From contig JAJXWW010000085.1 in the NCBI GenBank assembly GCA_021781415.1, forward strand, positions 80,661-144,660: 64,000 nucleotides of DNA. Reading direction: 5' to 3'. This DNA is from Planctomycetota bacterium. GTDB taxonomy: Bacteria; Planctomycetota; Planctomycetia; Gemmatales; Gemmataceae. Each line of letters opens with the position of its first letter. Within the stretch, counting starts at the first letter, position 1. The notes beneath the pieces were generated by a model. The model was not told where the DNA came from and ran no database searches. It saw nothing but the letters and a program-made list of their open reading frames with translations. Below, one piece after another: positions 1 to 64,000 of this stretch. A program made the translations under genes and the position numbers.

Positions 1-1
1 C

Positions 2-313
2 ACCGGGCGCGTTCAGCCGGCTGCCTTTCATGCCCGCGTCAACTACGAGGCCAACGACATTGTGGTCAAGGCCACGGGCGTGCGCGACCTAACCATCTGG
101 CTCGGACGCAATAGTAAGGGCGAAGACACGATTGATTTCGACAAGCCCGTTACGGTGCGTCATCCTTTTGCCCCGCTTCCCTGGCGTCAGAAGGTGACAC
201 CGCGCTTGGATGTGCTATTGGACGACCTCTACCAGCGCGGCGACAGACAGCACCTTTTTCTGGCCAAAATCACGCTGGCGGTAGGCAAACGTCCCGCCCT
301 CGGCGGACGATGA
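2..313 (+). CDS. C-terminal fragment of a protein truncated by the window edge; unknown or hydrolase-like
   Basis: Open frame from nt 2 (TGRVQPAAFHARVNYEANDIVVKATGVRDLTIWLG...) to a stop at 313; start lies outside the window. Confidence 0.5.
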   Translation, partial: TGRVQPAAFHARVNYEANDIVVKATGVRDLTIWLGRNSKGEDTIDFDKPVTVRHPFAPLPWRQKVTPRLDVLLDDLYQRGDRQHLFLAKITLAVGKRPALGGR

Positions 314-472
314 TTTTATTTCCGGCGCGCCTTCGACGTGGAGGCGCGCCGTTCTCCTGCTGCCTCAATTCGAGATGCTCACTTCTCCCAATCGCACCGA
401 ATTGAGTTGCCGACCCGCCGCGCGGCCATTACAACGTGACTGGATCAACCCACCGTAACCGGAGTTCCTACC

Positions 473-1717
473 ATGCTACGCCGACTCTCGTGTTTTTCGC
501 TTCTGTCTCTCGTCTTGGCCTCCATCCCCGCAGTTGCGGCGGAGAAGAGCGACGACTTTTTCTTCCGCAAGGGAGATCGGGTCGTTTACCTGGGAGATTC
601 GATCACCGAGCAATATCAGTACAGCTCGTATATGGAATTGTATCTGACGACACGATTCCCTCAGGGTGAGATGACGTTCATCAACGCTGGCATCGGCGGC
701 GACACGGCCACCGGCGGCGCGCGGCGCTTTGCCGATCACGTCTTGGCCGAGAAGCCAACCGCGTTGACCATCGACTTCGGCATGAACGACGGCGGCTACG
801 GCGGTTTCAATCCCGCCGCGGCCAAGAACTATATCGAGAGAACCGAGGAGATGCTCAAGGCCGCACAAAAGGCCAATGTCCGCGTCGCCCTCATCTCGCC
901 CAACGCCGTCGAGACACGTTCCAGACCAAATCTAAAACTCTACTTGGAGACGCAGCAGAAGTTTTATGCCCCTCTCAAAGAGTTGGCCGAGAAGTATAAG
1001 GTTCCATTCGTCGATCAGTACGCCGTGACGCGCAAGGTGTTGGATAAGATCGCCGCCGACAATGCCAACGTGCATCCGTTTCCCGATGGCGTTCACACCA
1101 ATGGCCCCGGCGGCCTGCTGATGGCCCATACGATCCTCACCGGATTGAAAGCGCCTGCCGTCGTCAGTGATGTCGAGATCGACGCCACCGCCAAGAAGGT
1201 CAAACCGACCGATTGCACCGTCGAAGAGTTGACCGCGAACAGCGACTGTGTGACTTTCCAGCGCAAGGACAAGGCGTTGCCGATGCCCGTGCAAAAAGAC
1301 TGGCTGCCGATTTTGCCTTACGTCAACGCCTTGAAGGATCTCAACTACTATGGCCTGAAGGTAACGGGCCTAAACGGCAACAGCAAGTACGCTCTCAGTA
1401 TCGACGGCAAGAAAGTCGGCGAGTATAGCGGCGAGCAGCTGGAAAAAGGCGTCAATCTTGGGACGCTGAACGAAGGGCCGATTTTCGAGCAGGGACAGAA
1501 AGTCTATCAGATGGTGACCGAGAAGAATAATCTGGTTCACCAGCGCTTTCGAGGCGTAGTCATGTTCAACGCCCCGGATTGGCTTGCCGACGTGGCCAAA
1601 GAGCGCAAGCCTGACGAATTGAAAAAGTTGATGAAGAAAATCGACTCGATGCAGGAACAAATCTATAAGGCGGCCCAGCCGAAGACGCATCGATTCGAGT
1701 TAAAGGCTATTCAATAA
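473..1717 (+). CDS. SGNH/GDSL-type esterase/lipase, secreted
   Basis: Signal peptide; block I GDSITEQ, GIGGDTATGG, DFGMNDGG, and DGVHTNGPGG catalytic D/H block. Confidence 0.9.
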   Translation: MLRRLSCFSLLSLVLASIPAVAAEKSDDFFFRKGDRVVYLGDSITEQYQYSSYMELYLTTRFPQGEMTFINAGIGGDTATGGARRFADHVLAEKPTALTIDFGMNDGGYGGFNPAAAKNYIERTEEMLKAAQKANVRVALISPNAVETRSRPNLKLYLETQQKFYAPLKELAEKYKVPFVDQYAVTRKVLDKIAADNANVHPFPDGVHTNGPGGLLMAHTILTGLKAPAVVSDVEIDATAKKVKPTDCTVEELTANSDCVTFQRKDKALPMPVQKDWLPILPYVNALKDLNYYGLKVTGLNGNSKYALSIDGKKVGEYSGEQLEKGVNLGTLNEGPIFEQGQKVYQMVTEKNNLVHQRFRGVVMFNAPDWLADVAKERKPDELKKLMKKIDSMQEQIYKAAQPKTHRFELKAIQ

Positions 1718-1870
1718 AGTCGATTCGCGCCGTCTCCATCCACCCGCGGGTGGGTGAGAGATCGAGAACGGCAGGTCAACTTTCTCCAAGGTTCGCCGCG
1801 AAGCCAAGCGCGAGACCGACTCGCTCCGCTTCGCGGCGAACCGCATTTTTGTGGACGCGATTGAATCGAT

Positions 1871-3292
1871 CTATTTACTCCGTTTGTCCTCTTTCCGCTT
1901 CTCGTACTGCTTCAAACTGTCGGCGACTAAACCGCGCTCGATAAGCTCGCGTTCGGGTACCGCACCCAGATCGTTCGTCTCTTTCATCCAGCGGTCGAGG
2001 GCGGCGCGCAGTTCGATGAGCTTCTCTTTATGTTTTGGATCGTCGGCGAGATTCTTGACTTCATCGGGGTCGGCGTCCAAGTCGTACAGTTCCTCGCGCG
2101 GTTTGGTTGCGGCGAAGAAAGCGTCCTGGACGGCGTTGAGCTTGCCCTCGGCGTGTAACTTGCGCCATACCTGCATCGTTGGCATCAACTCCATGTAGGC
2201 GATGCGCTGGGCGCGCGACCATTCCGGGTGGAAATTGCGAACGTACTGATAGTGCTTGTCGCGCACGGCGCGGATGCGGTCGGGCGTTTCGTCCATGCGG
2301 TCGCGCGCGGCAAAGATGTATTTGCGCTCGGCGGCCTTCTTGGGGCCGAGAACGACTTGCCCTTGCAACTCCTTCGGCACGTCGGCACCGGCCAGCGCTA
2401 GGGCAGTCGGTGCGAAATCGAGGAAGCAGACGAGATCGTCGCGCACCGTACCGGGTTTGATGTGGCCCGGCCAACGAACGAGCAGCGGTACATGGATGCC
2501 CCGATCGTAAACCCATCGCTTGCCGCGCGGGAGACCGCGGCCGTGATCGCCCGTCAAAAGTACGATCGTGTTGTCGGCCACGCCGGCCTTGTCGAGTGCA
2601 TCGAGGACGACGCCGACCTGATAATCGACGGCTGTAACCAACTCATAATAGTTGGCGAGATCGCGGCGAACCTCCGGCGTATCGGGATAGTATGCGGGCA
2701 GTTTCATCTTCGCGGGATCGCGGCGCTCCGAAGGTTTCAGGCGTTCGGTGTTCTTGGCAAAGCGGGTAGCGGGGGCACGGATTTGGCTCTCGTGGCTGGT
2801 AAAGATGTTGTAGAAGCCGAAGAAAGGCTGTTTGGGGATCTCCTTCGTCCAATCCGCGGTGATGTCGAAGGCTTTAGGCGGCAGAGCGAAATTGAAATCG
2901 GTTTTACCGTAGGGCGTCTTCGTCGGCCAAGCGATGGTATAGCCGGCTTTCTTGAGATAGTCGGTGAACAGAGGGGGCGGCTTGAGCAACGTCGAACGCA
3001 TGTGGTGCGTGCCGATGCTCGTGGGATAGCGCCCGGTGATGAGGCCGGAGCGGCTGGGAGCGCACACGGGGGCGTGCGTGAAACAGCGGGTGAAGCGCGC
3101 GCCTTGAGCGGCGAGGCGATCCATGTTCGGCGTCACCGCATTGGCATCGCCGTAACAGCCGAGTTCCGGTCCCATATCCTCGCCGACGATCAAAACGATA
3201 TTCGGCGGTGTCCGCGGCGCGCCCTCGGCGCGCCCAGAAAGCCAAGGAACGAGAAGTGACAACGCCACGAGTCCGCAGCGCGCGAGTAGCAT
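1871..3292 (-). CDS. Sulfatase (arylsulfatase family), secreted
   Basis: PNIVLIVGEDMGPELGCYGD, CAPSRSGLITGRYPTSIGTH (sulfatase signature C-x-P-S-R), LTGDHGRGLPRGKRWVYDRGIHVPLLVRWPG. Start assigned to the internal Met before the signal peptide. Confidence 0.93.
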   Translation of the reverse strand: MLLARCGLVALSLLVPWLSGRAEGAPRTPPNIVLIVGEDMGPELGCYGDANAVTPNMDRLAAQGARFTRCFTHAPVCAPSRSGLITGRYPTSIGTHHMRSTLLKPPPLFTDYLKKAGYTIAWPTKTPYGKTDFNFALPPKAFDITADWTKEIPKQPFFGFYNIFTSHESQIRAPATRFAKNTERLKPSERRDPAKMKLPAYYPDTPEVRRDLANYYELVTAVDYQVGVVLDALDKAGVADNTIVLLTGDHGRGLPRGKRWVYDRGIHVPLLVRWPGHIKPGTVRDDLVCFLDFAPTALALAGADVPKELQGQVVLGPKKAAERKYIFAARDRMDETPDRIRAVRDKHYQYVRNFHPEWSRAQRIAYMELMPTMQVWRKLHAEGKLNAVQDAFFAATKPREELYDLDADPDEVKNLADDPKHKEKLIELRAALDRWMKETNDLGAVPERELIERGLVADSLKQYEKRKEDKRSK

Positions 3293-3472
3293 GAATGATT
3301 CCTCGATCGAGTTTGAGTTAAACCGTTGAGAATACGAACGCCGCCAAGGTTCGCGTTCGGCACGGTTGGATTGTTCGAGCAATCCATGATGGATCTTTCT
3401 GTTGGGAACGACAAGGTCGTTCGTCTACTTTTCGGACGGCACGATTTTTTGCGAAAGCGAAGGTATCTCTCC

Positions 3473-3970
3473 ATGCTTTGTCTCAGTAAGGCGTTTACGC
3501 TCTCGCATGGGCTTGGGCTGGCGTTGATTGCCGTCGCCGCGGGGCTAACGGTCTGGGCCTTTCCCGGCACGGATGATACCGGTGCGTGCGCATCCAAGGT
3601 CCAAGAATGGTCGATGGCAGACATGCTGTCGCACTTGAAAGAGTCCGGCGTGGAGCTTCGAGTCGTCTCCACTCGGAAGGACGGCCGAATCGAGCAATCC
3701 GCGTTCTTGACCTCCACGGATCGAAGTTGGCACGAACTCAATCTCCTTCCAAAATCGTCCCAGCGGATGGATCTTTGGAATAACACGCTCTATTGCGAAC
3801 GCTGCCCAAGGGATGCGGACTTGAGCGTTCAAGCCGAACTCTGGGGCGAGAGTTGTTTGATCGTGGAGCCGTTCGTATTCTTTGGCGATCAAAACCTTTT
3901 GCAGCGCGTTCGTTCCGCCCTCGAAGGCCCCCTCGCCTCCGGCATCCGATCGATGGAATCTTCCCCGTAG
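3473..3970 (+). CDS. Hypothetical protein with N-terminal hydrophobic segment
   Basis: ORF with signal-anchor-like N-terminus (LGLALIAVAAGLTVWAF); no family recognised. Confidence 0.45.
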   Translation: MLCLSKAFTLSHGLGLALIAVAAGLTVWAFPGTDDTGACASKVQEWSMADMLSHLKESGVELRVVSTRKDGRIEQSAFLTSTDRSWHELNLLPKSSQRMDLWNNTLYCERCPRDADLSVQAELWGESCLIVEPFVFFGDQNLLQRVRSALEGPLASGIRSMESSP

Positions 3971-4058
3971 TCCGAATCCGCCTGAATTGCCCCACTGCCC
4001 CGCGCCGATAGATGCAAGGGGGACATTCCGTCCAGCGACGTGGGAAGCGAGGCAGTGA

Positions 4059-5237
4059 ATGGGATTTTTCTCCGGGCGCGTCACCTTCGGCCGGTATCGG
4101 GTCCAAGGTCCGTCTCCGGGCATGTTCGGGCCGGAGCATCTACAACGCCTCCAGACGCACGCCATCGGCAAACAGAAAGTCGTTTCCGCCGACGGCGTGG
4201 AATGCGGCTGGACGGCGGGAGATCACCTGCTCGATACCTCGTTCGATCTCGAAAAAAACATCGTCAACGACGCACTTCATTTTTGTCTGCGCGTCGATAC
4301 CATGCGTCTCCCAGGCGATCTTTTGCGCGCTTATGCGCAGATCGAACTGCAAGGATTGGCCGCGAACAACTCCAGTGGAATTCCTAGCGCCAAGCAAAAA
4401 CGCGAAGCGCGCGAATTGGCGCGCGAGAAACTGGAAGAAGAAGCGCGCGACGGTCGGTTTATCAAGCGCAAAGTCTTTCCGATCCTGTGGGACGCCCCGT
4501 CGAACGAACTGCTCGTTGGCAGCACTTCGGCGACGGCGCTCGATCGGCTGCATCAGTTGTTCGAGGACACATTCGGCTGCGGGTTCGAGCCGTTGGGCGC
4601 GGGACAACAAGCGTTTCGCCTTGCCGAGCCGCGACAGCAGACGCGCGGAGTCGATGATGCGACTCCTGCCTCGTTCGTGCCTGGGTCGTCGCCGTCCGAG
4701 GTAGCGTGGATTGTCGATGAGCACAGCCGCGACTTTTTGGGCAACGAGTATCTTCTTTGGTTGTGGTACATGCTCGATTCCGAGTCGGACACGCTCGCAC
4801 TCAGCGACGGCAGCGAAGCCGCTCTGATGTTGACGCGGACGCTCACGTTGGAATGCCCGCGCGGACAGACCGGACGCCAGAGCATCAGTAGCGACGGCCC
4901 GACGCGCTTGCCGGAGGCGCGGCGAGCCATTCAATCGGGGAAATTGCCTCGCAAAGTCGGCCTTATCATCGTTCGGCACGATGCCCAATACGAACTGACA
5001 CTGCAAGCCGAGTCGTTGGCCGTGAGCGGAGCGAAGCTGCCCGCGCCGGAAGCGAGCGAGGAACGCGCGCGCTTGGAGGAGCGCGTCGTGCAAGTGCGCC
5101 ATCTTCTGGAGACACTCGATTTGCTGTACGACGCCTTTACCGCCAAACGGGCTAGCGATCAGTGGTCGAAAGAATTGGCGAAGATGCAGAAATGGCTGAC
5201 GCGCGAGGAACGCGGGCGCGTGTCCGCAGTGGGGTAA
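4059..5237 (+). CDS. RdgC-like protein (recombination-associated family, divergent)
   Basis: GWTAGDHLLD, LRVDTMRLPGDLLRAY, KQKREARELAREKLEEEARDGRFIKRKVFPILWDAPSNELLVGSTSATALDRLHQLFEDTFG resembles the RdgC layout. Confidence 0.55.
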   Translation: MGFFSGRVTFGRYRVQGPSPGMFGPEHLQRLQTHAIGKQKVVSADGVECGWTAGDHLLDTSFDLEKNIVNDALHFCLRVDTMRLPGDLLRAYAQIELQGLAANNSSGIPSAKQKREARELAREKLEEEARDGRFIKRKVFPILWDAPSNELLVGSTSATALDRLHQLFEDTFGCGFEPLGAGQQAFRLAEPRQQTRGVDDATPASFVPGSSPSEVAWIVDEHSRDFLGNEYLLWLWYMLDSESDTLALSDGSEAALMLTRTLTLECPRGQTGRQSISSDGPTRLPEARRAIQSGKLPRKVGLIIVRHDAQYELTLQAESLAVSGAKLPAPEASEERARLEERVVQVRHLLETLDLLYDAFTAKRASDQWSKELAKMQKWLTREERGRVSAVG

Positions 5238-5452
5238 GGCCGCGAGAGAGGGGCAAAGCGGAGACGATTCGCTCGAGAGATTTCCCTGGTTGGATCCTCG
5301 GGATGCGTTCTCGACGGAAACGATCTTGTCAAAAACACGTCGATGAGGCTAAGCTAGACCGCATTCGAGCGACCTCGACCGCCGATCCGGGCGCGATCTC
5401 GGCCACGAGGCTCTCTCCCCAACGGAAAGTCTTAAGCCAGGAAGGTGAAGCC

Positions 5453-5722
5453 ATGCAGGACCGCGCGTTTATTCGTCGCACACTCATCGAGTTATTGGAA
5501 GCCGACACGGGCGAAAATCACAGCGATCTGGATGAATCCGTCAATCTGCGCGAGGGACTCGGTCTCGATTCGGTCGATGTCGTCAGCATCGTTTCGCAAA
5601 TCGAACGCCGTTTTCACATTCGCTTGACGCATCAAGAATTGGAGAAGCTCGTCGCCGTATCCGACGTTCTGGATTTGCTGGAAGCGAAGTTGAACGACAC
5701 CTCGTCAAAGTCCGCCGCCTAA
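5453..5722 (+). CDS. Acyl carrier protein
   Basis: GLGLDSVDVVSIVSQIERRF: Ser phosphopantetheinylation motif DSxD; 89 aa. Confidence 0.9.
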   Translation: MQDRAFIRRTLIELLEADTGENHSDLDESVNLREGLGLDSVDVVSIVSQIERRFHIRLTHQELEKLVAVSDVLDLLEAKLNDTSSKSAA

Positions 5723-5730
5723 ATTCGGAT

Positions 5731-5778
5731 GTCCGGGCAACCATGAATCGAATCCCTTCGATTCATGGTTGCCCGGAC
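5731..5778. terminator. Perfect inverted repeat, candidate bidirectional terminator
   Basis: 22-nt arm GTCCGGGCAACCATGAATCGAA, 4-nt loop TCCC, perfect 22-nt complementary arm, between convergent genes. Confidence 0.75.
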
Positions 5779-5784
5779 AGTCCC

Positions 5785-7044
5785 TCATGCCGCTCGCCGA
5801 GCCACCATCTCCGGTCCCGGCAGACGAATCACTTTCGATAGCTTCGTAATCGCATCGAGCAGTCCGGCAATCGATTCGGTGAGATGGTTGGCGTTGACCT
5901 GGATGCGCAGCACGCCGGCATGATACGGCACTGCGGGGAACGTCACCGATTGGACGTAGAAGCCCTGCTCGAAGAGGTAGTTGCCTCCGTTGAGCGTGTC
6001 TTCCTCGTCGCCGACCAGAACCGACAAGATTGGCGTTTGACCTCCCAAAACGACGAGATCCCGGTCGATCAATCCCTTGCTCAGTTGCCGAATGTTTCGA
6101 TGCAAACGGGCCGAGAGCAGTTCGTATTCCGCCGAATTGAGAATGTCGCAAACGGTGCAAATCGCTTCGAGATAGCACGGAGCCACGGGACCACCGAAGA
6201 TGTAGGTGTTGGAACGCATCTTCAACAATCGCTTCATCTCGTGGGTGCAGCCGATGAAGCCGCCCATGCAGGAAAAGCCCTTCGACAACGAACCGATAAC
6301 CAGCGCGTTGTCGTAATCGCCCAGAGCGTCCAAGACGGTACCGCGTCCTTGCCTGCCCATGACGCCGGTTCCGTGCGCGTCATCGACGTAGAGGATGGCT
6401 CGGCGTTGCAAGCAGACGCGATTCAGTTGCTCTAAGGGAGGCAACTCTCCGCTCATGCTGTAGACGCCGTCGATGGCGACCACGGCACAACGATAGTCGC
6501 CCGCTTCGTCGAGAACCTTGGCCAACGCTTCGGGATCGCAGTGCGAAAACGAGAACAGGCGCGTGCCGTTGGCCTTGGCGATTTTGGCCCCTTCCTGAAT
6601 CGAGTTGTGCGCTTGCTCGTCGACGATCAGTACGTCTTGGCGACCGACCAAGCCAGGAATGGCCCCCATGTTGGCGAGCGTGACGGACGGATAAATTAAC
6701 GTCGCCTCGGTTCCCAGCCACTCCGCCAATTTATCTTCGGCATCAATGTTGGCTTGAACGCTTGAGAACGCGCGCGACGCGCCGTTGTGCGATCCCCAAC
6801 GTCGGATGCCTCGATGGAGCGCGTCCAGAACGCGCGGATCCTGATCCAATCCCAGGAAACTATCGGAGCCGAAGTTGACGACTTTTTTGCCGCCCACTTC
6901 GATGACTCGATGCGGATCCATGCGTTCGACGACCATGTCTTTCATGTGCGTCGTGGGGAAGAGTTCGGCGAAATGTTCGATGAAGCGAATCAAGCCGTTC
7001 TGGCGTAGGGCGTTGGCCAGGTGCTGCATCGGGGAGACAATCAT
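5785..7044 (-). CDS. PLP-dependent alpha-oxoamine synthase family (AONS/KBL/SPT-like) aminotransferase class I/II
   Basis: GSHNGASRAFSS, YVDDAHGTGVMGRQGRGT, GSLSKGFSCMGGFIGC (PLP lysine). Confidence 0.88.
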   Translation of the reverse strand: MIVSPMQHLANALRQNGLIRFIEHFAELFPTTHMKDMVVERMDPHRVIEVGGKKVVNFGSDSFLGLDQDPRVLDALHRGIRRWGSHNGASRAFSSVQANIDAEDKLAEWLGTEATLIYPSVTLANMGAIPGLVGRQDVLIVDEQAHNSIQEGAKIAKANGTRLFSFSHCDPEALAKVLDEAGDYRCAVVAIDGVYSMSGELPPLEQLNRVCLQRRAILYVDDAHGTGVMGRQGRGTVLDALGDYDNALVIGSLSKGFSCMGGFIGCTHEMKRLLKMRSNTYIFGGPVAPCYLEAICTVCDILNSAEYELLSARLHRNIRQLSKGLIDRDLVVLGGQTPILSVLVGDEEDTLNGGNYLFEQGFYVQSVTFPAVPYHAGVLRIQVNANHLTESIAGLLDAITKLSKVIRLPGPEMVARRAA

Positions 7045-7402
7045 ACGGACCTTCTTTTCCTCATGGGTCGAGCTGGAAAGCCCGACGGAGCATGTGAGGT
7101 CGGGATCAATCGCCCGACTCGCCTTCGCGCGATGGTGTACGGCAGGGTTGCGGGCACATCAAACCAAAAATGATGAGCGTGAGCAAGCGGAATCGGCTGC
7201 ATTCGGGCAAACCCGAATCCCCCTTGCTTCCCAGGCTTGCCGCGCCAGACGAACCCTCGTTTATCATCGGATCGATGCAATGAGTCCGTTGAGCTTTTTT
7301 GTAAAAGAACGCTCCTTTTACCCGACCGTCGAGAATGGAAGTCGCTTTGTCAGCGAAAGCGCGAAGCGGCTGAGGCAAGAGGAGATCTTCCTGTACCTCG
7401 AC

Positions 7403-8461
7403 TCAACAAGAAACAGCTAATCCCTCATGCACGATGCGAGCCTGGCAGGCGTCTTCGGGGCGTCCGGCGCGGCGGAGTTCGTCGCGCAGTCGTTCGCGCA
7501 GATACTCTTCCAAGCGTGCGATGCCCTCGTCGCTTCGCGCGGGATCGCGATGCCCCACATGGAGTTCGCGTACTCCAGCGGCGACGGCGGTGGCCGCGCA
7601 GGCTTCGATGGTGCTGTGTCCCCAACCCTGGCGTGGCATGGCTGGACTACTTCCGATCGGCTCGCGCCCTTCGTATTCGGCGAGCGTGTATTGTCCTTCG
7701 GTGTACAGCACGTCCGCTCCGCGAGCGAAGGCCACCAGTCCGGCATCGGGAGATTCGATTTGCTCGTGATCGGTGGCGAATACAAAGGCTCGTCCGGCGT
7801 TTTCCAAACGATAGGCCAAACAGCCGCCCGGATGGGTCAGCGGGTGCGTGCGAATGTGCGTGGAGCCGATGGAAAAGGAACTGCCCGGTTCGATGGGTCG
7901 AAACTCCTCGATCGCTTTCATTTGCTCGTAGGTGGGTGGAAAATAGTGACGGCTCATGCGCGATTGCGGATCGAACAGGACGCCGAGTTGATGGATTAGG
8001 CTCGGCGATCCCCATAGAGTAAAACGATTATTCACATCGTAATAGGGGGAGAAATACGGCGTGCCGCAGATGTGATCGAGATGGGGATGCGTGACCAGGA
8101 CGTGGGCGCTGCGCTGCGGGCCGGACGGTTTGTCGCGCCAGCGTTCGGCGAGAGAGACGCCGAGTTCGCGGAGTCCACTGCCGCAATCGAGAATGAGCAG
8201 CGCATCCGGCGTTTGCACTTCGACGCAAGTGGTGTTGCCACCGTAGCCGCTGCGAAGGTGAAACGGCAATTCGTCCTCGATTCGACGGCGGACGTTCGCT
8301 TCCAACTCAGGCCCCGGAAGTAGATCGGCCAAGCGACCGCGTTCGATGAGTTGTTTGACGGCTGCAACGAGCCTCTGGGTAATCTCGGTAGGCCGCAACG
8401 GAGCGGTCAGGGTTCCCGTTACTCCCCAATAGACGATGGAAAAGACAGTTTCTGTCGGCAT
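7403..8461 (-). CDS. MBL-fold metallo-hydrolase
   Basis: VLVTHPHLDHICGTPYF (HxHxDH variant), LILDCGSGLRELG, FATDHEQ, HVGHRDP. Confidence 0.85.
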   Translation of the reverse strand: MPTETVFSIVYWGVTGTLTAPLRPTEITQRLVAAVKQLIERGRLADLLPGPELEANVRRRIEDELPFHLRSGYGGNTTCVEVQTPDALLILDCGSGLRELGVSLAERWRDKPSGPQRSAHVLVTHPHLDHICGTPYFSPYYDVNNRFTLWGSPSLIHQLGVLFDPQSRMSRHYFPPTYEQMKAIEEFRPIEPGSSFSIGSTHIRTHPLTHPGGCLAYRLENAGRAFVFATDHEQIESPDAGLVAFARGADVLYTEGQYTLAEYEGREPIGSSPAMPRQGWGHSTIEACAATAVAAGVRELHVGHRDPARSDEGIARLEEYLRERLRDELRRAGRPEDACQARIVHEGLAVSC

Positions 8462-8618
8462 GACGACCTTCCTCGGCCTTTGGCTCCACCTTCCCCCCTA
8501 TGTTACACATAGCCCGCCGTTCGCGTCCGCGCCATCCAGCCGCGATGGGACAAGAGCCGGTGTTCCAGGTGTATCCATCGGACGATTTACCGAGAGCAAC
8601 GAAGCGAGATCGAGCCAT

Positions 8619-8966
8619 TCAGTTGTCCGACGGCGGACGGTCGATGATGCCCCGAGGCGGCGGCTGCGGATCGTCGGTGAAATTAAAATTCGGATCGACG
8701 GGTTGCGCGGGATGGGAAGAATGACGGTGCCGCCTTTCCCATTCCTCATGCGCGCGAGCGAACTCCACCATCCGCTGCCTAGCTCTCAGCGAACGATAGC
8801 TCCACCAACGAACGAGGTTGTAGACCATCAACGCCAACATCAGCCAGACGCCCGGAAAGCTAAAGCGGCCGAGATGGATTTGAAATCGTTCGCCGCCGAG
8901 CAGATACTCGTAAGCAAACAAGACCACGGCGCAAATCAACCAGAATAATGCCAAAAAGAGGTTCAT
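8619..8966 (-). CDS. Small membrane protein, hypothetical
   Basis: Two hydrophobic segments (LFLALFWLICAVVLFAYEYLL; FPGVWLMLALMVYNLV). Confidence 0.6.
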   Translation of the reverse strand: MNLFLALFWLICAVVLFAYEYLLGGERFQIHLGRFSFPGVWLMLALMVYNLVRWWSYRSLRARQRMVEFARAHEEWERRHRHSSHPAQPVDPNFNFTDDPQPPPRGIIDRPPSDN

Positions 8967-9086
8967 GCTCTTATTGTCTCCCTCCGCGATGCCAATGACA
9001 ACGGGGTTTTCTCTTGGTGTCCAAGCGCCGCTTCTCGTACTATGTTCTCAGTCTGATTTTTTCGTTTCTCGCACGAGGTGCTTCTC

Positions 9087-9815
9087 ATGCCGTCTCCCGT
9101 CGTTTCCACCGCCGATTTGGATCTGCTCCGCCGCTACGACACGCCGACGGTGTGCAACGTGGTGGAACTGTTCGACCTCTATCCGCGCACCGACGGTTAC
9201 ATGGATCGCCGCATTCAAGCGTGCTATCCGAAGCTGCCGCCGATGGTCGGATTCGCCAGCACGGCTACCTTTCGCGCCGCCGATGCTCCGCGCTCCGGGG
9301 GAGCGTATTCCGGCCTCGTCGAACAAGTCGAATCGTTCGCTCGCGGCGCGCATCCGCCCATCGTCGTCTTTCAAGATCTCGACAATCCCGTCGTGGCCGC
9401 GACGTTCGGCGAGGTGATGTGCAGTACCTACAAGGCGTTTGGCGCGGTCGGGATCATCACCAGCGGCGCGGGCCGCGATCTCGATCAGGTCGAGGTGTTG
9501 CACTTTCCCGCTTTTTGCGACGGCGTCATCTGCGCCCACGGCTACTGCCACATTCCGCAAATCAACGTACCCGTCCATGTCGGAGGCATTACCGTGCATC
9601 CCGGCGATTTACTGCACGGCGATCGCAACGGCGTGACGCGCATCCCTCTGGAGATCGCTTCGGCCGTCGCCCAAGCATGCGGTGAATTGATGGCCGCCGA
9701 GTCGGTGGTTCTCGATTACCTGAAAACGGATCGACCCGATCCGAAAGGCTATGCGCGAGCGCGCAACGAGTGCCGCGACCGCATCGAAGCGCTGGCAAAG
9801 CGTCTGAAGCGATGA
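9087..9815 (+). CDS. RraA family protein (RraA / HMG aldolase-like)
   Basis: YDTPTVCNVVELFDLY, GAVGIITSGAGRDLDQV, GGITVHPGDLLHGDRNGVTRIP. Confidence 0.85.
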   Translation: MPSPVVSTADLDLLRRYDTPTVCNVVELFDLYPRTDGYMDRRIQACYPKLPPMVGFASTATFRAADAPRSGGAYSGLVEQVESFARGAHPPIVVFQDLDNPVVAATFGEVMCSTYKAFGAVGIITSGAGRDLDQVEVLHFPAFCDGVICAHGYCHIPQINVPVHVGGITVHPGDLLHGDRNGVTRIPLEIASAVAQACGELMAAESVVLDYLKTDRPDPKGYARARNECRDRIEALAKRLKR

Positions 9816-9822
9816 AGGAACG

Positions 9823-10977
9823 TCAGGCTGCAAGGGGATGTTTGCCGTGCGTCGCGCGCACCATCGCCAGAATCGACTCCGCGGCGCGCTCGCAAGCGCC
9901 CGGTGCCGCGACTCGGTCGCGCAGCGCCGCCAGTTCGGCGCAGCGGCTCTCGTAGGCGGTGCGATCGTTCAACCAACCGAGGATGTGCCCTGCCATCGAC
10001 TCCGCCGGACATTGCACACCGAAATACTCTGGAAATAGCTCTTTGTTCGCCAGCAAGTTGACCAAAGTGATGTACGGCACGCGCTTGAGTAGGTGCGCCA
10101 AGGCGATGCTGATCCTACGATGGCGATACAACACCGCGGTCGGTTTGACGCGATAGAGCAGCTCCAGACTCACCGACCCCGACACGGCCATGCACGAATG
10201 AGCGAGATGGATGATCTCCGGCGTTCGGCCAACGTGAACCTCAATGGGTAATCCACTGCCTCGCAAACTTTCCTCGACTTGGCCGCGATGGCGTTCGCGG
10301 AAGCAGGCGGCGAGAAAGCGGGTGTCCGGTCGTTGGGCGTGGATCAGACCGGCGGCGCGCACCAGCGACGAGAGATTGAACTGAAGTTCCGTGTTTCGAG
10401 AACCGGGTAGCAACGCAACGACGTTGCCCGGTTTGTTCCGTTGCTCGTCGACAAACGCTCGATCCAGACGCTGCTCGCGCAGTTCGTCGAAATACGGATG
10501 ACCGATGTACTCCGCCGCCACGTTGCGCTGTCGATACCATTCTTCCTCGAAAGGCAGCGTACAAAGGACGCGATCGGTCAGCCGGCGCATTTTGTGAACG
10601 CGATAGGTAAGCCAGCCCCAAATCTGTGGCGGCACGAAATAGACCACCGGGATGCCGTGGGCGCGCGCGCGCCGCGCCAGCCACCAATGGAATCCGGGAT
10701 AGTCGATGAGGACGAGTGCGTCGGGTCGCTGCCGAGCGAAGAAGCGGTCGGCCCGATCGAGCAGACCCCAGAAGCGCGGCAAATTGGCGACGACCGGCGC
10801 GATGCCGACGACGGCGAGATCGCACAGCGGGTAGAGCAGGCGACCTCCGGCATGCGCCATGCGGTCGCCGCCGAACCCGTGTATCTCCACGCTCGGCTCG
10901 CGTTGCCGGAGAGCGTGGATCAGATTGGCTCCGTGCAGATCGCCGCTCGGTTCGCCCGCGCTGACAAACAAACGCAT
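9823..10977 (-). CDS. lpxB: Lipid-A-disaccharide synthase
   Basis: MRLFVSAGEPSGDLHGANLIHALR, YPLCDLAVVGI, VLIDYPGFHWWLARRARAHGIPVVYFVPPQIWGW, LLPGSRNTELQ. Confidence 0.95.
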   Translation of the reverse strand: MRLFVSAGEPSGDLHGANLIHALRQREPSVEIHGFGGDRMAHAGGRLLYPLCDLAVVGIAPVVANLPRFWGLLDRADRFFARQRPDALVLIDYPGFHWWLARRARAHGIPVVYFVPPQIWGWLTYRVHKMRRLTDRVLCTLPFEEEWYRQRNVAAEYIGHPYFDELREQRLDRAFVDEQRNKPGNVVALLPGSRNTELQFNLSSLVRAAGLIHAQRPDTRFLAACFRERHRGQVEESLRGSGLPIEVHVGRTPEIIHLAHSCMAVSGSVSLELLYRVKPTAVLYRHRRISIALAHLLKRVPYITLVNLLANKELFPEYFGVQCPAESMAGHILGWLNDRTAYESRCAELAALRDRVAAPGACERAAESILAMVRATHGKHPLAA

Positions 10978-11156
10978 GAAAGGCATCCTGCCGTTAGAGT
11001 GAAGAGAACGACGGACCTCACGGTCATCGTCGTCGCAGCAAATTACCACGTCCGCGCAAGTCACGCAACGGGGGAAATCAAGCCTCAGTAGTTCCAATTT
11101 CTGAGTTCTGAGTAGAAGAACAACGAGTCAGCACTCAACACTTGGAACTACTCCTC

Positions 11157-11290
11157 GCCTCCTCGTTCCCACGCTCTGCGTGGGAACGCACATCCGGACG
11201 CTCCGCGTCCCGTCTCTCGTTTCCCCAGGCTCGCGCCGCGGAGCGGCGAGGCTTGCGTTCCCACGCAGGAGCGTGGGAACGAGAGACGAG
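11157..11290. repeat. Palindrome-rich intergenic repeat, GTTCCCACGC...GCGTGGGAAC type
   Basis: Contains TCGTTCCCACGCTCTGCGTGGGAACG and CGTTCCCACGCAGGAGCGTGGGAACGAGA; related copy near 55.7 kb. Confidence 0.8.
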
Positions 11291-11326
11291 AGATAATAAC
11301 AAAATGGTTATCTCGTTTGGTCGCCC

Positions 11327-13171
11327 TCATTCCACCGTAACGCTCTTGGCCAGGTTGCGCGGCTTGTCCACGTCGCAACCGCGCAAAAGAGCGATGTGAT
11401 ACGCCAGCAGTTGGAGCGGCACTACCGAGACGATGGGTTGCAAATACTCCGGCACATCCGGGACGCAGATGACCTCATCGGCGCGGGCGGCAACGTCCTC
11501 GTCGCCCTCGTGGGCAATGGCGATGATCGGTCCTCCCCGCGCCTTCACTTCTTCCAGATTGCTCATCACTTTGTCGAAGATCGCGCCGCGCGGCAACAGA
11601 AACACGGACGGCGTGTTTTTATCGACCAGCGCAATGGGGCCGTGTTTCATCTCGGCGGCGGGATACCCCTCGGCGTGGATGTAGCTGATTTCCTTCAGCT
11701 TGAGCGCGCCTTCCAATGCCACCGGATAGTTGTACTGCCGGCCCAGGTACAGAAAATTGGCAACGTGGCAATAGCGCTCGGCGATGGCCCGAACGGCATC
11801 GTGACACGACAAGGCGCGGCGCACGGCGTCGGGAATGGCGCGCAGTTCGCGGATGATTTGCGCGCCTTGCAAGCTGGACAGATGCCTCATGCGTCCGAAA
11901 TAGAGCGCGAGCATGGCGAGGACGGCGACTTGATTCGTGAACGCCTTGGTACTGGCGACGCCCACTTCCGGGCCGGCGTGCAGATAGACGCCGCCGTCGG
12001 TCTCGCGGGCGATGCTGCTTCCAACTACATTGCAGAGTGCCAATGTGGGATGCCCCTTGCGCTTCGATTCGCGCAGCGCGGCCAAAGTGTCCGCCGTCTC
12101 GCCGGATTGGGTGACAGCGATGACGATCGTGTTGCGGTCGATGGGCGGATTGCGGTAGCGAAACTCGCTGGCGTACTCGACCTCGACCGGGATTCGCGCG
12201 AACTCCTCGAACAGATACTCGCCGACCAAGGCCGCGTGATAGCTCGTGCCGCATGCCGTCAGAATGATCCGCTCGGCGCGGCGAAGCTGCTGCGTATCGA
12301 GGTTCAGGCCGCCGAAATGCGACGTGGCGTCGGAGTCGACGAGCCGGCCGCGTAGGGCGTTCTCGATCGCTTCGGGCTGCTCGTAAATCTCCTTGAGCAT
12401 GTAGTGATCGAACGCGCCCTTGTCGGTGTCGCTCGCATCCCACTCGATGGTATGGACGGCTGCCTCGACGCGGGCGCGATCGCCGTCGAGAAGGTGCCAA
12501 TCGTTCGCCGTCAATACGCACATTTGATGATCTTGCAAGTAGACGACGCGCTCGGTCTTGCCAACCAGGGCACTGGGATCGCTGGCCAAGAAATTCTCGC
12601 CTTCTCCGATACCCAACACCAAAGGGCTACCCAGGCGCGCGCCGAGGAGCAATCCCGGATGGCGACGGCTGAGGACGGCGAGTCCATAGGTTCCCTTCAA
12701 CAATGCCAGCGTCCGCGCCACGGCGTCGATGAACGCGGCTTGGGACGAATCCTCGGCGGGTAAGCGGCGGGCGATCAGTTGGGCGACGACCTCGGTATCG
12801 GTGTCGCTGTGGAACACCACTCCCTCGCCGGCCAATTGACGCTTCAGAGGTGCGTAGTTTTCAATGACACCGTTGTGGACGACGGCGATGCGGTTGTCGC
12901 CGCTGACGTGGGGATGGGCGTTGCGATCGTTGGCCGGTCCATGTGTCGCCCAGCGCGTGTGGCTGATGCCGGTCGTTCCGGGCGCTGCGTTTTGATGGAG
13001 ATGCCGCGCCAGGTCTTGAATGCGACCGGCTCGTTTGCGCAGGTGTAAATCGCCATCGCTCAGTGTCGCCAGGCCGGAACTATCGTAGCCGCGATACTCC
13101 AGGCGATGAAGCCCTTCCAAGAGAAGCGGTTGTGCCTCGCGCGATCCGGTATAGCCGATGATGCCGCACAT
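11327..13171 (-). CDS. glmS: Glutamine--fructose-6-phosphate aminotransferase (isomerizing)
   Basis: MCGIIGYTG N-terminal Cys, GLHRLEYRGYDSSG, HTRWATHGPANDRNAHPH, two SIS domains, ending in KSVTVE. Confidence 0.98.
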   Translation of the reverse strand: MCGIIGYTGSREAQPLLLEGLHRLEYRGYDSSGLATLSDGDLHLRKRAGRIQDLARHLHQNAAPGTTGISHTRWATHGPANDRNAHPHVSGDNRIAVVHNGVIENYAPLKRQLAGEGVVFHSDTDTEVVAQLIARRLPAEDSSQAAFIDAVARTLALLKGTYGLAVLSRRHPGLLLGARLGSPLVLGIGEGENFLASDPSALVGKTERVVYLQDHQMCVLTANDWHLLDGDRARVEAAVHTIEWDASDTDKGAFDHYMLKEIYEQPEAIENALRGRLVDSDATSHFGGLNLDTQQLRRAERIILTACGTSYHAALVGEYLFEEFARIPVEVEYASEFRYRNPPIDRNTIVIAVTQSGETADTLAALRESKRKGHPTLALCNVVGSSIARETDGGVYLHAGPEVGVASTKAFTNQVAVLAMLALYFGRMRHLSSLQGAQIIRELRAIPDAVRRALSCHDAVRAIAERYCHVANFLYLGRQYNYPVALEGALKLKEISYIHAEGYPAAEMKHGPIALVDKNTPSVFLLPRGAIFDKVMSNLEEVKARGGPIIAIAHEGDEDVAARADEVICVPDVPEYLQPIVSVVPLQLLAYHIALLRGCDVDKPRNLAKSVTVE

Positions 13172-13283
13172 GCTTGGTCCTCCGTGAACCGCGGGACGAT
13201 GGGAGCTTTCCTCGTCACTTCAGATTACTGAGTGTACCGAGATGTTTCCCTCGCGCACAAGCCCGCTACGGAGAGAGGTTCAC

Positions 13284-13303
13284 CCGGCAGCTTACGCTGC
13301 CGG
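13284..13303. repeat. Single copy of the CCGGCAGC-TTAC-GCTGCCGG hairpin
   Basis: 8-bp stem with TTAC loop; same unit as the tandem array at 23.1-23.4 kb. Confidence 0.8.
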
Positions 13304-13317
13304 TTCGCTAGACGCGA

Positions 13318-14463
13318 TTATTGGAGTTCGCGGACGTGAGAGACGGTGAGCAGATAATTGCGGCGTTCAAAATCGTAGGTGAGTTGGCCCCACAGTTCGA
13401 CGTTGTGATCCTCGTAGCTCGTCAGATCGACACCCGGAGCGGCGATGACCGAGCGGAAGGGGCGTCCCTGAGCATCGAGCAAGTGATAGCGGCGTGTCAC
13501 TTCGCTTTTATAGGCGCTTTGGAGCCGTCCCTTTTCGTAATAGACTTGCTGAGCCGCGCCTCCCGTCGCCGGTTTCGGACCCGTGGAAACGAGGAGGCCG
13601 TTCGGCGAGCCGCCCATTGCTCCGCCGATGGGCTGAACGACATTCGCGCCAACACGATTCACCGGAAGGTGAATGGGCACGGTGTTCGGGGTCGGTGGCG
13701 TTTGTCCGTCGGGATAGTAGAGCGAACCGCGCGGTGCGTGGATCCCGCTGTTGTTTTGCTCGATCCATCGCGCGCGGCGATAGGCTTCGTCGGCGCGCGG
13801 GGGATTGATCGACAAGTTGGCATCGCCGGCCAAACGATAGAGACGGGCGGCATCGCCGCTTCGTCCGGCGAGATCGGCTTTCTCGGCGTCGCGCCACAGG
13901 GTATCGCCGTCCGCCGCCTGCACGGTGGGCTTGGAGGCGGTGGTCGTCGGAAGATCGCCGGGTTTGGCCACGTTCTCCTTGCGAATGTAGCGTACTTCGC
14001 CTTCGGGAGGTTCGATCGGCAACCAAGTCCCCTCTTCGTCGGTCATCGTCCTGCCCACTACTCGCACCTGCGCGCCGCGCGGCAGCTTAACGCCGATCTT
14101 CGAAGGTCGCTCCGCTTTCAAACTGCTGCCGATCAACACGGGCACGTCGTTGCCGTCGTGGGTGACGACATAGTTGGCGTATTTGCTGCTAATGTACTGC
14201 ACGAAGCGATTGTTGATCCAGCTGAACGAACCGGCGGGCGGGCGAACGACCAGCCAGCCGCTTTCCAGTTCGCGTTCGACCTGCACGTGTTCGCCCTGGC
14301 GGAGTACGTTGGTCGGATACAGCCCGCTCGACGTGCTGGGACCGCACCAAACTTGGGCCTGCGGCACCACGACGGTTCGCACGTCGGGCGCGGGTTCGGC
14401 GGCAGGCGAAGACGGAACACAGAGAATTCCACTCATTAGGACGATCGATGTAGCGAAACGCAT
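13318..14463 (-). CDS. Hypothetical secreted protein with SH3-like repeats
   Basis: Signal peptide; VWCGPSTSSGLYPTNVLRQGEHVQVERELESGWLVVRPP resembles a bacterial SH3 domain; second similar segment VPVLIGSSLKAERPSKIGVKLPRGAQVRVVG. Confidence 0.6.
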   Translation of the reverse strand: MRFATSIVLMSGILCVPSSPAAEPAPDVRTVVVPQAQVWCGPSTSSGLYPTNVLRQGEHVQVERELESGWLVVRPPAGSFSWINNRFVQYISSKYANYVVTHDGNDVPVLIGSSLKAERPSKIGVKLPRGAQVRVVGRTMTDEEGTWLPIEPPEGEVRYIRKENVAKPGDLPTTTASKPTVQAADGDTLWRDAEKADLAGRSGDAARLYRLAGDANLSINPPRADEAYRRARWIEQNNSGIHAPRGSLYYPDGQTPPTPNTVPIHLPVNRVGANVVQPIGGAMGGSPNGLLVSTGPKPATGGAAQQVYYEKGRLQSAYKSEVTRRYHLLDAQGRPFRSVIAAPGVDLTSYEDHNVELWGQLTYDFERRNYLLTVSHVRELQ

Positions 14464-14663
14464 GGATCACCTCCACGGACGCCTACCCTACGTTGCGCGG
14501 CCGCCCTTTCCTAAGTCGGCGCGAGACGGACTCAATCGTGAGTATCAAGTCGCCGCGGAGCGAGCGTTCGCTTCTCCGCGTGGGAATTTCGATTCAATGT
14601 GCCGCTTATAGCGAAGGAAGTGGATCGAGCAAGGCCAATTGGTGATGGTGCGAACGTACGGAA

Positions 14664-14706
14664 GTCGTAGGCGTCCGCGAGAACTACGCTCGTTGACGCC
14701 TACGAC
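14664..14706. terminator. Inverted repeat downstream of secDF, candidate terminator
   Basis: GTCGTAGGCGTC ... GACGCCTACGAC, 12-bp perfect arms, 3' of the secDF stop. Confidence 0.5.
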
Positions 14707-14728
14707 GCTTCCGCTTCTCCGCAAACTC

Positions 14729-17700
14729 TTAGGCTCTATCGGCAGCCGCCAGGAACTCTTGGCGCTGGCGTTCGCGGGCAGTGGGAATGCCCTCGCCGAA
14801 GATCAACAGCAGCGGACTGGCGATGTAGATGGAACTGTAGGTCCCGACGATGACGCCGACGATCATCACAAAGGAGAACAGATGCACTCCTTCACCGCCG
14901 AAGATATACAACACGATCACCACGAGCCATACCGTCATCGACGAGAGGATGGTGCGGGTCAGCGTTTGGTTGACGCTGTCGTTAATCATGGTCGCGGTCA
15001 GGATCGGGTTCTTGCCGCGTACCTCGCGGATGCGGTCGAAGACAACGATGGTATCGTTGACCGAATAGCCGACGAGGGTGAGCAATGCGGCGATAGCGGG
15101 CAGGTCGATCTTGAAATCGCTAATCATCAGCAAATTGCCGAGCCACGTTCCGTGCAGGTAGTGGCAAGCGGCAATGAAGCCGAGCGTGAAGAATAGATCG
15201 TGCAACAGACACAACACGGCGGCCGCGCCGAAGGTCCAGTTGCCGAAGCGGAACCACAGGTAGAGGAGTATGGCGGCCCAACTGGCCAAGATGGCGTAGA
15301 GCGCGCGTTCCTGAGTATTGGCCGCAAGCTGGGCGTCGAAGTTCTCCAAGCGCTCCGGTTGCGGGCTGGTGTCGAACGCTTGTTTGGTCTGAGCCAGAAT
15401 CTTCTCGAACTGTTCGCGAGGCATCGTCTCGGTTGGTTCGACCTTCATTTTGGCATAACGACCGTTCTCGCCCTCGCCGAGCGCTTCGACGGTGAATCCC
15501 AGTCGATTCTCACTCGGGTAGAGATCGTCCTTTACCTCGCGTAACAGCATTTGCACTTGAGCGCGCGAGGCGTATTCCGCTTCGTCCGACTTCGGTTTGG
15601 TGAACTCCAGAGTCGCGCTCTTGCCGTCTTTGTCCAGATCGACCTTGTGCAACTCGATGTGTTCGAGATCGTCGCCCAAGCGAATGTTGACGACTTTCTG
15701 CACCTTCCGGGCGTCCTTGTCGGCGGTGCGAACCGTGAAGAACGAACTGCGGCCGCCGGTGTCATTGCGAGAGAAGACTTGTTCGACGGTAATATCGGCC
15801 AACTCGCTCTCTTCCTTCGTCAGCCCTGGAACGAGAACGTCGCGCTCCAGCTTTTCGCGCAACTCCTCGATCGTCATGGGCTTCGAGAGCTTGCCGGTAT
15901 AAGCCGTGCCGCCGATGAAGTCGATATTCATCACGCTGCGCCCCTTGGCGTCCGGGGCGAGCCTCCAGAAGAACAGCCCCGCACCGAGGACGGTGAGGAC
16001 GAGGGTGGCCGTGAACCAATAGTAGCGGATGCCCATGAAGTCCCAGTGATGGCGATGCAGCGCCCGTACCAGCCCTTGGTAGAAGCTGAGATTGTGCATC
16101 CACCCCTTCGACAGCCAGAAGTCGAACATGGTCCGCGTCATAAAGAGCGACGTGAACAGACTGATGATGAGGCCCATCGTCAAGCTGATGCCGAAGCCCT
16201 TGAGTTGATCGTTGCCGACGACGTACAACACGATGGCCGTGAAGATGCTCGAAAGGTGCGTGTCGATGATGGTTGGGAAGGCCCGGTCGTAGCCGTTGCG
16301 AATGGCGAGGGCGAGACTGGCTCCGCGTTCGCGTTCCTCGCGCAGACGCTCGTAGATCAGCACGTTGGCATCGACGGCCATGCCGAGCATGAGGACGAGT
16401 CCGGCCAAGCCCGGAAGGGTGAAGGTAGCATTGACGAGTACCATGAAGGCGACCGTCAGCACCAGGTTGGCCAAGAGAGCGACGCAGGCGACGATACCGG
16501 CAAAGCGATAGTAGTAGAGCATGAAGGCGAGAACGGCGGCGAAGGCGAGTCCGACCGAGAGCGTGCCCTTGAAGATGGTGTCGCTGCCGAGGGTCGGCCC
16601 CATGCTGTTTTCGCTGGCGGGTTCGCGTTTGAGCGTGGCCGGCAACGCTCCCGAACGCAGGATCGTGACCAATTCCTGAACCTTCTTTTGATTGAAGCTG
16701 CCGGAGATGATGCCTTGCGAATAAATGACATCGTTAATGGTCGGCGCGGACTGGATCTGCCCGTCGAGGACGATGGCCAGTTGGCGCTTGAAGCCGCCCT
16801 CGGCTTTGGACGGCGGACGATTGAGACTCGTTAACTCGCCGAACAGAGCGCCTCCCTCGGAAGTAAAGGCGAAATGAACGGCCGGTTCGCCGCGCGGATC
16901 GGCTCCCGACTTGGCCTGAGCCAGATAGTCGCCGGTGATCTCCTTGCCCGGCTGGGAGTTGCGGGTCAGGATAAAGTATTCGTATATTTTGCCCAGTTCT
17001 CGATCCTTGGGCGAAACGCGATTGAGATTGCGAATCGTTCGGCTGTAGAGCAAACACTGCGAGCCGCGCGAGGAGTTGAAGCGGATTGGTTCCTTGTCGC
17101 GCGCGTCGGCTACTCTCTTTCCAAGCTCGGCAAAGATCGCCGACTTGTTCGCCTCATTGTTGAGGTTCAGATTCCAGATCTCTTCTTTGCCGACCAAGAC
17201 CCAATTGTAACTGTAGTCGACATTCTCGCCGTTGAGCGAGATGGAAAACGTGGTGCCTCCGCCTTGGGGCAACGGGTCGGGAGGGGCCAACCCCTTTTTC
17301 TCCGCATCGTCCAACTTCGATTTGTTGTCGGGGTTGCGGAAGAACTCTTCGGCGCGCTCCAACGCTTCGCGGTCGTCGGTCGGATTGGCAAGGATCTTGA
17401 ATTCGAGTTTGCCCTGCTGGCCGATAAGGTTCTTGATGTTCTGAACTTCTTCGTCGGAGAGCGTGCGCCGCCCGGAAGCCTGCCCACCTGTCGGCAGAAT
17501 GATTTCGACGCGCGCCGGTTCGCTATTGATGGGTCGAATCGTGACGTTCAGTAGATCGGCGGGATCGATGCGGCGCTTGAGGGCAGCGGCCAACTCGTCG
17601 GATTTAACCGGCTCGCCCTGTGCCTGCTGTTTGGTCGTATCCACCTCGTAAACCAGTATGGTTCCGCCGACCAGATCGACGCCGAGACGGAACTTGCCCG

Positions 17701-17782
17701 CCGCATAGGCCCAACTGCAGACGTAGATGCCCACCAGCACGGGGACAACGCAGAAGATAATCCTGCCGAGAAATGATTTCAT
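14729..17782 (-). CDS. secDF: Fused protein translocase subunit SecDF
   Basis: 1017 aa; SecD motif FRLGVDLVGGT, GMAVDANVLIYERLREE; SecF part NIDFIGGTAYTG, VGYSVNDTIVVFDRIRE. Confidence 0.95.
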   Translation of the reverse strand: MKSFLGRIIFCVVPVLVGIYVCSWAYAAGKFRLGVDLVGGTILVYEVDTTKQQAQGEPVKSDELAAALKRRIDPADLLNVTIRPINSEPARVEIILPTGGQASGRRTLSDEEVQNIKNLIGQQGKLEFKILANPTDDREALERAEEFFRNPDNKSKLDDAEKKGLAPPDPLPQGGGTTFSISLNGENVDYSYNWVLVGKEEIWNLNLNNEANKSAIFAELGKRVADARDKEPIRFNSSRGSQCLLYSRTIRNLNRVSPKDRELGKIYEYFILTRNSQPGKEITGDYLAQAKSGADPRGEPAVHFAFTSEGGALFGELTSLNRPPSKAEGGFKRQLAIVLDGQIQSAPTINDVIYSQGIISGSFNQKKVQELVTILRSGALPATLKREPASENSMGPTLGSDTIFKGTLSVGLAFAAVLAFMLYYYRFAGIVACVALLANLVLTVAFMVLVNATFTLPGLAGLVLMLGMAVDANVLIYERLREERERGASLALAIRNGYDRAFPTIIDTHLSSIFTAIVLYVVGNDQLKGFGISLTMGLIISLFTSLFMTRTMFDFWLSKGWMHNLSFYQGLVRALHRHHWDFMGIRYYWFTATLVLTVLGAGLFFWRLAPDAKGRSVMNIDFIGGTAYTGKLSKPMTIEELREKLERDVLVPGLTKEESELADITVEQVFSRNDTGGRSSFFTVRTADKDARKVQKVVNIRLGDDLEHIELHKVDLDKDGKSATLEFTKPKSDEAEYASRAQVQMLLREVKDDLYPSENRLGFTVEALGEGENGRYAKMKVEPTETMPREQFEKILAQTKQAFDTSPQPERLENFDAQLAANTQERALYAILASWAAILLYLWFRFGNWTFGAAAVLCLLHDLFFTLGFIAACHYLHGTWLGNLLMISDFKIDLPAIAALLTLVGYSVNDTIVVFDRIREVRGKNPILTATMINDSVNQTLTRTILSSMTVWLVVIVLYIFGGEGVHLFSFVMIVGVIVGTYSSIYIASPLLLIFGEGIPTARERQRQEFLAAADRA

Positions 17783-17808
17783 GTTTGGACTTCGTGCCTT
17801 TCATCACT

Positions 17809-17879
17809 CCGCCGAGCGGGGGGCGTAAACCCCCCGATTCCTTAGCCGCATCAGGGGGATTACGCCCCCCGCTCGGCGG
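17809..17879. repeat. Long inverted repeat between yajC and secDF
   Basis: CCGCCGAGCGGGGGGCGTAA ... TTACGCCCCCCGCTCGGCGG, 20-bp perfect arms with an inner CCCCC/GGGGG stem. Confidence 0.8.
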
Positions 17880-17882
17880 GTA

Positions 17883-18248
17883 TTACGCTTTCACTTCCTT
17901 CGCCGCCTTGGCCTCTTTTGCCGCCTCTTCGTTCGTCAGGTTGCGGAGGACGCTGCCCTTCGTCATTTTCACGCGGACATTATCCGCCACCTTGACCGTG
18001 ATCTTGTCGTCGGTCTCGCTCACGTCCACCACGGTTCCATAAATACCGGCGTTGGTCAGCACTTCATCGTTCTTCTTAAGGTTCTTGACCATCGCCATGC
18101 GTTCTTGTTCTTGCTTTTTATGAGGGCGCAAAATCAGCATGTAGAACACAATGAAGATGATGGGTAACAGGAACATGATCCCGTTCGTTCCCGGATCGGG
18201 ACGCGGAGGATCGTCTCCCAGCAAAACCAAGAATCGCAACATGGACAC
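17883..18248 (-). CDS. yajC: Preprotein translocase subunit YajC
   Basis: LPIIFIVFYMLILRPHKKQEQERMAMVKNLKKNDEVLTNAGIYGTVV. Confidence 0.93.
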   Translation of the reverse strand: MSMLRFLVLLGDDPPRPDPGTNGIMFLLPIIFIVFYMLILRPHKKQEQERMAMVKNLKKNDEVLTNAGIYGTVVDVSETDDKITVKVADNVRVKMTKGSVLRNLTNEEAAKEAKAAKEVKA

Positions 18249-18289
18249 CCTTTCCGCCCGCTGCCGTCTCGTGGATTAAAAAGCATATC

Positions 18290-19399
<1,110 letters not shown>

Positions 19400-19476
19400 T
19401 CGGTTAAGTCTTCGCTGTGCCCCTATGCGAAGGAGAGCGCGAACGCCGCGCTCCCCTTCGGGGTCGAGGCCAATCG

Positions 19477-20811
19477 TTAGTCTCCGCGGAGAGTGAGGCC
19501 GAGCTGCGACAGCTTCTCGCGCACTTCGCTCAGCGAGGTGATGCCGAAGTTTTTCGACTCCAGGAGTTCGTCCGCCGTGCGATTGACGAGATCGCCCACC
19601 ATGTTGATGCCCAGGCGATTCATGCACTTGCGGGCGCGGACGGACAAATTGAGATCGCTAATTGATTTATTGAGAACCGCCTGCTCTTGCTCGCTCAGCT
19701 GTTGGGGCCGATAGCGCGTGTCCGTCGGAGTGCCTTCTTCCAACGATTGCCCCAGTCGCAACCCCTTGGAAGTCATGATCTCCTTGATTTCTTCGAGCGA
19801 CGTTTCGCCGAAGTTCTTGCTGCTGAGGAGCTGTTGTTCGCTGATGCGCGTCAGATCGCCCAGCGTCTTGATGTTCATTTTCTTAAGGCAGTTGCGGCTG
19901 CGGACGGACAACTCGAAGTCGGTGACGGAGATTTCCAGCACCTGGCTGAAGCGGTTGAAGGTGTGTTCCTCTTCCGGACTGTAGTACATCGTCTGCGATG
20001 CCTGCGAGTCCTTGAGGAAGAGGCGCGCTTGCTCGTCGGTGGGATCGCCGGTCAGTACGCGCCGATAGCATTCGACGGCCTTATCGTATTTCTCGTGATC
20101 CTCGTAAAGAACGCCGAGATTCTTTAAGACTCCGACGTGGATCGGCGGATGTTTCAAGCAGCGTTCGTAGAAACCGATGGCCTCTTCGTCGTTGCCGGCC
20201 AAGTCGTTGGCGTGGGCCAGTTGGAACAGAACGCCGGTGTGCGCCGGATCGTATTTCTCGGCCTTTTCCAGATGGTCGATGGCGGTTAGCCGTTCGCCCT
20301 CGGCAAGATGGCACGAGGCGAGTTGAAAGTGATACTCGGCGCTATGGCTCGACAGTTCGGCCAGTTTGTTGAGAATGGCGTGGGCTTGGTGCAAGTCACC
20401 CTTTTGGCGATAGATGCCGGCGCGTTGGAGCTGCACTTGATTGGCGTTGTAGCCGGACTTCTCGGCCTTGTCGTAGGCTTTCAGCGCTTCGTCGAATTCG
20501 CGGCGCGAGACCAAAGCCCTACCGAGGTAGAAATTGGCCAGCGCCCCTTCGCTTTGGCGCAAGTGATCGACGGCTTGTTGAACGTAGCCGAGGAAGAAGG
20601 AAGCGATTCCGAGTTTGAGATGCCAGCGTTTGACCGCCGCGCCGCTGGCGCTCTCGATCTTTTTCTTGATGACCTCCGTGACTTCGCGGAGAGTGCGATA
20701 CTGCGTGCCCCCTTGGGCCAACGCTTCACGCAGTTTCGACACCGTTCCGGCATCGCAGTCTTCTCGTTCCACCAACAGGGCTTTCAAATCGATCAACATC
20801 GGCTCAACCAT
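19477..20811 (-). CDS. TPR protein with two C-terminal RNA polymerase alpha-CTD domains
   Basis: TPR units followed by LSVRSRNCLKKMNIKTLGDLTRISEQQLLSSKNFGETSLEEIKEIMTSKGL and LSVRARKCMNRLGINMVGDLVNRTADELLESKNFGITSLSEVREKLSQLGL. Confidence 0.85.
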   Translation of the reverse strand: MVEPMLIDLKALLVEREDCDAGTVSKLREALAQGGTQYRTLREVTEVIKKKIESASGAAVKRWHLKLGIASFFLGYVQQAVDHLRQSEGALANFYLGRALVSRREFDEALKAYDKAEKSGYNANQVQLQRAGIYRQKGDLHQAHAILNKLAELSSHSAEYHFQLASCHLAEGERLTAIDHLEKAEKYDPAHTGVLFQLAHANDLAGNDEEAIGFYERCLKHPPIHVGVLKNLGVLYEDHEKYDKAVECYRRVLTGDPTDEQARLFLKDSQASQTMYYSPEEEHTFNRFSQVLEISVTDFELSVRSRNCLKKMNIKTLGDLTRISEQQLLSSKNFGETSLEEIKEIMTSKGLRLGQSLEEGTPTDTRYRPQQLSEQEQAVLNKSISDLNLSVRARKCMNRLGINMVGDLVNRTADELLESKNFGITSLSEVREKLSQLGLTLRGD

Positions 20812-20910
20812 GCAACGCACTCCCATGAAAACCAGCGCTCGCGCGTGTCTCTTCACCGATTGCAAAATGTTAGTATAACGGTAGCGGTTGTTCGTGCAAG
20901 AGAGGACATC

Positions 20911-20967
20911 GCCAGCCCGCGGCGCAAGCAAGGGAAAAAGTACCCCTTGCTTGCGCCGCGGGCTGGC
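20911..20967. repeat. Perfect 24-bp inverted repeat in a divergent intergenic region
   Basis: GCCAGCCCGCGGCGCAAGCAAGGG - AAAAAGTAC - CCCTTGCTTGCGCCGCGGGCTGGC. Confidence 0.85.
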
Positions 20968-20983
20968 AGGCGGGGTCGCAGTC

Positions 20984-22084
20984 ATGTCGCGTTCGCGTTC
21001 TCAACCTTCCACACCACCCGCCTGTTACGCGATGGTCCACCCCGGCTTGGAACCGATTGCCGCCGAGGAGATCGAGCGCGACTTCGGCGGGGAAGTCAAG
21101 AAGACGGGGAATGGCATCGTCGTTTTCCGCGCGCCGAGCCTCGACGAGCGCTTGCTCAGTTTACGCACCACGGAAGACGTGTTCCTCTTCGCCTGGGGCA
21201 GCGATCGCCTCACGCATCGGGCCGCCGATCTGGAGAGCATTCGCCGATGGACGGCGCGCGAGGCGGACTGGCAATCCCTGCTGCGCATCCATCACGGCCT
21301 CCGACCGAAACCGAAAGGGAGAACGACGTATCGCCTCGTAACGCAAATGGAAGGACAACACGCCTATCTTCGCCGCGATGCCCGCAAGGCGCTGGCGCAG
21401 GGGTTGGCGAACGTCGTTCCAGAGAGTTGGCGACCCGCCGAAGAGAACGCCGCCGTCGAGTTCTGGTTGACCATTCACGAAGAGACGGCCGTTTGCGGTC
21501 TGCGATTGTCGGATCGGACCATGCGTCATCGCGATTACAAGCTGGAGCATCGACCTGCCTCGTTGCGTCCGACCATCGCGGCGGCGATGGTTCGCTTGGC
21601 CGAGATTCGACCGCGCCACGTTTTCCTCGATCCGATGTGCGGGGCGGGTACGCTTCTAGCCGAACGTACGATCGCCGGACAACGTATTCGGGGCGGGTTT
21701 GCTGCAGCTTGGGGCGGCGACATCGAATTCAGCGCCGTTCGCGCCGCGGCCATCAATCTGCGCCGTCTCGGTTCGGTCCTGCTGGCCCGCTGGGACGCTA
21801 CTCGTTTACCCCTCGCGTCCGAGTCGGTCGATCGCATCGCCACCAATCCACCGTTCGGCAAGCAACTGAGCAGCCCCGAGGCCGTTGGGCCGCTCTATCG
21901 CGCCATGCTCCGCGAGTACGATCGCGTGCTGCGTCCCGATGGGGTTGCGGTGATCGTGGTCAGCGCAGCCGGCGAATTGCGCTCCGCCGCGCGAACGGTC
22001 GGTTGGCAACAACGAAGGCAAGTATCGATCCGCGTCCTCGGTCAGCCCGCAGTTATTAGCGTCTGGCGGAAGGCGGGAAAGTAG
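20984..22084 (+). CDS. THUMP-domain class I SAM RNA methyltransferase (Trm14/RlmL-like)
   Basis: HPGLEPIAAEEI, LDPMCGAGTLLAE, TNPPFGKQL (N-P-P-F). Confidence 0.85.
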   Translation: MSRSRSQPSTPPACYAMVHPGLEPIAAEEIERDFGGEVKKTGNGIVVFRAPSLDERLLSLRTTEDVFLFAWGSDRLTHRAADLESIRRWTAREADWQSLLRIHHGLRPKPKGRTTYRLVTQMEGQHAYLRRDARKALAQGLANVVPESWRPAEENAAVEFWLTIHEETAVCGLRLSDRTMRHRDYKLEHRPASLRPTIAAAMVRLAEIRPRHVFLDPMCGAGTLLAERTIAGQRIRGGFAAAWGGDIEFSAVRAAAINLRRLGSVLLARWDATRLPLASESVDRIATNPPFGKQLSSPEAVGPLYRAMLREYDRVLRPDGVAVIVVSAAGELRSAARTVGWQQRRQVSIRVLGQPAVISVWRKAGK

Positions 22085-22187
22085 AGTAGCATAAGCTATC
22101 AGTCCGAAGCCCCATCGAAAGGCTATTCGACTACCCTTCGCAGGCGCTACGGGCTGGTTTATCTTCAGATCTTTCAGGGCGATTATC

Positions 22188-23117
22188 ATGGCTTCCCAGC
22201 GACTTACCTGCCCCGATTGCAAATCGGTACTTCGTCCGGCCAAACCTGTGCCCGACGGTAAGAAAGTCAAATGTCCCAAGTGCGGCGGCTTCTTCACCAC
22301 GCCCGGACTTCTCGAACGGGAACCCGCGCGAAAGAAACCTGCCGCCATCAAGACGGCGAAAGAAACCAACAAGAAACCCGCGGCTCCCAAGCCTCCCGCC
22401 GACACCGATGAAGGCGACGGTATTTACAGCTACATACCCGAAGACAAAAAAGCCGAAGAGGACAAACCGGACATCGAGTATGCTCCCGATATGTCCATCA
22501 AAGACTTGCGCGGTCCAGCTCAGGCCGCCGTCGTCTCCCCGTCCAATTACATGCTCATTCTCGGCGGATTGGGCTGCCTGAGCAATCTCTTCCTCATCTG
22601 CGTCAGCTTCTGGCCGATGGTCTTCAGCGACTCTCCGGTCGATTGGAAGAAGGTGCTTACGCTGTACTATAAAGACGACAAAAACGCCGTTCAGCGCGTC
22701 GATGGAATTAAAGAGTATAAAGACCTTAAAGACAAAGACTTGGACATCGTGCAAGATGCCGAGGCCGACGCACGGTTGTACCGCTTCATTGCGATGGGCG
22801 TATACATTTTCCTATTCCTCTACAATGCCGTCGCCATTATCGGGGCGGTGAAGATGCAGAATCTGGAATCGCGCGGCTGGGGTATCGCTTCCAGCATTAT
22901 GACGATCTTGCCATTGAGTTCCGGCGGCCTCAGCTCCTTGGTCGGTGGCCTATTCTACTTCACCATCGGCTCGTGGGTGTTGGAAGAGATGAATGCCTAC
23001 TACTCGTCCGGCATCAGTTCGTTGCCCTATTTGTTCGCGCTCTTTGTCGGCGTATGGTCGCTGCGCACGCTGATGTCGCAAGAAGTGATCGACGGCTTCG
23101 AATATGTGGCGGAGTAA
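22188..23117 (+). CDS. Zinc-ribbon multi-pass membrane protein, hypothetical
   Basis: CPDCKSVLRPAKPVPDGKKVKCPKCGGFF zinc-ribbon, then hydrophobic segments. Confidence 0.65.
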   Translation: MASQRLTCPDCKSVLRPAKPVPDGKKVKCPKCGGFFTTPGLLEREPARKKPAAIKTAKETNKKPAAPKPPADTDEGDGIYSYIPEDKKAEEDKPDIEYAPDMSIKDLRGPAQAAVVSPSNYMLILGGLGCLSNLFLICVSFWPMVFSDSPVDWKKVLTLYYKDDKNAVQRVDGIKEYKDLKDKDLDIVQDAEADARLYRFIAMGVYIFLFLYNAVAIIGAVKMQNLESRGWGIASSIMTILPLSSGGLSSLVGGLFYFTIGSWVLEEMNAYYSSGISSLPYLFALFVGVWSLRTLMSQEVIDGFEYVAE

Positions 23118-23120
23118 GAG

Positions 23121-23401
23121 GCGAACCGGCAGCGTAAGCTGCCGGGTTGTACGCTCCTCACCCAGTTCGCCCTACCCGGCAGCTTACGCTGCCGGTTCGC
23201 CTTACCCGGCAGATGACGCTGCCGGTTACCCGGCAGATGACGCTGCCGGTTCGCCCTACCCGGCAGATGACGCTGCCAGTTCGCCCTACCCGGCAGCTTA
23301 CGCTGCCGGTTCGCCTTACCCGGCAGATGACGCTGCCGGTTACCCGGCAGATGACGCTGCCGGTTCGCCTTACCCGGCAGATGACGCTGCCGGTTCGCCT
23401 T
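23121..23401. repeat. Tandem hairpin array: one inverted plus eight direct units
   Basis: Units of 30, 24, 30, 30, 30, 24, 30 and 30 bp from 23174; each carries CCGGCAG-(ATGACG or CTTACG)-CTGCCGG. Confidence 0.95.
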
Positions 23402-23963
23402 ACACTTTTAGCATGCCGCTTTTGCGAGCGAACGGGAAGATGCCGCCCGCCTCCAGGATGGGCGCGACTTCGCCCAGCGGCTTTAATTCGTACCGTTCGC
23501 CGGTCGTGATGTTGTGCAATGTGTGTGCGACCACATCCAGACGCAGTTCGTCGCCGGTGCAGACGCGCTCGCACAATCGCTCGACGCATTCCAGCGGAAT
23601 CAAATAGCCGCCGTTTACCGAGTTACGATAGAAGATACGCGCGTAGAACTCGGCGACGACGGCTTCGATGCCGGCGGCGTCCAACGCGATCGGCGCGTGT
23701 TCGCGCGACGAACCGCAGCCGAAGTTCTTGCCGGCGACGACGATTTTGTAGGGCGAGACAAACTCGTCGTCGGTATGAAACGGCACATGCCCCTTGGGCA
23801 AACCCGCTTGCGACGGCGGCACGCTGCTGAGCGCGTATTTGCCGAATTGCTTGTATTCCTCTGGAATCGACGGGTTGAACGTCAGATACTGAGCGGGAAT
23901 GATCTGATCGGTATCAATGTTGTCGCCCAGGACATAGGCTTTGCCGGTGATGGTCGTTTGCAT
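23400..23963 (-). CDS. leuD: 3-isopropylmalate dehydratase small subunit
   Basis: DNIDTDQIIPAQYL, FGCGSSREHAPIAL; next to leuC. Confidence 0.92.
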   Translation of the reverse strand: MQTTITGKAYVLGDNIDTDQIIPAQYLTFNPSIPEEYKQFGKYALSSVPPSQAGLPKGHVPFHTDDEFVSPYKIVVAGKNFGCGSSREHAPIALDAAGIEAVVAEFYARIFYRNSVNGGYLIPLECVERLCERVCTGDELRLDVVAHTLHNITTGERYELKPLGEVAPILEAGGIFPFARKSGMLKV

Positions 23964-23971
23964 AATTCCTC

Positions 23972-24025
23972 AGTTCTGAGTGCTGAGTTCTGAGTGCCAA
24001 GTCTCAGAACTCAGCACTCAGAACT
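23972..24025. repeat. Inverted repeat built of heptamers between leuC and leuD
   Basis: AGTTCTGAGTGCTGAGTTCTGAG - TGCCAAGT - CTCAGAACTCAGCACTCAGAACT, 23-bp perfect arms. Confidence 0.85.
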
Positions 24026-24030
24026 AGGGT

Positions 24031-25338
24031 TTACTCCAGGTACTCGCGCGGATCGGTGATGACGCCGTTGAGCGCGCTGGCGGCCACGGTCAGCGGGCTG
24101 GCAAGGTAGACGCGCGCCTCCTTGTGTCCCATGCGTCCGGGGAAGTTGCGATTGGTCGTGCTGATGCAACTGAGCGGCTGATTGAGCCGACCGAAGGTAT
24201 CGCTCGGTCCTCCAAGGCAGGCGGCGCAGGAAGGAGGACCGACCTTGGCTCCGGCGGACAGAAACACTTCTTCGAGCGTTTGTCCGCCGATTTTCTCCGA
24301 TTTCAGCCCCGAGGCCACTTCGCTGGTGGCCGGGACAACGAACGTGTCGATCTTCACGCTCTTGTCCTTGAGTATTTTAGCGGCGGCGCGGAAGTCGGTG
24401 AGCTTTCCTCCAGTACAAGAGCCGATATAGGCGCGATCGAGTTTCGTCCCGCGAACTTCGCCGACGGCGGCGCGATTGTCGGGACTGTGCGGCTTGGCGA
24501 CGACCGGTTGCAACTTCGTCACATCGTAGACCTTTTCATGGATGAACTTCGCGCCGGGGTCGGTGTGGACCATAGTATACGTCTTGGCGTGCTTGTTGCG
24601 GGCGTTGACGTAATCGAGCGTCACTTTGTCCGGCGCGATGATGCCGTTTTTGCCGCCGGCTTCGATGACCATGTTGCATAGCGTCATGCGTTCTTCGATG
24701 TTCAGCGCGTAGACGCCGTCGCCGTCGAACTCCATCGCGCGATAGGTCGCTCCGTCGCAGCCGATGTCGCCGATGACGGCGAGGATGAGATCTTTCGCCA
24801 TCAAATACGGCGGCAGTTGACCGTGAAAGACGAACCGCATCGTCGGCGGCACCTTGACCCACAGCTTGCCCGTACCGAGGATGAAGCCCGCGTCGGTATT
24901 GCCGATGCCGGTGGCGAACTCGCCGAACGCCCCCGCCGTGCAGGTATGGCTATCGGTGCCGAATAGCACTTCGCCGGGCCTCGTGTGTCCTTCCTCGGGC
25001 AGCGCGATGTGGCAAACGCCTTTGTATTGATCGGTGCCAACGTCGTAGTAGTAGGGCAAGCCCTGCTCGCGGACGAACTCGCGCAGCACATCGACGTTGC
25101 GATTGGCCATCTTGTCGGCGGTGAAAATGTAGTGATCGGGAACGATCACTACTTTCTCCCGATCCCAAACTTTGGCATCTTTGCCGAAGTGTTGTTTGAA
25201 CACGCCGATGGTCCCTGGCCCGCAAACGTCGTGCGTCATCAGAACATCGACATCTACCCAAATGTTGTCGCCTGGCCCAACGGCATCGCGTCCGGCGTGT
25301 TGGGCGAGGATCTTTTCGGTCAAAGTCATCGGCGTCAT
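24031..25338 (-). CDS. leuC: 3-isopropylmalate dehydratase large subunit
   Basis: MTLTEKILAQHAGRD, GTDSHTCTAGAFGEFATGIGNTD, GSCTGGKLTDFRAAA, SCAACLGGPSDTFGRL, STTNRNFPGRMG. Confidence 0.95.
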   Translation of the reverse strand: MTPMTLTEKILAQHAGRDAVGPGDNIWVDVDVLMTHDVCGPGTIGVFKQHFGKDAKVWDREKVVIVPDHYIFTADKMANRNVDVLREFVREQGLPYYYDVGTDQYKGVCHIALPEEGHTRPGEVLFGTDSHTCTAGAFGEFATGIGNTDAGFILGTGKLWVKVPPTMRFVFHGQLPPYLMAKDLILAVIGDIGCDGATYRAMEFDGDGVYALNIEERMTLCNMVIEAGGKNGIIAPDKVTLDYVNARNKHAKTYTMVHTDPGAKFIHEKVYDVTKLQPVVAKPHSPDNRAAVGEVRGTKLDRAYIGSCTGGKLTDFRAAAKILKDKSVKIDTFVVPATSEVASGLKSEKIGGQTLEEVFLSAGAKVGPPSCAACLGGPSDTFGRLNQPLSCISTTNRNFPGRMGHKEARVYLASPLTVAASALNGVITDPREYLE

Positions 25339-25469
25339 GTATCGCTGGCTCCCTGAGCGTCGTGGCATCCGAACTGATAGTATATTCGGCCAGAGAAAAA
25401 GGACATGCTTCCTTCTCGGTTAGCCGCAACCTGAAGGGGAGCGCGTGGAGGAGCGGCTCGACGAGGATT

Positions 25470-26147
25470 CTATTTCGCGCGGTTGGTTGGAGGAGGAGGA
25501 GGACCGAAGATCGTTTCCGGTTTGGGAAGCGATTTGAAATCGCAGTGGGCCAAGCGTTCGAGGATTACTTGTTCCAGCTTGTAATCGCGGCCAATGGGAA
25601 TCCAGCTCGGTTCGTACACGGGCTGCTCGATGACTTCAAATTGACGTTCGATGGTGCTGACCATGTTGAAACTGGCGGAACCGGCCGTGGCGCGCAACGG
25701 AGCTGGGAGATCTTCCAACTCTTTTAATACTTTCACGTCGATGTAATAACCACCGTCGTCGGCCGTGGAGATGAGCAAGATACAGCGATGGCGGATCGTT
25801 TGAAAGCTGGCCAAGATTCTCTGATAGAGATCGGGGCTGCCCGGTTTCCAAGGTTGCTCGATACCCGGAGCGACCGCCGGTTGCGATTCGATGCGACCCT
25901 CGAAGCGATTGGAGTAGGCGATCTCGAAGAAGTCGTCGACCACGTCCAGTGCCTTCTGATAAATCTTGTCGTAAACCTCCGGCTGCGGCCCTTGGGGAAG
26001 ATAGAGAGGATTCTCTTGGGCCACCCACTGATCGGGCCTCAAAATGATGGGGTTCTCTTGGAGCGGGCCGGTCGAACAGCCGGCGAACACAAGAGCCGCC
26101 AAGCTCGCGCTTCCGACGATGAATTGTCGGCGGTTGATGCGCCCCAT
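25470..26147 (-). CDS. Hypothetical lipoprotein with Tat-like signal
   Basis: NRRQFIVGSASLAALVFAGCSTG: RR plus lipobox AGC. Confidence 0.6.
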   Translation of the reverse strand: MGRINRRQFIVGSASLAALVFAGCSTGPLQENPIILRPDQWVAQENPLYLPQGPQPEVYDKIYQKALDVVDDFFEIAYSNRFEGRIESQPAVAPGIEQPWKPGSPDLYQRILASFQTIRHRCILLISTADDGGYYIDVKVLKELEDLPAPLRATAGSASFNMVSTIERQFEVIEQPVYEPSWIPIGRDYKLEQVILERLAHCDFKSLPKPETIFGPPPPPTNRAK

Positions 26148-26358
26148 ACCGATTCCTCGTCGCCTCATCGCCAGCGCAGCCGACGACCGTGCGCCCCCAA
26201 ACTCTCTGTTACGACTAAGGGGAGGGGTTATGCCAATCGAGCGACGATAAGTCAAGGCCGATTGCGACGACAGATCGCCTTGCTCCGTTCGCGCGCTTCC
26301 TGTACAGTGCCGCTTCGTTCATGGAAGACGAGTTTGTTCCGATGAGAAGGGATGCACG

Positions 26359-27420
26359 ATGGCTGGCGGAACGCGCGGACTGCGAGGCATTGCGGCGGGA
26401 GTTCTTCTACTGTCGGGCTGCGTCGGACTCGGCGATGCCCTGCCGTTGAAGTCTCCATCGAATCCCCCTCAAGAGCCTCGCGTTGCGACTCAGACGAGCG
26501 CCGCGGAAGCTCCGGTTGCCCAGGCCCAGCGCGATATTCCACTGGTTCCGTTGCCATCGTTGACGCCTCCGACGCATCAGGCGTTCCGGCCGCCCTCGCC
26601 GCCGCCCGCCGTTCCAGCCGCCAACATCGATATCGCCTCGCCCCCTGCGGCACAGGCCGCCACTCTTATCGAGGATGCGAAATCAACGCCGCAACACTCG
26701 GCCCGACAGCTTCTCGAACGAGCCTCGTCCCGATGCTCGTCGCTCAATTCGTACATCGTTCGGCTCACACGGCGCGAGCATCTCAAGGGCAAGGGCAACG
26801 AGGAAGAGATCATCGCCTTCGCCTTTCGCAAACATCCATTCAGCGTCCATTTCAAATGGCTCGGCAAAACGGCGAACGGACGCGAGGTCGTCTACGTCAA
26901 GGATCGATTCGACAACAAGATTCATACCAAGGTGGCGAGTGGCGATGCTCCCTTGTTGCCGGCTGGAGCCAAGTTGTCCCTGTCTCCCGAAAACCCCCTG
27001 GTTCGCTCGGCCAGCCGTCATCCCATTACCGATGCCGGCGTCTCCCACTGCGTCGATTCTTTGATCGACATGCTCAACGCTCAGGATCGCGGCGATACGC
27101 GAGAGGGGACGATTGCCGTACTCCCGCCCCAAAAGCGCCCCGAATACGCACAACCAATCGAGACCATCGAACGCACCATTCCTCCCGGCGTCGAAGCGGA
27201 TCTACCCCGTGGCGGACGACGATTCATCTACTTCGATCCCGACAGTCAACTCCCGTTACTCGTCGTCACTCTCGACGAAAAAGGCAACGAAGTAGAATAC
27301 TACCGCTACGACCGATTGATGACCCCCGCCAATCTCGACGACGACGACTTTAACCCCGACAAACTGTGGGCCAAACGGCCGGCGGCAGGCGGTAAGCAGA
27401 AAGCGGAAGACAGAAGGTAA
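26359..27420 (+). CDS. DUF1571 domain-containing protein
   Basis: LLERASSRCSSLNSYIVRLTRREHLKGKGNEEEIIAFAFRKHPFSVHFKWLG...GREVVYVKDRFDNKIHTK, the DUF1571 pattern as I recall it. Confidence 0.75.
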   Translation: MAGGTRGLRGIAAGVLLLSGCVGLGDALPLKSPSNPPQEPRVATQTSAAEAPVAQAQRDIPLVPLPSLTPPTHQAFRPPSPPPAVPAANIDIASPPAAQAATLIEDAKSTPQHSARQLLERASSRCSSLNSYIVRLTRREHLKGKGNEEEIIAFAFRKHPFSVHFKWLGKTANGREVVYVKDRFDNKIHTKVASGDAPLLPAGAKLSLSPENPLVRSASRHPITDAGVSHCVDSLIDMLNAQDRGDTREGTIAVLPPQKRPEYAQPIETIERTIPPGVEADLPRGGRRFIYFDPDSQLPLLVVTLDEKGNEVEYYRYDRLMTPANLDDDDFNPDKLWAKRPAAGGKQKAEDRR

Positions 27421-27502
27421 AAGAGGTTTCGGTGGATCGCCTGTCTATCGCTCGCTGCTTCTCATGGACGCAGTTTGGCCTCGCGGCAAACGCGCGCGGG
27501 CG

Positions 27503-29434
27503 TTAAGAACCCCCTTCGCCCGCGGATCGGCCGGCGACTGAAGAATGACGGCGGCGCGGACGTGCCAGCGATAATGCCTCGCGGAAGTCGATTTGACGGC
27601 ACGACGAACCCGATTCCAGATAGCGGTGCATCAACGCCATCGTCTCATCGACGAGATCGACTTGAATGAGCAGCAGTTCGCCGGGACGCGCGCGTTCCAA
27701 AGCGTATTCCAACGCCTGAATCGCTCCGTCCACTTCTTCGATGTGCTTGACGCGGCAGCGCCCCGTCAACCCTTTGCGGAATAGAGAATTGATCTCGCCC
27801 GGAGCGCGGCCGCGGATACAGTTCTCTTCTTCGTAGAGAATCACGCGGTCGAAGGCGTCGCCGAGAAGTTCGCCCTGACGGATGAGGTCGATGTCGCGGC
27901 GGTCTCCGGCGGCGGAGTAGACGGCGGAACGGAACTTGTGGGGCAACGCCTCGAAGGTCTCGATCAACGAAGCCAACGACGAAGTGTTGTGCCCGTAGTC
28001 CATGATGACCGTGGCGTCGTTGAACTCCAGCACGTTGAAGCGAGCGGGGGCAAGATCCAGGTCGGCGACGAACGTTTCGAGTCCCGTGAGGATCACTTCG
28101 CATGGGACGCCGAGAACCCAAGCGGCGGCAGCGGCGGCCAGCGCGTTTTCGACCTGGAAGCCGACGAGGCCGCCGTGCGTCAGCGGCACGTTTTCCAGAC
28201 TCACCAAGGGGATCTCCTGCGCTCCCTCGGCGAGAATGATGCGACGATCCCGAACAAAAGCGGCGCGGCCACCGCGGAGGCGATGCTCGACGACCACCGG
28301 ATGGTGCCCGTCTCGGGCAAAGAAAACGACCGATCCTGGACAATAAGTAGCCATGTCGGCAACTAATGGATCGTCCGCCTTGAGGACGGCGTTGCCTTCG
28401 GGGGCCACCACATCCACGATGGCACGCTTGACGCGCGCGAGCTGTTCGAGCGTCTCGATGTCGCCGATTCCCAGATGATCGCCCTCGGCAATGTTGGTGA
28501 CGACGGCGACATCGCAGCGATCGAAACCGAGTCCGGCGCGGAGAATGCCGCCGCGTGCCGTTTCCAATACCGCAGCCTCGACGCGCGGATCGCCCAAGAC
28601 CACGCGCGCGCTGAGCGGCCCGCTACAATCGCCGGCCTCAACGCGCTGGCCGTCGATGTAGATGCCTTCCGTACACGTCATGCCCACACAGCGTTGCGTG
28701 CAAGCGAGGATGTGGGCGATCAAGCGCGTCGTCGTCGTTTTACCGTTGACGCCGGTAACGGCGGCGATGGGAATGCGCCCCTTCTGTCCGGCGGGGAACA
28801 AACGATCGAGCAATCCCTCGACGGGCGGGACGAGATTGGCGAGCGATACTTGTCGCTGGCGAATTCCATGACCGAGGACGAATCGATCGGAGTCGTCGAG
28901 CCGAGCGATGGGGATGTGCCGCTGCCGAGCCGCTTGTCGCAGAGCGGTCTCCGTCGGATGCGGGCGGTGGCGTTGGGCGACTTCACGCAGTTGGGCCAAC
29001 GCGCCTTCGACATCGAAGGATCGGTCGTGGACGGCGGCCAAACAGAGATCGCGGCCTACCTCGAGCGACGCGCGACCGAGTTCTTCGCATTCAAATTCAA
29101 GAGCGACTTTGTACACGCCGTCTTCGTGGGTTTCGCGCGTGCGACCGAAGCCGACGGGCGTACCGGCCAACGATTGCAACTCGAGCGCGACGTGTTCGAG
29201 GATATGCGCCTGCCAGGTACCGCGCCGCAGGCGCTCCAAAAAGCCGCCGCGCTTGCCGACGCTGCAACGATGTTCGATTAAAGACGGAAGCCAAGCCATG
29301 AGTCGATCCGTAAAGCCCGGCAACTCATCGGACGGGGAATCCTTCAATGTTCCCAGATCGACCCAGGCTTCGAGGACGGGATAATTCGCCCAGATGTTGG
29401 GACCGCCAAGAAGCCGGACTTTCCTGAACTCCAT
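27503..29434 (-). CDS. Cyanophycin-synthetase-like Mur ligase lacking the ATP-grasp domain
   Basis: CphA-like N-domain (WQAHILEHVALELQSLAG), then RIPIAAVTGVNGKTTTTRLIAHI, SARVVLGDPRVEAAVLETARGGILRAGLGFDRCDVAVVTNIAEGDHLG, MDYGHNTSSLASLIE, AAGDRRDIDLIRQGELLGDAFDRVILYEE. P-loop at about residue 228 rather than about 490. Confidence 0.85.
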   Translation of the reverse strand: MEFRKVRLLGGPNIWANYPVLEAWVDLGTLKDSPSDELPGFTDRLMAWLPSLIEHRCSVGKRGGFLERLRRGTWQAHILEHVALELQSLAGTPVGFGRTRETHEDGVYKVALEFECEELGRASLEVGRDLCLAAVHDRSFDVEGALAQLREVAQRHRPHPTETALRQAARQRHIPIARLDDSDRFVLGHGIRQRQVSLANLVPPVEGLLDRLFPAGQKGRIPIAAVTGVNGKTTTTRLIAHILACTQRCVGMTCTEGIYIDGQRVEAGDCSGPLSARVVLGDPRVEAAVLETARGGILRAGLGFDRCDVAVVTNIAEGDHLGIGDIETLEQLARVKRAIVDVVAPEGNAVLKADDPLVADMATYCPGSVVFFARDGHHPVVVEHRLRGGRAAFVRDRRIILAEGAQEIPLVSLENVPLTHGGLVGFQVENALAAAAAAWVLGVPCEVILTGLETFVADLDLAPARFNVLEFNDATVIMDYGHNTSSLASLIETFEALPHKFRSAVYSAAGDRRDIDLIRQGELLGDAFDRVILYEEENCIRGRAPGEINSLFRKGLTGRCRVKHIEEVDGAIQALEYALERARPGELLLIQVDLVDETMALMHRYLESGSSCRQIDFREALSLARPRRRHSSVAGRSAGEGGS

Positions 29435-29980
29435 CTGTCAGTTCTCCTCCCACCGAGTCTGCGGTGAGGTAAATAGGCATGAAATTGCCGAACGGTACTA
29501 GAAGATTCCGGTAGGTTTGTGGACTCGCGCAGCGCACTACCGCACGAGACGACAGTCGTTGTCTCCGTGTTTGCGCCGACGTTGGCGCGCTCTGGGAGGT
29601 ATCTAAGGTCGAAATCCGTTTCGCACATCGGTGCAGATTGGAAGCAATTCGCGTGCCTTCCCGAAGAATCGAGGAACCAAGTCGTCGCCGAGCGGGCGCG
29701 AAGCCACAGCGAGAAACTTAAGGGAGGAGGACACGTCAACTCCTACTCGATGGGTTATTCGCCGTCCTATAACGACGACACAGCCCCGTTCCGGTTGGGC
29801 GTCCGGTTGGGCTGACTTTAGACTCATCACCATCTAGTATAGAGACTGCATGGGTCGATGGTTAGGGGCTAAGTGCGATTTGCCCCCTGAAATCGAGTGC
29901 GCGATACCACATAAGCCGGAAGGCGAACCGACCTTGGGCAAATCCCCCAATCGTCAGACAATGAGGAGAACTGGGCAAAC

Positions 29981-32218
29981 TTGAACGAATCGGATGAGAA
30001 ATGGGGCGCGTTGCCGCCCGAATGGCGCGAAGACATTGCCGCTCAGCTGCAAGCCGGCGAGGTGCTGCTGGCCTGGTTCGAGCCGGACCTCGACGAAGGC
30101 TTGCGCTATGCGCGCGGCTTGGTGGTTCTCACCGATCGGCGGGTGCTGGCGTGCCGGGAGGCGTGCTGGGACGATTGGCCATTGACTCAAGGAACGAGTC
30201 TGCGCACCGCCGAGCATGGGAGTGCCGGTCTGCTCGAATGGGTAGATGGCGCGGGACGGCTCGCCTGTTGGCGCTACACGGCGGCCAAGGCGACGGCGGC
30301 GCATCGACTGGTTCAACGATTGTCGGCGTTACAGTCGAACAAGTCCGAAGACTTTGAGTCGGCGCGCGCCGTTTGCCCCAGTTGTGGCGCGACCATCGAC
30401 GCCGACGACGGCCGCTGTGAAACCTGCGTCGCGGGTCCGGCCAAAGTCTCGGCGTCGGCGCTGCTGCGCCTCGTCTCGTTTGCCCGCCCCCGCGCGGGCC
30501 TGATCGCGCTGGGCTTCGTGCTGACGCTATCGGCGACCGCTGCCGGGTTGGTGCCGCCGTATCTTACGATGCCGCTCATCGATAACGTCTTGATCCCTTG
30601 GCAAGAGAACCAGGTCGATAACTTTCATCTAGCCGTCTGGTATCTCAGCGGCTTGGCGGCGGCGGCGCTTTTGGCTTGGCTGCTCGAATGGGGCAAGCTC
30701 TATGTCTTGGCCTGGGTTAGCGAACGCATCAGCGCCGATCTGCGCTCCCAAACTTACGCTCATTTGCAGCGCCTCTCGGTCGAATTTTTCGGTGGCAAGC
30801 GCACCGGCGATCTCATCTCGCGCATCAGCAACGACACCGAACGCTTGTGCAACTTCTTATCGCTGAATTTGATCGACTTCGCCACCGATATTTTGATGAT
30901 CGCGATGACGGCGGCGATCCTGTTCGCCATCGATCCGCTGTTGGCGACGGCCGCCTTGTGTCCGTTTCCCATTATCTTGTGGATGGTGGCGCGGGTGCGC
31001 GCCCGGTTGCTTCGCGGCTATCTGCAAGCGGGAGCGGCTTGGGGGGCGATGACCAGCGTGTTGGCCGACACCATTCCCGGCATTCGCGTCGTCAAGGCAT
31101 TCGCCCAGGAAAGCCGCGAGATCGAACGCTTCGACACCAGCAATGAGCGCGTTTTTCACTCTGCCAATCGCTTAAATAAGGTTTGGTCGCTCTTTGGACC
31201 GACCGTGACGCTTCTCACCACGGCGGGACTGTTGATCGTCTGGGCGTTCGGCATTTGGCACGTCCAGCGCGGTGCGATCAAGGTCGGAGTTCTAACGGCT
31301 TTTCTGGCCTACATCGCTCGCTTCTATACGCGCATCGAGTCGATGATCCGCATGGCCTCGGCGGTTCAGCGCGCCTCGGCCAGCGCCCAGCGCGTCTTTG
31401 AAATTCTCGATAAACACAGCAACGTGCCGGAGCCGACACGACCCGTTCGCCCCGGCAGGCTCCAAGGACGCATCGAACTGCGAGGGGTGCGCTTCAAGTA
31501 CGGAGCCCGCGAGGTGCTGCACGGTCTCAATCTGGCGGTAGAACCCGGCGAGATGATCGGGTTGGTGGGACCGAGCGGCGCGGGAAAAAGCACGCTCATC
31601 AATCTCATTTGCCGCTTTTACGATGTCAGCGCCGGAGCGATTCTCGTCGATGGCGTCGATATTCGGTCTTATCCAGTCGAGGAGTATCGCCGGAATATCG
31701 GTATCGTTTTGCAGGATCCGTTCTTGTTCTACGGAACCATCGCCGAGAACATCGCCTACGGTCGAACCGACGCCAGCCGCGAGGAGATCGTGGCGGCGGC
31801 GCGGGCGGCGCGCGCGCACGAGTTCATCCTGCGCTTGCCCTGCGGCTACGATTCGTTGGTCGGCGAACGCGGTCAATCGCTGTCCGGGGGCGAACGGCAA
31901 CGCATCTCCATCGCCCGCGCCCTGCTCATCGATCCGCGCATTCTCATCCTCGACGAGGCGACTTCTTCCGTCGATACCGAAACGGAACGCGAGATTCAGA
32001 CTGCGCTGGAGAATCTGATTCGCGGACGCACCACCATTGCCATCGCCCATCGCCTCAGCACCCTCCGCCGCGCCAATCGACTCGTCGTCGTTGAGAACGG
32101 CCATATCGCGGAGATTGGCCGGCACGACGAATTGCTCGAAGCGCGCGGCAGCTACGCGCGTTTGCACCAAGCGCAAATGGAACTGGTCAACGGGAGAGTC
32201 TCCGATGACAACGAATGA
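29981..32218 (+). CDS. ABC exporter (fused TMD-NBD) with N-terminal PH-like segment and zinc-ribbon
   Basis: N-terminal GEVLLAWFEPDLDEGLRYARGLVVLTDRRVLA; CPSCGATIDADDGRCETC; Walker A GPSGAGKST; LSGGERQRISIARALL; ILILDEATSSVD. TTG start. Confidence 0.9.
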   Translation: MNESDEKWGALPPEWREDIAAQLQAGEVLLAWFEPDLDEGLRYARGLVVLTDRRVLACREACWDDWPLTQGTSLRTAEHGSAGLLEWVDGAGRLACWRYTAAKATAAHRLVQRLSALQSNKSEDFESARAVCPSCGATIDADDGRCETCVAGPAKVSASALLRLVSFARPRAGLIALGFVLTLSATAAGLVPPYLTMPLIDNVLIPWQENQVDNFHLAVWYLSGLAAAALLAWLLEWGKLYVLAWVSERISADLRSQTYAHLQRLSVEFFGGKRTGDLISRISNDTERLCNFLSLNLIDFATDILMIAMTAAILFAIDPLLATAALCPFPIILWMVARVRARLLRGYLQAGAAWGAMTSVLADTIPGIRVVKAFAQESREIERFDTSNERVFHSANRLNKVWSLFGPTVTLLTTAGLLIVWAFGIWHVQRGAIKVGVLTAFLAYIARFYTRIESMIRMASAVQRASASAQRVFEILDKHSNVPEPTRPVRPGRLQGRIELRGVRFKYGAREVLHGLNLAVEPGEMIGLVGPSGAGKSTLINLICRFYDVSAGAILVDGVDIRSYPVEEYRRNIGIVLQDPFLFYGTIAENIAYGRTDASREEIVAAARAARAHEFILRLPCGYDSLVGERGQSLSGGERQRISIARALLIDPRILILDEATSSVDTETEREIQTALENLIRGRTTIAIAHRLSTLRRANRLVVVENGHIAEIGRHDELLEARGSYARLHQAQMELVNGRVSDDNE

Positions 32219-32705
32219 GAGAAGCGTCGCGCCCGGCGAATCCCCACCGTTCTCTCTCGGGCACGACGATTGGGGCCGACTGGTGTTGACCGACGCCGAG
32301 GGAAATCGATGCCCCGGCGTCGAGGTGGTCCGCGCCTTCCCACTGTCCGCTCCGCGCCAGTTTGTCTCAATTTGCGATCCGAAAGGAAGAGAATTGCTCT
32401 GGCTCGATCGGCTCGACGACTTGCCGGAATCCCTAGCTCAGTGCGTGGAGGAGGAACTGTCGAAGCGCGAATTCTTGCCGATCGTCCACCGCATTGTGAG
32501 CATCTCGTCGCCGGTGGAACCGTCCGAATGGGAGGTTGAGACCGATCGCGGTCCCACTTTTTTCATGCTCGACAGCGAAGACGACATTCACGAGTTAGAC
32601 GAGTGCCGCGCTCTCATCACCGACGCCCACGGCATCCGCTATCTTATTCCAGACAAGACGAAGTTGGATGAAGGTAGCCTGCGATATCTGGAACGGTATT
32701 TGTGA
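32205..32705 (+). CDS. DUF1854 family protein
   Basis: GVEVVRAFPLSAPRQFVSICDPKGRELLWLDRLDDLPESLAQCVEEELSKREFLPIVHRI...PSEWEVETDRGPTFFMLDSEDDIHEL...LIPD. Overlaps the ABC gene by 14 nt. Confidence 0.8.
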   Translation: MTTNERSVAPGESPPFSLGHDDWGRLVLTDAEGNRCPGVEVVRAFPLSAPRQFVSICDPKGRELLWLDRLDDLPESLAQCVEEELSKREFLPIVHRIVSISSPVEPSEWEVETDRGPTFFMLDSEDDIHELDECRALITDAHGIRYLIPDKTKLDEGSLRYLERYL

Positions 32706-32831
32706 CAACCCTCGGCAAGCAAGGCATTCCGTTTGGTATAATGGCGGAGTGAAGGGAGCTTGGAGACGATCCGCTTCTCGGAGCGATTCTGAGTGGGCTA
32801 CCGCGTTCGTGTTGCAAGGGAGGCAAAGACG

Positions 32832-33107
32832 ATGGAATATCTACACAGAGAATTCGATCTGGCCCAAGACGACGTGGTCGAGATCCTCCTATCTGGAAAT
32901 GCAGCGAATGTCTTGTTGCTGGACGGCGATAATTTTGAGAACTATCGGCAAGGCAAGCCCTACAAGTGTTTTGGCGGATACGCGCGGACCACTCCGTTTC
33001 GGATTGACGCGCCGCACGCCGGACGATGGCATTTGGTTGTCGATCTCGGGGGAGGAGCAGGCCAAGTAAAGGCATCGAGCCGCGTCATCCACAATCAATT
33101 GGCGTGA
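32832..33107 (+). CDS. DUF1883-like protein
   Basis: MEYLHREFDLAQDDVVEILLSGNAANVLLLDGDNFENYRQGKPYKCFGGYARTTPFRIDAPHAGRWHLVVDLGGGAGQVKASSRV. Confidence 0.7.
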   Translation: MEYLHREFDLAQDDVVEILLSGNAANVLLLDGDNFENYRQGKPYKCFGGYARTTPFRIDAPHAGRWHLVVDLGGGAGQVKASSRVIHNQLA

Positions 33108-33117
33108 GGGTACAATT

Positions 33118-33522
33118 GTGGCTGCCCGAAGGAAAAATCCCGAGCCGCCGCTCCGAATTGCCCCGCTGGGTGAATTGCGCGCCTACACGATCTCGGAACA
33201 CGAGTTGGAAAACCTGGAGCAAGGTACTCCAGTCTCCGACCTGCTGACAATCGGCCTCTGCTTACTCTCGTCTGCGTTAACTCTCTTCTGTACGCTTGTC
33301 GGCACGCCCTTACCGACCCATACATTTACCCTCTTTTTTTGCTCATTTCTCATCGTTGGTTTGGGAGGCGGCATTTGCACTTTTCTCGGCTACCGTTTGC
33401 GGAAAAGTACGAAAGAACTGACGCGACAGATACGCGCTCGCATGCCGGAGACGCCTCCGATCCAGCAAACTTCTCCCGAACCACCTCCCCCGGAATCCTT
33501 GATTCCGCCGACAATCCAATAG
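33118..33522 (+). CDS. Hypothetical protein with two TM segments (GTG start)
   Basis: Hydrophobic segments LTIGLCLLSSALTLFCTLVG and FTLFFCSFLIVGLGGGICTFLG; 10 nt after the DUF1883 gene. Confidence 0.5.
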   Translation: MAARRKNPEPPLRIAPLGELRAYTISEHELENLEQGTPVSDLLTIGLCLLSSALTLFCTLVGTPLPTHTFTLFFCSFLIVGLGGGICTFLGYRLRKSTKELTRQIRARMPETPPIQQTSPEPPPPESLIPPTIQ

Positions 33523-33576
33523 ATTTTAGCGATCTGAAGCGAAATGCAACTGCGACTCCATCGACCGCAACACTAA

Positions 33577-33620
33577 CGGAAGCGTTAGCGGCGGATTCTC
33601 TTCCGTCGCTAACGCTTCCG
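33577..33620. repeat. Inverted repeat CGGAAGCGTTAGCG...CGCTAACGCTTCCG
   Basis: 14-bp perfect arms between convergent genes; possible terminator or REP-like element. Confidence 0.7.
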
Positions 33621-33637
33621 GCTCCGACGTTTCGCGG

Positions 33638-34690
33638 CTACCGCTTTGCCGGCGGTTGGGGCAAAGGACGAGGACGCATATCACCGAGCGCGGGTGTGGG
33701 CGGGATTACTTGTCGGAAGCCCTCAAGGGGCAAAGTCGATACCTTCACCAATTTTCCCGACTTATCCACTTCATAGGCCATGCCGAACTCGATCCCAAAA
33801 GTCGTACCGTGACGCATTCGGAAACGCTGGGGAGGAGGTACTTTCATGGCCGTCCCCTTGGCTGGGAGAGGGGCCGGTTGAATCCCCGGTTTGCGATTCG
33901 GCGGCAACGGTAACGGAACGGGACGAGGGCGGATGTTGTCGGTATACTCGTAGGCTCCATCGCTTACGCGCGTTCGGAAACAGACGCGCAGATGTTGGCT
34001 TTCCGCGATCCAGGTGACGTAGAACAACTCCGTCGTCTCGCGCGGTCCCGTCGGTTTCTTGTCTTTCAGGGCATCTTTCCCTTCTTTGGCCAGCGCCTCC
34101 TCAAGCGTCTTCTTTTCGTCCTGCAAATAGGTCTGATAGCGTTTCCGGAGCAGGGCGACGACTTCGGGAACCTTGAGCGGATATTCCTTCGTGCCATCGA
34201 GCCGCTTCATACTCGTGGCAACGAACGCTTGGTCGGCCGGCGCGGCCAAGCCATCGTTGACTTCCACCTCGACCAGGGCATACGGCACGTCGATACCCCA
34301 TTGCTTCACGGCCGTGGGGCTGGCCATGTCCAGCTGGGGATAGGTTTTCCGCTGCTCTCCTTTTTCGCCGACGGCGATCTGCAGATTCGAGATGCGCGGT
34401 TTGTCGGCGACGGGGACGTACATCCATCGGTAACTGTTGCCGTTCGCGCTGAATCCCATGGCATCCGGTGGGCCGCCACGCCCTTCTTGGGCCATCATGG
34501 CGACAACATCGCTAACCACGATGCCGACGGTGCTTGCGGGCAAGGCTTGATATTTACGCTGAGGGATGAATGCTTTACGGTCTTTGACGATTTCGCTAAT
34601 CGGCCCGCGCGGAGCGGGAGCGGCCCAAGCGATGCCGACGACGGCGCTGGCCACGAAAGATAGGCCGACGATGCGAACGGGGAGAGACAT
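33638..34690 (-). CDS. Hypothetical secreted protein
   Basis: Signal peptide (VRIVGLSFVASAVVGIAWAAPAP); no recognised family. Confidence 0.55.
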   Translation of the reverse strand: MSLPVRIVGLSFVASAVVGIAWAAPAPRGPISEIVKDRKAFIPQRKYQALPASTVGIVVSDVVAMMAQEGRGGPPDAMGFSANGNSYRWMYVPVADKPRISNLQIAVGEKGEQRKTYPQLDMASPTAVKQWGIDVPYALVEVEVNDGLAAPADQAFVATSMKRLDGTKEYPLKVPEVVALLRKRYQTYLQDEKKTLEEALAKEGKDALKDKKPTGPRETTELFYVTWIAESQHLRVCFRTRVSDGAYEYTDNIRPRPVPLPLPPNRKPGIQPAPLPAKGTAMKVPPPQRFRMRHGTTFGIEFGMAYEVDKSGKLVKVSTLPLEGFRQVIPPTPALGDMRPRPLPQPPAKR

Positions 34691-34876
34691 AAACCTAACC
34701 TCCGAAACAGAAAAGAGAACCCCTCCTAAGACGAGTTAAACGGCGGAATCGTTTGGGAGCCATCGAGAAATCTTGCCGGACGATGTTAGCTCCGAGGCAT
34801 TGCGTCGTCTTACCAGTGACTACCGAGCAGGGGATTCCTCTGGCCCACGGACGGGGGCGGATGAAATAATGGAACT

Positions 34877-35422
34877 ATGAAGTCAAAGCCGCCACCGGCC
34901 GATGTTCGCCGAGCGGACTTCGAGCAGCTGTACGAACGTCACAGCCGCGAAGTCTGGGCCGTTGCCTATGCGCGCTGGATGAATGCCGACACCGCGTCGG
35001 ACGTGATGCAGGAGACGTTCCTGCGTTTGTGGAAACAACAAGAGACTGGCGAAACGATTCTCAACCCGCGCGCCTGGCTATTGCGCGTCGCCCGAAACTT
35101 GGCCGAGGACTTTGCCAAAAGCGCTTTTCGCCGTAATGGCACGAGTCCCCCTCAGACGATGAACGGCGTGCAGGCATCCGAACCCATGCCGTTAGAGCGG
35201 TTGGAGCGAGACGAAACCTTCGCTCAACTGCGCGAAGTGATGGAACAGCTACCGAAAGCGGATCGCGAGATCCTGACGCTGCGATACGCTCTGGACTACG
35301 AAACGGGGGAGATCGCGGAGTTGCTGTCGATTAACGCCACGGCCGTTCACATGCGGCTGAGTCGGGCTCGACAGCGTTTGGCCGACCGCCTCAAAAGGGA
35401 AGGCGTGGGACCGTTGCCGTGA
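34877..35422 (+). CDS. RNA polymerase sigma-70 family (ECF) factor
   Basis: FEQLYERHSREVWAVAYARWMNADTASDVMQETFLRLWKQ; region 4 LPKADREILTLRYALDYETGEIAELLSINATAVHMRLSRARQRLADRL. Confidence 0.92.
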   Translation: MKSKPPPADVRRADFEQLYERHSREVWAVAYARWMNADTASDVMQETFLRLWKQQETGETILNPRAWLLRVARNLAEDFAKSAFRRNGTSPPQTMNGVQASEPMPLERLERDETFAQLREVMEQLPKADREILTLRYALDYETGEIAELLSINATAVHMRLSRARQRLADRLKREGVGPLP

Positions 35423-35479
35423 TTTCCTCAACCCGGTCTCCGGTCGGACGGAGAACGCTCTCTCAGTGAGAAGGACGTT

Positions 35480-35905
35480 ATGCGATCCGTTGTACCGCTC
35501 TCCCAAAATCGTGGCGACAATGTCGATGGTTTGCTCCGCGCGTTCTACCGCGCTCAGATGCCTCATCCGTGGCCGAAGCCACCTGAGACTTCCAGCCAAA
35601 CCTTACCCTTTCGGCGTTTTTCGAGAGGGCAAGGAGCAACGCGCAGCCGATGGGTATTGGCCGCATCGGTGGCCTTCTTGCTGGCCGGCTCGCTCTTGTT
35701 GCCGCGGCGTTTCACTTCCCAAGAAAGGCCGGAGCCAGGCATTGAAGCCCTAGGCACGGCCAATCGCAACATTCTGCCCGATGCGCCGAAGATGAAGACC
35801 AACGAAGGGAAACCCGTCGAGAAGAAGCAGCTTCCCGGTCTCGGCTTCGACGAAGGCGAATTACTGCCCGATCTCGACGACACCGGCCTTTTCCCACCCA
35901 AATGA
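35480..35905 (+). CDS. Small single-TM protein downstream of the sigma factor
   Basis: WVLAASVAFLLAGSLLLPRRF TM segment; gene order suggests a sigma-linked partner. Confidence 0.5.
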   Translation: MRSVVPLSQNRGDNVDGLLRAFYRAQMPHPWPKPPETSSQTLPFRRFSRGQGATRSRWVLAASVAFLLAGSLLLPRRFTSQERPEPGIEALGTANRNILPDAPKMKTNEGKPVEKKQLPGLGFDEGELLPDLDDTGLFPPK

Positions 35906-35925
35906 CATGCACGAAGTGAACACCA

Positions 35926-35961
35926 AAAGCGAACCGGCGACTTACGTTGCCGGTTCGCTTT
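35926..35961. terminator. Hairpin AAAGCGAACCGGCGAC-TTAC-GTTGCCGGTTCGCTTT
   Basis: 16-bp stem with one G:T wobble and TTAC loop; diverged relative of the CCGGCAGC hairpin family. Confidence 0.65.
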
Positions 35962-36019
35962 GTGTAAAATGGGGGTATGAGTGAGAACCCCTCTCGCTCT
36001 GGGAGACGGAGTGAGTATC

Positions 36020-37471
36020 ATGCACCCCTTGAACGAACACATTCAGACCCTCACACGCCGACATTTTTTTGGCCGCACGACACTCGGTCTCGGCACTGCG
36101 GCATTAGCCACGCTGATCCCGGATCGAGCGGGGGCTGCCACCACGACCGGCGGACTCGCCGATCTGCCGCACTTCGCCCCCAAGGCCAAACGCGCCATCT
36201 ATCTATTCATGAACGGCGGGCCGTCGCAACTCGACATGTTCGACTACAAGCCGGCGCTCGACCAACTCTTCGATAAAGATCTTCCCGAGTCGATCCGCAA
36301 GGGACAGCGTTTGACCACGATGACCAGCGGACAAGCGCGCTTTCCGTTGGCCCCTTCCAAGTACAAGTTCGCCCAGCACGGCCAATCCGGCGCGTGGGTC
36401 AGCGAGTTAATGCCGTGGACGGCGAAGATGGCAGATAAACTCGCCTTCATCAAGAGCGTTAACACCGAGGCCATCAATCACGATCCCGCCGTCACCTACA
36501 TCTGCACCGGCCACCAATTGCCCGGCCGCGCCAGTCTCGGCGCGTGGCTCAGCTACGGGTTGGGCACCGAAAACAGCAATCTCCCCGCCTTCGTCGTTAT
36601 GACAGCAAGCTGGACCGGACGCAAAGAAGCACAAGCGATCTACAACCGTCTCTGGGGATCGGGATTCCTACCGAGTAAACATCAGGGCGTGGCGCTGCGG
36701 TCGAGCGGCGATCCGGTGTTGTTTCTCTCGAATCCCGCCGGCGTCGATGCCGCCACGCGCCGCCGAATGCTCGATGCCTTGGCGAGACTGAATCAGAAAC
36801 AGTACGACGAAGTCGCCGATCCGGAGACGCAGGCGCGCATCGCTCAATACGAGATGGCTTTCCGCATGCAATCGTCCGTACCGGAATTGATGGATCTGTC
36901 GCGCGAACCGAAGAACGTCCTCGATTCCTATGGCCCCGACGTTCACAAGCCCGGCACATTTGCGGCGAGTTGTCTCCTCGCTCGTCGCTTGACCGAGCGG
37001 GGCGTTCGCTTCGTACAGATTTTCCATCGCGGCTGGGATCAACATTTCAACATCTCCGGCGATTTACCCAATCAATGCCGCGACGTGGATCAACCGTGCC
37101 ACGCCTTGATCCGCGATCTCGAACGGCGCGGCCTGCTCGATGAGACGCTGGTTGTGTGGGGCGGAGAGTTTGGTCGGACGACTTATTGTCAGGGCAAGCT
37201 GACGCGCGAGAATTACGGCCGCGATCATCACCCGCGCTGCTTCACGGTATGGATGGCCGGCGGCGGCATCAAGCAAGGCATCAGCTACGGAAAGACGGAC
37301 GATTTCAGCTACAACATCGTCGAGAACCCCGTTCACATTCACGACATGAATGCCACCATCTTGCACTGTTTGGGCATCGATCACCGCCGCTTGACGTTCA
37401 AGTCGCAGGGGCTGGACATGAGGCTCACCGGCGTCGAGGAGCATCGTGCGGTGCGAGCCATCTTGGCGTGA
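36020..37471 (+). CDS. DUF1501 domain-containing protein with Tat signal
   Basis: [85 protein letters not shown]. Confidence 0.92.
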
Positions 37472-37689
37472 GAGACGATTCTCGGTCGCGCAATCGTTCG
37501 GCCCGAATGGGAACATCGCGCGGGTCGCCTCGAGCGCGCAGAGGTCGAAGCAACTCGACTTTGGCGGAGACGAGAAAGAAAAATGAGGTTTCGCGTCGAG
37601 AATCTCTTGACACCAACGGGGGTTGTATGAGAATGGAGGGTTAGAGCCGATCCGCGTGCGTTATCTCGTCGCGCCGAGAGGAGCCGATC

Positions 37690-38613
37690 GTGAAACGTCC
37701 GTCGCTTGTCCTATTATTGGCCCTTTTGTCCGTATTCGTATCGCAATCATCGGCGGACGAACCGTCCAGGGAATCGCTCGCTCACTTGCAAAAAGCCTTC
37801 GCCGACTATTGCGGCGCACATCTCGTTTTCAACGCCGAAGATTTGCCGGAAGGAACCTATCACGACATCATGCCGTCCCTGAGTGACGAAGGGCGGCTCA
37901 AGGCGGCCCGCCTCGTCCTCGCGGAGATGCGCAAGCTGCCGCCGCGCTATTTGGACAAAGTGGGTCTTAAGAGCGTCGGCATCTTTGCCGCTTGCGTCTC
38001 GCGTCAGGGCGACGGCTTTCGGGATTTCGACGAACGATGGAAGGGCTATCGCTATTTCGGTATCTACAACGGCAAGAACGCGCTCGTCGCCGCCTATTAC
38101 AACGATGCGCAATTGCCCGGAACCCTACACCACGAAGTCTTCCACCACGTCGATGCCACGCGAAGAGGCGAGACGAAATATACCACCGAGTTCGTCCGCG
38201 ACGATCGCTTTCGGAGGGCGCTATCCGGTGCGGAGCGTTATAGCGCCCTGCGTTTGTCCGAGGCGGACTTGAACGCGCTGCGCAAGGTCGGTAAAGGGCG
38301 CGTTTTGGAAAATGTGGTCGGTCCCTATTGTGAAAAGAATGTCGGCGAGGACAAAGCGGAGACGGCGCGTTACCTGATGGCCGATCTACCGGATGCCCTC
38401 GTACAGATGGCCACGCGCTCCGAGCTATCCGGCAGCCAACGTCTGTTGCACGTCCTGAATAAATACCAGCAAGCCGCTCCGGAGAGACTGGGGCCGGAGT
38501 GGTTTCTCTCCGTCGCTCTCGGACGCGCCGCGCCCGTGGCTGCTGCAACCGTCGCCCCCGTTCCCGTCCCCGCTTCCACTGCCATCCTTGGCACGGGAAG
38601 CAGCCGTCGTTAG
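37690..38613 (+). CDS. Secreted putative zinc metallopeptidase (HExxH)
   Basis: Signal peptide; LPGTLHHEVFHHVDATRRGET (HEVFH). Confidence 0.55.
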   Translation: MKRPSLVLLLALLSVFVSQSSADEPSRESLAHLQKAFADYCGAHLVFNAEDLPEGTYHDIMPSLSDEGRLKAARLVLAEMRKLPPRYLDKVGLKSVGIFAACVSRQGDGFRDFDERWKGYRYFGIYNGKNALVAAYYNDAQLPGTLHHEVFHHVDATRRGETKYTTEFVRDDRFRRALSGAERYSALRLSEADLNALRKVGKGRVLENVVGPYCEKNVGEDKAETARYLMADLPDALVQMATRSELSGSQRLLHVLNKYQQAAPERLGPEWFLSVALGRAAPVAAATVAPVPVPASTAILGTGSSRR

Positions 38614-38790
38614 TTCGCCATCTCGATTGGCGAGTACCCGTTTCCGACGCGAACGGGTACTCGCCCGGCAAAATCATTTCGTTCGTCAACTCGCCTCCTT
38701 GCGAGAAACCCTCCGACCGAGTATCTTCACGAATGTCGATCGCGCGGACTCAATCGCTGAAGTTTCCTCATGGGATGAGAGGTTCTCGCC

Positions 38791-39954
38791 ATGTTGCCAA
38801 TTCGTTCGTGGATGCTTCTCGTGCTTGCGGCGTTTCTCATGGGAATCACGGCCATTCGCGCCGAAGACGACGAACCGTCGCTGCGCGGAAAGAAGCTATC
38901 CGAATGGATCGCCCAGCTGCAAAACGGCAAGACGAGCCTCGACCGCAGGGCGGCTCTGTTAGCCGTGCAATCGATTGGGCCGCGCAAAAGCCGAAAAGTG
39001 ACTCCGGCGCTGATCGCCGCGCTGCGCGAGAATAGCGATGAGACGATCCGCGCCGGGTCTGCTCGCGCCCTTGGCTACATCGCGGCCAAGGCTCGTTTTG
39101 AGGACGATGTGCCCGTAGAGAAGGTGCGCGATGCGCTAGCGACGTCCCTGCGAGCGGACAAGCAACCGTCCGTGCGCAGGGCCGCCGCCAAAGCTCTCGG
39201 CGAGATGAAAGTACGCGCGCAGGGTGCGGTCGAGGTGTTGGGGCTGGCGTTAAAGGATGCCGACGCCGGCACGCGGGCAGAGGCCGCCGCCGCGTTGCAG
39301 CAACTCGGCAAAGATGCCGAAGATGCACTAGCGGAGCTACAAACCGCTCTAAAGGATAGCAAGATGGAGCGGTTGATGCGCGTCCACTGCGCCCACGCTC
39401 TCGGACGCATCGGCTCGGCCCAAGCCGTTCCTAGTTTGCGCGAGGTTCTAGCCGAGGTCAAAACGGACGGCGAACTGCGCCGCGCCTGCGCGGAAGCGTT
39501 GGGCCAGCTGGGCAAGCAGGCCACCGACGCCGCGCCGACGCTGGCCGCCGCCTTGACGGCCAAGGATTCGGATGTCGGCTTACGCCGCGCCGCCGCCGAG
39601 GCACTCGATCGCATGGGAGCCGAAGCGAGTGCCGCACTTCCCGCGCTGCAGGCGTCGCTGAAAGACGAAGATCAATTCGTCCGTTCCCTGTCTCTGCACG
39701 CCGCCAGTCAGATGGGCCGCGAACTCGGCGAGCAACGCAAACCGACGATTCTTGGCATCCTCGCGGCCATGGACGACAACGTCTTGGAAGTGCGCGTCAC
39801 GGCCATCGAAGCACTGGGCAATCTCGGCGCGGACAATCTCGGCGAGCTGAGCAAAAATGTGGTCGAGAAGTTGACGGCAGCCGCGCGCGATCCACAACGG
39901 GTCGTCGCCGAAGCGGCGCGCGTCGCACTCAAGAAACTGCAAGGCTCTCGATAA
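38791..39954 (+). CDS. HEAT-repeat protein, secreted
   Basis: Signal peptide; repeated ALAxxLxxxDxxVRRAAAEALGxMGxxAxxAxPAL units. Confidence 0.85.
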   Translation: MLPIRSWMLLVLAAFLMGITAIRAEDDEPSLRGKKLSEWIAQLQNGKTSLDRRAALLAVQSIGPRKSRKVTPALIAALRENSDETIRAGSARALGYIAAKARFEDDVPVEKVRDALATSLRADKQPSVRRAAAKALGEMKVRAQGAVEVLGLALKDADAGTRAEAAAALQQLGKDAEDALAELQTALKDSKMERLMRVHCAHALGRIGSAQAVPSLREVLAEVKTDGELRRACAEALGQLGKQATDAAPTLAAALTAKDSDVGLRRAAAEALDRMGAEASAALPALQASLKDEDQFVRSLSLHAASQMGRELGEQRKPTILGILAAMDDNVLEVRVTAIEALGNLGADNLGELSKNVVEKLTAAARDPQRVVAEAARVALKKLQGSR

Positions 39955-40001
39955 TCTTCGTTCTCGGATGGTTTGCGAGCGCATCGGAAAGGGATCGCAC
40001 G

Positions 40002-40952
40002 ATGGGAACTATGGATCGACGCACCTGGCTGACGGCTACGGCGGCAACACTCGGCGGAGCGTTGGCTTCGGACGCCGCGGCGACCAAAGACGACAATCCA
40101 GATAGCAAAAAAGCCGAGCCGTTTCGCTTCGGGCTGAACACGGCCACGCTCATGGGGCAAAAGTTGTCTATCGTTGAAGTCGTCGAAATCGCCGCGCGCG
40201 CCGGGTATCGGGCCATCGAGCCGTGGGTCCGCGAACTCGATCGGTACGTCGAATCGGGCGGAAAGCTGAAGGATCTGCAAAAGCGCATCGCCGATCGCGG
40301 GTTGAGCGTCCCAAGCGCCATCGACTTTTTCGAGTGGATCGTGGACGACGAAGCCCAACGGAAAAAGGGACTGGAAAACGCGCGGCGCGGCATGGATGCG
40401 GTGAAGCAGATCGGCGGAACGCGCATCGCCGCCCCTCCCAGCGGAGCGACCAACCGAGCCAACATTCCGTTATCCACCCTTGCCCAGCGGTATCGTGCCC
40501 TACTCGAAATCGGCTCGGAGATCGGCGTCGTGCCACAGATCGAGGTGTGGGGCTTCTCCAAGACGCTGAGTCGGTTGAGCGAAGCGGCCTATATCGCCGT
40601 CGAGAGCGGTCATAAGGACGCCTGCATTTTGGCCGATGTGTATCATCTCTACAAAGGCGGCTCCGGATTTGGCGGCATTCACGTCCTCAACGGCTCGGTC
40701 CTGCACGTCCTGCACATGAACGACTACCCCGCCGATCCGCCGCGCGAGACGATCGCCGACGCCCAGCGGGTTTATCCCGGAGACGGAGTCGCCCCGCTGA
40801 AGACGTTCCTGCGCGAGCTGCGCCAGATCGGTTTTCGAGGCACCCTCTCCTTGGAATTGTTCAACCGCGACTACTGGAAGCGCGACGCGCTGACCGTGGC
40901 GCGGTCTGGCCTCGACAAGATGCGCGCCGTCGTCGCAAGCAGCTTGGAATGA
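40002..40952 (+). CDS. Sugar phosphate isomerase/epimerase (AP-endonuclease-2-like TIM barrel)
   Basis: FGLNTATLMGQKLSIVEVVEIAARAGYRAIEPW; LADVYHLYKGGSGF; HVLHMNDYPADPPR. Confidence 0.82.
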   Translation: MGTMDRRTWLTATAATLGGALASDAAATKDDNPDSKKAEPFRFGLNTATLMGQKLSIVEVVEIAARAGYRAIEPWVRELDRYVESGGKLKDLQKRIADRGLSVPSAIDFFEWIVDDEAQRKKGLENARRGMDAVKQIGGTRIAAPPSGATNRANIPLSTLAQRYRALLEIGSEIGVVPQIEVWGFSKTLSRLSEAAYIAVESGHKDACILADVYHLYKGGSGFGGIHVLNGSVLHVLHMNDYPADPPRETIADAQRVYPGDGVAPLKTFLRELRQIGFRGTLSLELFNRDYWKRDALTVARSGLDKMRAVVASSLE

Positions 40953-40965
40953 ACGCTCGAACCTT

Positions 40966-42201
40966 TCAAGGCTCCAAGGGGTTTTTATCCACAATGCGGA
41001 GTTGAAAAAGCTGCATTTCGTCCATTTGCACCGCCGACTCGATACCAGCAAACGATACGGCGAGCATGCCGCGAACGTGAAAGCGCTCTTCGGCAGCCGC
41101 CACGCGCCCTCGCTTGGGATCGTAGGCGATCGCGCCTCGCGCCGTCTGAATTTGGAAGCGCGATTGCCCAATCTCAAACGGCAGTCCGCCACGTTTGGTC
41201 GGCGGCTTGTACGACAAATCGAGTGCATAATCGTAGCGTTCCATCTCGCGCTGCTTTCCCATCGCCTGAAAGTGTGTCTTGCCGTCCCAGGTGCCCAGCG
41301 GTCCCCAACTGTGATTCATCGCACGATCCCAGCGTTGGCCGCGCCGCACATCGTTCGGCGGCTGAAAGAACGACAGCTGCGCCAACTCTTTCCAACCGTC
41401 TCGATCCATGAACGACCACAACAGGAAACTTGGACCACCCAGTGGATTGCCCACATCGAATACCTTAAATGCCTGCGTTCCGCCCTCGAATTTCGTTACC
41501 TCGCGGTCGGCGTTCAAGGTCATCGTGAACGAAGCGCCCTTCGTCTTTTGCAGCATGTCATTGAGTCGGACTTGGAGGGCGGGATCGGCGTTGCTCAGAC
41601 GGACGCCCACAACTTTTTGTTCGACCACCATGCTGCCGTCGTCGTTCTTTTTCTCGATGCGGAACCGGGACACGAGGACGTACTGCACGTCTTGCCCCAC
41701 GTCCAATTCCAGGATGCGATAGCGCGAAACCCGGCCGATGACGAGATGCTGAAAGAATTCGTCCGCGGGTGCGGGCGGCAACGGTTTCACCACTCCGATT
41801 TTTACAGTGCGGGGGGGCGGAGGATCGTCCAACGGCGGCGCGGTGGATTGCGGCGCATCGAGAAGCGGCAATGTGGTTTGCAACGGCGGATCGGGCAATG
41901 GCTGCGAACGCGACACGATCGGATCGGGAGGCGAGGGCACGGATTCCTTCACCTCGGCGCGGGGCGATTGTGGCTCATGGCGGGGCGCGGGGAGCAAGCG
42001 AATGAGGAGAATGCCCGCGACAAAGACGAGGAAAAGTGTCGCCCCCGCCGCTACCGCTAAACGCGGCCACAGGGCGCGCCAGCCCGTTGTGGCTGCCGAC
42101 GCGGCGGGGAGGCCACATTGGGGACAAATGGAAGACGGGTCGGTCAATTCGCTCTCGCTCGACCAACGATTTCCGCAGGAGCAGACATGAAGCACATGCA
42201 T
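40966..42201 (-). CDS. Zinc-ribbon, single-TM hypothetical protein
   Basis: CSCGNRWSSESELTDPSSICPQCG, then a TM segment and a conserved-looking C-terminal domain. Confidence 0.55.
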   Translation of the reverse strand: MHVLHVCSCGNRWSSESELTDPSSICPQCGLPAASAATTGWRALWPRLAVAAGATLFLVFVAGILLIRLLPAPRHEPQSPRAEVKESVPSPPDPIVSRSQPLPDPPLQTTLPLLDAPQSTAPPLDDPPPPRTVKIGVVKPLPPAPADEFFQHLVIGRVSRYRILELDVGQDVQYVLVSRFRIEKKNDDGSMVVEQKVVGVRLSNADPALQVRLNDMLQKTKGASFTMTLNADREVTKFEGGTQAFKVFDVGNPLGGPSFLLWSFMDRDGWKELAQLSFFQPPNDVRRGQRWDRAMNHSWGPLGTWDGKTHFQAMGKQREMERYDYALDLSYKPPTKRGGLPFEIGQSRFQIQTARGAIAYDPKRGRVAAAEERFHVRGMLAVSFAGIESAVQMDEMQLFQLRIVDKNPLEP

Positions 42202-42238
42202 GGATTGGACTCCCGAGAGAGAGGAGATGCAATCGTCC

Positions 42239-43012
42239 TCACGTCCATTCGTCGTGGTCCCAGCGTCGATGGCGTTCGCTTTCCGCTTGCAGGGCCGAGA
42301 AACTGCTTATGCAAAACATAAGGAAAAAAATCGCCATGAACATGCTGCCAAAATTGAGATAAGGAAGGGGGATAAGGGGCTGTCCGCGCGAAGCCATGAA
42401 CGTATGAACGGCCAAGACGCCGGAGACCACGAGAGAGATGCCCAAGGAACACGACAGGCCGCGCACCGGCATGATGGCCATGCACAGTTCGCGCGTAATT
42501 TGTCCACCGTCGAGAGGCCAAATCGGCAGCAGATTCAACAGGCCCCAGAAGAGATTGATCCAGATCATGTATTTCACCATCTGCAGGACGTAAGGAATCC
42601 ACTCCCGCGAGAGGTGTGGCTCGAACAGTCTGACAAGCCCCAAGAACGCGGCGAGCAAGAGGAATTCCGCCCCGGGTCCGGCAAAGGAAACGAGGATTCG
42701 CTGCCAACGCCTCTGCAAGACATTACTGCCGACGGCCAACCCGCCCATGCCGTACAACACGATGTAACCGTGCGAGCCAAACAACTTGCCCATCAGCACA
42801 TGACCGAATTCGTGGACGAGGATGGACACGAACACGCAGCCGACCCATAGAAATAGGGACGGAAATCCACCCCCTAGAGGATTCATCGCCCCATCCCAGC
42901 CGAGGATGAGATTGATCAGCCAAAACATGGGGTGTACGCGAATGGGCGTGCCCAACATCCGCCAACGCAAATCGTATCGAGTTTCTTCCGGCTCAAAAAG
43001 CACAGCGAGCAT
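42239..43012 (-). CDS. M50-family membrane metalloprotease (site-2 protease-like)
   Basis: VHEFGHVLMGKLFG (HExxH in a TM segment); NLLPIWPLDGGQI. Confidence 0.88.
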   Translation of the reverse strand: MLAVLFEPEETRYDLRWRMLGTPIRVHPMFWLINLILGWDGAMNPLGGGFPSLFLWVGCVFVSILVHEFGHVLMGKLFGSHGYIVLYGMGGLAVGSNVLQRRWQRILVSFAGPGAEFLLLAAFLGLVRLFEPHLSREWIPYVLQMVKYMIWINLFWGLLNLLPIWPLDGGQITRELCMAIMPVRGLSCSLGISLVVSGVLAVHTFMASRGQPLIPLPYLNFGSMFMAIFFLMFCISSFSALQAESERHRRWDHDEWT

Positions 43013-43138
43013 CCTTCAAGAAAGTTGTCGGTACTTGCATGGTCTGATAGTAGGTAGTCCGTGGCCAAGGGTCGAGAAACGTGTTCCGAGAGTGATCCTC
43101 TCCCTTATTCACTGTACAATCACTTTATTCGCATGGCT

Positions 43139-43159
43139 ACGGACCACGGATTACGGACT
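43139..43159. repeat. Three heptamer repeats directly upstream of coaD
   Basis: ACGGACC-ACGGATT-ACGGACT ending 5 nt before the ATG. Confidence 0.55.
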
Positions 43160-43164
43160 TCGCT

Positions 43165-43668
43165 ATGACTACACCGCTCACCCATCGGCTCGCCGTCTAC
43201 ACCGGCACGTTCGATCCCGTTCACCTGGGGCACCTCGACATCATCGGTCGCGGCAGTTCGATCTTCGACCGATTGATTGTCGGCGTCGGCATCAATCCGG
43301 ACAAGCAGCCGTTCTTCGATCAGAGCGAGCGCGTCGAATTGGTCCGAGCCGTCATCGCGCCGTACGCCAACGTCTCGGTGCTGCCGTTCACCAGCTTGGC
43401 CGTCACGTTCGTGCGCGAGGTCGGAGCGCGCGTCATGCTGCGCGGCCTGCGCACTACCAGCGACATGGAAAACGAGTTCACCATGTCGTTGATGAATCTG
43501 AATCTCGATCCGGAAATCGAGACGGTATTCCTGATGGCCAAGGAAGCGTACTCGCACGTCAGCAGTACGCTGCTACGTCAGATCGCCACATTCGGCGGGA
43601 ACCTAGAGAAGTTCCTCCCGCCCACGGTTCAAAGGGCCTTGGAAGACCGCGTGCGTCAGCGTGGGTAA
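43165..43668 (+). CDS. coaD: Pantetheine-phosphate adenylyltransferase
   Basis: LAVYTGTFDPVHLGHLDIIGRGSSIFDRLIVGVGIN; GLRTTSDMENEFTMSLMNLNL; SSTLLRQIATFGG. Confidence 0.95.
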   Translation: MTTPLTHRLAVYTGTFDPVHLGHLDIIGRGSSIFDRLIVGVGINPDKQPFFDQSERVELVRAVIAPYANVSVLPFTSLAVTFVREVGARVMLRGLRTTSDMENEFTMSLMNLNLDPEIETVFLMAKEAYSHVSSTLLRQIATFGGNLEKFLPPTVQRALEDRVRQRG

Positions 43669-43863
43669 GGCGTGGTTCCAGAGCGATGAAGGTGGCGATA
43701 TATTACGCGGAGACTTCTGGAGCCGCGCAGGATAGGGAGACTGCGCCGCGAAAGTCACGAATCCACGCCAAGCCACGACGCTTCCGATGATTTCTGCCCG
43801 AAATAAGGTATGCTTTGTGGATTGTTTTCTTTTTTCCTTTTCCCCGGCTCGAACGGGGAAGGC

Positions 43864-44325
43864 CTACTCTTCGTCATCCAGATCTTCTTGGACCTGCCGC
43901 AGCGCTTCGGCGAGTTTCGCCGCGTCGACGCCGCTAATCGCGTATCGAACGATTGGGTTTTTCTTTCGCCCCACGACGATGAAAAAGCGATCTTGGTACT
44001 CGTCATCCTTAAGGACAGTTACAGGTGTTTTATTGTCCTTGCCAATTACCAGCAGCCCTTCGCAGCCCTTCGACCCATTGGGCGAAGCGAGCTTTACCGC
44101 TGGGGTACACTCAAGAAAGTGCTGCAAGTCGGCGACGATGGAAGGCGAAGGAATCTCGAAATAGAGAGAGATTGCCGCGCCTTCGATCTGAGCGAACCAG
44201 CGCTTCCTTCCCGAAATCGCCTCGTCGATGGCGACATCCCACTGCCCGGCCGAACCGTTTGCCAACAAGCCGACAGTTTCGACTTCGGTTCCCTGCATGT
44301 GCGTTGCATTCTTGGAGGTACTCAT
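43864..44325 (-). CDS. Candidate immunity protein for the adjacent toxin-type gene
   Basis: Starts 14 nt after the toxin-like gene on the same strand; small and acidic; no family recognised. Confidence 0.4.
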   Translation of the reverse strand: MSTSKNATHMQGTEVETVGLLANGSAGQWDVAIDEAISGRKRWFAQIEGAAISLYFEIPSPSIVADLQHFLECTPAVKLASPNGSKGCEGLLVIGKDNKTPVTVLKDDEYQDRFFIVVGRKKNPIVRYAISGVDAAKLAEALRQVQEDLDDEE

Positions 44326-44339
44326 CGCAGTCTCCCAAT

Positions 44340-44693
44340 TCAGGCCAACAGATTGCCTTGCAGATCCACGCGGAAATAGCTCCGTCCCCCGTCTTCTTGA
44401 ACATCCCAATGGTCGGGGTCGCTTGCGTGTGCCCTATCTTTTATCCATATCCGATCCTTCGAATCGACGTAACCCTTCTTTCCTTTTTTTGGACCGTGAC
44501 TGACGGTGCCCTTTCGGATAATCGGCTGTCCGTTGGCATTTCGATCCAGCTGCGGCTCAAAAGGCACGCTCCCACCGATCGGAAGTCCAGCTTTCTCTAT
44601 TTGTCGAGCGATTTTCCTCGGCAGTTTTATCGCCATACGCTGACCTTCCCGCATCGTGGACTGTATTTTGCGAGCTTGTCTCACGGAGTTCAA
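44340..44693 (-). CDS. Standalone polymorphic-toxin-type C-terminal domain (type 37-like)
   Basis: HGPKKGKKGYVDSKDRIWIKDRAHASDPDHWDVQEDGGRSYFRVDLQG, the GKxGYxDxxGxxW...HWDVQ pattern. Confidence 0.6.
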   Translation of the reverse strand: MNSVRQARKIQSTMREGQRMAIKLPRKIARQIEKAGLPIGGSVPFEPQLDRNANGQPIIRKGTVSHGPKKGKKGYVDSKDRIWIKDRAHASDPDHWDVQEDGGRSYFRVDLQGNLLA

Positions 44694-44838
44694 TCGTGCA
44701 GCTATTTGAACTCAATCTGACTGGGACGAGGCTTCTGTTCCCCCCTCTATCCGTTGGTGCTGACATCGCTTTGCCAGTAAGAAGGGCGATTGATGACGTA
44801 GCAAACGGGCACATGGGCGACGGCGAACAGCGATCGGC

Positions 44839-45183
44839 TTACGTTGACGGTTCCCCGGCGGCGAGGAGGAGTTCCACCGCTTCGCGCCCCGTCATGCCGG
44901 TGCGGATGCCCAACTCGCGGGCGCGCGGCGTCAGATCGACGATTCTGGCCTCGAATAAATCTTCGGGTTCAACGAGCGGCTTCTCCGGCGTGCCGCGCGC
45001 GATGGCCACGGCTTGGCCGAACTCACCGGCCGTCTTCACGTCGTAGATGCCGCAACCGACCAGACCAGCTTCGGTCAGAATGACGCAGTATTGCCCCTTG
45101 TGCCAGCGGTTGCTGATGCCGATAGCGCAGCCGTTGGCGAATTGAAGGGGACGCGAAATGGTGCGAGGCAGCGGATCGCTCAT
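44839..45183 (-). CDS. DUF1805 (YunC-like) protein
   Basis: GISNRWHKGQYCVILTEAGLVGCGIYDVKTAGEFGQAVAIARGTPEKPL...DLFEARIVDLTPRARELGIRTGMTGREAVELL. Confidence 0.75.
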   Translation of the reverse strand: MSDPLPRTISRPLQFANGCAIGISNRWHKGQYCVILTEAGLVGCGIYDVKTAGEFGQAVAIARGTPEKPLVEPEDLFEARIVDLTPRARELGIRTGMTGREAVELLLAAGEPST

Positions 45184-45283
45184 GGCGTGATCTCTTGCGA
45201 AAAAACAAAGTCTTATCGAACCTACGACGCGGTATATCCTATGCGGTTGCGATGCGGGTGGAATGTCCCGTGGCGTCGAGGAA

Positions 45284-47050
45284 TCACGGTCGCGTCTCGG
45301 TGGTGGGGATCGGCGAATACAAACGCACATCGACGCGCTGGGCTTTCGAGAGATCGATGCCTTCGTGGGCCAAGTCGAATTCCAAGCGCGGCTCTTCGCT
45401 CAGTTGTAGGGGCAGGCGCACCGCGAAAGTACTGCCCCGACCCAGTTCGCTTTGGAGCGTGACTTCTCCACCGAGAAGTTTCGATAGCTCGCGGACGATC
45501 GATAGACCCAGGCCGGTGCCGGCGTGTTGGCGCGTCAATGGATTGCCGGCTTGTCGGAACTTCTCAAAGATCATTTCCTGTTCCTCCCGAGCGATGCCGA
45601 CGCCCGTATCGCTCACGGTCAGGACGATGAAGCCGCCGCCATTCCAGCGGACGCCCGCCGCGGTTGTCGAGGGCGGAGCGGTCATCGGATCGACCTCGGC
45701 TTTCAATTGCACGCGCCCCCCTTCCGGCGTGAACTTGATGGCGTTGGACAGCAGATTCGACAGGATCTGTTGGATTTTTACCACGTCTTGGCGCAGAAGG
45801 GGGATGTCCACGGCGAATGTTCCGCGCAGGTCGATGTTTTTCTTCTCGGCCATGGGACGAAACATCGCCAACATGCCCTCGCACACATCTTGTATCTGAA
45901 ACTCGACCAAGCGAACCTGCATTTTTCCCGCTTCGATCTTCGCCAGATCGAGAATATCATTGATCAGATTCAATAATTGTTGACCGCTCGATTGAATGTT
46001 TGTCACCCAGCGCGTTTGTTTGTCGTTCAATCCGTCGTTCGACAGCAACACTTCGCTGAAGCCGAGAATCGAATTGAGCGGCGTTCGCAATTCGTGGCTC
46101 ATCGTGGCCAAGAAGTCGCTTTTCAAACGGTTCGATTCGTACAAGGCCATGTTGGCTTGTGCCAACTCATCGACCTTGCGATCGAGATCGGCATTCACTC
46201 GACGCAAGCGATCCTGCATACTTACAAGATTGCGCAACATGCGATTGAAGGCATGGCTGAGATCCTCAAATTCGTCGCCGGTTTGAATTTCGCTGCGCAC
46301 GTTCAATTCGCCGGCGCTGATGGCATCGCTGACTTCCTTCAAATGTTTGACCGGCTTCACGATGACGTAGCGGACGATCAAATAGCTGCCGAGCATAATG
46401 AGGAACGTCGTGGCGAAAGCGATGGAGATTAGAATGGCGCGATTGGTATGAAAGCCGTTTTCGATGGGCTGTGTATCGACATCGAGTTTGACCACGGCCA
46501 ACAGATCGCCTTCTTGCAGGTCGGCGTTGCGTTGGCGGTGACAGGACAAACACGACTCGGTGGCGCGAACGGCTCCATAATAATAGTTATGTTTTCTCGA
46601 TAGATCGAGATAGTTATCCTCGTATTTATTCGGATCGCTCTGAAACGATTTGATGCGCTCCAAGGTTGTGGTGTCGGGAATGTCCGGCGAGCGCGTGGCA
46701 TTGGGTTTGATGATCTCGGCGCGAAACTTGAATGGCAGGGGCCATTCGTTTTCCCATTGCGCGCGGAACTCCTTCATCGCTTCGTCGAGCGCCTCGGTCG
46801 CGGCGGGGCGATCCTTCTCGCGCGGTCGACCGGGACGACACCCCAATGCCAACTGTTGATCGACGATCTCGTTGACGAGGAGACGGCAAGCGGTTTTAAT
46901 CTGATCGTAGGCCAACGACTCGGTCTGCCAAGAGTACAGTCGAAAGCTGCCGGTCAACAACAATACAATAATGGCACCGAATAGGTAGCGGAACTTGCGC
47001 TCCAGTCGATACTCGCCCAACAGACGTTTAACCGAACGATACCACGACAT
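45284..47050 (-). CDS. Sensor histidine kinase with DUF3365-like heme-binding sensor domain and HAMP
   Basis: ESCLSCHRQ (CxxCH), HAMP VKPVKHLKEVSDAISAGELNVRSEIQTGDEFEDLSHAFN, HisKA FLATMSHELRTPLNSILGFSE, N-box LLSNAIKFTPEGG, GTGLGLSIVRELSKLLGG. Confidence 0.92.
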   Translation of the reverse strand: MSWYRSVKRLLGEYRLERKFRYLFGAIIVLLLTGSFRLYSWQTESLAYDQIKTACRLLVNEIVDQQLALGCRPGRPREKDRPAATEALDEAMKEFRAQWENEWPLPFKFRAEIIKPNATRSPDIPDTTTLERIKSFQSDPNKYEDNYLDLSRKHNYYYGAVRATESCLSCHRQRNADLQEGDLLAVVKLDVDTQPIENGFHTNRAILISIAFATTFLIMLGSYLIVRYVIVKPVKHLKEVSDAISAGELNVRSEIQTGDEFEDLSHAFNRMLRNLVSMQDRLRRVNADLDRKVDELAQANMALYESNRLKSDFLATMSHELRTPLNSILGFSEVLLSNDGLNDKQTRWVTNIQSSGQQLLNLINDILDLAKIEAGKMQVRLVEFQIQDVCEGMLAMFRPMAEKKNIDLRGTFAVDIPLLRQDVVKIQQILSNLLSNAIKFTPEGGRVQLKAEVDPMTAPPSTTAAGVRWNGGGFIVLTVSDTGVGIAREEQEMIFEKFRQAGNPLTRQHAGTGLGLSIVRELSKLLGGEVTLQSELGRGSTFAVRLPLQLSEEPRLEFDLAHEGIDLSKAQRVDVRLYSPIPTTETRP

Positions 47051-47113
47051 ACGATTCTCGGCTTTCCCCTAATTCATTCGCGGATGGAAATAAATAGATT
47101 GTGGACCGCGCCG

Positions 47114-48001
47114 TCATGTGGCCCCTTTTGCCTTCGATGGTCTTCGTAGTCTTTTCTCCGCGTTTTTCGGAGTGAGATTCGTTTGACAGGTCGGACAGTA
47201 GTGAGTGGATCGTCCGGCCAGGCGGAGGCAGGCGATGGCTTGGCCGCAACGGGGACACGCTTCGCCGGTTCGACCGTAGGCGCGGAACTCGTGCTGATAC
47301 GCGCCCTGCAACCCGGAGCCGCCGACGTAGTTTCGGATGCTCGAACCGCGCCGCTCGATGGCTCGACGGAGAACCGAGGACACCGATTTGCGCAAACGGT
47401 CGCACTCGGCGTCGGTGAGATCGCAGGCGCGGCGGGACGGATGCAGGCGCGCCGCGAATAACGATTCGTCGGCATAGATATTGCCGACCCCGGCCGTCAC
47501 CGATTGATCGAGCAACACCGCCTTGATGCAACGCTTCGAGCCGCGCAGCTGCTCGCGCCAATATTGCGCCGGCAGATCGAAAGGTTCCGGTCCCAACCGC
47601 GATTGGTCGAAGAATGCTTGTAAGTCCGATGGCGAGGGAAAGAGGACGGCGCTGCCGAAACGACGAATATCGCGGAAGCGCAACTCCTCGGCTCCGTCGT
47701 CGAACGCGAAAATCAGATGCGTGTGATCGGCGAGAGGGTCGGAACTGGGAACGAGCGTAAGTTGGCCGGTCATGCCCAGGTGAACAACAAGAACGGCTCG
47801 GCTGTCCAGTTCGATGAGAATCCACTTGCCGCGCCGCGAAACGCTTTGCACGACACGACCGGCGATTTTGGCGTTCCACGACGAACGCCACGGTTTGCGC
47901 AGAGACTGTCGGCTGCCGCGCCGCACGCTCGCCAGCCGCCGGCCGACGAGATGCGGCCTCAAATCGCGGACCACGGTTTCGACTTCCGGCAATTCCGGCA
48001 C
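47114..48001 (-). CDS. mutM: Formamidopyrimidine-DNA glycosylase
   Basis: MPELPEVETVVRDLRPHLVGRRL; GVGNIYADESLFAARLHP; zinc finger CPRCGQAIACLRLAGRSTHYCPTCQ. Confidence 0.97.
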   Translation of the reverse strand: MPELPEVETVVRDLRPHLVGRRLASVRRGSRQSLRKPWRSSWNAKIAGRVVQSVSRRGKWILIELDSRAVLVVHLGMTGQLTLVPSSDPLADHTHLIFAFDDGAEELRFRDIRRFGSAVLFPSPSDLQAFFDQSRLGPEPFDLPAQYWREQLRGSKRCIKAVLLDQSVTAGVGNIYADESLFAARLHPSRRACDLTDAECDRLRKSVSSVLRRAIERRGSSIRNYVGGSGLQGAYQHEFRAYGRTGEACPRCGQAIACLRLAGRSTHYCPTCQTNLTPKNAEKRLRRPSKAKGAT

Positions 48002-48119
48002 GGCTCACCTCTTCCTTGGCTTTCTCGATAGAATTATAAAACATGGGGCGCGTTCGCACCACATCGGTTCGTCGAGCGGTACTGGCACGGTCCCGCTCGC
48101 GCAGTCCGCGAGGAGCAAC

Positions 48120-49790
48120 ATGAGCGACAAACTCGATTCTCTGATTCGTTATCTCGATCATTTAGAATGCCGGGCTTCGTTGAAGGAATTGACCGCGCAG
48201 TTGCGGCGACTGGAAATCGACGACCGCGACGTGGCAGAATTTATACGCTTTGCCGATCCGTCGTATCAGCGCGTGCTGGTGCGGGCGAAACGCTGGTATC
48301 ACCTATGGGTTCTGTGTTGGAAGAACGGACAACGTTCGCCGATCCACGATCATCTCGGTTCGAGTTGCGGCGTGCGCGTCCTCCGCGGCACGGCCACCGT
48401 TACCGATTGCGTCTTCGCAGCCAACGGCTGCGTCAAGGCGGTCGGTTCGCGCGATTATCCTGCTGGCAGCGTCTTGGCCAGCGAAGACGACGACCTCCAT
48501 CAATTCTCGAATCTCCAGGACGGCGGAGCGGACTTGGTTACTCTGCACGTCTATTCGCCGCCGCTTCGACGCATGGGCGTTTACTCGTTGACCGACCGAG
48601 AGCGCGGCGAGGAGGCCTGGCAAGAATCGCGCAAGATGGTCACGGTATCGCCGGAGAACAGCGAGACGCCTCTGGAAAGCATTCAAGGCTGGGTGACCCC
48701 CAACCGGCTCTTTTTTGTCCGCAATCATTTCGAGACGCCGGCGGTCGAACCGGCGTCGTGGCGGCTGCGCGTCGAGGGATGCGTCGAGCGACCCGTGGAG
48801 TGGACGTGGGAGCAGCTGTTGGCCTTGCCGCACCGCAGCGTATTCGCCACGGTCGAATGCGCCGGAAACGGACGGTCGTTTCTGCAACAGAAAGCTGCCG
48901 GCGTACAGTGGGGGGCGGGAGCCGTCGGACATGCCGAATGGACGGGCGTACCGCTGTCCCGCGTGTTGGAGGAGTCTGGGCTAAGTTCCGATGCGGTGGA
49001 GGTGCTTTTCGAGGGCAGCGATCGCGGCAGCGAGACGGATCATCCGGAGCCAATGCACTTCGCCCGCAGTCTGCCGTTGGCCAAGGCACTGGACCGCGAT
49101 ACCCTGTTGGTCACGCGCATGAACGGCGAGTTGCTGAGCGCGAGCCACGGCTTTCCCTTGCGGCTCTTTGTGCCCGGCTGGTACGGCGTGGCCTCGGTGA
49201 AATGGCTGCGACGCATCGAAGTGCTGAACCGGAGCTTCCACGGCTATTATCAGAGCGTCAAATACACGGTGCGTCGTTCGTCGCCCAACGGTCTTGAATC
49301 GGTCGTGGTGGGGCCGATGGCGGTCAAGTCGGAATTGATCCGACCGGCGGAGGGGGCGGAGTTGGGCATCGGCACCAATCGACTTTTCGGCGTGGCCTGG
49401 GCCGGTGAAGAGGCGGTCGATCGAGTCGAAGTCAGCACCGATGGGGGCGAAACGTGGAATTCCGCCGAACTGCTTGGCGCACAATCGGCCTATTGTTGGA
49501 CGCCGTGGGAATATCTGTGGGAGGTCGCCGAGCCGGGCGAATACACTCTGCTGACTCGCGCCGTTTCCGAAGGTGGTCGCGTGCAGCCGTCGCGCCACGA
49601 TCCGCTTAACGGCGGCTATCTCATCCATCATAGTCGACCTATCGCGGTACGAGTCCAAGCCGGAATCACCGCGCTGTCCGGTCGAGTCGATGCCGAGACG
49701 TTGCTGTACGACATGAACGCCTACGCCGAGGAGAACCTGCGCCTTCCACTCGATGTCGAGCTGGAGTTCGCTGCCGGCGCGGGGATTTGA
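48120..49790 (+). CDS. Cysteine dioxygenase / sulfite-oxidase-like molybdopterin enzyme fusion
   Basis: N-term CDO cupin (SPIHDHLGSSCGVRVLRGTATVTD, DLHQFSN); C-term TVECAGNGRSFLQ, GAVGHAEWTGVPLSRVLEE, GYYQSVKYTV, VSTDGGETWNSAELLG. Confidence 0.88.
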   Translation: MSDKLDSLIRYLDHLECRASLKELTAQLRRLEIDDRDVAEFIRFADPSYQRVLVRAKRWYHLWVLCWKNGQRSPIHDHLGSSCGVRVLRGTATVTDCVFAANGCVKAVGSRDYPAGSVLASEDDDLHQFSNLQDGGADLVTLHVYSPPLRRMGVYSLTDRERGEEAWQESRKMVTVSPENSETPLESIQGWVTPNRLFFVRNHFETPAVEPASWRLRVEGCVERPVEWTWEQLLALPHRSVFATVECAGNGRSFLQQKAAGVQWGAGAVGHAEWTGVPLSRVLEESGLSSDAVEVLFEGSDRGSETDHPEPMHFARSLPLAKALDRDTLLVTRMNGELLSASHGFPLRLFVPGWYGVASVKWLRRIEVLNRSFHGYYQSVKYTVRRSSPNGLESVVVGPMAVKSELIRPAEGAELGIGTNRLFGVAWAGEEAVDRVEVSTDGGETWNSAELLGAQSAYCWTPWEYLWEVAEPGEYTLLTRAVSEGGRVQPSRHDPLNGGYLIHHSRPIAVRVQAGITALSGRVDAETLLYDMNAYAEENLRLPLDVELEFAAGAGI

Positions 49791-49833
49791 GAGAGGTTTT
49801 GTCCGAAAGATTCGCGGAGGAGGAGCGCATTCG

Positions 49834-50214
49834 ATGGGCATGGAACAAACCGTCTCATTTGCTGGCAATTCGGTCCCTGCCTATGGGGCAGTGTGCGACT
49901 TCCTCGGTCAACGGGGGTTCGCGTTGCAGATGGGGATGATCGACGGTCAACTCGCCTTTCCCGATGAGTTGCCCCACGACGACTGGCTCGAACTGCGCCT
50001 TCGCACATCGCAGGGCATGGTCACGGTGCGGCGAGAGGGACAACGTCTCACGTTCGTCACCTGGGGCAATGCCGACGCGGCTGCCCGACAAGCCTGGAAT
50101 GCGCTGACGTGGGCGTTTGCGGAACTGGGGGACGGTCGCGTCGAATCGCCGGAAGGCTCGTTCGATGCGGCGACGTACCGCAAGCGCGTCGAACTGCCGG
50201 AGGCGTTGCGCTGA
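49834..50214 (+). CDS. Hypothetical protein
   Basis: Complete ORF following the CDO/SUOX fusion on the same strand; no family recognised. Confidence 0.5.
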   Translation: MGMEQTVSFAGNSVPAYGAVCDFLGQRGFALQMGMIDGQLAFPDELPHDDWLELRLRTSQGMVTVRREGQRLTFVTWGNADAAARQAWNALTWAFAELGDGRVESPEGSFDAATYRKRVELPEALR

Positions 50215-50250
50215 TTTACCATCGCATTCGCGTCTTCCCTGCGGGCGCGA

Positions 50251-51420
50251 TTACGCGGGGGAGAAGCGTTGCTGCGGCGTGCGATGAAGGACGGCCCGCG
50301 CTTGAGCTTGTAAGGTGGCGACTTCGGCCATCAGTGCGGCCACGGCGGAGGGGTGGTCGGCAACTTCGATGGACCAACGGCATTCCCAGCGCCCGCCCGG
50401 CGGCAACAGCGGAACGCGCCCTTGTTGCCTCTCGAAACTCTTAAAATTGGGATAATTCGTCGCCGGTTCCAACCCCGTGACATAGCCTTCCTCGATCGCT
50501 CCGGTATTCTTCCAGACGGTGAAGCAAGGCAATTCGCGCCGCGAAAAGCGCAGCGCGACGGCGCGGTCGGCATTGGGAGCGATCAGAACGGCGAGCGTCT
50601 GGCCGCGCGCATCGGCTTGCAGATCGTACAGATAAACCTGTTCGGCGAAGCCGGCGACGGGACCGGCGTAGGTTTCGTGCGTGTCGATCCCCTCGGCGGC
50701 GCGCGGGGTTTGCGGCGCGAGTTCGCGGATGGGAGCGAGAATGCGGCTGCCGGCGTCGAGAAAGGGTCGGCCAAAGTTGCAATGATAGAGCAGTTGCATC
50801 TCGACCGGATGCGCGGCACGGTTGACCACGACATCGTGGATTACCAGCCGATTCGAGCCGGGGACGGTGGTATAGGTCGTCGTCAGCCGCAATTGAGGAC
50901 AAAACAGAGCGGCTTCGTCAACTTCTCCCGTGACGCTGATTTCGTGGGGCGGGTCGAGCTGCACGCGCGCCTCGACGGCGTGGGCGGGCACGTTGGCGAT
51001 GCGTCCGTGCAGGGTCAACGGCGTGCCGTTGTCGTCGCCGGGCGGGCCGTTGGAAGCCAGGCCGCAACGACACAGCCATTCGTCGAAGCCCGTCAACCAG
51101 CCGATGCCGCCGCGATCGAGCGGCTGGACGTATTTCGGATGTACCGGGCCGACAATCGGCGAGCGCCAGCCCAGGGGATTCCCTCGGTAGTCGCCGCGCC
51201 ACAGCCCCATGCCGCGCGTCGGCAGCACCGTGAACGACAGCGCTCCGTTGTGGACCTCGATCGCGTCGAGTCCATCGCGCAGCCCGCCGCGCAGCGTGCG
51301 TTTGCGCAACGACCAATCGAACGGCATCGGCAAATGCAGGCTGTCATTGCCCGTCGCGAAGCTGTCGAGCCACACGTCGCCGTGAACGTCGGTAAGGGTC
51401 CAGGTTTTATAGCGCGTCAT
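50251..51420 (-). CDS. Aldose 1-epimerase-like protein (DUF4432 type)
   Basis: VLPTRGMGLWRGDYRGNPLGWRSPIVGPVHPKYV, GGIGWLTGFDEWLCRCGLASNGPPGDD, LHGRIANVPA, LYHCNFGRPFL. Confidence 0.8.
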   Translation of the reverse strand: MTRYKTWTLTDVHGDVWLDSFATGNDSLHLPMPFDWSLRKRTLRGGLRDGLDAIEVHNGALSFTVLPTRGMGLWRGDYRGNPLGWRSPIVGPVHPKYVQPLDRGGIGWLTGFDEWLCRCGLASNGPPGDDNGTPLTLHGRIANVPAHAVEARVQLDPPHEISVTGEVDEAALFCPQLRLTTTYTTVPGSNRLVIHDVVVNRAAHPVEMQLLYHCNFGRPFLDAGSRILAPIRELAPQTPRAAEGIDTHETYAGPVAGFAEQVYLYDLQADARGQTLAVLIAPNADRAVALRFSRRELPCFTVWKNTGAIEEGYVTGLEPATNYPNFKSFERQQGRVPLLPPGGRWECRWSIEVADHPSAVAALMAEVATLQAQARAVLHRTPQQRFSPA

Positions 51421-51432
51421 GTCGATCTCGAA

Positions 51433-53697
51433 TTAGCGGACGCCGTGCATCATGGCTGTGATCTTACGCACAAGCAGGAACAACACGAATGCCGCGATGC
51501 CCAGGAGGGCCATGATGTATAAGAAATACTCGGTCGGCGTCCACTCGCCCCATCGCTCGCCGAACGCTCCCGCCGCGAAGTTGCCGAAGAAACTCGTCAA
51601 GAGCCATAAACCCATCAACATGGTGGCGAACTTCGCGGGGGCCAACTTCGACACCATCGACAGTCCGACCGGGGACAGACACAACTCGGCCAACGTGGCG
51701 AGGATGTAAAATCCGAACAACCACCACGGACTGACGCAATGCCGAGCCGAGTTCAAATACAGGTGATTGACGGTGTCGCGGAATTTCGGTTCACCGGCGG
51801 CGACTTTCAGCGCTTTGACGTCCTTATCGGCGAGACGCAGATCCTTGACCGTCAGCGTGTGGTCGGTCTCGTCGTAGCGAACCTTTTTGTCGTCGAGTCC
51901 TGCGTAGCGCAGATCGAACCCTGGCGGCACTGGATCGAGTTTGACGGAAACGGTGAAGGGTTTATCTTTCGGCTGACTCTCCACTTCCTTCTTGAGTTTT
52001 TCGATAGCTTTTTCGAACGACTCCGGCGCGGTATCGCGTACAATCCGGTCGCGCTCGGTATCCGCCAGGACGCCGCGCATGAGGAGCCGTTTCTTCTCTT
52101 TGTCGTAGGTGAGTCGGCTGGCATGATAGGGTTTCAGTTCTTTGTTTTCCTCTTCGCACAGTTGATTGTCGGCATTGAGTTTAATCTGCGGGGGTAATTC
52201 GCCTTCGAATGCCGTCTCGGTCGTTTGATCTTCGCGTTGGGCGGCTAGGTACATCACGCCGAATCCAAGACTAATAAGTACCAGACCGATGGCCATTTTC
52301 CCAGCTACCGAGGGATTGAGTCCTCGACGATCGAGCGCGGTCCACAGCCAGGCAAACAGCGGAGCCAGGACGAAGATAGCCAGCGCATTGATCGACTGGA
52401 AATACTCGGCGGGAACGGGGTTCCATTGGCGTTTAAACCACTCCCATAAGCCCTTTTTCTCGCCGGTTTTGTCGGGCCGACTCGGTTTGAGTTTCCACAT
52501 GGTAAACCATCTGGATAGCCCCGCGTTGCCGGTTTGATCCGACTCCCCTTCGGCGGTTTGATCGGAGTGCGGCTTTTCGGGAAACAGCGGCGGCGGCTGA
52601 GCGGGGCCGGTCAAGTAGCGATTCGTAGTCTTATCGGCCCAGACGTTGAGCGCGTTGCCGGCTTGCTCGAAGGCGGCCCAGAAAAAGACGACGAATATGC
52701 CCAGAAGATAGATCGTGAGAACGCGATCTCGCAACGCGCGTTGCGGCTGACCCAATATCCAAGCACCGATCAACGCACATACGGCCACGATGCCCATTGA
52801 AACCAAGGTGTTGTTGGCAATGTGTTTGGACAGTGAGAGACTTTCGAGAAACTCCGACGGCGAGCTGAGTTTCACCGAGATGACGCGCAGCGCTCCCAGT
52901 ACCAACGCGCCGGCGAGCAATACCCAGCCGAGGACGGCGCAGACAGTCGGTGCCATTCGGTTCAGGTGCGGAACCGTTGAAGAGGTTTGTTCGGCGGTCG
53001 CTTCGGACATGGGGCCGCCGACTTGCTGTACGGGTTCGACTCCCTCTCGACCGTCCACGCGCGTCTCTGCTCCCGCCTTTAGCTCTTGAATCCACGGTTG
53101 GCCGACGAGATAGAAAAGTAATCCTAATACCATGCCGATGCCCGCAGCCATGAATCCGGTGTGGCGTCCGCCGATGGTGTTCGCCGCCAACCAACCGCAC
53201 ACCAACGGCGACAGAAAGGCACCGAGGTTAATTCCCATATAAAAGATCGTGTAGGCACCGTCGCGGCGTGGATCGTTCTGCGGATAGAGTCGGCCTACTT
53301 GGGTGGACATATTCGGTTTGAAGAAGCCGTTGCCGAAAATCAAGAACACGAGCGCGGCGTAAAAGATCGCTTCCGGCTCGAAGGTCATCAGGAATTGCCC
53401 GATCGCCATGAGAATCGCGCCGATGACGACGGCTCGCTTGTTCCCCAGCCAGCGGTCGGCCAAATAACCTCCCAACAGCGGCGTTAGATAAACGAGACTG
53501 GTGTACCACTTGTAGACGTTCGACGCCTCGCGCTGGGTCCACTTAAAATCGTTGACGAGATACAATACAAGTAAAGCCCGCATGCCGTAAAAGCTAAATC
53601 GCTCCCACATCTCCGTGAAAAACAAGACGTACAAGCCCAAAGGATGGCCGAGGAACGTGCGTTGCTTGGGGATGGAAGCGGACGGAGCGGTACTCAT
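51433..53697 (-). CDS. POT-family (proton-dependent oligopeptide) MFS transporter with large inter-TM insertions
   Basis: GHPLGLYVLFFTEMWERFSFYGMRALLVLYLV (ExxERFxYYG), FFKPNMSTQVGRLY, FYMGINLGAFLSPLVCGWLA. Confidence 0.9.
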   Translation of the reverse strand: MSTAPSASIPKQRTFLGHPLGLYVLFFTEMWERFSFYGMRALLVLYLVNDFKWTQREASNVYKWYTSLVYLTPLLGGYLADRWLGNKRAVVIGAILMAIGQFLMTFEPEAIFYAALVFLIFGNGFFKPNMSTQVGRLYPQNDPRRDGAYTIFYMGINLGAFLSPLVCGWLAANTIGGRHTGFMAAGIGMVLGLLFYLVGQPWIQELKAGAETRVDGREGVEPVQQVGGPMSEATAEQTSSTVPHLNRMAPTVCAVLGWVLLAGALVLGALRVISVKLSSPSEFLESLSLSKHIANNTLVSMGIVAVCALIGAWILGQPQRALRDRVLTIYLLGIFVVFFWAAFEQAGNALNVWADKTTNRYLTGPAQPPPLFPEKPHSDQTAEGESDQTGNAGLSRWFTMWKLKPSRPDKTGEKKGLWEWFKRQWNPVPAEYFQSINALAIFVLAPLFAWLWTALDRRGLNPSVAGKMAIGLVLISLGFGVMYLAAQREDQTTETAFEGELPPQIKLNADNQLCEEENKELKPYHASRLTYDKEKKRLLMRGVLADTERDRIVRDTAPESFEKAIEKLKKEVESQPKDKPFTVSVKLDPVPPGFDLRYAGLDDKKVRYDETDHTLTVKDLRLADKDVKALKVAAGEPKFRDTVNHLYLNSARHCVSPWWLFGFYILATLAELCLSPVGLSMVSKLAPAKFATMLMGLWLLTSFFGNFAAGAFGERWGEWTPTEYFLYIMALLGIAAFVLFLLVRKITAMMHGVR

Positions 53698-53923
53698 GCT
53701 CTTGATCCTTTTACCTTGTGCGAACCGGCATCCAACGCCATCGGCTTGGGCGTGGAAGGCCGTCTTGGGAACCAACAAAAGGAAGAGGCAGGGTGATTGT
53801 AGCGATGGCTGGGGAAGTGGGAATGCGCGGGTTGCGACAAAGCGGAACTCGGGCCGTCGCCGCGCCGACAAGACACAAATCGTGCTTGTCGGCGCGGTCG
53901 GTCGGCGAAGAGGTACTTCGACG

Positions 53924-55534
53924 TCATTTTTTCTCCGTCGCCGGTTTGGGAACCGGCTTCTCGCGCGGCAACAACTCGGGCAGATTGGCGACGCGCAGGG
54001 CGGCAACCGCCATCACCTGCGTTCCCTGAATCAGATCCGGTTCGCGGGCTTTGTCCAAGGTGTCCGATTGCGAGTGGTGCGAGAAGCGATACTCGGCCGG
54101 ATCTTGTCGCACCGCAAAGCCAGGCACGTTGACCTTTTCAAACGAGAGATGATCGGTGCCGCCCATGCCGCGCAGGTCTATCTCGGTCACGCCGAGCGCC
54201 TTCAGCGAAACGAGTTCCTTTTCCATAATCGGTTTCAGCGTCTCGCGCCCCTGTAACCCGATGCCGAGGACGCGGCCCGTGCCGGTGTCGTGAACCAGCG
54301 CCATCGACGTTTTGGCCATCTCGTCTTTGTGCCGCTTGACGTATTCCTTGGAACCGTGCAACCCCTGTTCCTCTCCGGTAAAGAGGACAAAACGGATCGT
54401 GCGTCTCGGACGAACGCCACTCTTGGCCAGCACGCGCGCCGCTTCGAGAACGACGCAGCTACCCGTGCCATTGTCGGTCGTACCTTGGCCGAGATCCCAC
54501 GAATCGAGGTGCGCGCCCAGGACGACGATCTCGTCCGGCTTCTCGGACCCGCGAATCTCGCCGACGGTGTTGTAGACAGCGACGGGTCCGGGAATGAGCT
54601 TGTTTTCAATCTCGACCTCGACGCGCGTCTTGGCCGGCGCGGGGCGCGTGGCCAGGCGATAGAGCTGGGCGTAGTGTTCGTGGGCGACGAACAGGCTCGG
54701 CAGCGGCTCGCCTCCGCTGACGCGATCGTCTCCGCGCCAAGCTCCCGTCATGTTCAGCAGTCCGTGCGGCTTCCCCGCGTCCATCAACAGCGCGGCCACC
54801 CCCTCGGTGCGAAGGAACTCCGCCAATTCGCGGCGAAAGGTCGGCGAGGGATAGCCTCGTTCGCGGCGCGGCGGCGCGGGAACTTCCGCTTTTCTGTCAC
54901 CCTTTTTGTCGCCCTTGGCATCGGCGCGCGGTCGTGGAGAGCCGAAACCGTTTTCGGTTACGGGGCGAATGGTAGTCGGTTCGCCGCGCAGCACGACGGC
55001 GTTCTTGAGTTTGCCCTTATAGGGGGCCAACTCGGCGGCGCTGCGGGCTTTCAGCAGCACCACCTCGCCGGTCACTTTGCCCTTCGTTCCCGGTGTCCAG
55101 CCCATCGCGGCCACGGTGAGCGAACGGCCATTGTTCGGTTCCACGATGCGGAGCGAAGCCCGGCCGCGCTCCCAACCGACCGGAATCGTCCACCCCTCCA
55201 GGTGAACATTTCTTAAGCCGTAGGCGCGCATCTTTTCGGCGGCCCACTCGTTGGCTTCCTTGAGCGCGGCGGACCCGGTGAGACGCGGGCCGATCGTGTC
55301 GCTCAGATACGTCAGATTGGCCATGATTTGCGAGCCATTCTTGGCTTCGGCGATGAGTTGCTTATCCAGAGCGAGGGGATCGAGGCCCGACGGCGCGGGA
55401 GCCGTCGTTTTCGGAGCGGCCGGGGGATCGGCGACAACTTGGGGCAGCAGCACCGCCAAGGCCGCGAGCATCGCCACCCGCCGCGCCATCGACCACCGAA
55501 GGAATACGAGATTCGAACCATCAATGCGAGTCAT
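53924..55534 (-). CDS. M28-family peptidase, secreted
   Basis: IVVLGAHLDSWDLGQGTTDNGTGSCVVLEAARVLA; FVLFTGEEQGLHGSKEYV; GMGGTDHLSFEK. Confidence 0.92.
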   Translation of the reverse strand: MTRIDGSNLVFLRWSMARRVAMLAALAVLLPQVVADPPAAPKTTAPAPSGLDPLALDKQLIAEAKNGSQIMANLTYLSDTIGPRLTGSAALKEANEWAAEKMRAYGLRNVHLEGWTIPVGWERGRASLRIVEPNNGRSLTVAAMGWTPGTKGKVTGEVVLLKARSAAELAPYKGKLKNAVVLRGEPTTIRPVTENGFGSPRPRADAKGDKKGDRKAEVPAPPRRERGYPSPTFRRELAEFLRTEGVAALLMDAGKPHGLLNMTGAWRGDDRVSGGEPLPSLFVAHEHYAQLYRLATRPAPAKTRVEVEIENKLIPGPVAVYNTVGEIRGSEKPDEIVVLGAHLDSWDLGQGTTDNGTGSCVVLEAARVLAKSGVRPRRTIRFVLFTGEEQGLHGSKEYVKRHKDEMAKTSMALVHDTGTGRVLGIGLQGRETLKPIMEKELVSLKALGVTEIDLRGMGGTDHLSFEKVNVPGFAVRQDPAEYRFSHHSQSDTLDKAREPDLIQGTQVMAVAALRVANLPELLPREKPVPKPATEKK

Positions 55535-55682
55535 TTCAGTTCTCTCTCCAAAGGTGTGAATAGACCGAACTCTTGAATCTAAATCTTCGTTGTCAAAGCT
55601 CTGGCGGCGAAGCGCGCTTCACCGCGGGATGACTGGGAGAAGAGTGGATCGTTGGACTTTGGGTGTGCAACTTTTACCTGGA

Positions 55683-55785
55683 TGGTTCTCTCGTTCCCAC
55701 GCTCCTGCGTGGAAACGAGCATACGGACGCGCCGCGGAGCGGCGGAAAGTGCGTTCCCACGCGGAGCGTGAGAACGAGAAGTTCC
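55683..55785. repeat. Second copy of the GTTCCCACGC-type intergenic repeat
   Basis: TCGTTCCCACGCTCCTGCGTGGAAACGAGC ... GTTCCCACGCGGAGCGTGAGAACGAGAAG. Confidence 0.75.
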
Positions 55786-55954
55786 CACCCGAGTAGCAGA
55801 CGCACACCCTTGGACTTCCGGGAGAGTTTTTCGATGACGACTCCGTCGTTCTCTTGCTTTATATCACCTGGCCGGCGATTGTCATTCCTCTCGCGTCCGA
55901 GTTCGCGTCGAGCTTGCGATTCGATGGGGCAATCTCGTCCAGTCGGAGCCTGAT

Positions 55955-57304
55955 TCACGACTTCTTCTGCCACGTTCGCTCGATGAATGTCGTATCGACG
56001 AGGCCGTCGCGGAAGGCGGCGAGGCGCATGATGTCGCGGTGAATGGGGATGGTCGTGTGGATGCCTTCGACGACGAATTCGTCCAAGGCCCGCCTCATGC
56101 ACGCCAAGGCTTCGGTGCGGGTCGGTTGATAGACGAGGAGCTTGGCGACGAGCGAATCGTAGTTCGGCGGGACGCGGTAGCCGGCGACGGCGTGGCTATC
56201 GAGCCGTACACCGGGACCGCCGGGCGGTTGCCAGCGCGTAATCAAACCCGGCGAAGGTCGGAAATTGATGGCCGGATTCTCGGCGTTGATGCGGCATTCG
56301 ATGGCGCAGCCGCGATGTACGATGTCGCGCTGGGCGAACGGCAGTTTCTCACCGGCGGCGATGCGGATTTGCGCTTTGATCAGGTCGATGCCCGTCACCA
56401 GTTCCGTCACCGGATGCTCGACCTGAATGCGTGCGTTCACTTCGATGAAATAGAACTTATGGTTTTTATCGACCAGAAACTCACACGTTCCGGCACTGTA
56501 ATAGCCGGCCGTCTTGGCCAGGCGCACGGCCGCATCGCACATGGCCTTGCGCACTTTGTCGGGCAGATTCGGCGCGGGCGACTCTTCGACCAGTTTCTGA
56601 TGGCGGCGCTGAAGAGAACAATCGCGCTCCCATAAGTGGACAATGTGCCCCTCGCGGTCGCCGAGCAGTTGCACTTCGACGTGGCGCGGTTGTTCGATGT
56701 ACTTTTCGAGATAGAGGCTGCCGTCCTTAAAGGCGCTCTCGGCTTCCTGGCGCGCCGACACCAAACCGCTCAGCAGCGACGCTTCGTCGCGCGCCACGCG
56801 CATGCCGCGCCCGCCGCCACCCGCTGCCGCTTTGATGAGAACCGGAAAATCCATCTCCTTGGCCAAACGCAGTGCGTCCTCGTCCGACTCGATCAACCCC
56901 TCGCTGCCGGGAACGACCGGAACCCCAGCCTGTTTCGCCAGTTTGCGCGCTTCGTTCTTGTTGCCCAGCCGTTGCATTGCTTCCGGCGGCGGGCCGATGA
57001 ACTCGATCTTGCAATCGCGGCACACTTCGGCGAAGTGGGCGTTCTCGGAGAGAAAGCCGTAACCGGGATGGATGGCCTGCACGTCGGCGGCCTCGGCAGC
57101 GCTGATGAGGCGCGGAATCTTCAAATAGCTCTCGCTCGCCGTGGCTGGGCCGATGCAGATTTTCTGATCCGCGAGATCGAGATAGGGCGCGCCGCGATCC
57201 GCCTCACTGTAAACGGCGACGGACTCGATGCCCATCTCCTTGCAGGCGCGGATGACCCGCAAGGCGATTTCTCCACGATTGGCGATCAAAATGCGTTGAA
57301 ACAT
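55955..57304 (-). CDS. accC: Acetyl-CoA carboxylase biotin carboxylase subunit
   Basis: [83 protein letters not shown]. Confidence 0.97.
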
Positions 57305-57308
57305 CGTC

Positions 57309-57346
57309 GGCTTTCGGCTCTCGGCTTTCGGCTCTCGGCTCTCGGC
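57309..57346. repeat. Heptamer tandem repeat GGCTYTC, about 5.4 copies
   Basis: GGCTTTC GGCTCTC GGCTTTC GGCTCTC GGCTCTC GGC, directly upstream of accC on its coding strand. Confidence 0.9.
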
Positions 57347-57396
57347 AATCCGTTTGTCGTGGGCCGTTCGCCGAGTGCGGAATGCCGATCGTCGTT

Positions 57397-57906
57397 TCAA
57401 GTGTTGGGATCGACTCGGAACAGGACGGTTCCGTATTCCACGAATTCCTTATTCTGCACGCAAACCTCCACGATGGTTCCGTTGCATTCGGCCTGGATCT
57501 CGTTGAAGATTTTCATGGCTTCGATCTGGCAAACGATCGTGGTGGGCGCGACGCGCGCTCCGACCGCGACATAGGGCGGCGAGCCGGGTTTCTCTTGAGC
57601 GTAGAAGGTACCGACCGTGGGGCTTTTGATTTCGGTGAGTTGGCGAGACGGCTGCGAGGGTGGCGGCGGCTCGGCGGATGCCTTCGGCGTTGGGAGTGAA
57701 GCGGGCCGTGCCATTTCGACGGGAGCCGGCGCGGACGCTGCCGGTGAAAAACCACCCCTACGCAGAGCGATGCGCTGTTCCCCGTCTCGTAGATCAATCT
57801 CGCTCAGTTCGTACTCGCTCATCAAGAGGACGAGTTGTTCCACCGTCCGAACATCGAACGGACCCGGATATTTGCGTGCATCGTCGGCCAACGCGATCTC
57901 CTTCAC
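57397..57906 (-). CDS. accB: Biotin carboxyl carrier protein of acetyl-CoA carboxylase
   Basis: [49 protein letters not shown] (EAMKI biotinylation motif). Confidence 0.96.
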
Positions 57907-57960
57907 GAATCCAATTCGATTTTTCGGGCGGGTCTCGCCGCGCTCGACCCCACCTACGCC

Positions 57961-59085
57961 CTATGGAGCAACAACCATCGCATCGAAGTCGCGGGGCAAA
58001 TGCGTGAGGCGTTCCACGCCGTCCGGCGTAACCAGAACGTCGTCCTCAATGCGAACCCCGCCCCAACCGGGCAGATAGATGCCCGGCTCCAGAGTGAAGA
58101 CCATCCCCGGTTCGACGAGCATGTCGCCGTTAGGCCGAAGCCACGGCGCTTCGTGAATCTGTAGTCCAAACCCGTGTCCCAATCCGTGGCCGAAATACTC
58201 GCCGTAACCCGCCTCGGCGATCGACGAACGCGCGGCGGAGTCGATGTCGCGCGTCAACGCACCCGGTCGAATCGCTCGAAAGGCCGCTTCCTGCGCACGC
58301 AGCACCACCGAGTAGACCTCGCGCAGTTTGTCGGCCATCGCCGCGTTATCGCCTGCGAAAGCGGAAGTTGTACGAGGAATCAGCACACGAGTCAAGTCGC
58401 TTTTGTACAGAGGAGCGCTCGCGCCCCAATCCACCAACAACAGTTGGCCGGATGCTACGCGGCGATCTGTGGGCGGCGCGTGCGGCAATGCCGCGCGTTC
58501 GCCGACGGCGACGATCGGGGGAAAAGCCGTCCCACTCCCTCCCGCGCGGCGGATGTAATACTCGAGGGAATCGCACAGTTCCTTCTCGGTATCTTCGGGC
58601 CGCAGCAAGGCGCGAATCACCGTGAAGGCCCGCTCGGCCACGTCAATCGCCTTGCGGATCTGAACGAGTTCGTCGGCGTCCTTGACGACGCGCAGCTTCT
58701 CGACGCGATCCACGCCGGGCTTCCAATTGAGACTCGGAGCCAGTTGCCGGAGTTGTTCGTACTCGGCAACCGTTACCGCGCCGCTCTCGAAACCGACCGT
58801 CCGGACGCCGAGTCCATTGAGTATCTGGCCGACGGCCTCCGGCAGTTTCTGCGCCGCCGTGCGAAGATGCACCGGCAGACCGGGACACTCCTCACTCAGC
58901 TGCACCGCGTACCGCGAGTCGCTCACCAAGAGCAGGCGCTCGCGGGTGAGGAGCAGAACGGTACTATCGCCGGTGAAACCCGTCAGGTAGGTGACGTTGA
59001 CCGGATTGCCGATCATGAGGACATCAATGTCCTCCTCGGTCAGCGTTCGGATCAAGCGCTGGCGGCGCTGCGCGGCATAGTCCAT
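57961..59085 (-). CDS. M24-family aminopeptidase P / Xaa-Pro dipeptidase
   Basis: LLVDWGASAPLYKSDLTRVL, FGHGLGHGFGLQIHEAPWL, LVEPGMVFTLEPGIYLPGWGGVRIEDDVLVT. Confidence 0.93.
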   Translation of the reverse strand: MDYAAQRRQRLIRTLTEEDIDVLMIGNPVNVTYLTGFTGDSTVLLLTRERLLLVSDSRYAVQLSEECPGLPVHLRTAAQKLPEAVGQILNGLGVRTVGFESGAVTVAEYEQLRQLAPSLNWKPGVDRVEKLRVVKDADELVQIRKAIDVAERAFTVIRALLRPEDTEKELCDSLEYYIRRAGGSGTAFPPIVAVGERAALPHAPPTDRRVASGQLLLVDWGASAPLYKSDLTRVLIPRTTSAFAGDNAAMADKLREVYSVVLRAQEAAFRAIRPGALTRDIDSAARSSIAEAGYGEYFGHGLGHGFGLQIHEAPWLRPNGDMLVEPGMVFTLEPGIYLPGWGGVRIEDDVLVTPDGVERLTHLPRDFDAMVVAP

Positions 59086-59150
59086 ACGGGTAATCCGTTA
59101 TCGGAAAGCGGTGGTCCGTAGAAAATAATAGTCGATCCCCGTCCTCTCGA

Positions 59151-59777
59151 CTACTGCCGAACGACCGCTTCCGTTCGATACAAGTTCTTATCCTGGATGT
59201 AACACTCCACGGCGCGAGGCAGAAAAAAGCGGAGACTTCGACCGGTGGCGGCTCGGCGACGGAGGTCGCTGCTGGAAATGTCGATCTGCGGCGTCTCGAC
59301 TCTGTCGAGGCGCACCGGTATTTCTTCCGGCAGACGGAGCCGCGCGCGGAGCGCGTCGACGGTCGATACCGCCGCGCCGGGGCGCGTCATCACCAAGAGG
59401 CCGGCCAGTTCCAAAACGCGCGCCGGTTGATACCAATTCGGCAAATCGTTGAGCGTGTCGGAGCCGATGAGGAGATAAAAATCGTGTCGCGGATGACGGC
59501 GGCGCAACTCGACAAGGGTGTCGGCGGTGTAGCTGGGTCCGGGACGTTCTTTCTCCAATTCGTCGATGCGAAAGGCGCGATGGCCGGCCAGGGCCAAGGC
59601 GAGCATCTCCACTCGCTGCTCGAAGCGCGTCAACGTCGGGTCGTCCTTGTGAGGCGGATGCGCGGCGGGAACGAACCATACTTCATCGAGCCGTCCCTGT
59701 TCTCGGCTCTGCTCGGCCAAGAGAAGATGGCCCATATGCACCGGATCGAACGTGCCGCCGAAAATGCCAACGCGCAT
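59151..59777 (-). CDS. nadD: Nicotinate-nucleotide adenylyltransferase
   Basis: MRVGIFGGTFDPVHMGHLLLAEQSREQGRLDEVWFVPAAHPPHKD; LIGSDTLNDLPNW; ISSSDLRRRAATGRSLRFFLP. Confidence 0.95.
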   Translation of the reverse strand: MRVGIFGGTFDPVHMGHLLLAEQSREQGRLDEVWFVPAAHPPHKDDPTLTRFEQRVEMLALALAGHRAFRIDELEKERPGPSYTADTLVELRRRHPRHDFYLLIGSDTLNDLPNWYQPARVLELAGLLVMTRPGAAVSTVDALRARLRLPEEIPVRLDRVETPQIDISSSDLRRRAATGRSLRFFLPRAVECYIQDKNLYRTEAVVRQ

Positions 59778-59805
59778 GACCGTCACCCAAACGAGAAGAT
59801 ACCGA

Positions 59806-59842
59806 ACGCTTGCGGCTCGTCACGAATCCGAGCCGCAAGCGT
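59806..59842. terminator. Hairpin ACGCTTGCGGCTCG-TCACGAATC-CGAGCCGCAAGCGT
   Basis: 14-bp perfect arms just 3' of the DUF1080 gene stop on the minus strand. Confidence 0.65.
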
Positions 59843-59865
59843 ATCAAAAATGGGTCCGACTCCTT

Positions 59866-60510
59866 CTATTTCGACTTGCTCAAATCGGTGAAGTGGATGT
59901 CCTTAAAGATGACTTCCATCGTGGGAAATCCGGCATGCAGCTGCCAGGCGATGATGCCGTCGTCCGGCATCTTGGGAAAATCGTCGTCCACCATCGTTTC
60001 GTCGTTCACCTTGATGGTGACGTGCTTGCCGACGCATTTGATGTAGTAGTCGTTGAACTCCTTGGGCTTGACGGCTTTCTTGACGAGATCGCCGGGCGAT
60101 TGTTTCATCATGCCGCCGAACCGTTCGCCGTAGAGGCTGCCCCAATAGTTCGCGCCGATGTCGCACTGCGGCCCAGCGACGACAAATTTCTCTTTGTCTA
60201 CCACTTTACTACGAATCTGCACGCCGCTGTTGCCGACGCCGTCCTTGAGCCGAACCTTGAACTTCAACTCGAAATCGCCGTACTTCTTCTTGCTGCAAAG
60301 GAAGGTGTTGAACTTCGGATCTTGCGGGGTAAACCCAACGATCGCTTTGTCCTTGGCGCTCCAATATTCCAGCCCTTCCCAACCTTCGAGATTCTTGCCG
60401 TTGAAGAATGAGGAACCGCCTTTGGGTTTTGCCACCGGCGCGGCGGGCGTGTCGGTCGCCAAGAGGCCGGTGATAAACGCAAGCGCGGCGAGTAGGAGAG
60501 AGTAACGCAT
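59866..60510 (-). CDS. DUF1080 (3-keto-disaccharide hydrolase-like) protein
   Basis: SSFFNGKNLEGWEGLEYWSAKDKAIVGF; GDFELKFKVRLKDGVGNSGVQIRSKV; DGIIAWQLHAGFPTMEVIFKDIHFTDL. Confidence 0.9.
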   Translation of the reverse strand: MRYSLLLAALAFITGLLATDTPAAPVAKPKGGSSFFNGKNLEGWEGLEYWSAKDKAIVGFTPQDPKFNTFLCSKKKYGDFELKFKVRLKDGVGNSGVQIRSKVVDKEKFVVAGPQCDIGANYWGSLYGERFGGMMKQSPGDLVKKAVKPKEFNDYYIKCVGKHVTIKVNDETMVDDDFPKMPDDGIIAWQLHAGFPTMEVIFKDIHFTDLSKSK

Positions 60511-60746
60511 GGTGTCCTCCGAGTATAGACGTTGCCGACGAACCGCCGTCGGCATTGGGATTATCCTGTCGAGAAGGATTCCCATTTGCAATGATACTTG
60601 TCCCGATTTGTGCTGCCACTCCTTTCCCCGGCCGTCGAAGCAGCGTCGTCTGGAGGCAACTCGTGGAAGAAATTATTCGATGGAACGGCTGCCGCCGATT
60701 TTCCCGGACGGATCGCCAACGAGAGCGGAGACGCTAAGATGGCTCC

Positions 60747-62171
60747 ATGAACGACTACGCGCGCCACGAACATCACGACTTTCTAAACGCCGCCCAGCAG
60801 GCGTTGGCCGATCCACCGTTGCAGGCAGCGCTGATACGGTTGACCAGCACGCTCATGGCCGGCAATCGGCGCGGATACGCCGCCCTCGCCGACATTCACG
60901 ATCTCCGCGAACATGCCAAACGCATCAAGGAACACGCCCTCGCCCATCTCGACCGCTATCTCGAACAATTGGAAGCCTCGATCCTGAAGCGCGGCGGGCA
61001 CGTTCATTGGGCCAACGACGCCGAGGAGGCGAGGCGAATCGTTCTCGACATCGCCCAGCGAACGAACAGCCGTCGCATTGTGAAGTCGAAGTCGATGACT
61101 TCCGAAGAAGTGCATCTCAATCCCGCGCTGGAAGCGGCGGGATTGGAGGTGACGGAAACGGATTTCGGCGAGTTCATCATTCAGTTGGCGGGCGAACGTC
61201 CGTCGCACATCGTAGCGCCAGCAGTCCATCACACGCGGGAGAGCATCGCGCGCATCCTGTCGGACTACACCGGAACGAAGTTGCCGGATGAGCCGGAGTC
61301 GCTTGCCCAGACGGGACGGCGACTCCTGCGCGAGAAGTTCGCCCAGGCCGACATGGGCATCAGCGGGGCGAACTTCGCCGTCGCCGAGACAGGAACCATC
61401 GTCCTCATCTCCAACGAAGGCAACGCTCGGTTAACGACGACTTGTCCCCGCGTTCATGTGGCACTCATGGGAATAGAAAAAGTGCTGCCGCGCTGGCGCG
61501 ATTTGCCGGTGTTTCTGAAGTTGTTGGCGCGGGCGGCGACGGGACAAGCTCTGTCGGTGTATACCAGTATCATCACGGGTCCCCGCCGTCCGGGCGAGAC
61601 GGATGGACCGGAAGAGTTTCATCTGGTGCTGCTCGACAATGGCCGATCCCGCGTGTTGGCCACGCCGTTCCGCGAGAGTTTGCAGTGCATCCGCTGCGGC
61701 GCGTGTTTGAACGCTTGCCCAGTCTATCGCCGAATCGGCGGCCATGCCTACGGTGGCGTCTATTCCGGGCCTATCGGTAGCATTCTGACGCCGCTCTACG
61801 ATAGCGTGTCCCACAATCCACACTTGCCGCATGTGTCGTCGCTGTGCGGCGCATGCCAGGCGGCATGTCCGGTGAAAATCAACATCCCTCATATGCTCAT
61901 CGGTTTGCGTGAATTGCAACACCACCACGGGGGCAAGAGTCGTCTGGAGAAACTGGCCTATCGGATCTCGGCGGCGGTTCTCGGTCGTCCCTGGCTCTAC
62001 CGTCTGGCTCTGCGCTGCGTGCGTTCGATCCTTCGTCCCTTGGCACGCGAGGGCTGGCTGCGGCGTCTTCCAGGACAAGGCGCGGCGTGGACTGCGTCGC
62101 GCGATTTCCCCGCTCCGGCGGCGCGCTCGTTTCGAGAACGCTGGCCAAGACTCCGCGATGGATTAGAATGA
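60747..62171 (+). CDS. lutB: LutB-like LUD-domain iron-sulfur protein
   Basis: IVKSKSMTSEEVHLNPALEAAGLEVTETDFGEFIIQLAGERPSHIVAPAVH; GISGANFAVAETGTIVLISNEGNARLTT; CIRCGACLNACPVY and CGACQAACPVKI. Confidence 0.9.
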   Translation: MNDYARHEHHDFLNAAQQALADPPLQAALIRLTSTLMAGNRRGYAALADIHDLREHAKRIKEHALAHLDRYLEQLEASILKRGGHVHWANDAEEARRIVLDIAQRTNSRRIVKSKSMTSEEVHLNPALEAAGLEVTETDFGEFIIQLAGERPSHIVAPAVHHTRESIARILSDYTGTKLPDEPESLAQTGRRLLREKFAQADMGISGANFAVAETGTIVLISNEGNARLTTTCPRVHVALMGIEKVLPRWRDLPVFLKLLARAATGQALSVYTSIITGPRRPGETDGPEEFHLVLLDNGRSRVLATPFRESLQCIRCGACLNACPVYRRIGGHAYGGVYSGPIGSILTPLYDSVSHNPHLPHVSSLCGACQAACPVKINIPHMLIGLRELQHHHGGKSRLEKLAYRISAAVLGRPWLYRLALRCVRSILRPLAREGWLRRLPGQGAAWTASRDFPAPAARSFRERWPRLRDGLE

Positions 62172-62313
62172 GGTTCCTTGCAGGTCGGGTCGAGCGAATC
62201 GAGACCCGACCGACTCAAGACGTGGACTCGAAAAAACGACGTTGATATCGTACCAGTGGCGGGCGGACGATTCCCACGCTCGCTTTGGTTCGGTCGCAAC
62301 CGCGAGAGGAAGC

Positions 62314-63309
62314 ATGGCCGTCAATCTCACTCCACAATATCTCGAAGCCGAAGCCGAGTACAAACGCGCGCAGAGTGCCGAAGAACGGCTCGAATGCCTC
62401 AAGCGAATGTGGACGCTGGTTCCCAAACATAAGGCCAGCGAGAAATTGCAAGCCGAACTGAAAACGAAACTCAGCGCGGCGCGAGAAGAGGTCGAAAAAG
62501 AGCGCAAAAGTCCTAAAAAGGGCGGCGTCAGCCACAAGATACCCAAGCAGGGAGCGGGGCAGATCGTCCTCGTGGGCGGACCCAACGGCGGCAAAAGTCG
62601 CTTGTTGACGCGCTTGACGCGTGCCACTCCGGAAGTCGCGCCCTATCCGTTTACCACGCGCGAACCCCACGCCGGCATGATGGATTGGGAGGACGTGCGC
62701 GTGCAACTCGTCGATACGCCGCCCATCACCGCCGACTATCTCGAAGGTTATCTGTCGAGCATGGTCCGCGCCGCCGACGCCGTCTTGCTGGTCGTCGATC
62801 TCGGCGACGACGACGGACCCTTGGCAGCCGAAGCCGCGATCGAACGTCTGGCCCAAGTGAAAACGCATCTCGTTGGCGAACCGCCCGCCGAGTCCGACGA
62901 TCCGACGCTGCACCACGCCAAGACGCTTCTCGTTGCCAACAAACTCGATCTGCCCGATGCCGCCGAACGACTCGAACTGGTGCGAGAATTGTTTGGCTCG
63001 CGCTATCCGATTCAGGCACTCGACGCCGAATCGGGCAACGGTCTGGAAGCCCTGCGCACGGCCATCTATAACCTGCTCGATGTCATCCGCGTCTACAGCA
63101 AAAGGCCCGGCAAACCGCCGGATATGACCTCGCCCTTCACCTGCAAGAGCGGTAGCAACGTGCTTCAATTCGCGGAAACCGTCCACCGCGATTTCGCCGA
63201 GACTCTCAAATCGGCACGCATCTGGGGAACGGGCGTCTTCGATGGACAGACGGTCACGCGAGATCACGTTCTGCACGACAAGGACGTGGTCGAACTCCAC
63301 GTCGGATGA
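62314..63309 (+). CDS. DRG/Obg-like GTPase with C-terminal TGS domain
   Basis: VGGPNGGKSRLLTRLT (P-loop), LVDTPP, NKLDLPD, C-terminal TGS-like RVYSKRPGKPPDMTSPFTCKSGSNVLQFAETVHRDFAETLKSARIWG...HVLHDKDVVELH. Confidence 0.85.
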   Translation: MAVNLTPQYLEAEAEYKRAQSAEERLECLKRMWTLVPKHKASEKLQAELKTKLSAAREEVEKERKSPKKGGVSHKIPKQGAGQIVLVGGPNGGKSRLLTRLTRATPEVAPYPFTTREPHAGMMDWEDVRVQLVDTPPITADYLEGYLSSMVRAADAVLLVVDLGDDDGPLAAEAAIERLAQVKTHLVGEPPAESDDPTLHHAKTLLVANKLDLPDAAERLELVRELFGSRYPIQALDAESGNGLEALRTAIYNLLDVIRVYSKRPGKPPDMTSPFTCKSGSNVLQFAETVHRDFAETLKSARIWGTGVFDGQTVTRDHVLHDKDVVELHVG

Positions 63310-63362
63310 GGGACCGTCGAATAACTCTCGGCAGCGTGAGCGAATCGGCTCGTCTCTTCGCC

Positions 63363-63899
63363 TCACGCTCCGTTGGACACGGCTTCGTCACCGACCAGTC
63401 CGAGCGCCTCAAGCGAAGGGGCATCGAGAATGGCCAAGAGCAACTCTTGCAGATGCTCTGCGGGCCACGTTTCCAACCGCTGTATCACCGCTGCGTTCAG
63501 CGGACCAAATCGCCTCTCCAACAGCAATCGAGCCGTCTCCCTCAGCGTCTCTTCGCGTCCCATGGCAACGCCTTTATCAAATGTCGTGAGTATCATCGGT
63601 TCCAACTCCTTGTACGGATCGCTGTGTAACATTCGCTCCAACTGCCGTTCTTCCTCGTCCCCCAACGGCGTGTACGCCTCCACGCATTCCTGCAATAACA
63701 GTCGGCGATATTCGTTCTCCGGACACTCCAACAGAATGCGACGCAACGCCTCCAACCGCAACCATACTTTACCCGCTGAGGGCGGACGCATCAACGCCGC
63801 CAACGCCACCCCCAACCAGTTGTCCCCCTTGACATATGCCTCCGCCTCCAACTTCGGCAAACCCACATACAAATGGGTGCATTCCCAATCCGTGGTCAT
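63363..63899 (-). CDS. C-terminal part of a Rpn/DUF4351-like transposase-nuclease family protein, possibly truncated
   Basis: DKGVAMGREETLRETARLLLERRFGPLNAAVIQRLETWPAEHLQELLLAILDAPSLEAL, a DUF4351-like tail. Frame stays open to the window end, so the true start is uncertain. Confidence 0.5.
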   Translation of the reverse strand: MTTDWECTHLYVGLPKLEAEAYVKGDNWLGVALAALMRPPSAGKVWLRLEALRRILLECPENEYRRLLLQECVEAYTPLGDEEERQLERMLHSDPYKELEPMILTTFDKGVAMGREETLRETARLLLERRFGPLNAAVIQRLETWPAEHLQELLLAILDAPSLEALGLVGDEAVSNGA

Positions 63900-64000
63900 G
63901 CAGCTGCGTGCCCAGCTGCATGGCTGGATTGAGGTTGTGGCTTTGGCGGAGTGATTGGCACACCTGCCTTCAACTCGCCGGGCATATCCGGGGATTGCCA

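Follow-up and report, generated by a model that had tools for sequence, protein, structure and literature searches.

Fusion of Cysteine Dioxygenase with a Sulfite Oxidase-like Molybdoenzyme in Gemmataceae: Predicted Cytosolic Location and a C-terminal Tail Shared with CysH

The window, a stretch of 64,000 nucleotides from a Planctomycetota genome of 230 contigs (G000), contains a single intact and uninterrupted ORF at 48120–49790 on the forward strand that encodes 556 residues, in which a cysteine dioxygenase (CDO) is followed by a sulfite oxidase (SUOX)-like molybdoenzyme. We estimate a probability of roughly two in three that the product is a soluble cytoplasmic bifunctional enzyme of sulfur oxidation that arose by a single fusion, converts cysteine to its sulfinate and sulfite to sulfate, and carries a C-terminal tail for shared docking or control. 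As far as its sequence can tell, the best reading is that the fusion couples the oxidation that opens the catabolism of cysteine sulfur to the one that closes it. If so, it would be a natural one-polypeptide bracket of that pathway, from thiol to sulfate. Both enzymes were already known; their fusion is new as far as the open-access literature shows, in which we found no earlier report of a CDO-SUOX fusion or of the CysH tail described below. The substrates, electron acceptor, tail function, and physiological role discussed here are those that we infer for the protein.

Architecture, Distribution, and Origin of the Fused Gene

An initial annotation made from the letters of the DNA had proposed that CDO and SUOX-like domains share one ORF, and the single frame, Pfam matches, alignments, and structure prediction all agree with this (Table 1). 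Pfam CDO_I covers residues 30–156 (1.4e-12; 48 bits against a gathering score of 23), Oxidored_molyb covers residues 203–377 (1.3e-58; 197.7 bits), and the dimerization-type domain that had been suspected at the C terminus corresponds to Mo-co_dimer at residues 400–492 (2.7e-10; 40.8 bits), the last two also being above the curated cut-offs. No further domain exceeded its cut-off in the Pfam search of the 556-residue protein, cytochrome b5 included, so that the heme b domain of animal-type SUOX, for which a check had been advised, is not present. The predicted model of the fusion has an overall pLDDT of 89.4, which dips to about 60 at the linker, and its best structural matches in Foldseek are SorA, followed by chicken sulfite oxidase (SO) and then, for the other half, rat CDO. 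The start codon was set at 48120 because of the AGGAG sequence upstream and because the N-terminal Met-Ser is invariant in all seven fused homologues; a similar purine-rich stretch is found at the equivalent position upstream of most homologues. A longer frame from 47814 would add 102 codons that are antisense to an fpg/mutM-like gene and whose conservation is limited to the genus.

Table 1. Features of the fused gene (positions in the window; residues of the 556-residue protein)
Feature	Positions	Strand	Evidence
Shine-Dalgarno-like AGGAG, 4 nt 5' of the ATG	48111..48115	+	Sequence
CDO-SUOX fusion gene, 556 residues plus stop	48120..49790	+	ORF, Pfam; kept in 7 genomes
CDO domain, residues 1–160	48120..48599	+	Pfam CDO_I, alignment with human CDO, conservation, Foldseek to rat CDO
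Linker, residues 161–176, where unfused CDOs have a EPMFIEFCDAAGI-like C-terminal tail	48600..48647	+	Alignments
SUOX Moco domain, residues 177–377	48648..49250	+	Pfam Oxidored_molyb, SorA mutant chains, Foldseek
Residues 378–512, with Tyr382 and the Mo-co dimerization domain (Pfam 400–492 = 49317–49595)	49251..49655	+	
C-terminal tail, residues 513–556, missing from other SUOX	49656..49787	+	Alignments, model
Shared C-terminal motif E-F-A-A-G-A-G-I, residues 549–556	49764..49787	+	Also on unfused CDOs and CysH

A search for the same two-domain architecture identified six additional genomes, all of them MAGs from differing projects that are labeled Gemmataceae, Gemmatales, Planctomycetia, or Planctomycetota. 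The homologue in G393 is 95% identical to the protein encoded in the window, and those in G411, G421, G466, G417, and G398 are 65–68% identical over all 556 residues. The Gemmataceae include soil and water bacteria, and the fusion is present in 7 of 102 Gemmatales genomes, representing 6 genera, and absent from the other 95. It was not found elsewhere among 392 sampled Planctomycetota or in 297 genomes of the phylum of an Acidobacteria MAG (G503), and the viral contigs that were searched gave no match to it. Between G000 and G393, dN/dS is 0.068 overall, with values of 0.05 for the CDO part, 0.06 for the SUOX part, and 0.051 for the junction. A frameshifted assembly joining two genes, which had been named as the way in which the annotation might fail, is excluded by the uninterrupted architecture in six more genomes, where the gene has other surroundings, together with this low dN/dS (0.07).

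No conserved operon partners accompany the fusion, and its flanking genes differ between genera. An ORF of 126 residues with no Pfam match lies about 45 bp downstream (49834–50214, forward strand) and is kept in G393 and at no other fused locus. On the reverse strand, beside fpg, lies a sensor histidine kinase gene (45284–47050) whose product matches Tll0287 weakly, contains a CxxCH motif (SCLSCH), and is possibly a heme or redox sensor.

The SUOX tree places all fused sequences in a single clade (SH-aLRT 96), with the SUOX of G464 as sister; in that genome, CDO and SUOX are adjacent unfused genes. Both belong to a larger clade with support of 100, which a C-terminal extension with G-x-G-I at its end distinguishes from the sister clade and which is referred to here as the tailed clade. 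In the CDO tree, the fused sequences, the adjacent ones, and two other CDOs are grouped with support of 100/99, and a single fused clade is tolerated (p-AU 0.64). Unfused CDO and SUOX genes 10–15 bp apart occur at three loci, in G464 (about 10 bp), G397, and L071. Their products are orthologous to the two halves of the fusion (55–69% identical) but are made as two polypeptides that both end in a [GA]-x-G-I tail, whereas in the fusion a single tail stands at the terminus. The simplest history suggested by these sequences is a single fusion of two neighboring genes in Gemmataceae.

The absence of a signal peptide from the fusion was confirmed, the CDO domain occupying the place of an N-terminal signal in the fused proteins. 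Export signals were scored by a simple rule, a twin-Arg followed by a hydrophobic N terminus, and checked by eye; they are present in 37 of 39 SUOX outside the tailed clade as against 0 of 12 unfused members within it. Loss of the Tat signal is thus apparent in the tailed SUOX clade, for which a cytosolic location is predicted, and the fusion would have arisen within this clade after that loss. If this is true, these proteins would represent a bacterial sulfite oxidase of predicted cytosolic location.

The C-terminal Tail Shared with CysH

The fusion ends in E-Φ-x-x-G-small-G-I, a tail that it shares with the predicted cytosolic SUOX clade, the unfused CDOs of this group, and the CysH (APS/PAPS reductase) of Gemmataceae. 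When the tails are aligned from the end, Glu is found at position -8 in 12 of 19 SUOX, 14 of 20 CDO, and 12 of 15 distinct CysH tails; position -7 is hydrophobic, aromatic, or His, and position -3 is small in nearly all cases, with Glu in six SUOX. Ends of the [GA]-x-G-I type are rare, occurring in only 2 of 7,992 open frames of at least 80 codons in 1.43 Mb from two Gemmataceae genomes, namely the fusion itself and a probably spurious frame of 82 codons, which rules out a general tail of Gemmataceae proteins. A universal feature of CDOs was likewise rejected, the tail being present in only 2 of 20 further bacterial CDOs; a single origin of the tail in the CDO tree, which contains long branches, is weakly rejected (p-AU 0.034). 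In the fusion, residues 513–556 are predicted with low confidence except for one helix (residues 525–540), and this model is not biased by the CDO tails, since these had been cut off in its input alignment. In both structure models, pLDDT stays below 50 over the last 6–16 residues, and the tail was rejected as a structural part of CDO or SUOX.

CysH first surfaced in a genome-wide search with the pattern F-x-x-[GA]-x-G-I-stop. Among the readable matches from 23 genomes, the recognizable genes encode only CDO, SUOX, the fusion, and one CysH, and the remaining open frames look like noise; the pattern demands Phe at position -7, and families with another residue there fall outside it. CysH ends in KKECGLHV[IV]E..G[GST]GI in all 15 Gemmataceae tested and in ECGLHGG[DA]GI in three Phycisphaerae that have a tailed CDO, the tail directly following the catalytic ECGLH motif (L323-L337, L339, L341, L342). 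Two Acidobacteria, one Verrucomicrobium, one Myxococcota, and one Planctomycetaceae have a CysH without the tail, as does a further Planctomycetota genome (G342), whose CysH ends in GSSGL. A gene for an Rrf2-family regulator lies 3' of cysH in G421 and G393, and an ATP-sulfurylase gene adjoins cysH in G417.

CDO, SUOX, and CysH have three unrelated folds, and each of them handles sulfinate or sulfite. Because the end is invariant, appears disordered, and is found on unrelated folds within one area of metabolism, it resembles a short linear motif for recognition. To judge from these features, the tail probably either docks CDO, SUOX, and CysH on a partner that they share or marks them out for joint control. 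More tentatively, and at slightly less than even odds, it may be an undescribed tag for cytoplasmic sulfinate and sulfite enzymes that serves a common scaffold or regulated turnover and needs a free C terminus; such a tag would span the different folds of CDO, cytosolic SUOX, and CysH, both in Planctomycetota and in certain further phyla. The replacement of the CDO tail by a linker in the fusion, with only the terminal copy kept, is what would be expected if a free C terminus is needed. Were the tag reading true, the fusion would be an extreme form of an enzyme set that was already co-localized or co-regulated, and its internal CDO tail would necessarily have been lost.

A different account of both the fusion and the tail is that the former is a neutral accident of adjacent co-regulated genes and that the latter was spread by recombination between neighboring sulfur genes. 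The closely spaced unfused pairs described above and the restriction of the fusion to 7 of 102 Gemmatales genomes agree with this account, and CDO and SUOX genes that lie side by side could exchange their 3' ends. The SUOX tail may descend from a CDO tail by recombination, although CysH has the same tail at other loci. Persistence of the fusion across six genera and down to 65% identity, with dN/dS of 0.05–0.06, and the invariance of G-x-G-I within a disordered tail also weigh against a passive origin, which we consider unlikely.

Tailed genes were found in several other settings. In an Acidobacteria MAG (L078:2016-4167), the gene for a tailed cytosolic SUOX is transcribed divergently from that of a distantly related, tailless CDO homologue (28% identity), and at L076:2992-5466 a tailed SUOX gene is followed by moeA, the gene for Moco insertion. 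A Phycisphaerae MAG (L083:2986-4876) has a tailed CDO gene followed by that of an ordinary Tat-type SUOX from another clade and is an independent CDO-SUOX neighborhood. Tailed SUOX genes without an adjacent CDO gene occur in G481 (L047/L064), G480 (L046), and G477 (L048); G481 has a tailed CDO of another branch elsewhere in its genome. Unfused tailed CDO genes of Phycisphaerae adjoin a gene for a PF03601 (YeiH-like) transporter (L086, L087-L089), and at the Myxococcota locus L093 the CDO gene is followed by a cysteine-synthase-like gene and then a PF03601 gene. Apart from the fusion, G398 encodes an unfused tailed SUOX and an unfused tailed CDO, the gene for the latter being followed by one for a pyridoxal-dependent decarboxylase (L063:5769-8131), possibly a cysteine sulfinate decarboxylase of the taurine branch.

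Active Sites of the Two Halves

The HxH sequence and later His of a CDO-type cupin that had been noted in the initial annotation are the iron ligands: His76, His78, and His127 correspond to His86, His88, and His140 of rat CDO and are invariant in all 26 CDO sequences aligned. Cys83 and Tyr145, the equivalents of the cross-linked pair Cys93 and Tyr157, are likewise present in 26 of 26, and Arg51, equivalent to the carboxylate-binding Arg60, in 25 of 26. The second-sphere Ser-His-Tyr motif, of which His143 is part, reads Thr-His-Tyr in every sequence (Thr141, His143, and Tyr145 for Ser153, His155, and Tyr157). A profile of this CDO clade matches mammalian CDO at 1e-27, whereas its matches to ergothioneine dioxygenase, Bacillus subtilis CDO, and 3-mercaptopropionate dioxygenase are no better than 1.2e-13, and the Foldseek ranking, in which mammalian CDO is closest, is concordant. 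The CDO half is, by these residues and profiles, of the mammalian type with its active site intact.

The CDO_I superfamily holds several activities toward other thiols, and solved 3-mercaptopropionate and ergothioneine dioxygenases are among the matches, so that the dioxygenase half might take 3-mercaptopropionate, mercaptosuccinate, ergothioneine, or cysteamine while the SUOX half clears the resulting sulfite. The replacement of Ser by Thr in the Ser-His-Tyr motif and the His at the position of Arg60 in one fused homologue (G466) would fit such a substrate. Nevertheless, the profile and fold are far nearer to mammalian CDO, the Arg60 equivalent and the Cys-Tyr pair are otherwise conserved, and unfused relatives adjoin the cysteine-synthase-like and decarboxylase genes mentioned above, which together make another thiol improbable and leave cysteine as the favored substrate.

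In the SUOX half, catalytic residues were mapped via the solved mutants of SorA, whose Arg55, His57, Cys104, Arg109, and Tyr236 correspond to Arg201, His203, Cys247, Arg252, and Tyr382 of the fusion. Cys247, which is the Moco-ligand Cys of the TVECAGNG sequence picked out at the start, and Arg252 are conserved in 46 of 46 SUOX sequences, so that the iron and Moco ligands for which an alignment had been recommended are all present. The fold matches SorA with a Foldseek E of 9.5e-40, but the scores against the NCBIfam models for SorA (225.9 bits, cut-off 600), SorT (206.7, cut-off 570), and SoxC (252.6, cut-off 420) miss the curated cut-offs. The W-N motif is missing from the clade, and the position of chicken Arg450 (in WNLR, the second sulfate-binding Arg of animal SO) aligns with Gly; this column has Ala in SorA, and Arg is therefore not a defining residue there for the bacterial enzymes. 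Given the missed cut-offs and the missing W-N motif, the SUOX half was assigned to a separate subfamily, and its substrate pocket may differ from those of known sulfite oxidases. These same differences, in a fold that also includes SoxC, nitrate reductase, and MsrP, would suit a Moco enzyme for another S or N oxide or for sulfinate directly, a function that is nonetheless quite improbable in view of the five SorA catalytic residues, the structural ranking of SorA and chicken SO, and a partner domain whose product is a precursor of sulfite.

Proposed Pathway and Comparison with Known Enzymes

In the proposed pathway, the Fe(II) cupin half would convert L-cysteine and O2 to cysteine sulfinate, with a thioether between Cys83 and Tyr145 that would be self-made, as in animals. 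Transamination of cysteine sulfinate releases sulfite (PMC7711302), and a free class I aminotransferase would carry out this step, giving β-sulfinylpyruvate and then pyruvate and sulfite. Since the transamination is absent from the protein, the fusion brackets the pathway and is not a channel for consecutive steps. A look for a sulfinate transaminase, as had been advised, yielded 16 class I/II aminotransferase matches in the genome. The Mo-pterin half would then oxidize sulfite to sulfate at its site of production, shielding the cytoplasm; MoaC is present in the source genome. In the absence of both a heme domain and a periplasmic cytochrome, the electrons of the Mo center would most likely pass to O2, as in plant SUOX, or else to another cytosolic acceptor. 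Oxygen is favored because plant SUOX uses it and because animal SUOX becomes reactive with O2 when it lacks its heme domain (PMC10574614). The fusion would be of benefit by clearing sulfite locally in a cytoplasm where CysH also makes it. Cytosolic oxidation of sulfite alongside CysH might amount to a futile cycle, which counts against the main reading. The tail is a lead on how the making of sulfite by CysH and its oxidation by SUOX are kept apart within one compartment.

The CDO half resembles mammalian CDO1 (PF05995; 3ELN, 6BGF) in its fold, three-His iron site, and equivalents of Arg60, Cys93, and Tyr157, and differs from it in being fused to SUOX and in having Thr at the position of Ser153. 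Bacterial CDOs have been described as having an unmodified Tyr and the Cys-Tyr pair as eukaryotic (PMC8050391), whereas the present bacterial clade retains the Cys partner of the Tyr; the cofactor pair would thus extend to a clade of bacterial CDOs. SorA of Starkeya novella (2BLF) is periplasmic and partnered with a cytochrome c subunit, SorB. It shares with the fusion the SUOX fold, the Mo-ligating Cys, and the equivalents of Arg55, His57, Arg109, and Tyr236, but the fusion lacks a signal peptide, begins with a CDO, and ends in the tail. Plant sulfite oxidase (1OGP) is similar to the fusion in that it has no heme domain and is not periplasmic. It also bears a C-terminal targeting tripeptide, PTS1 (PMC10574614); however, the plant enzyme is peroxisomal and unfused, and its terminal SNL is unlike the G-x-G-I of the Gemmataceae protein.
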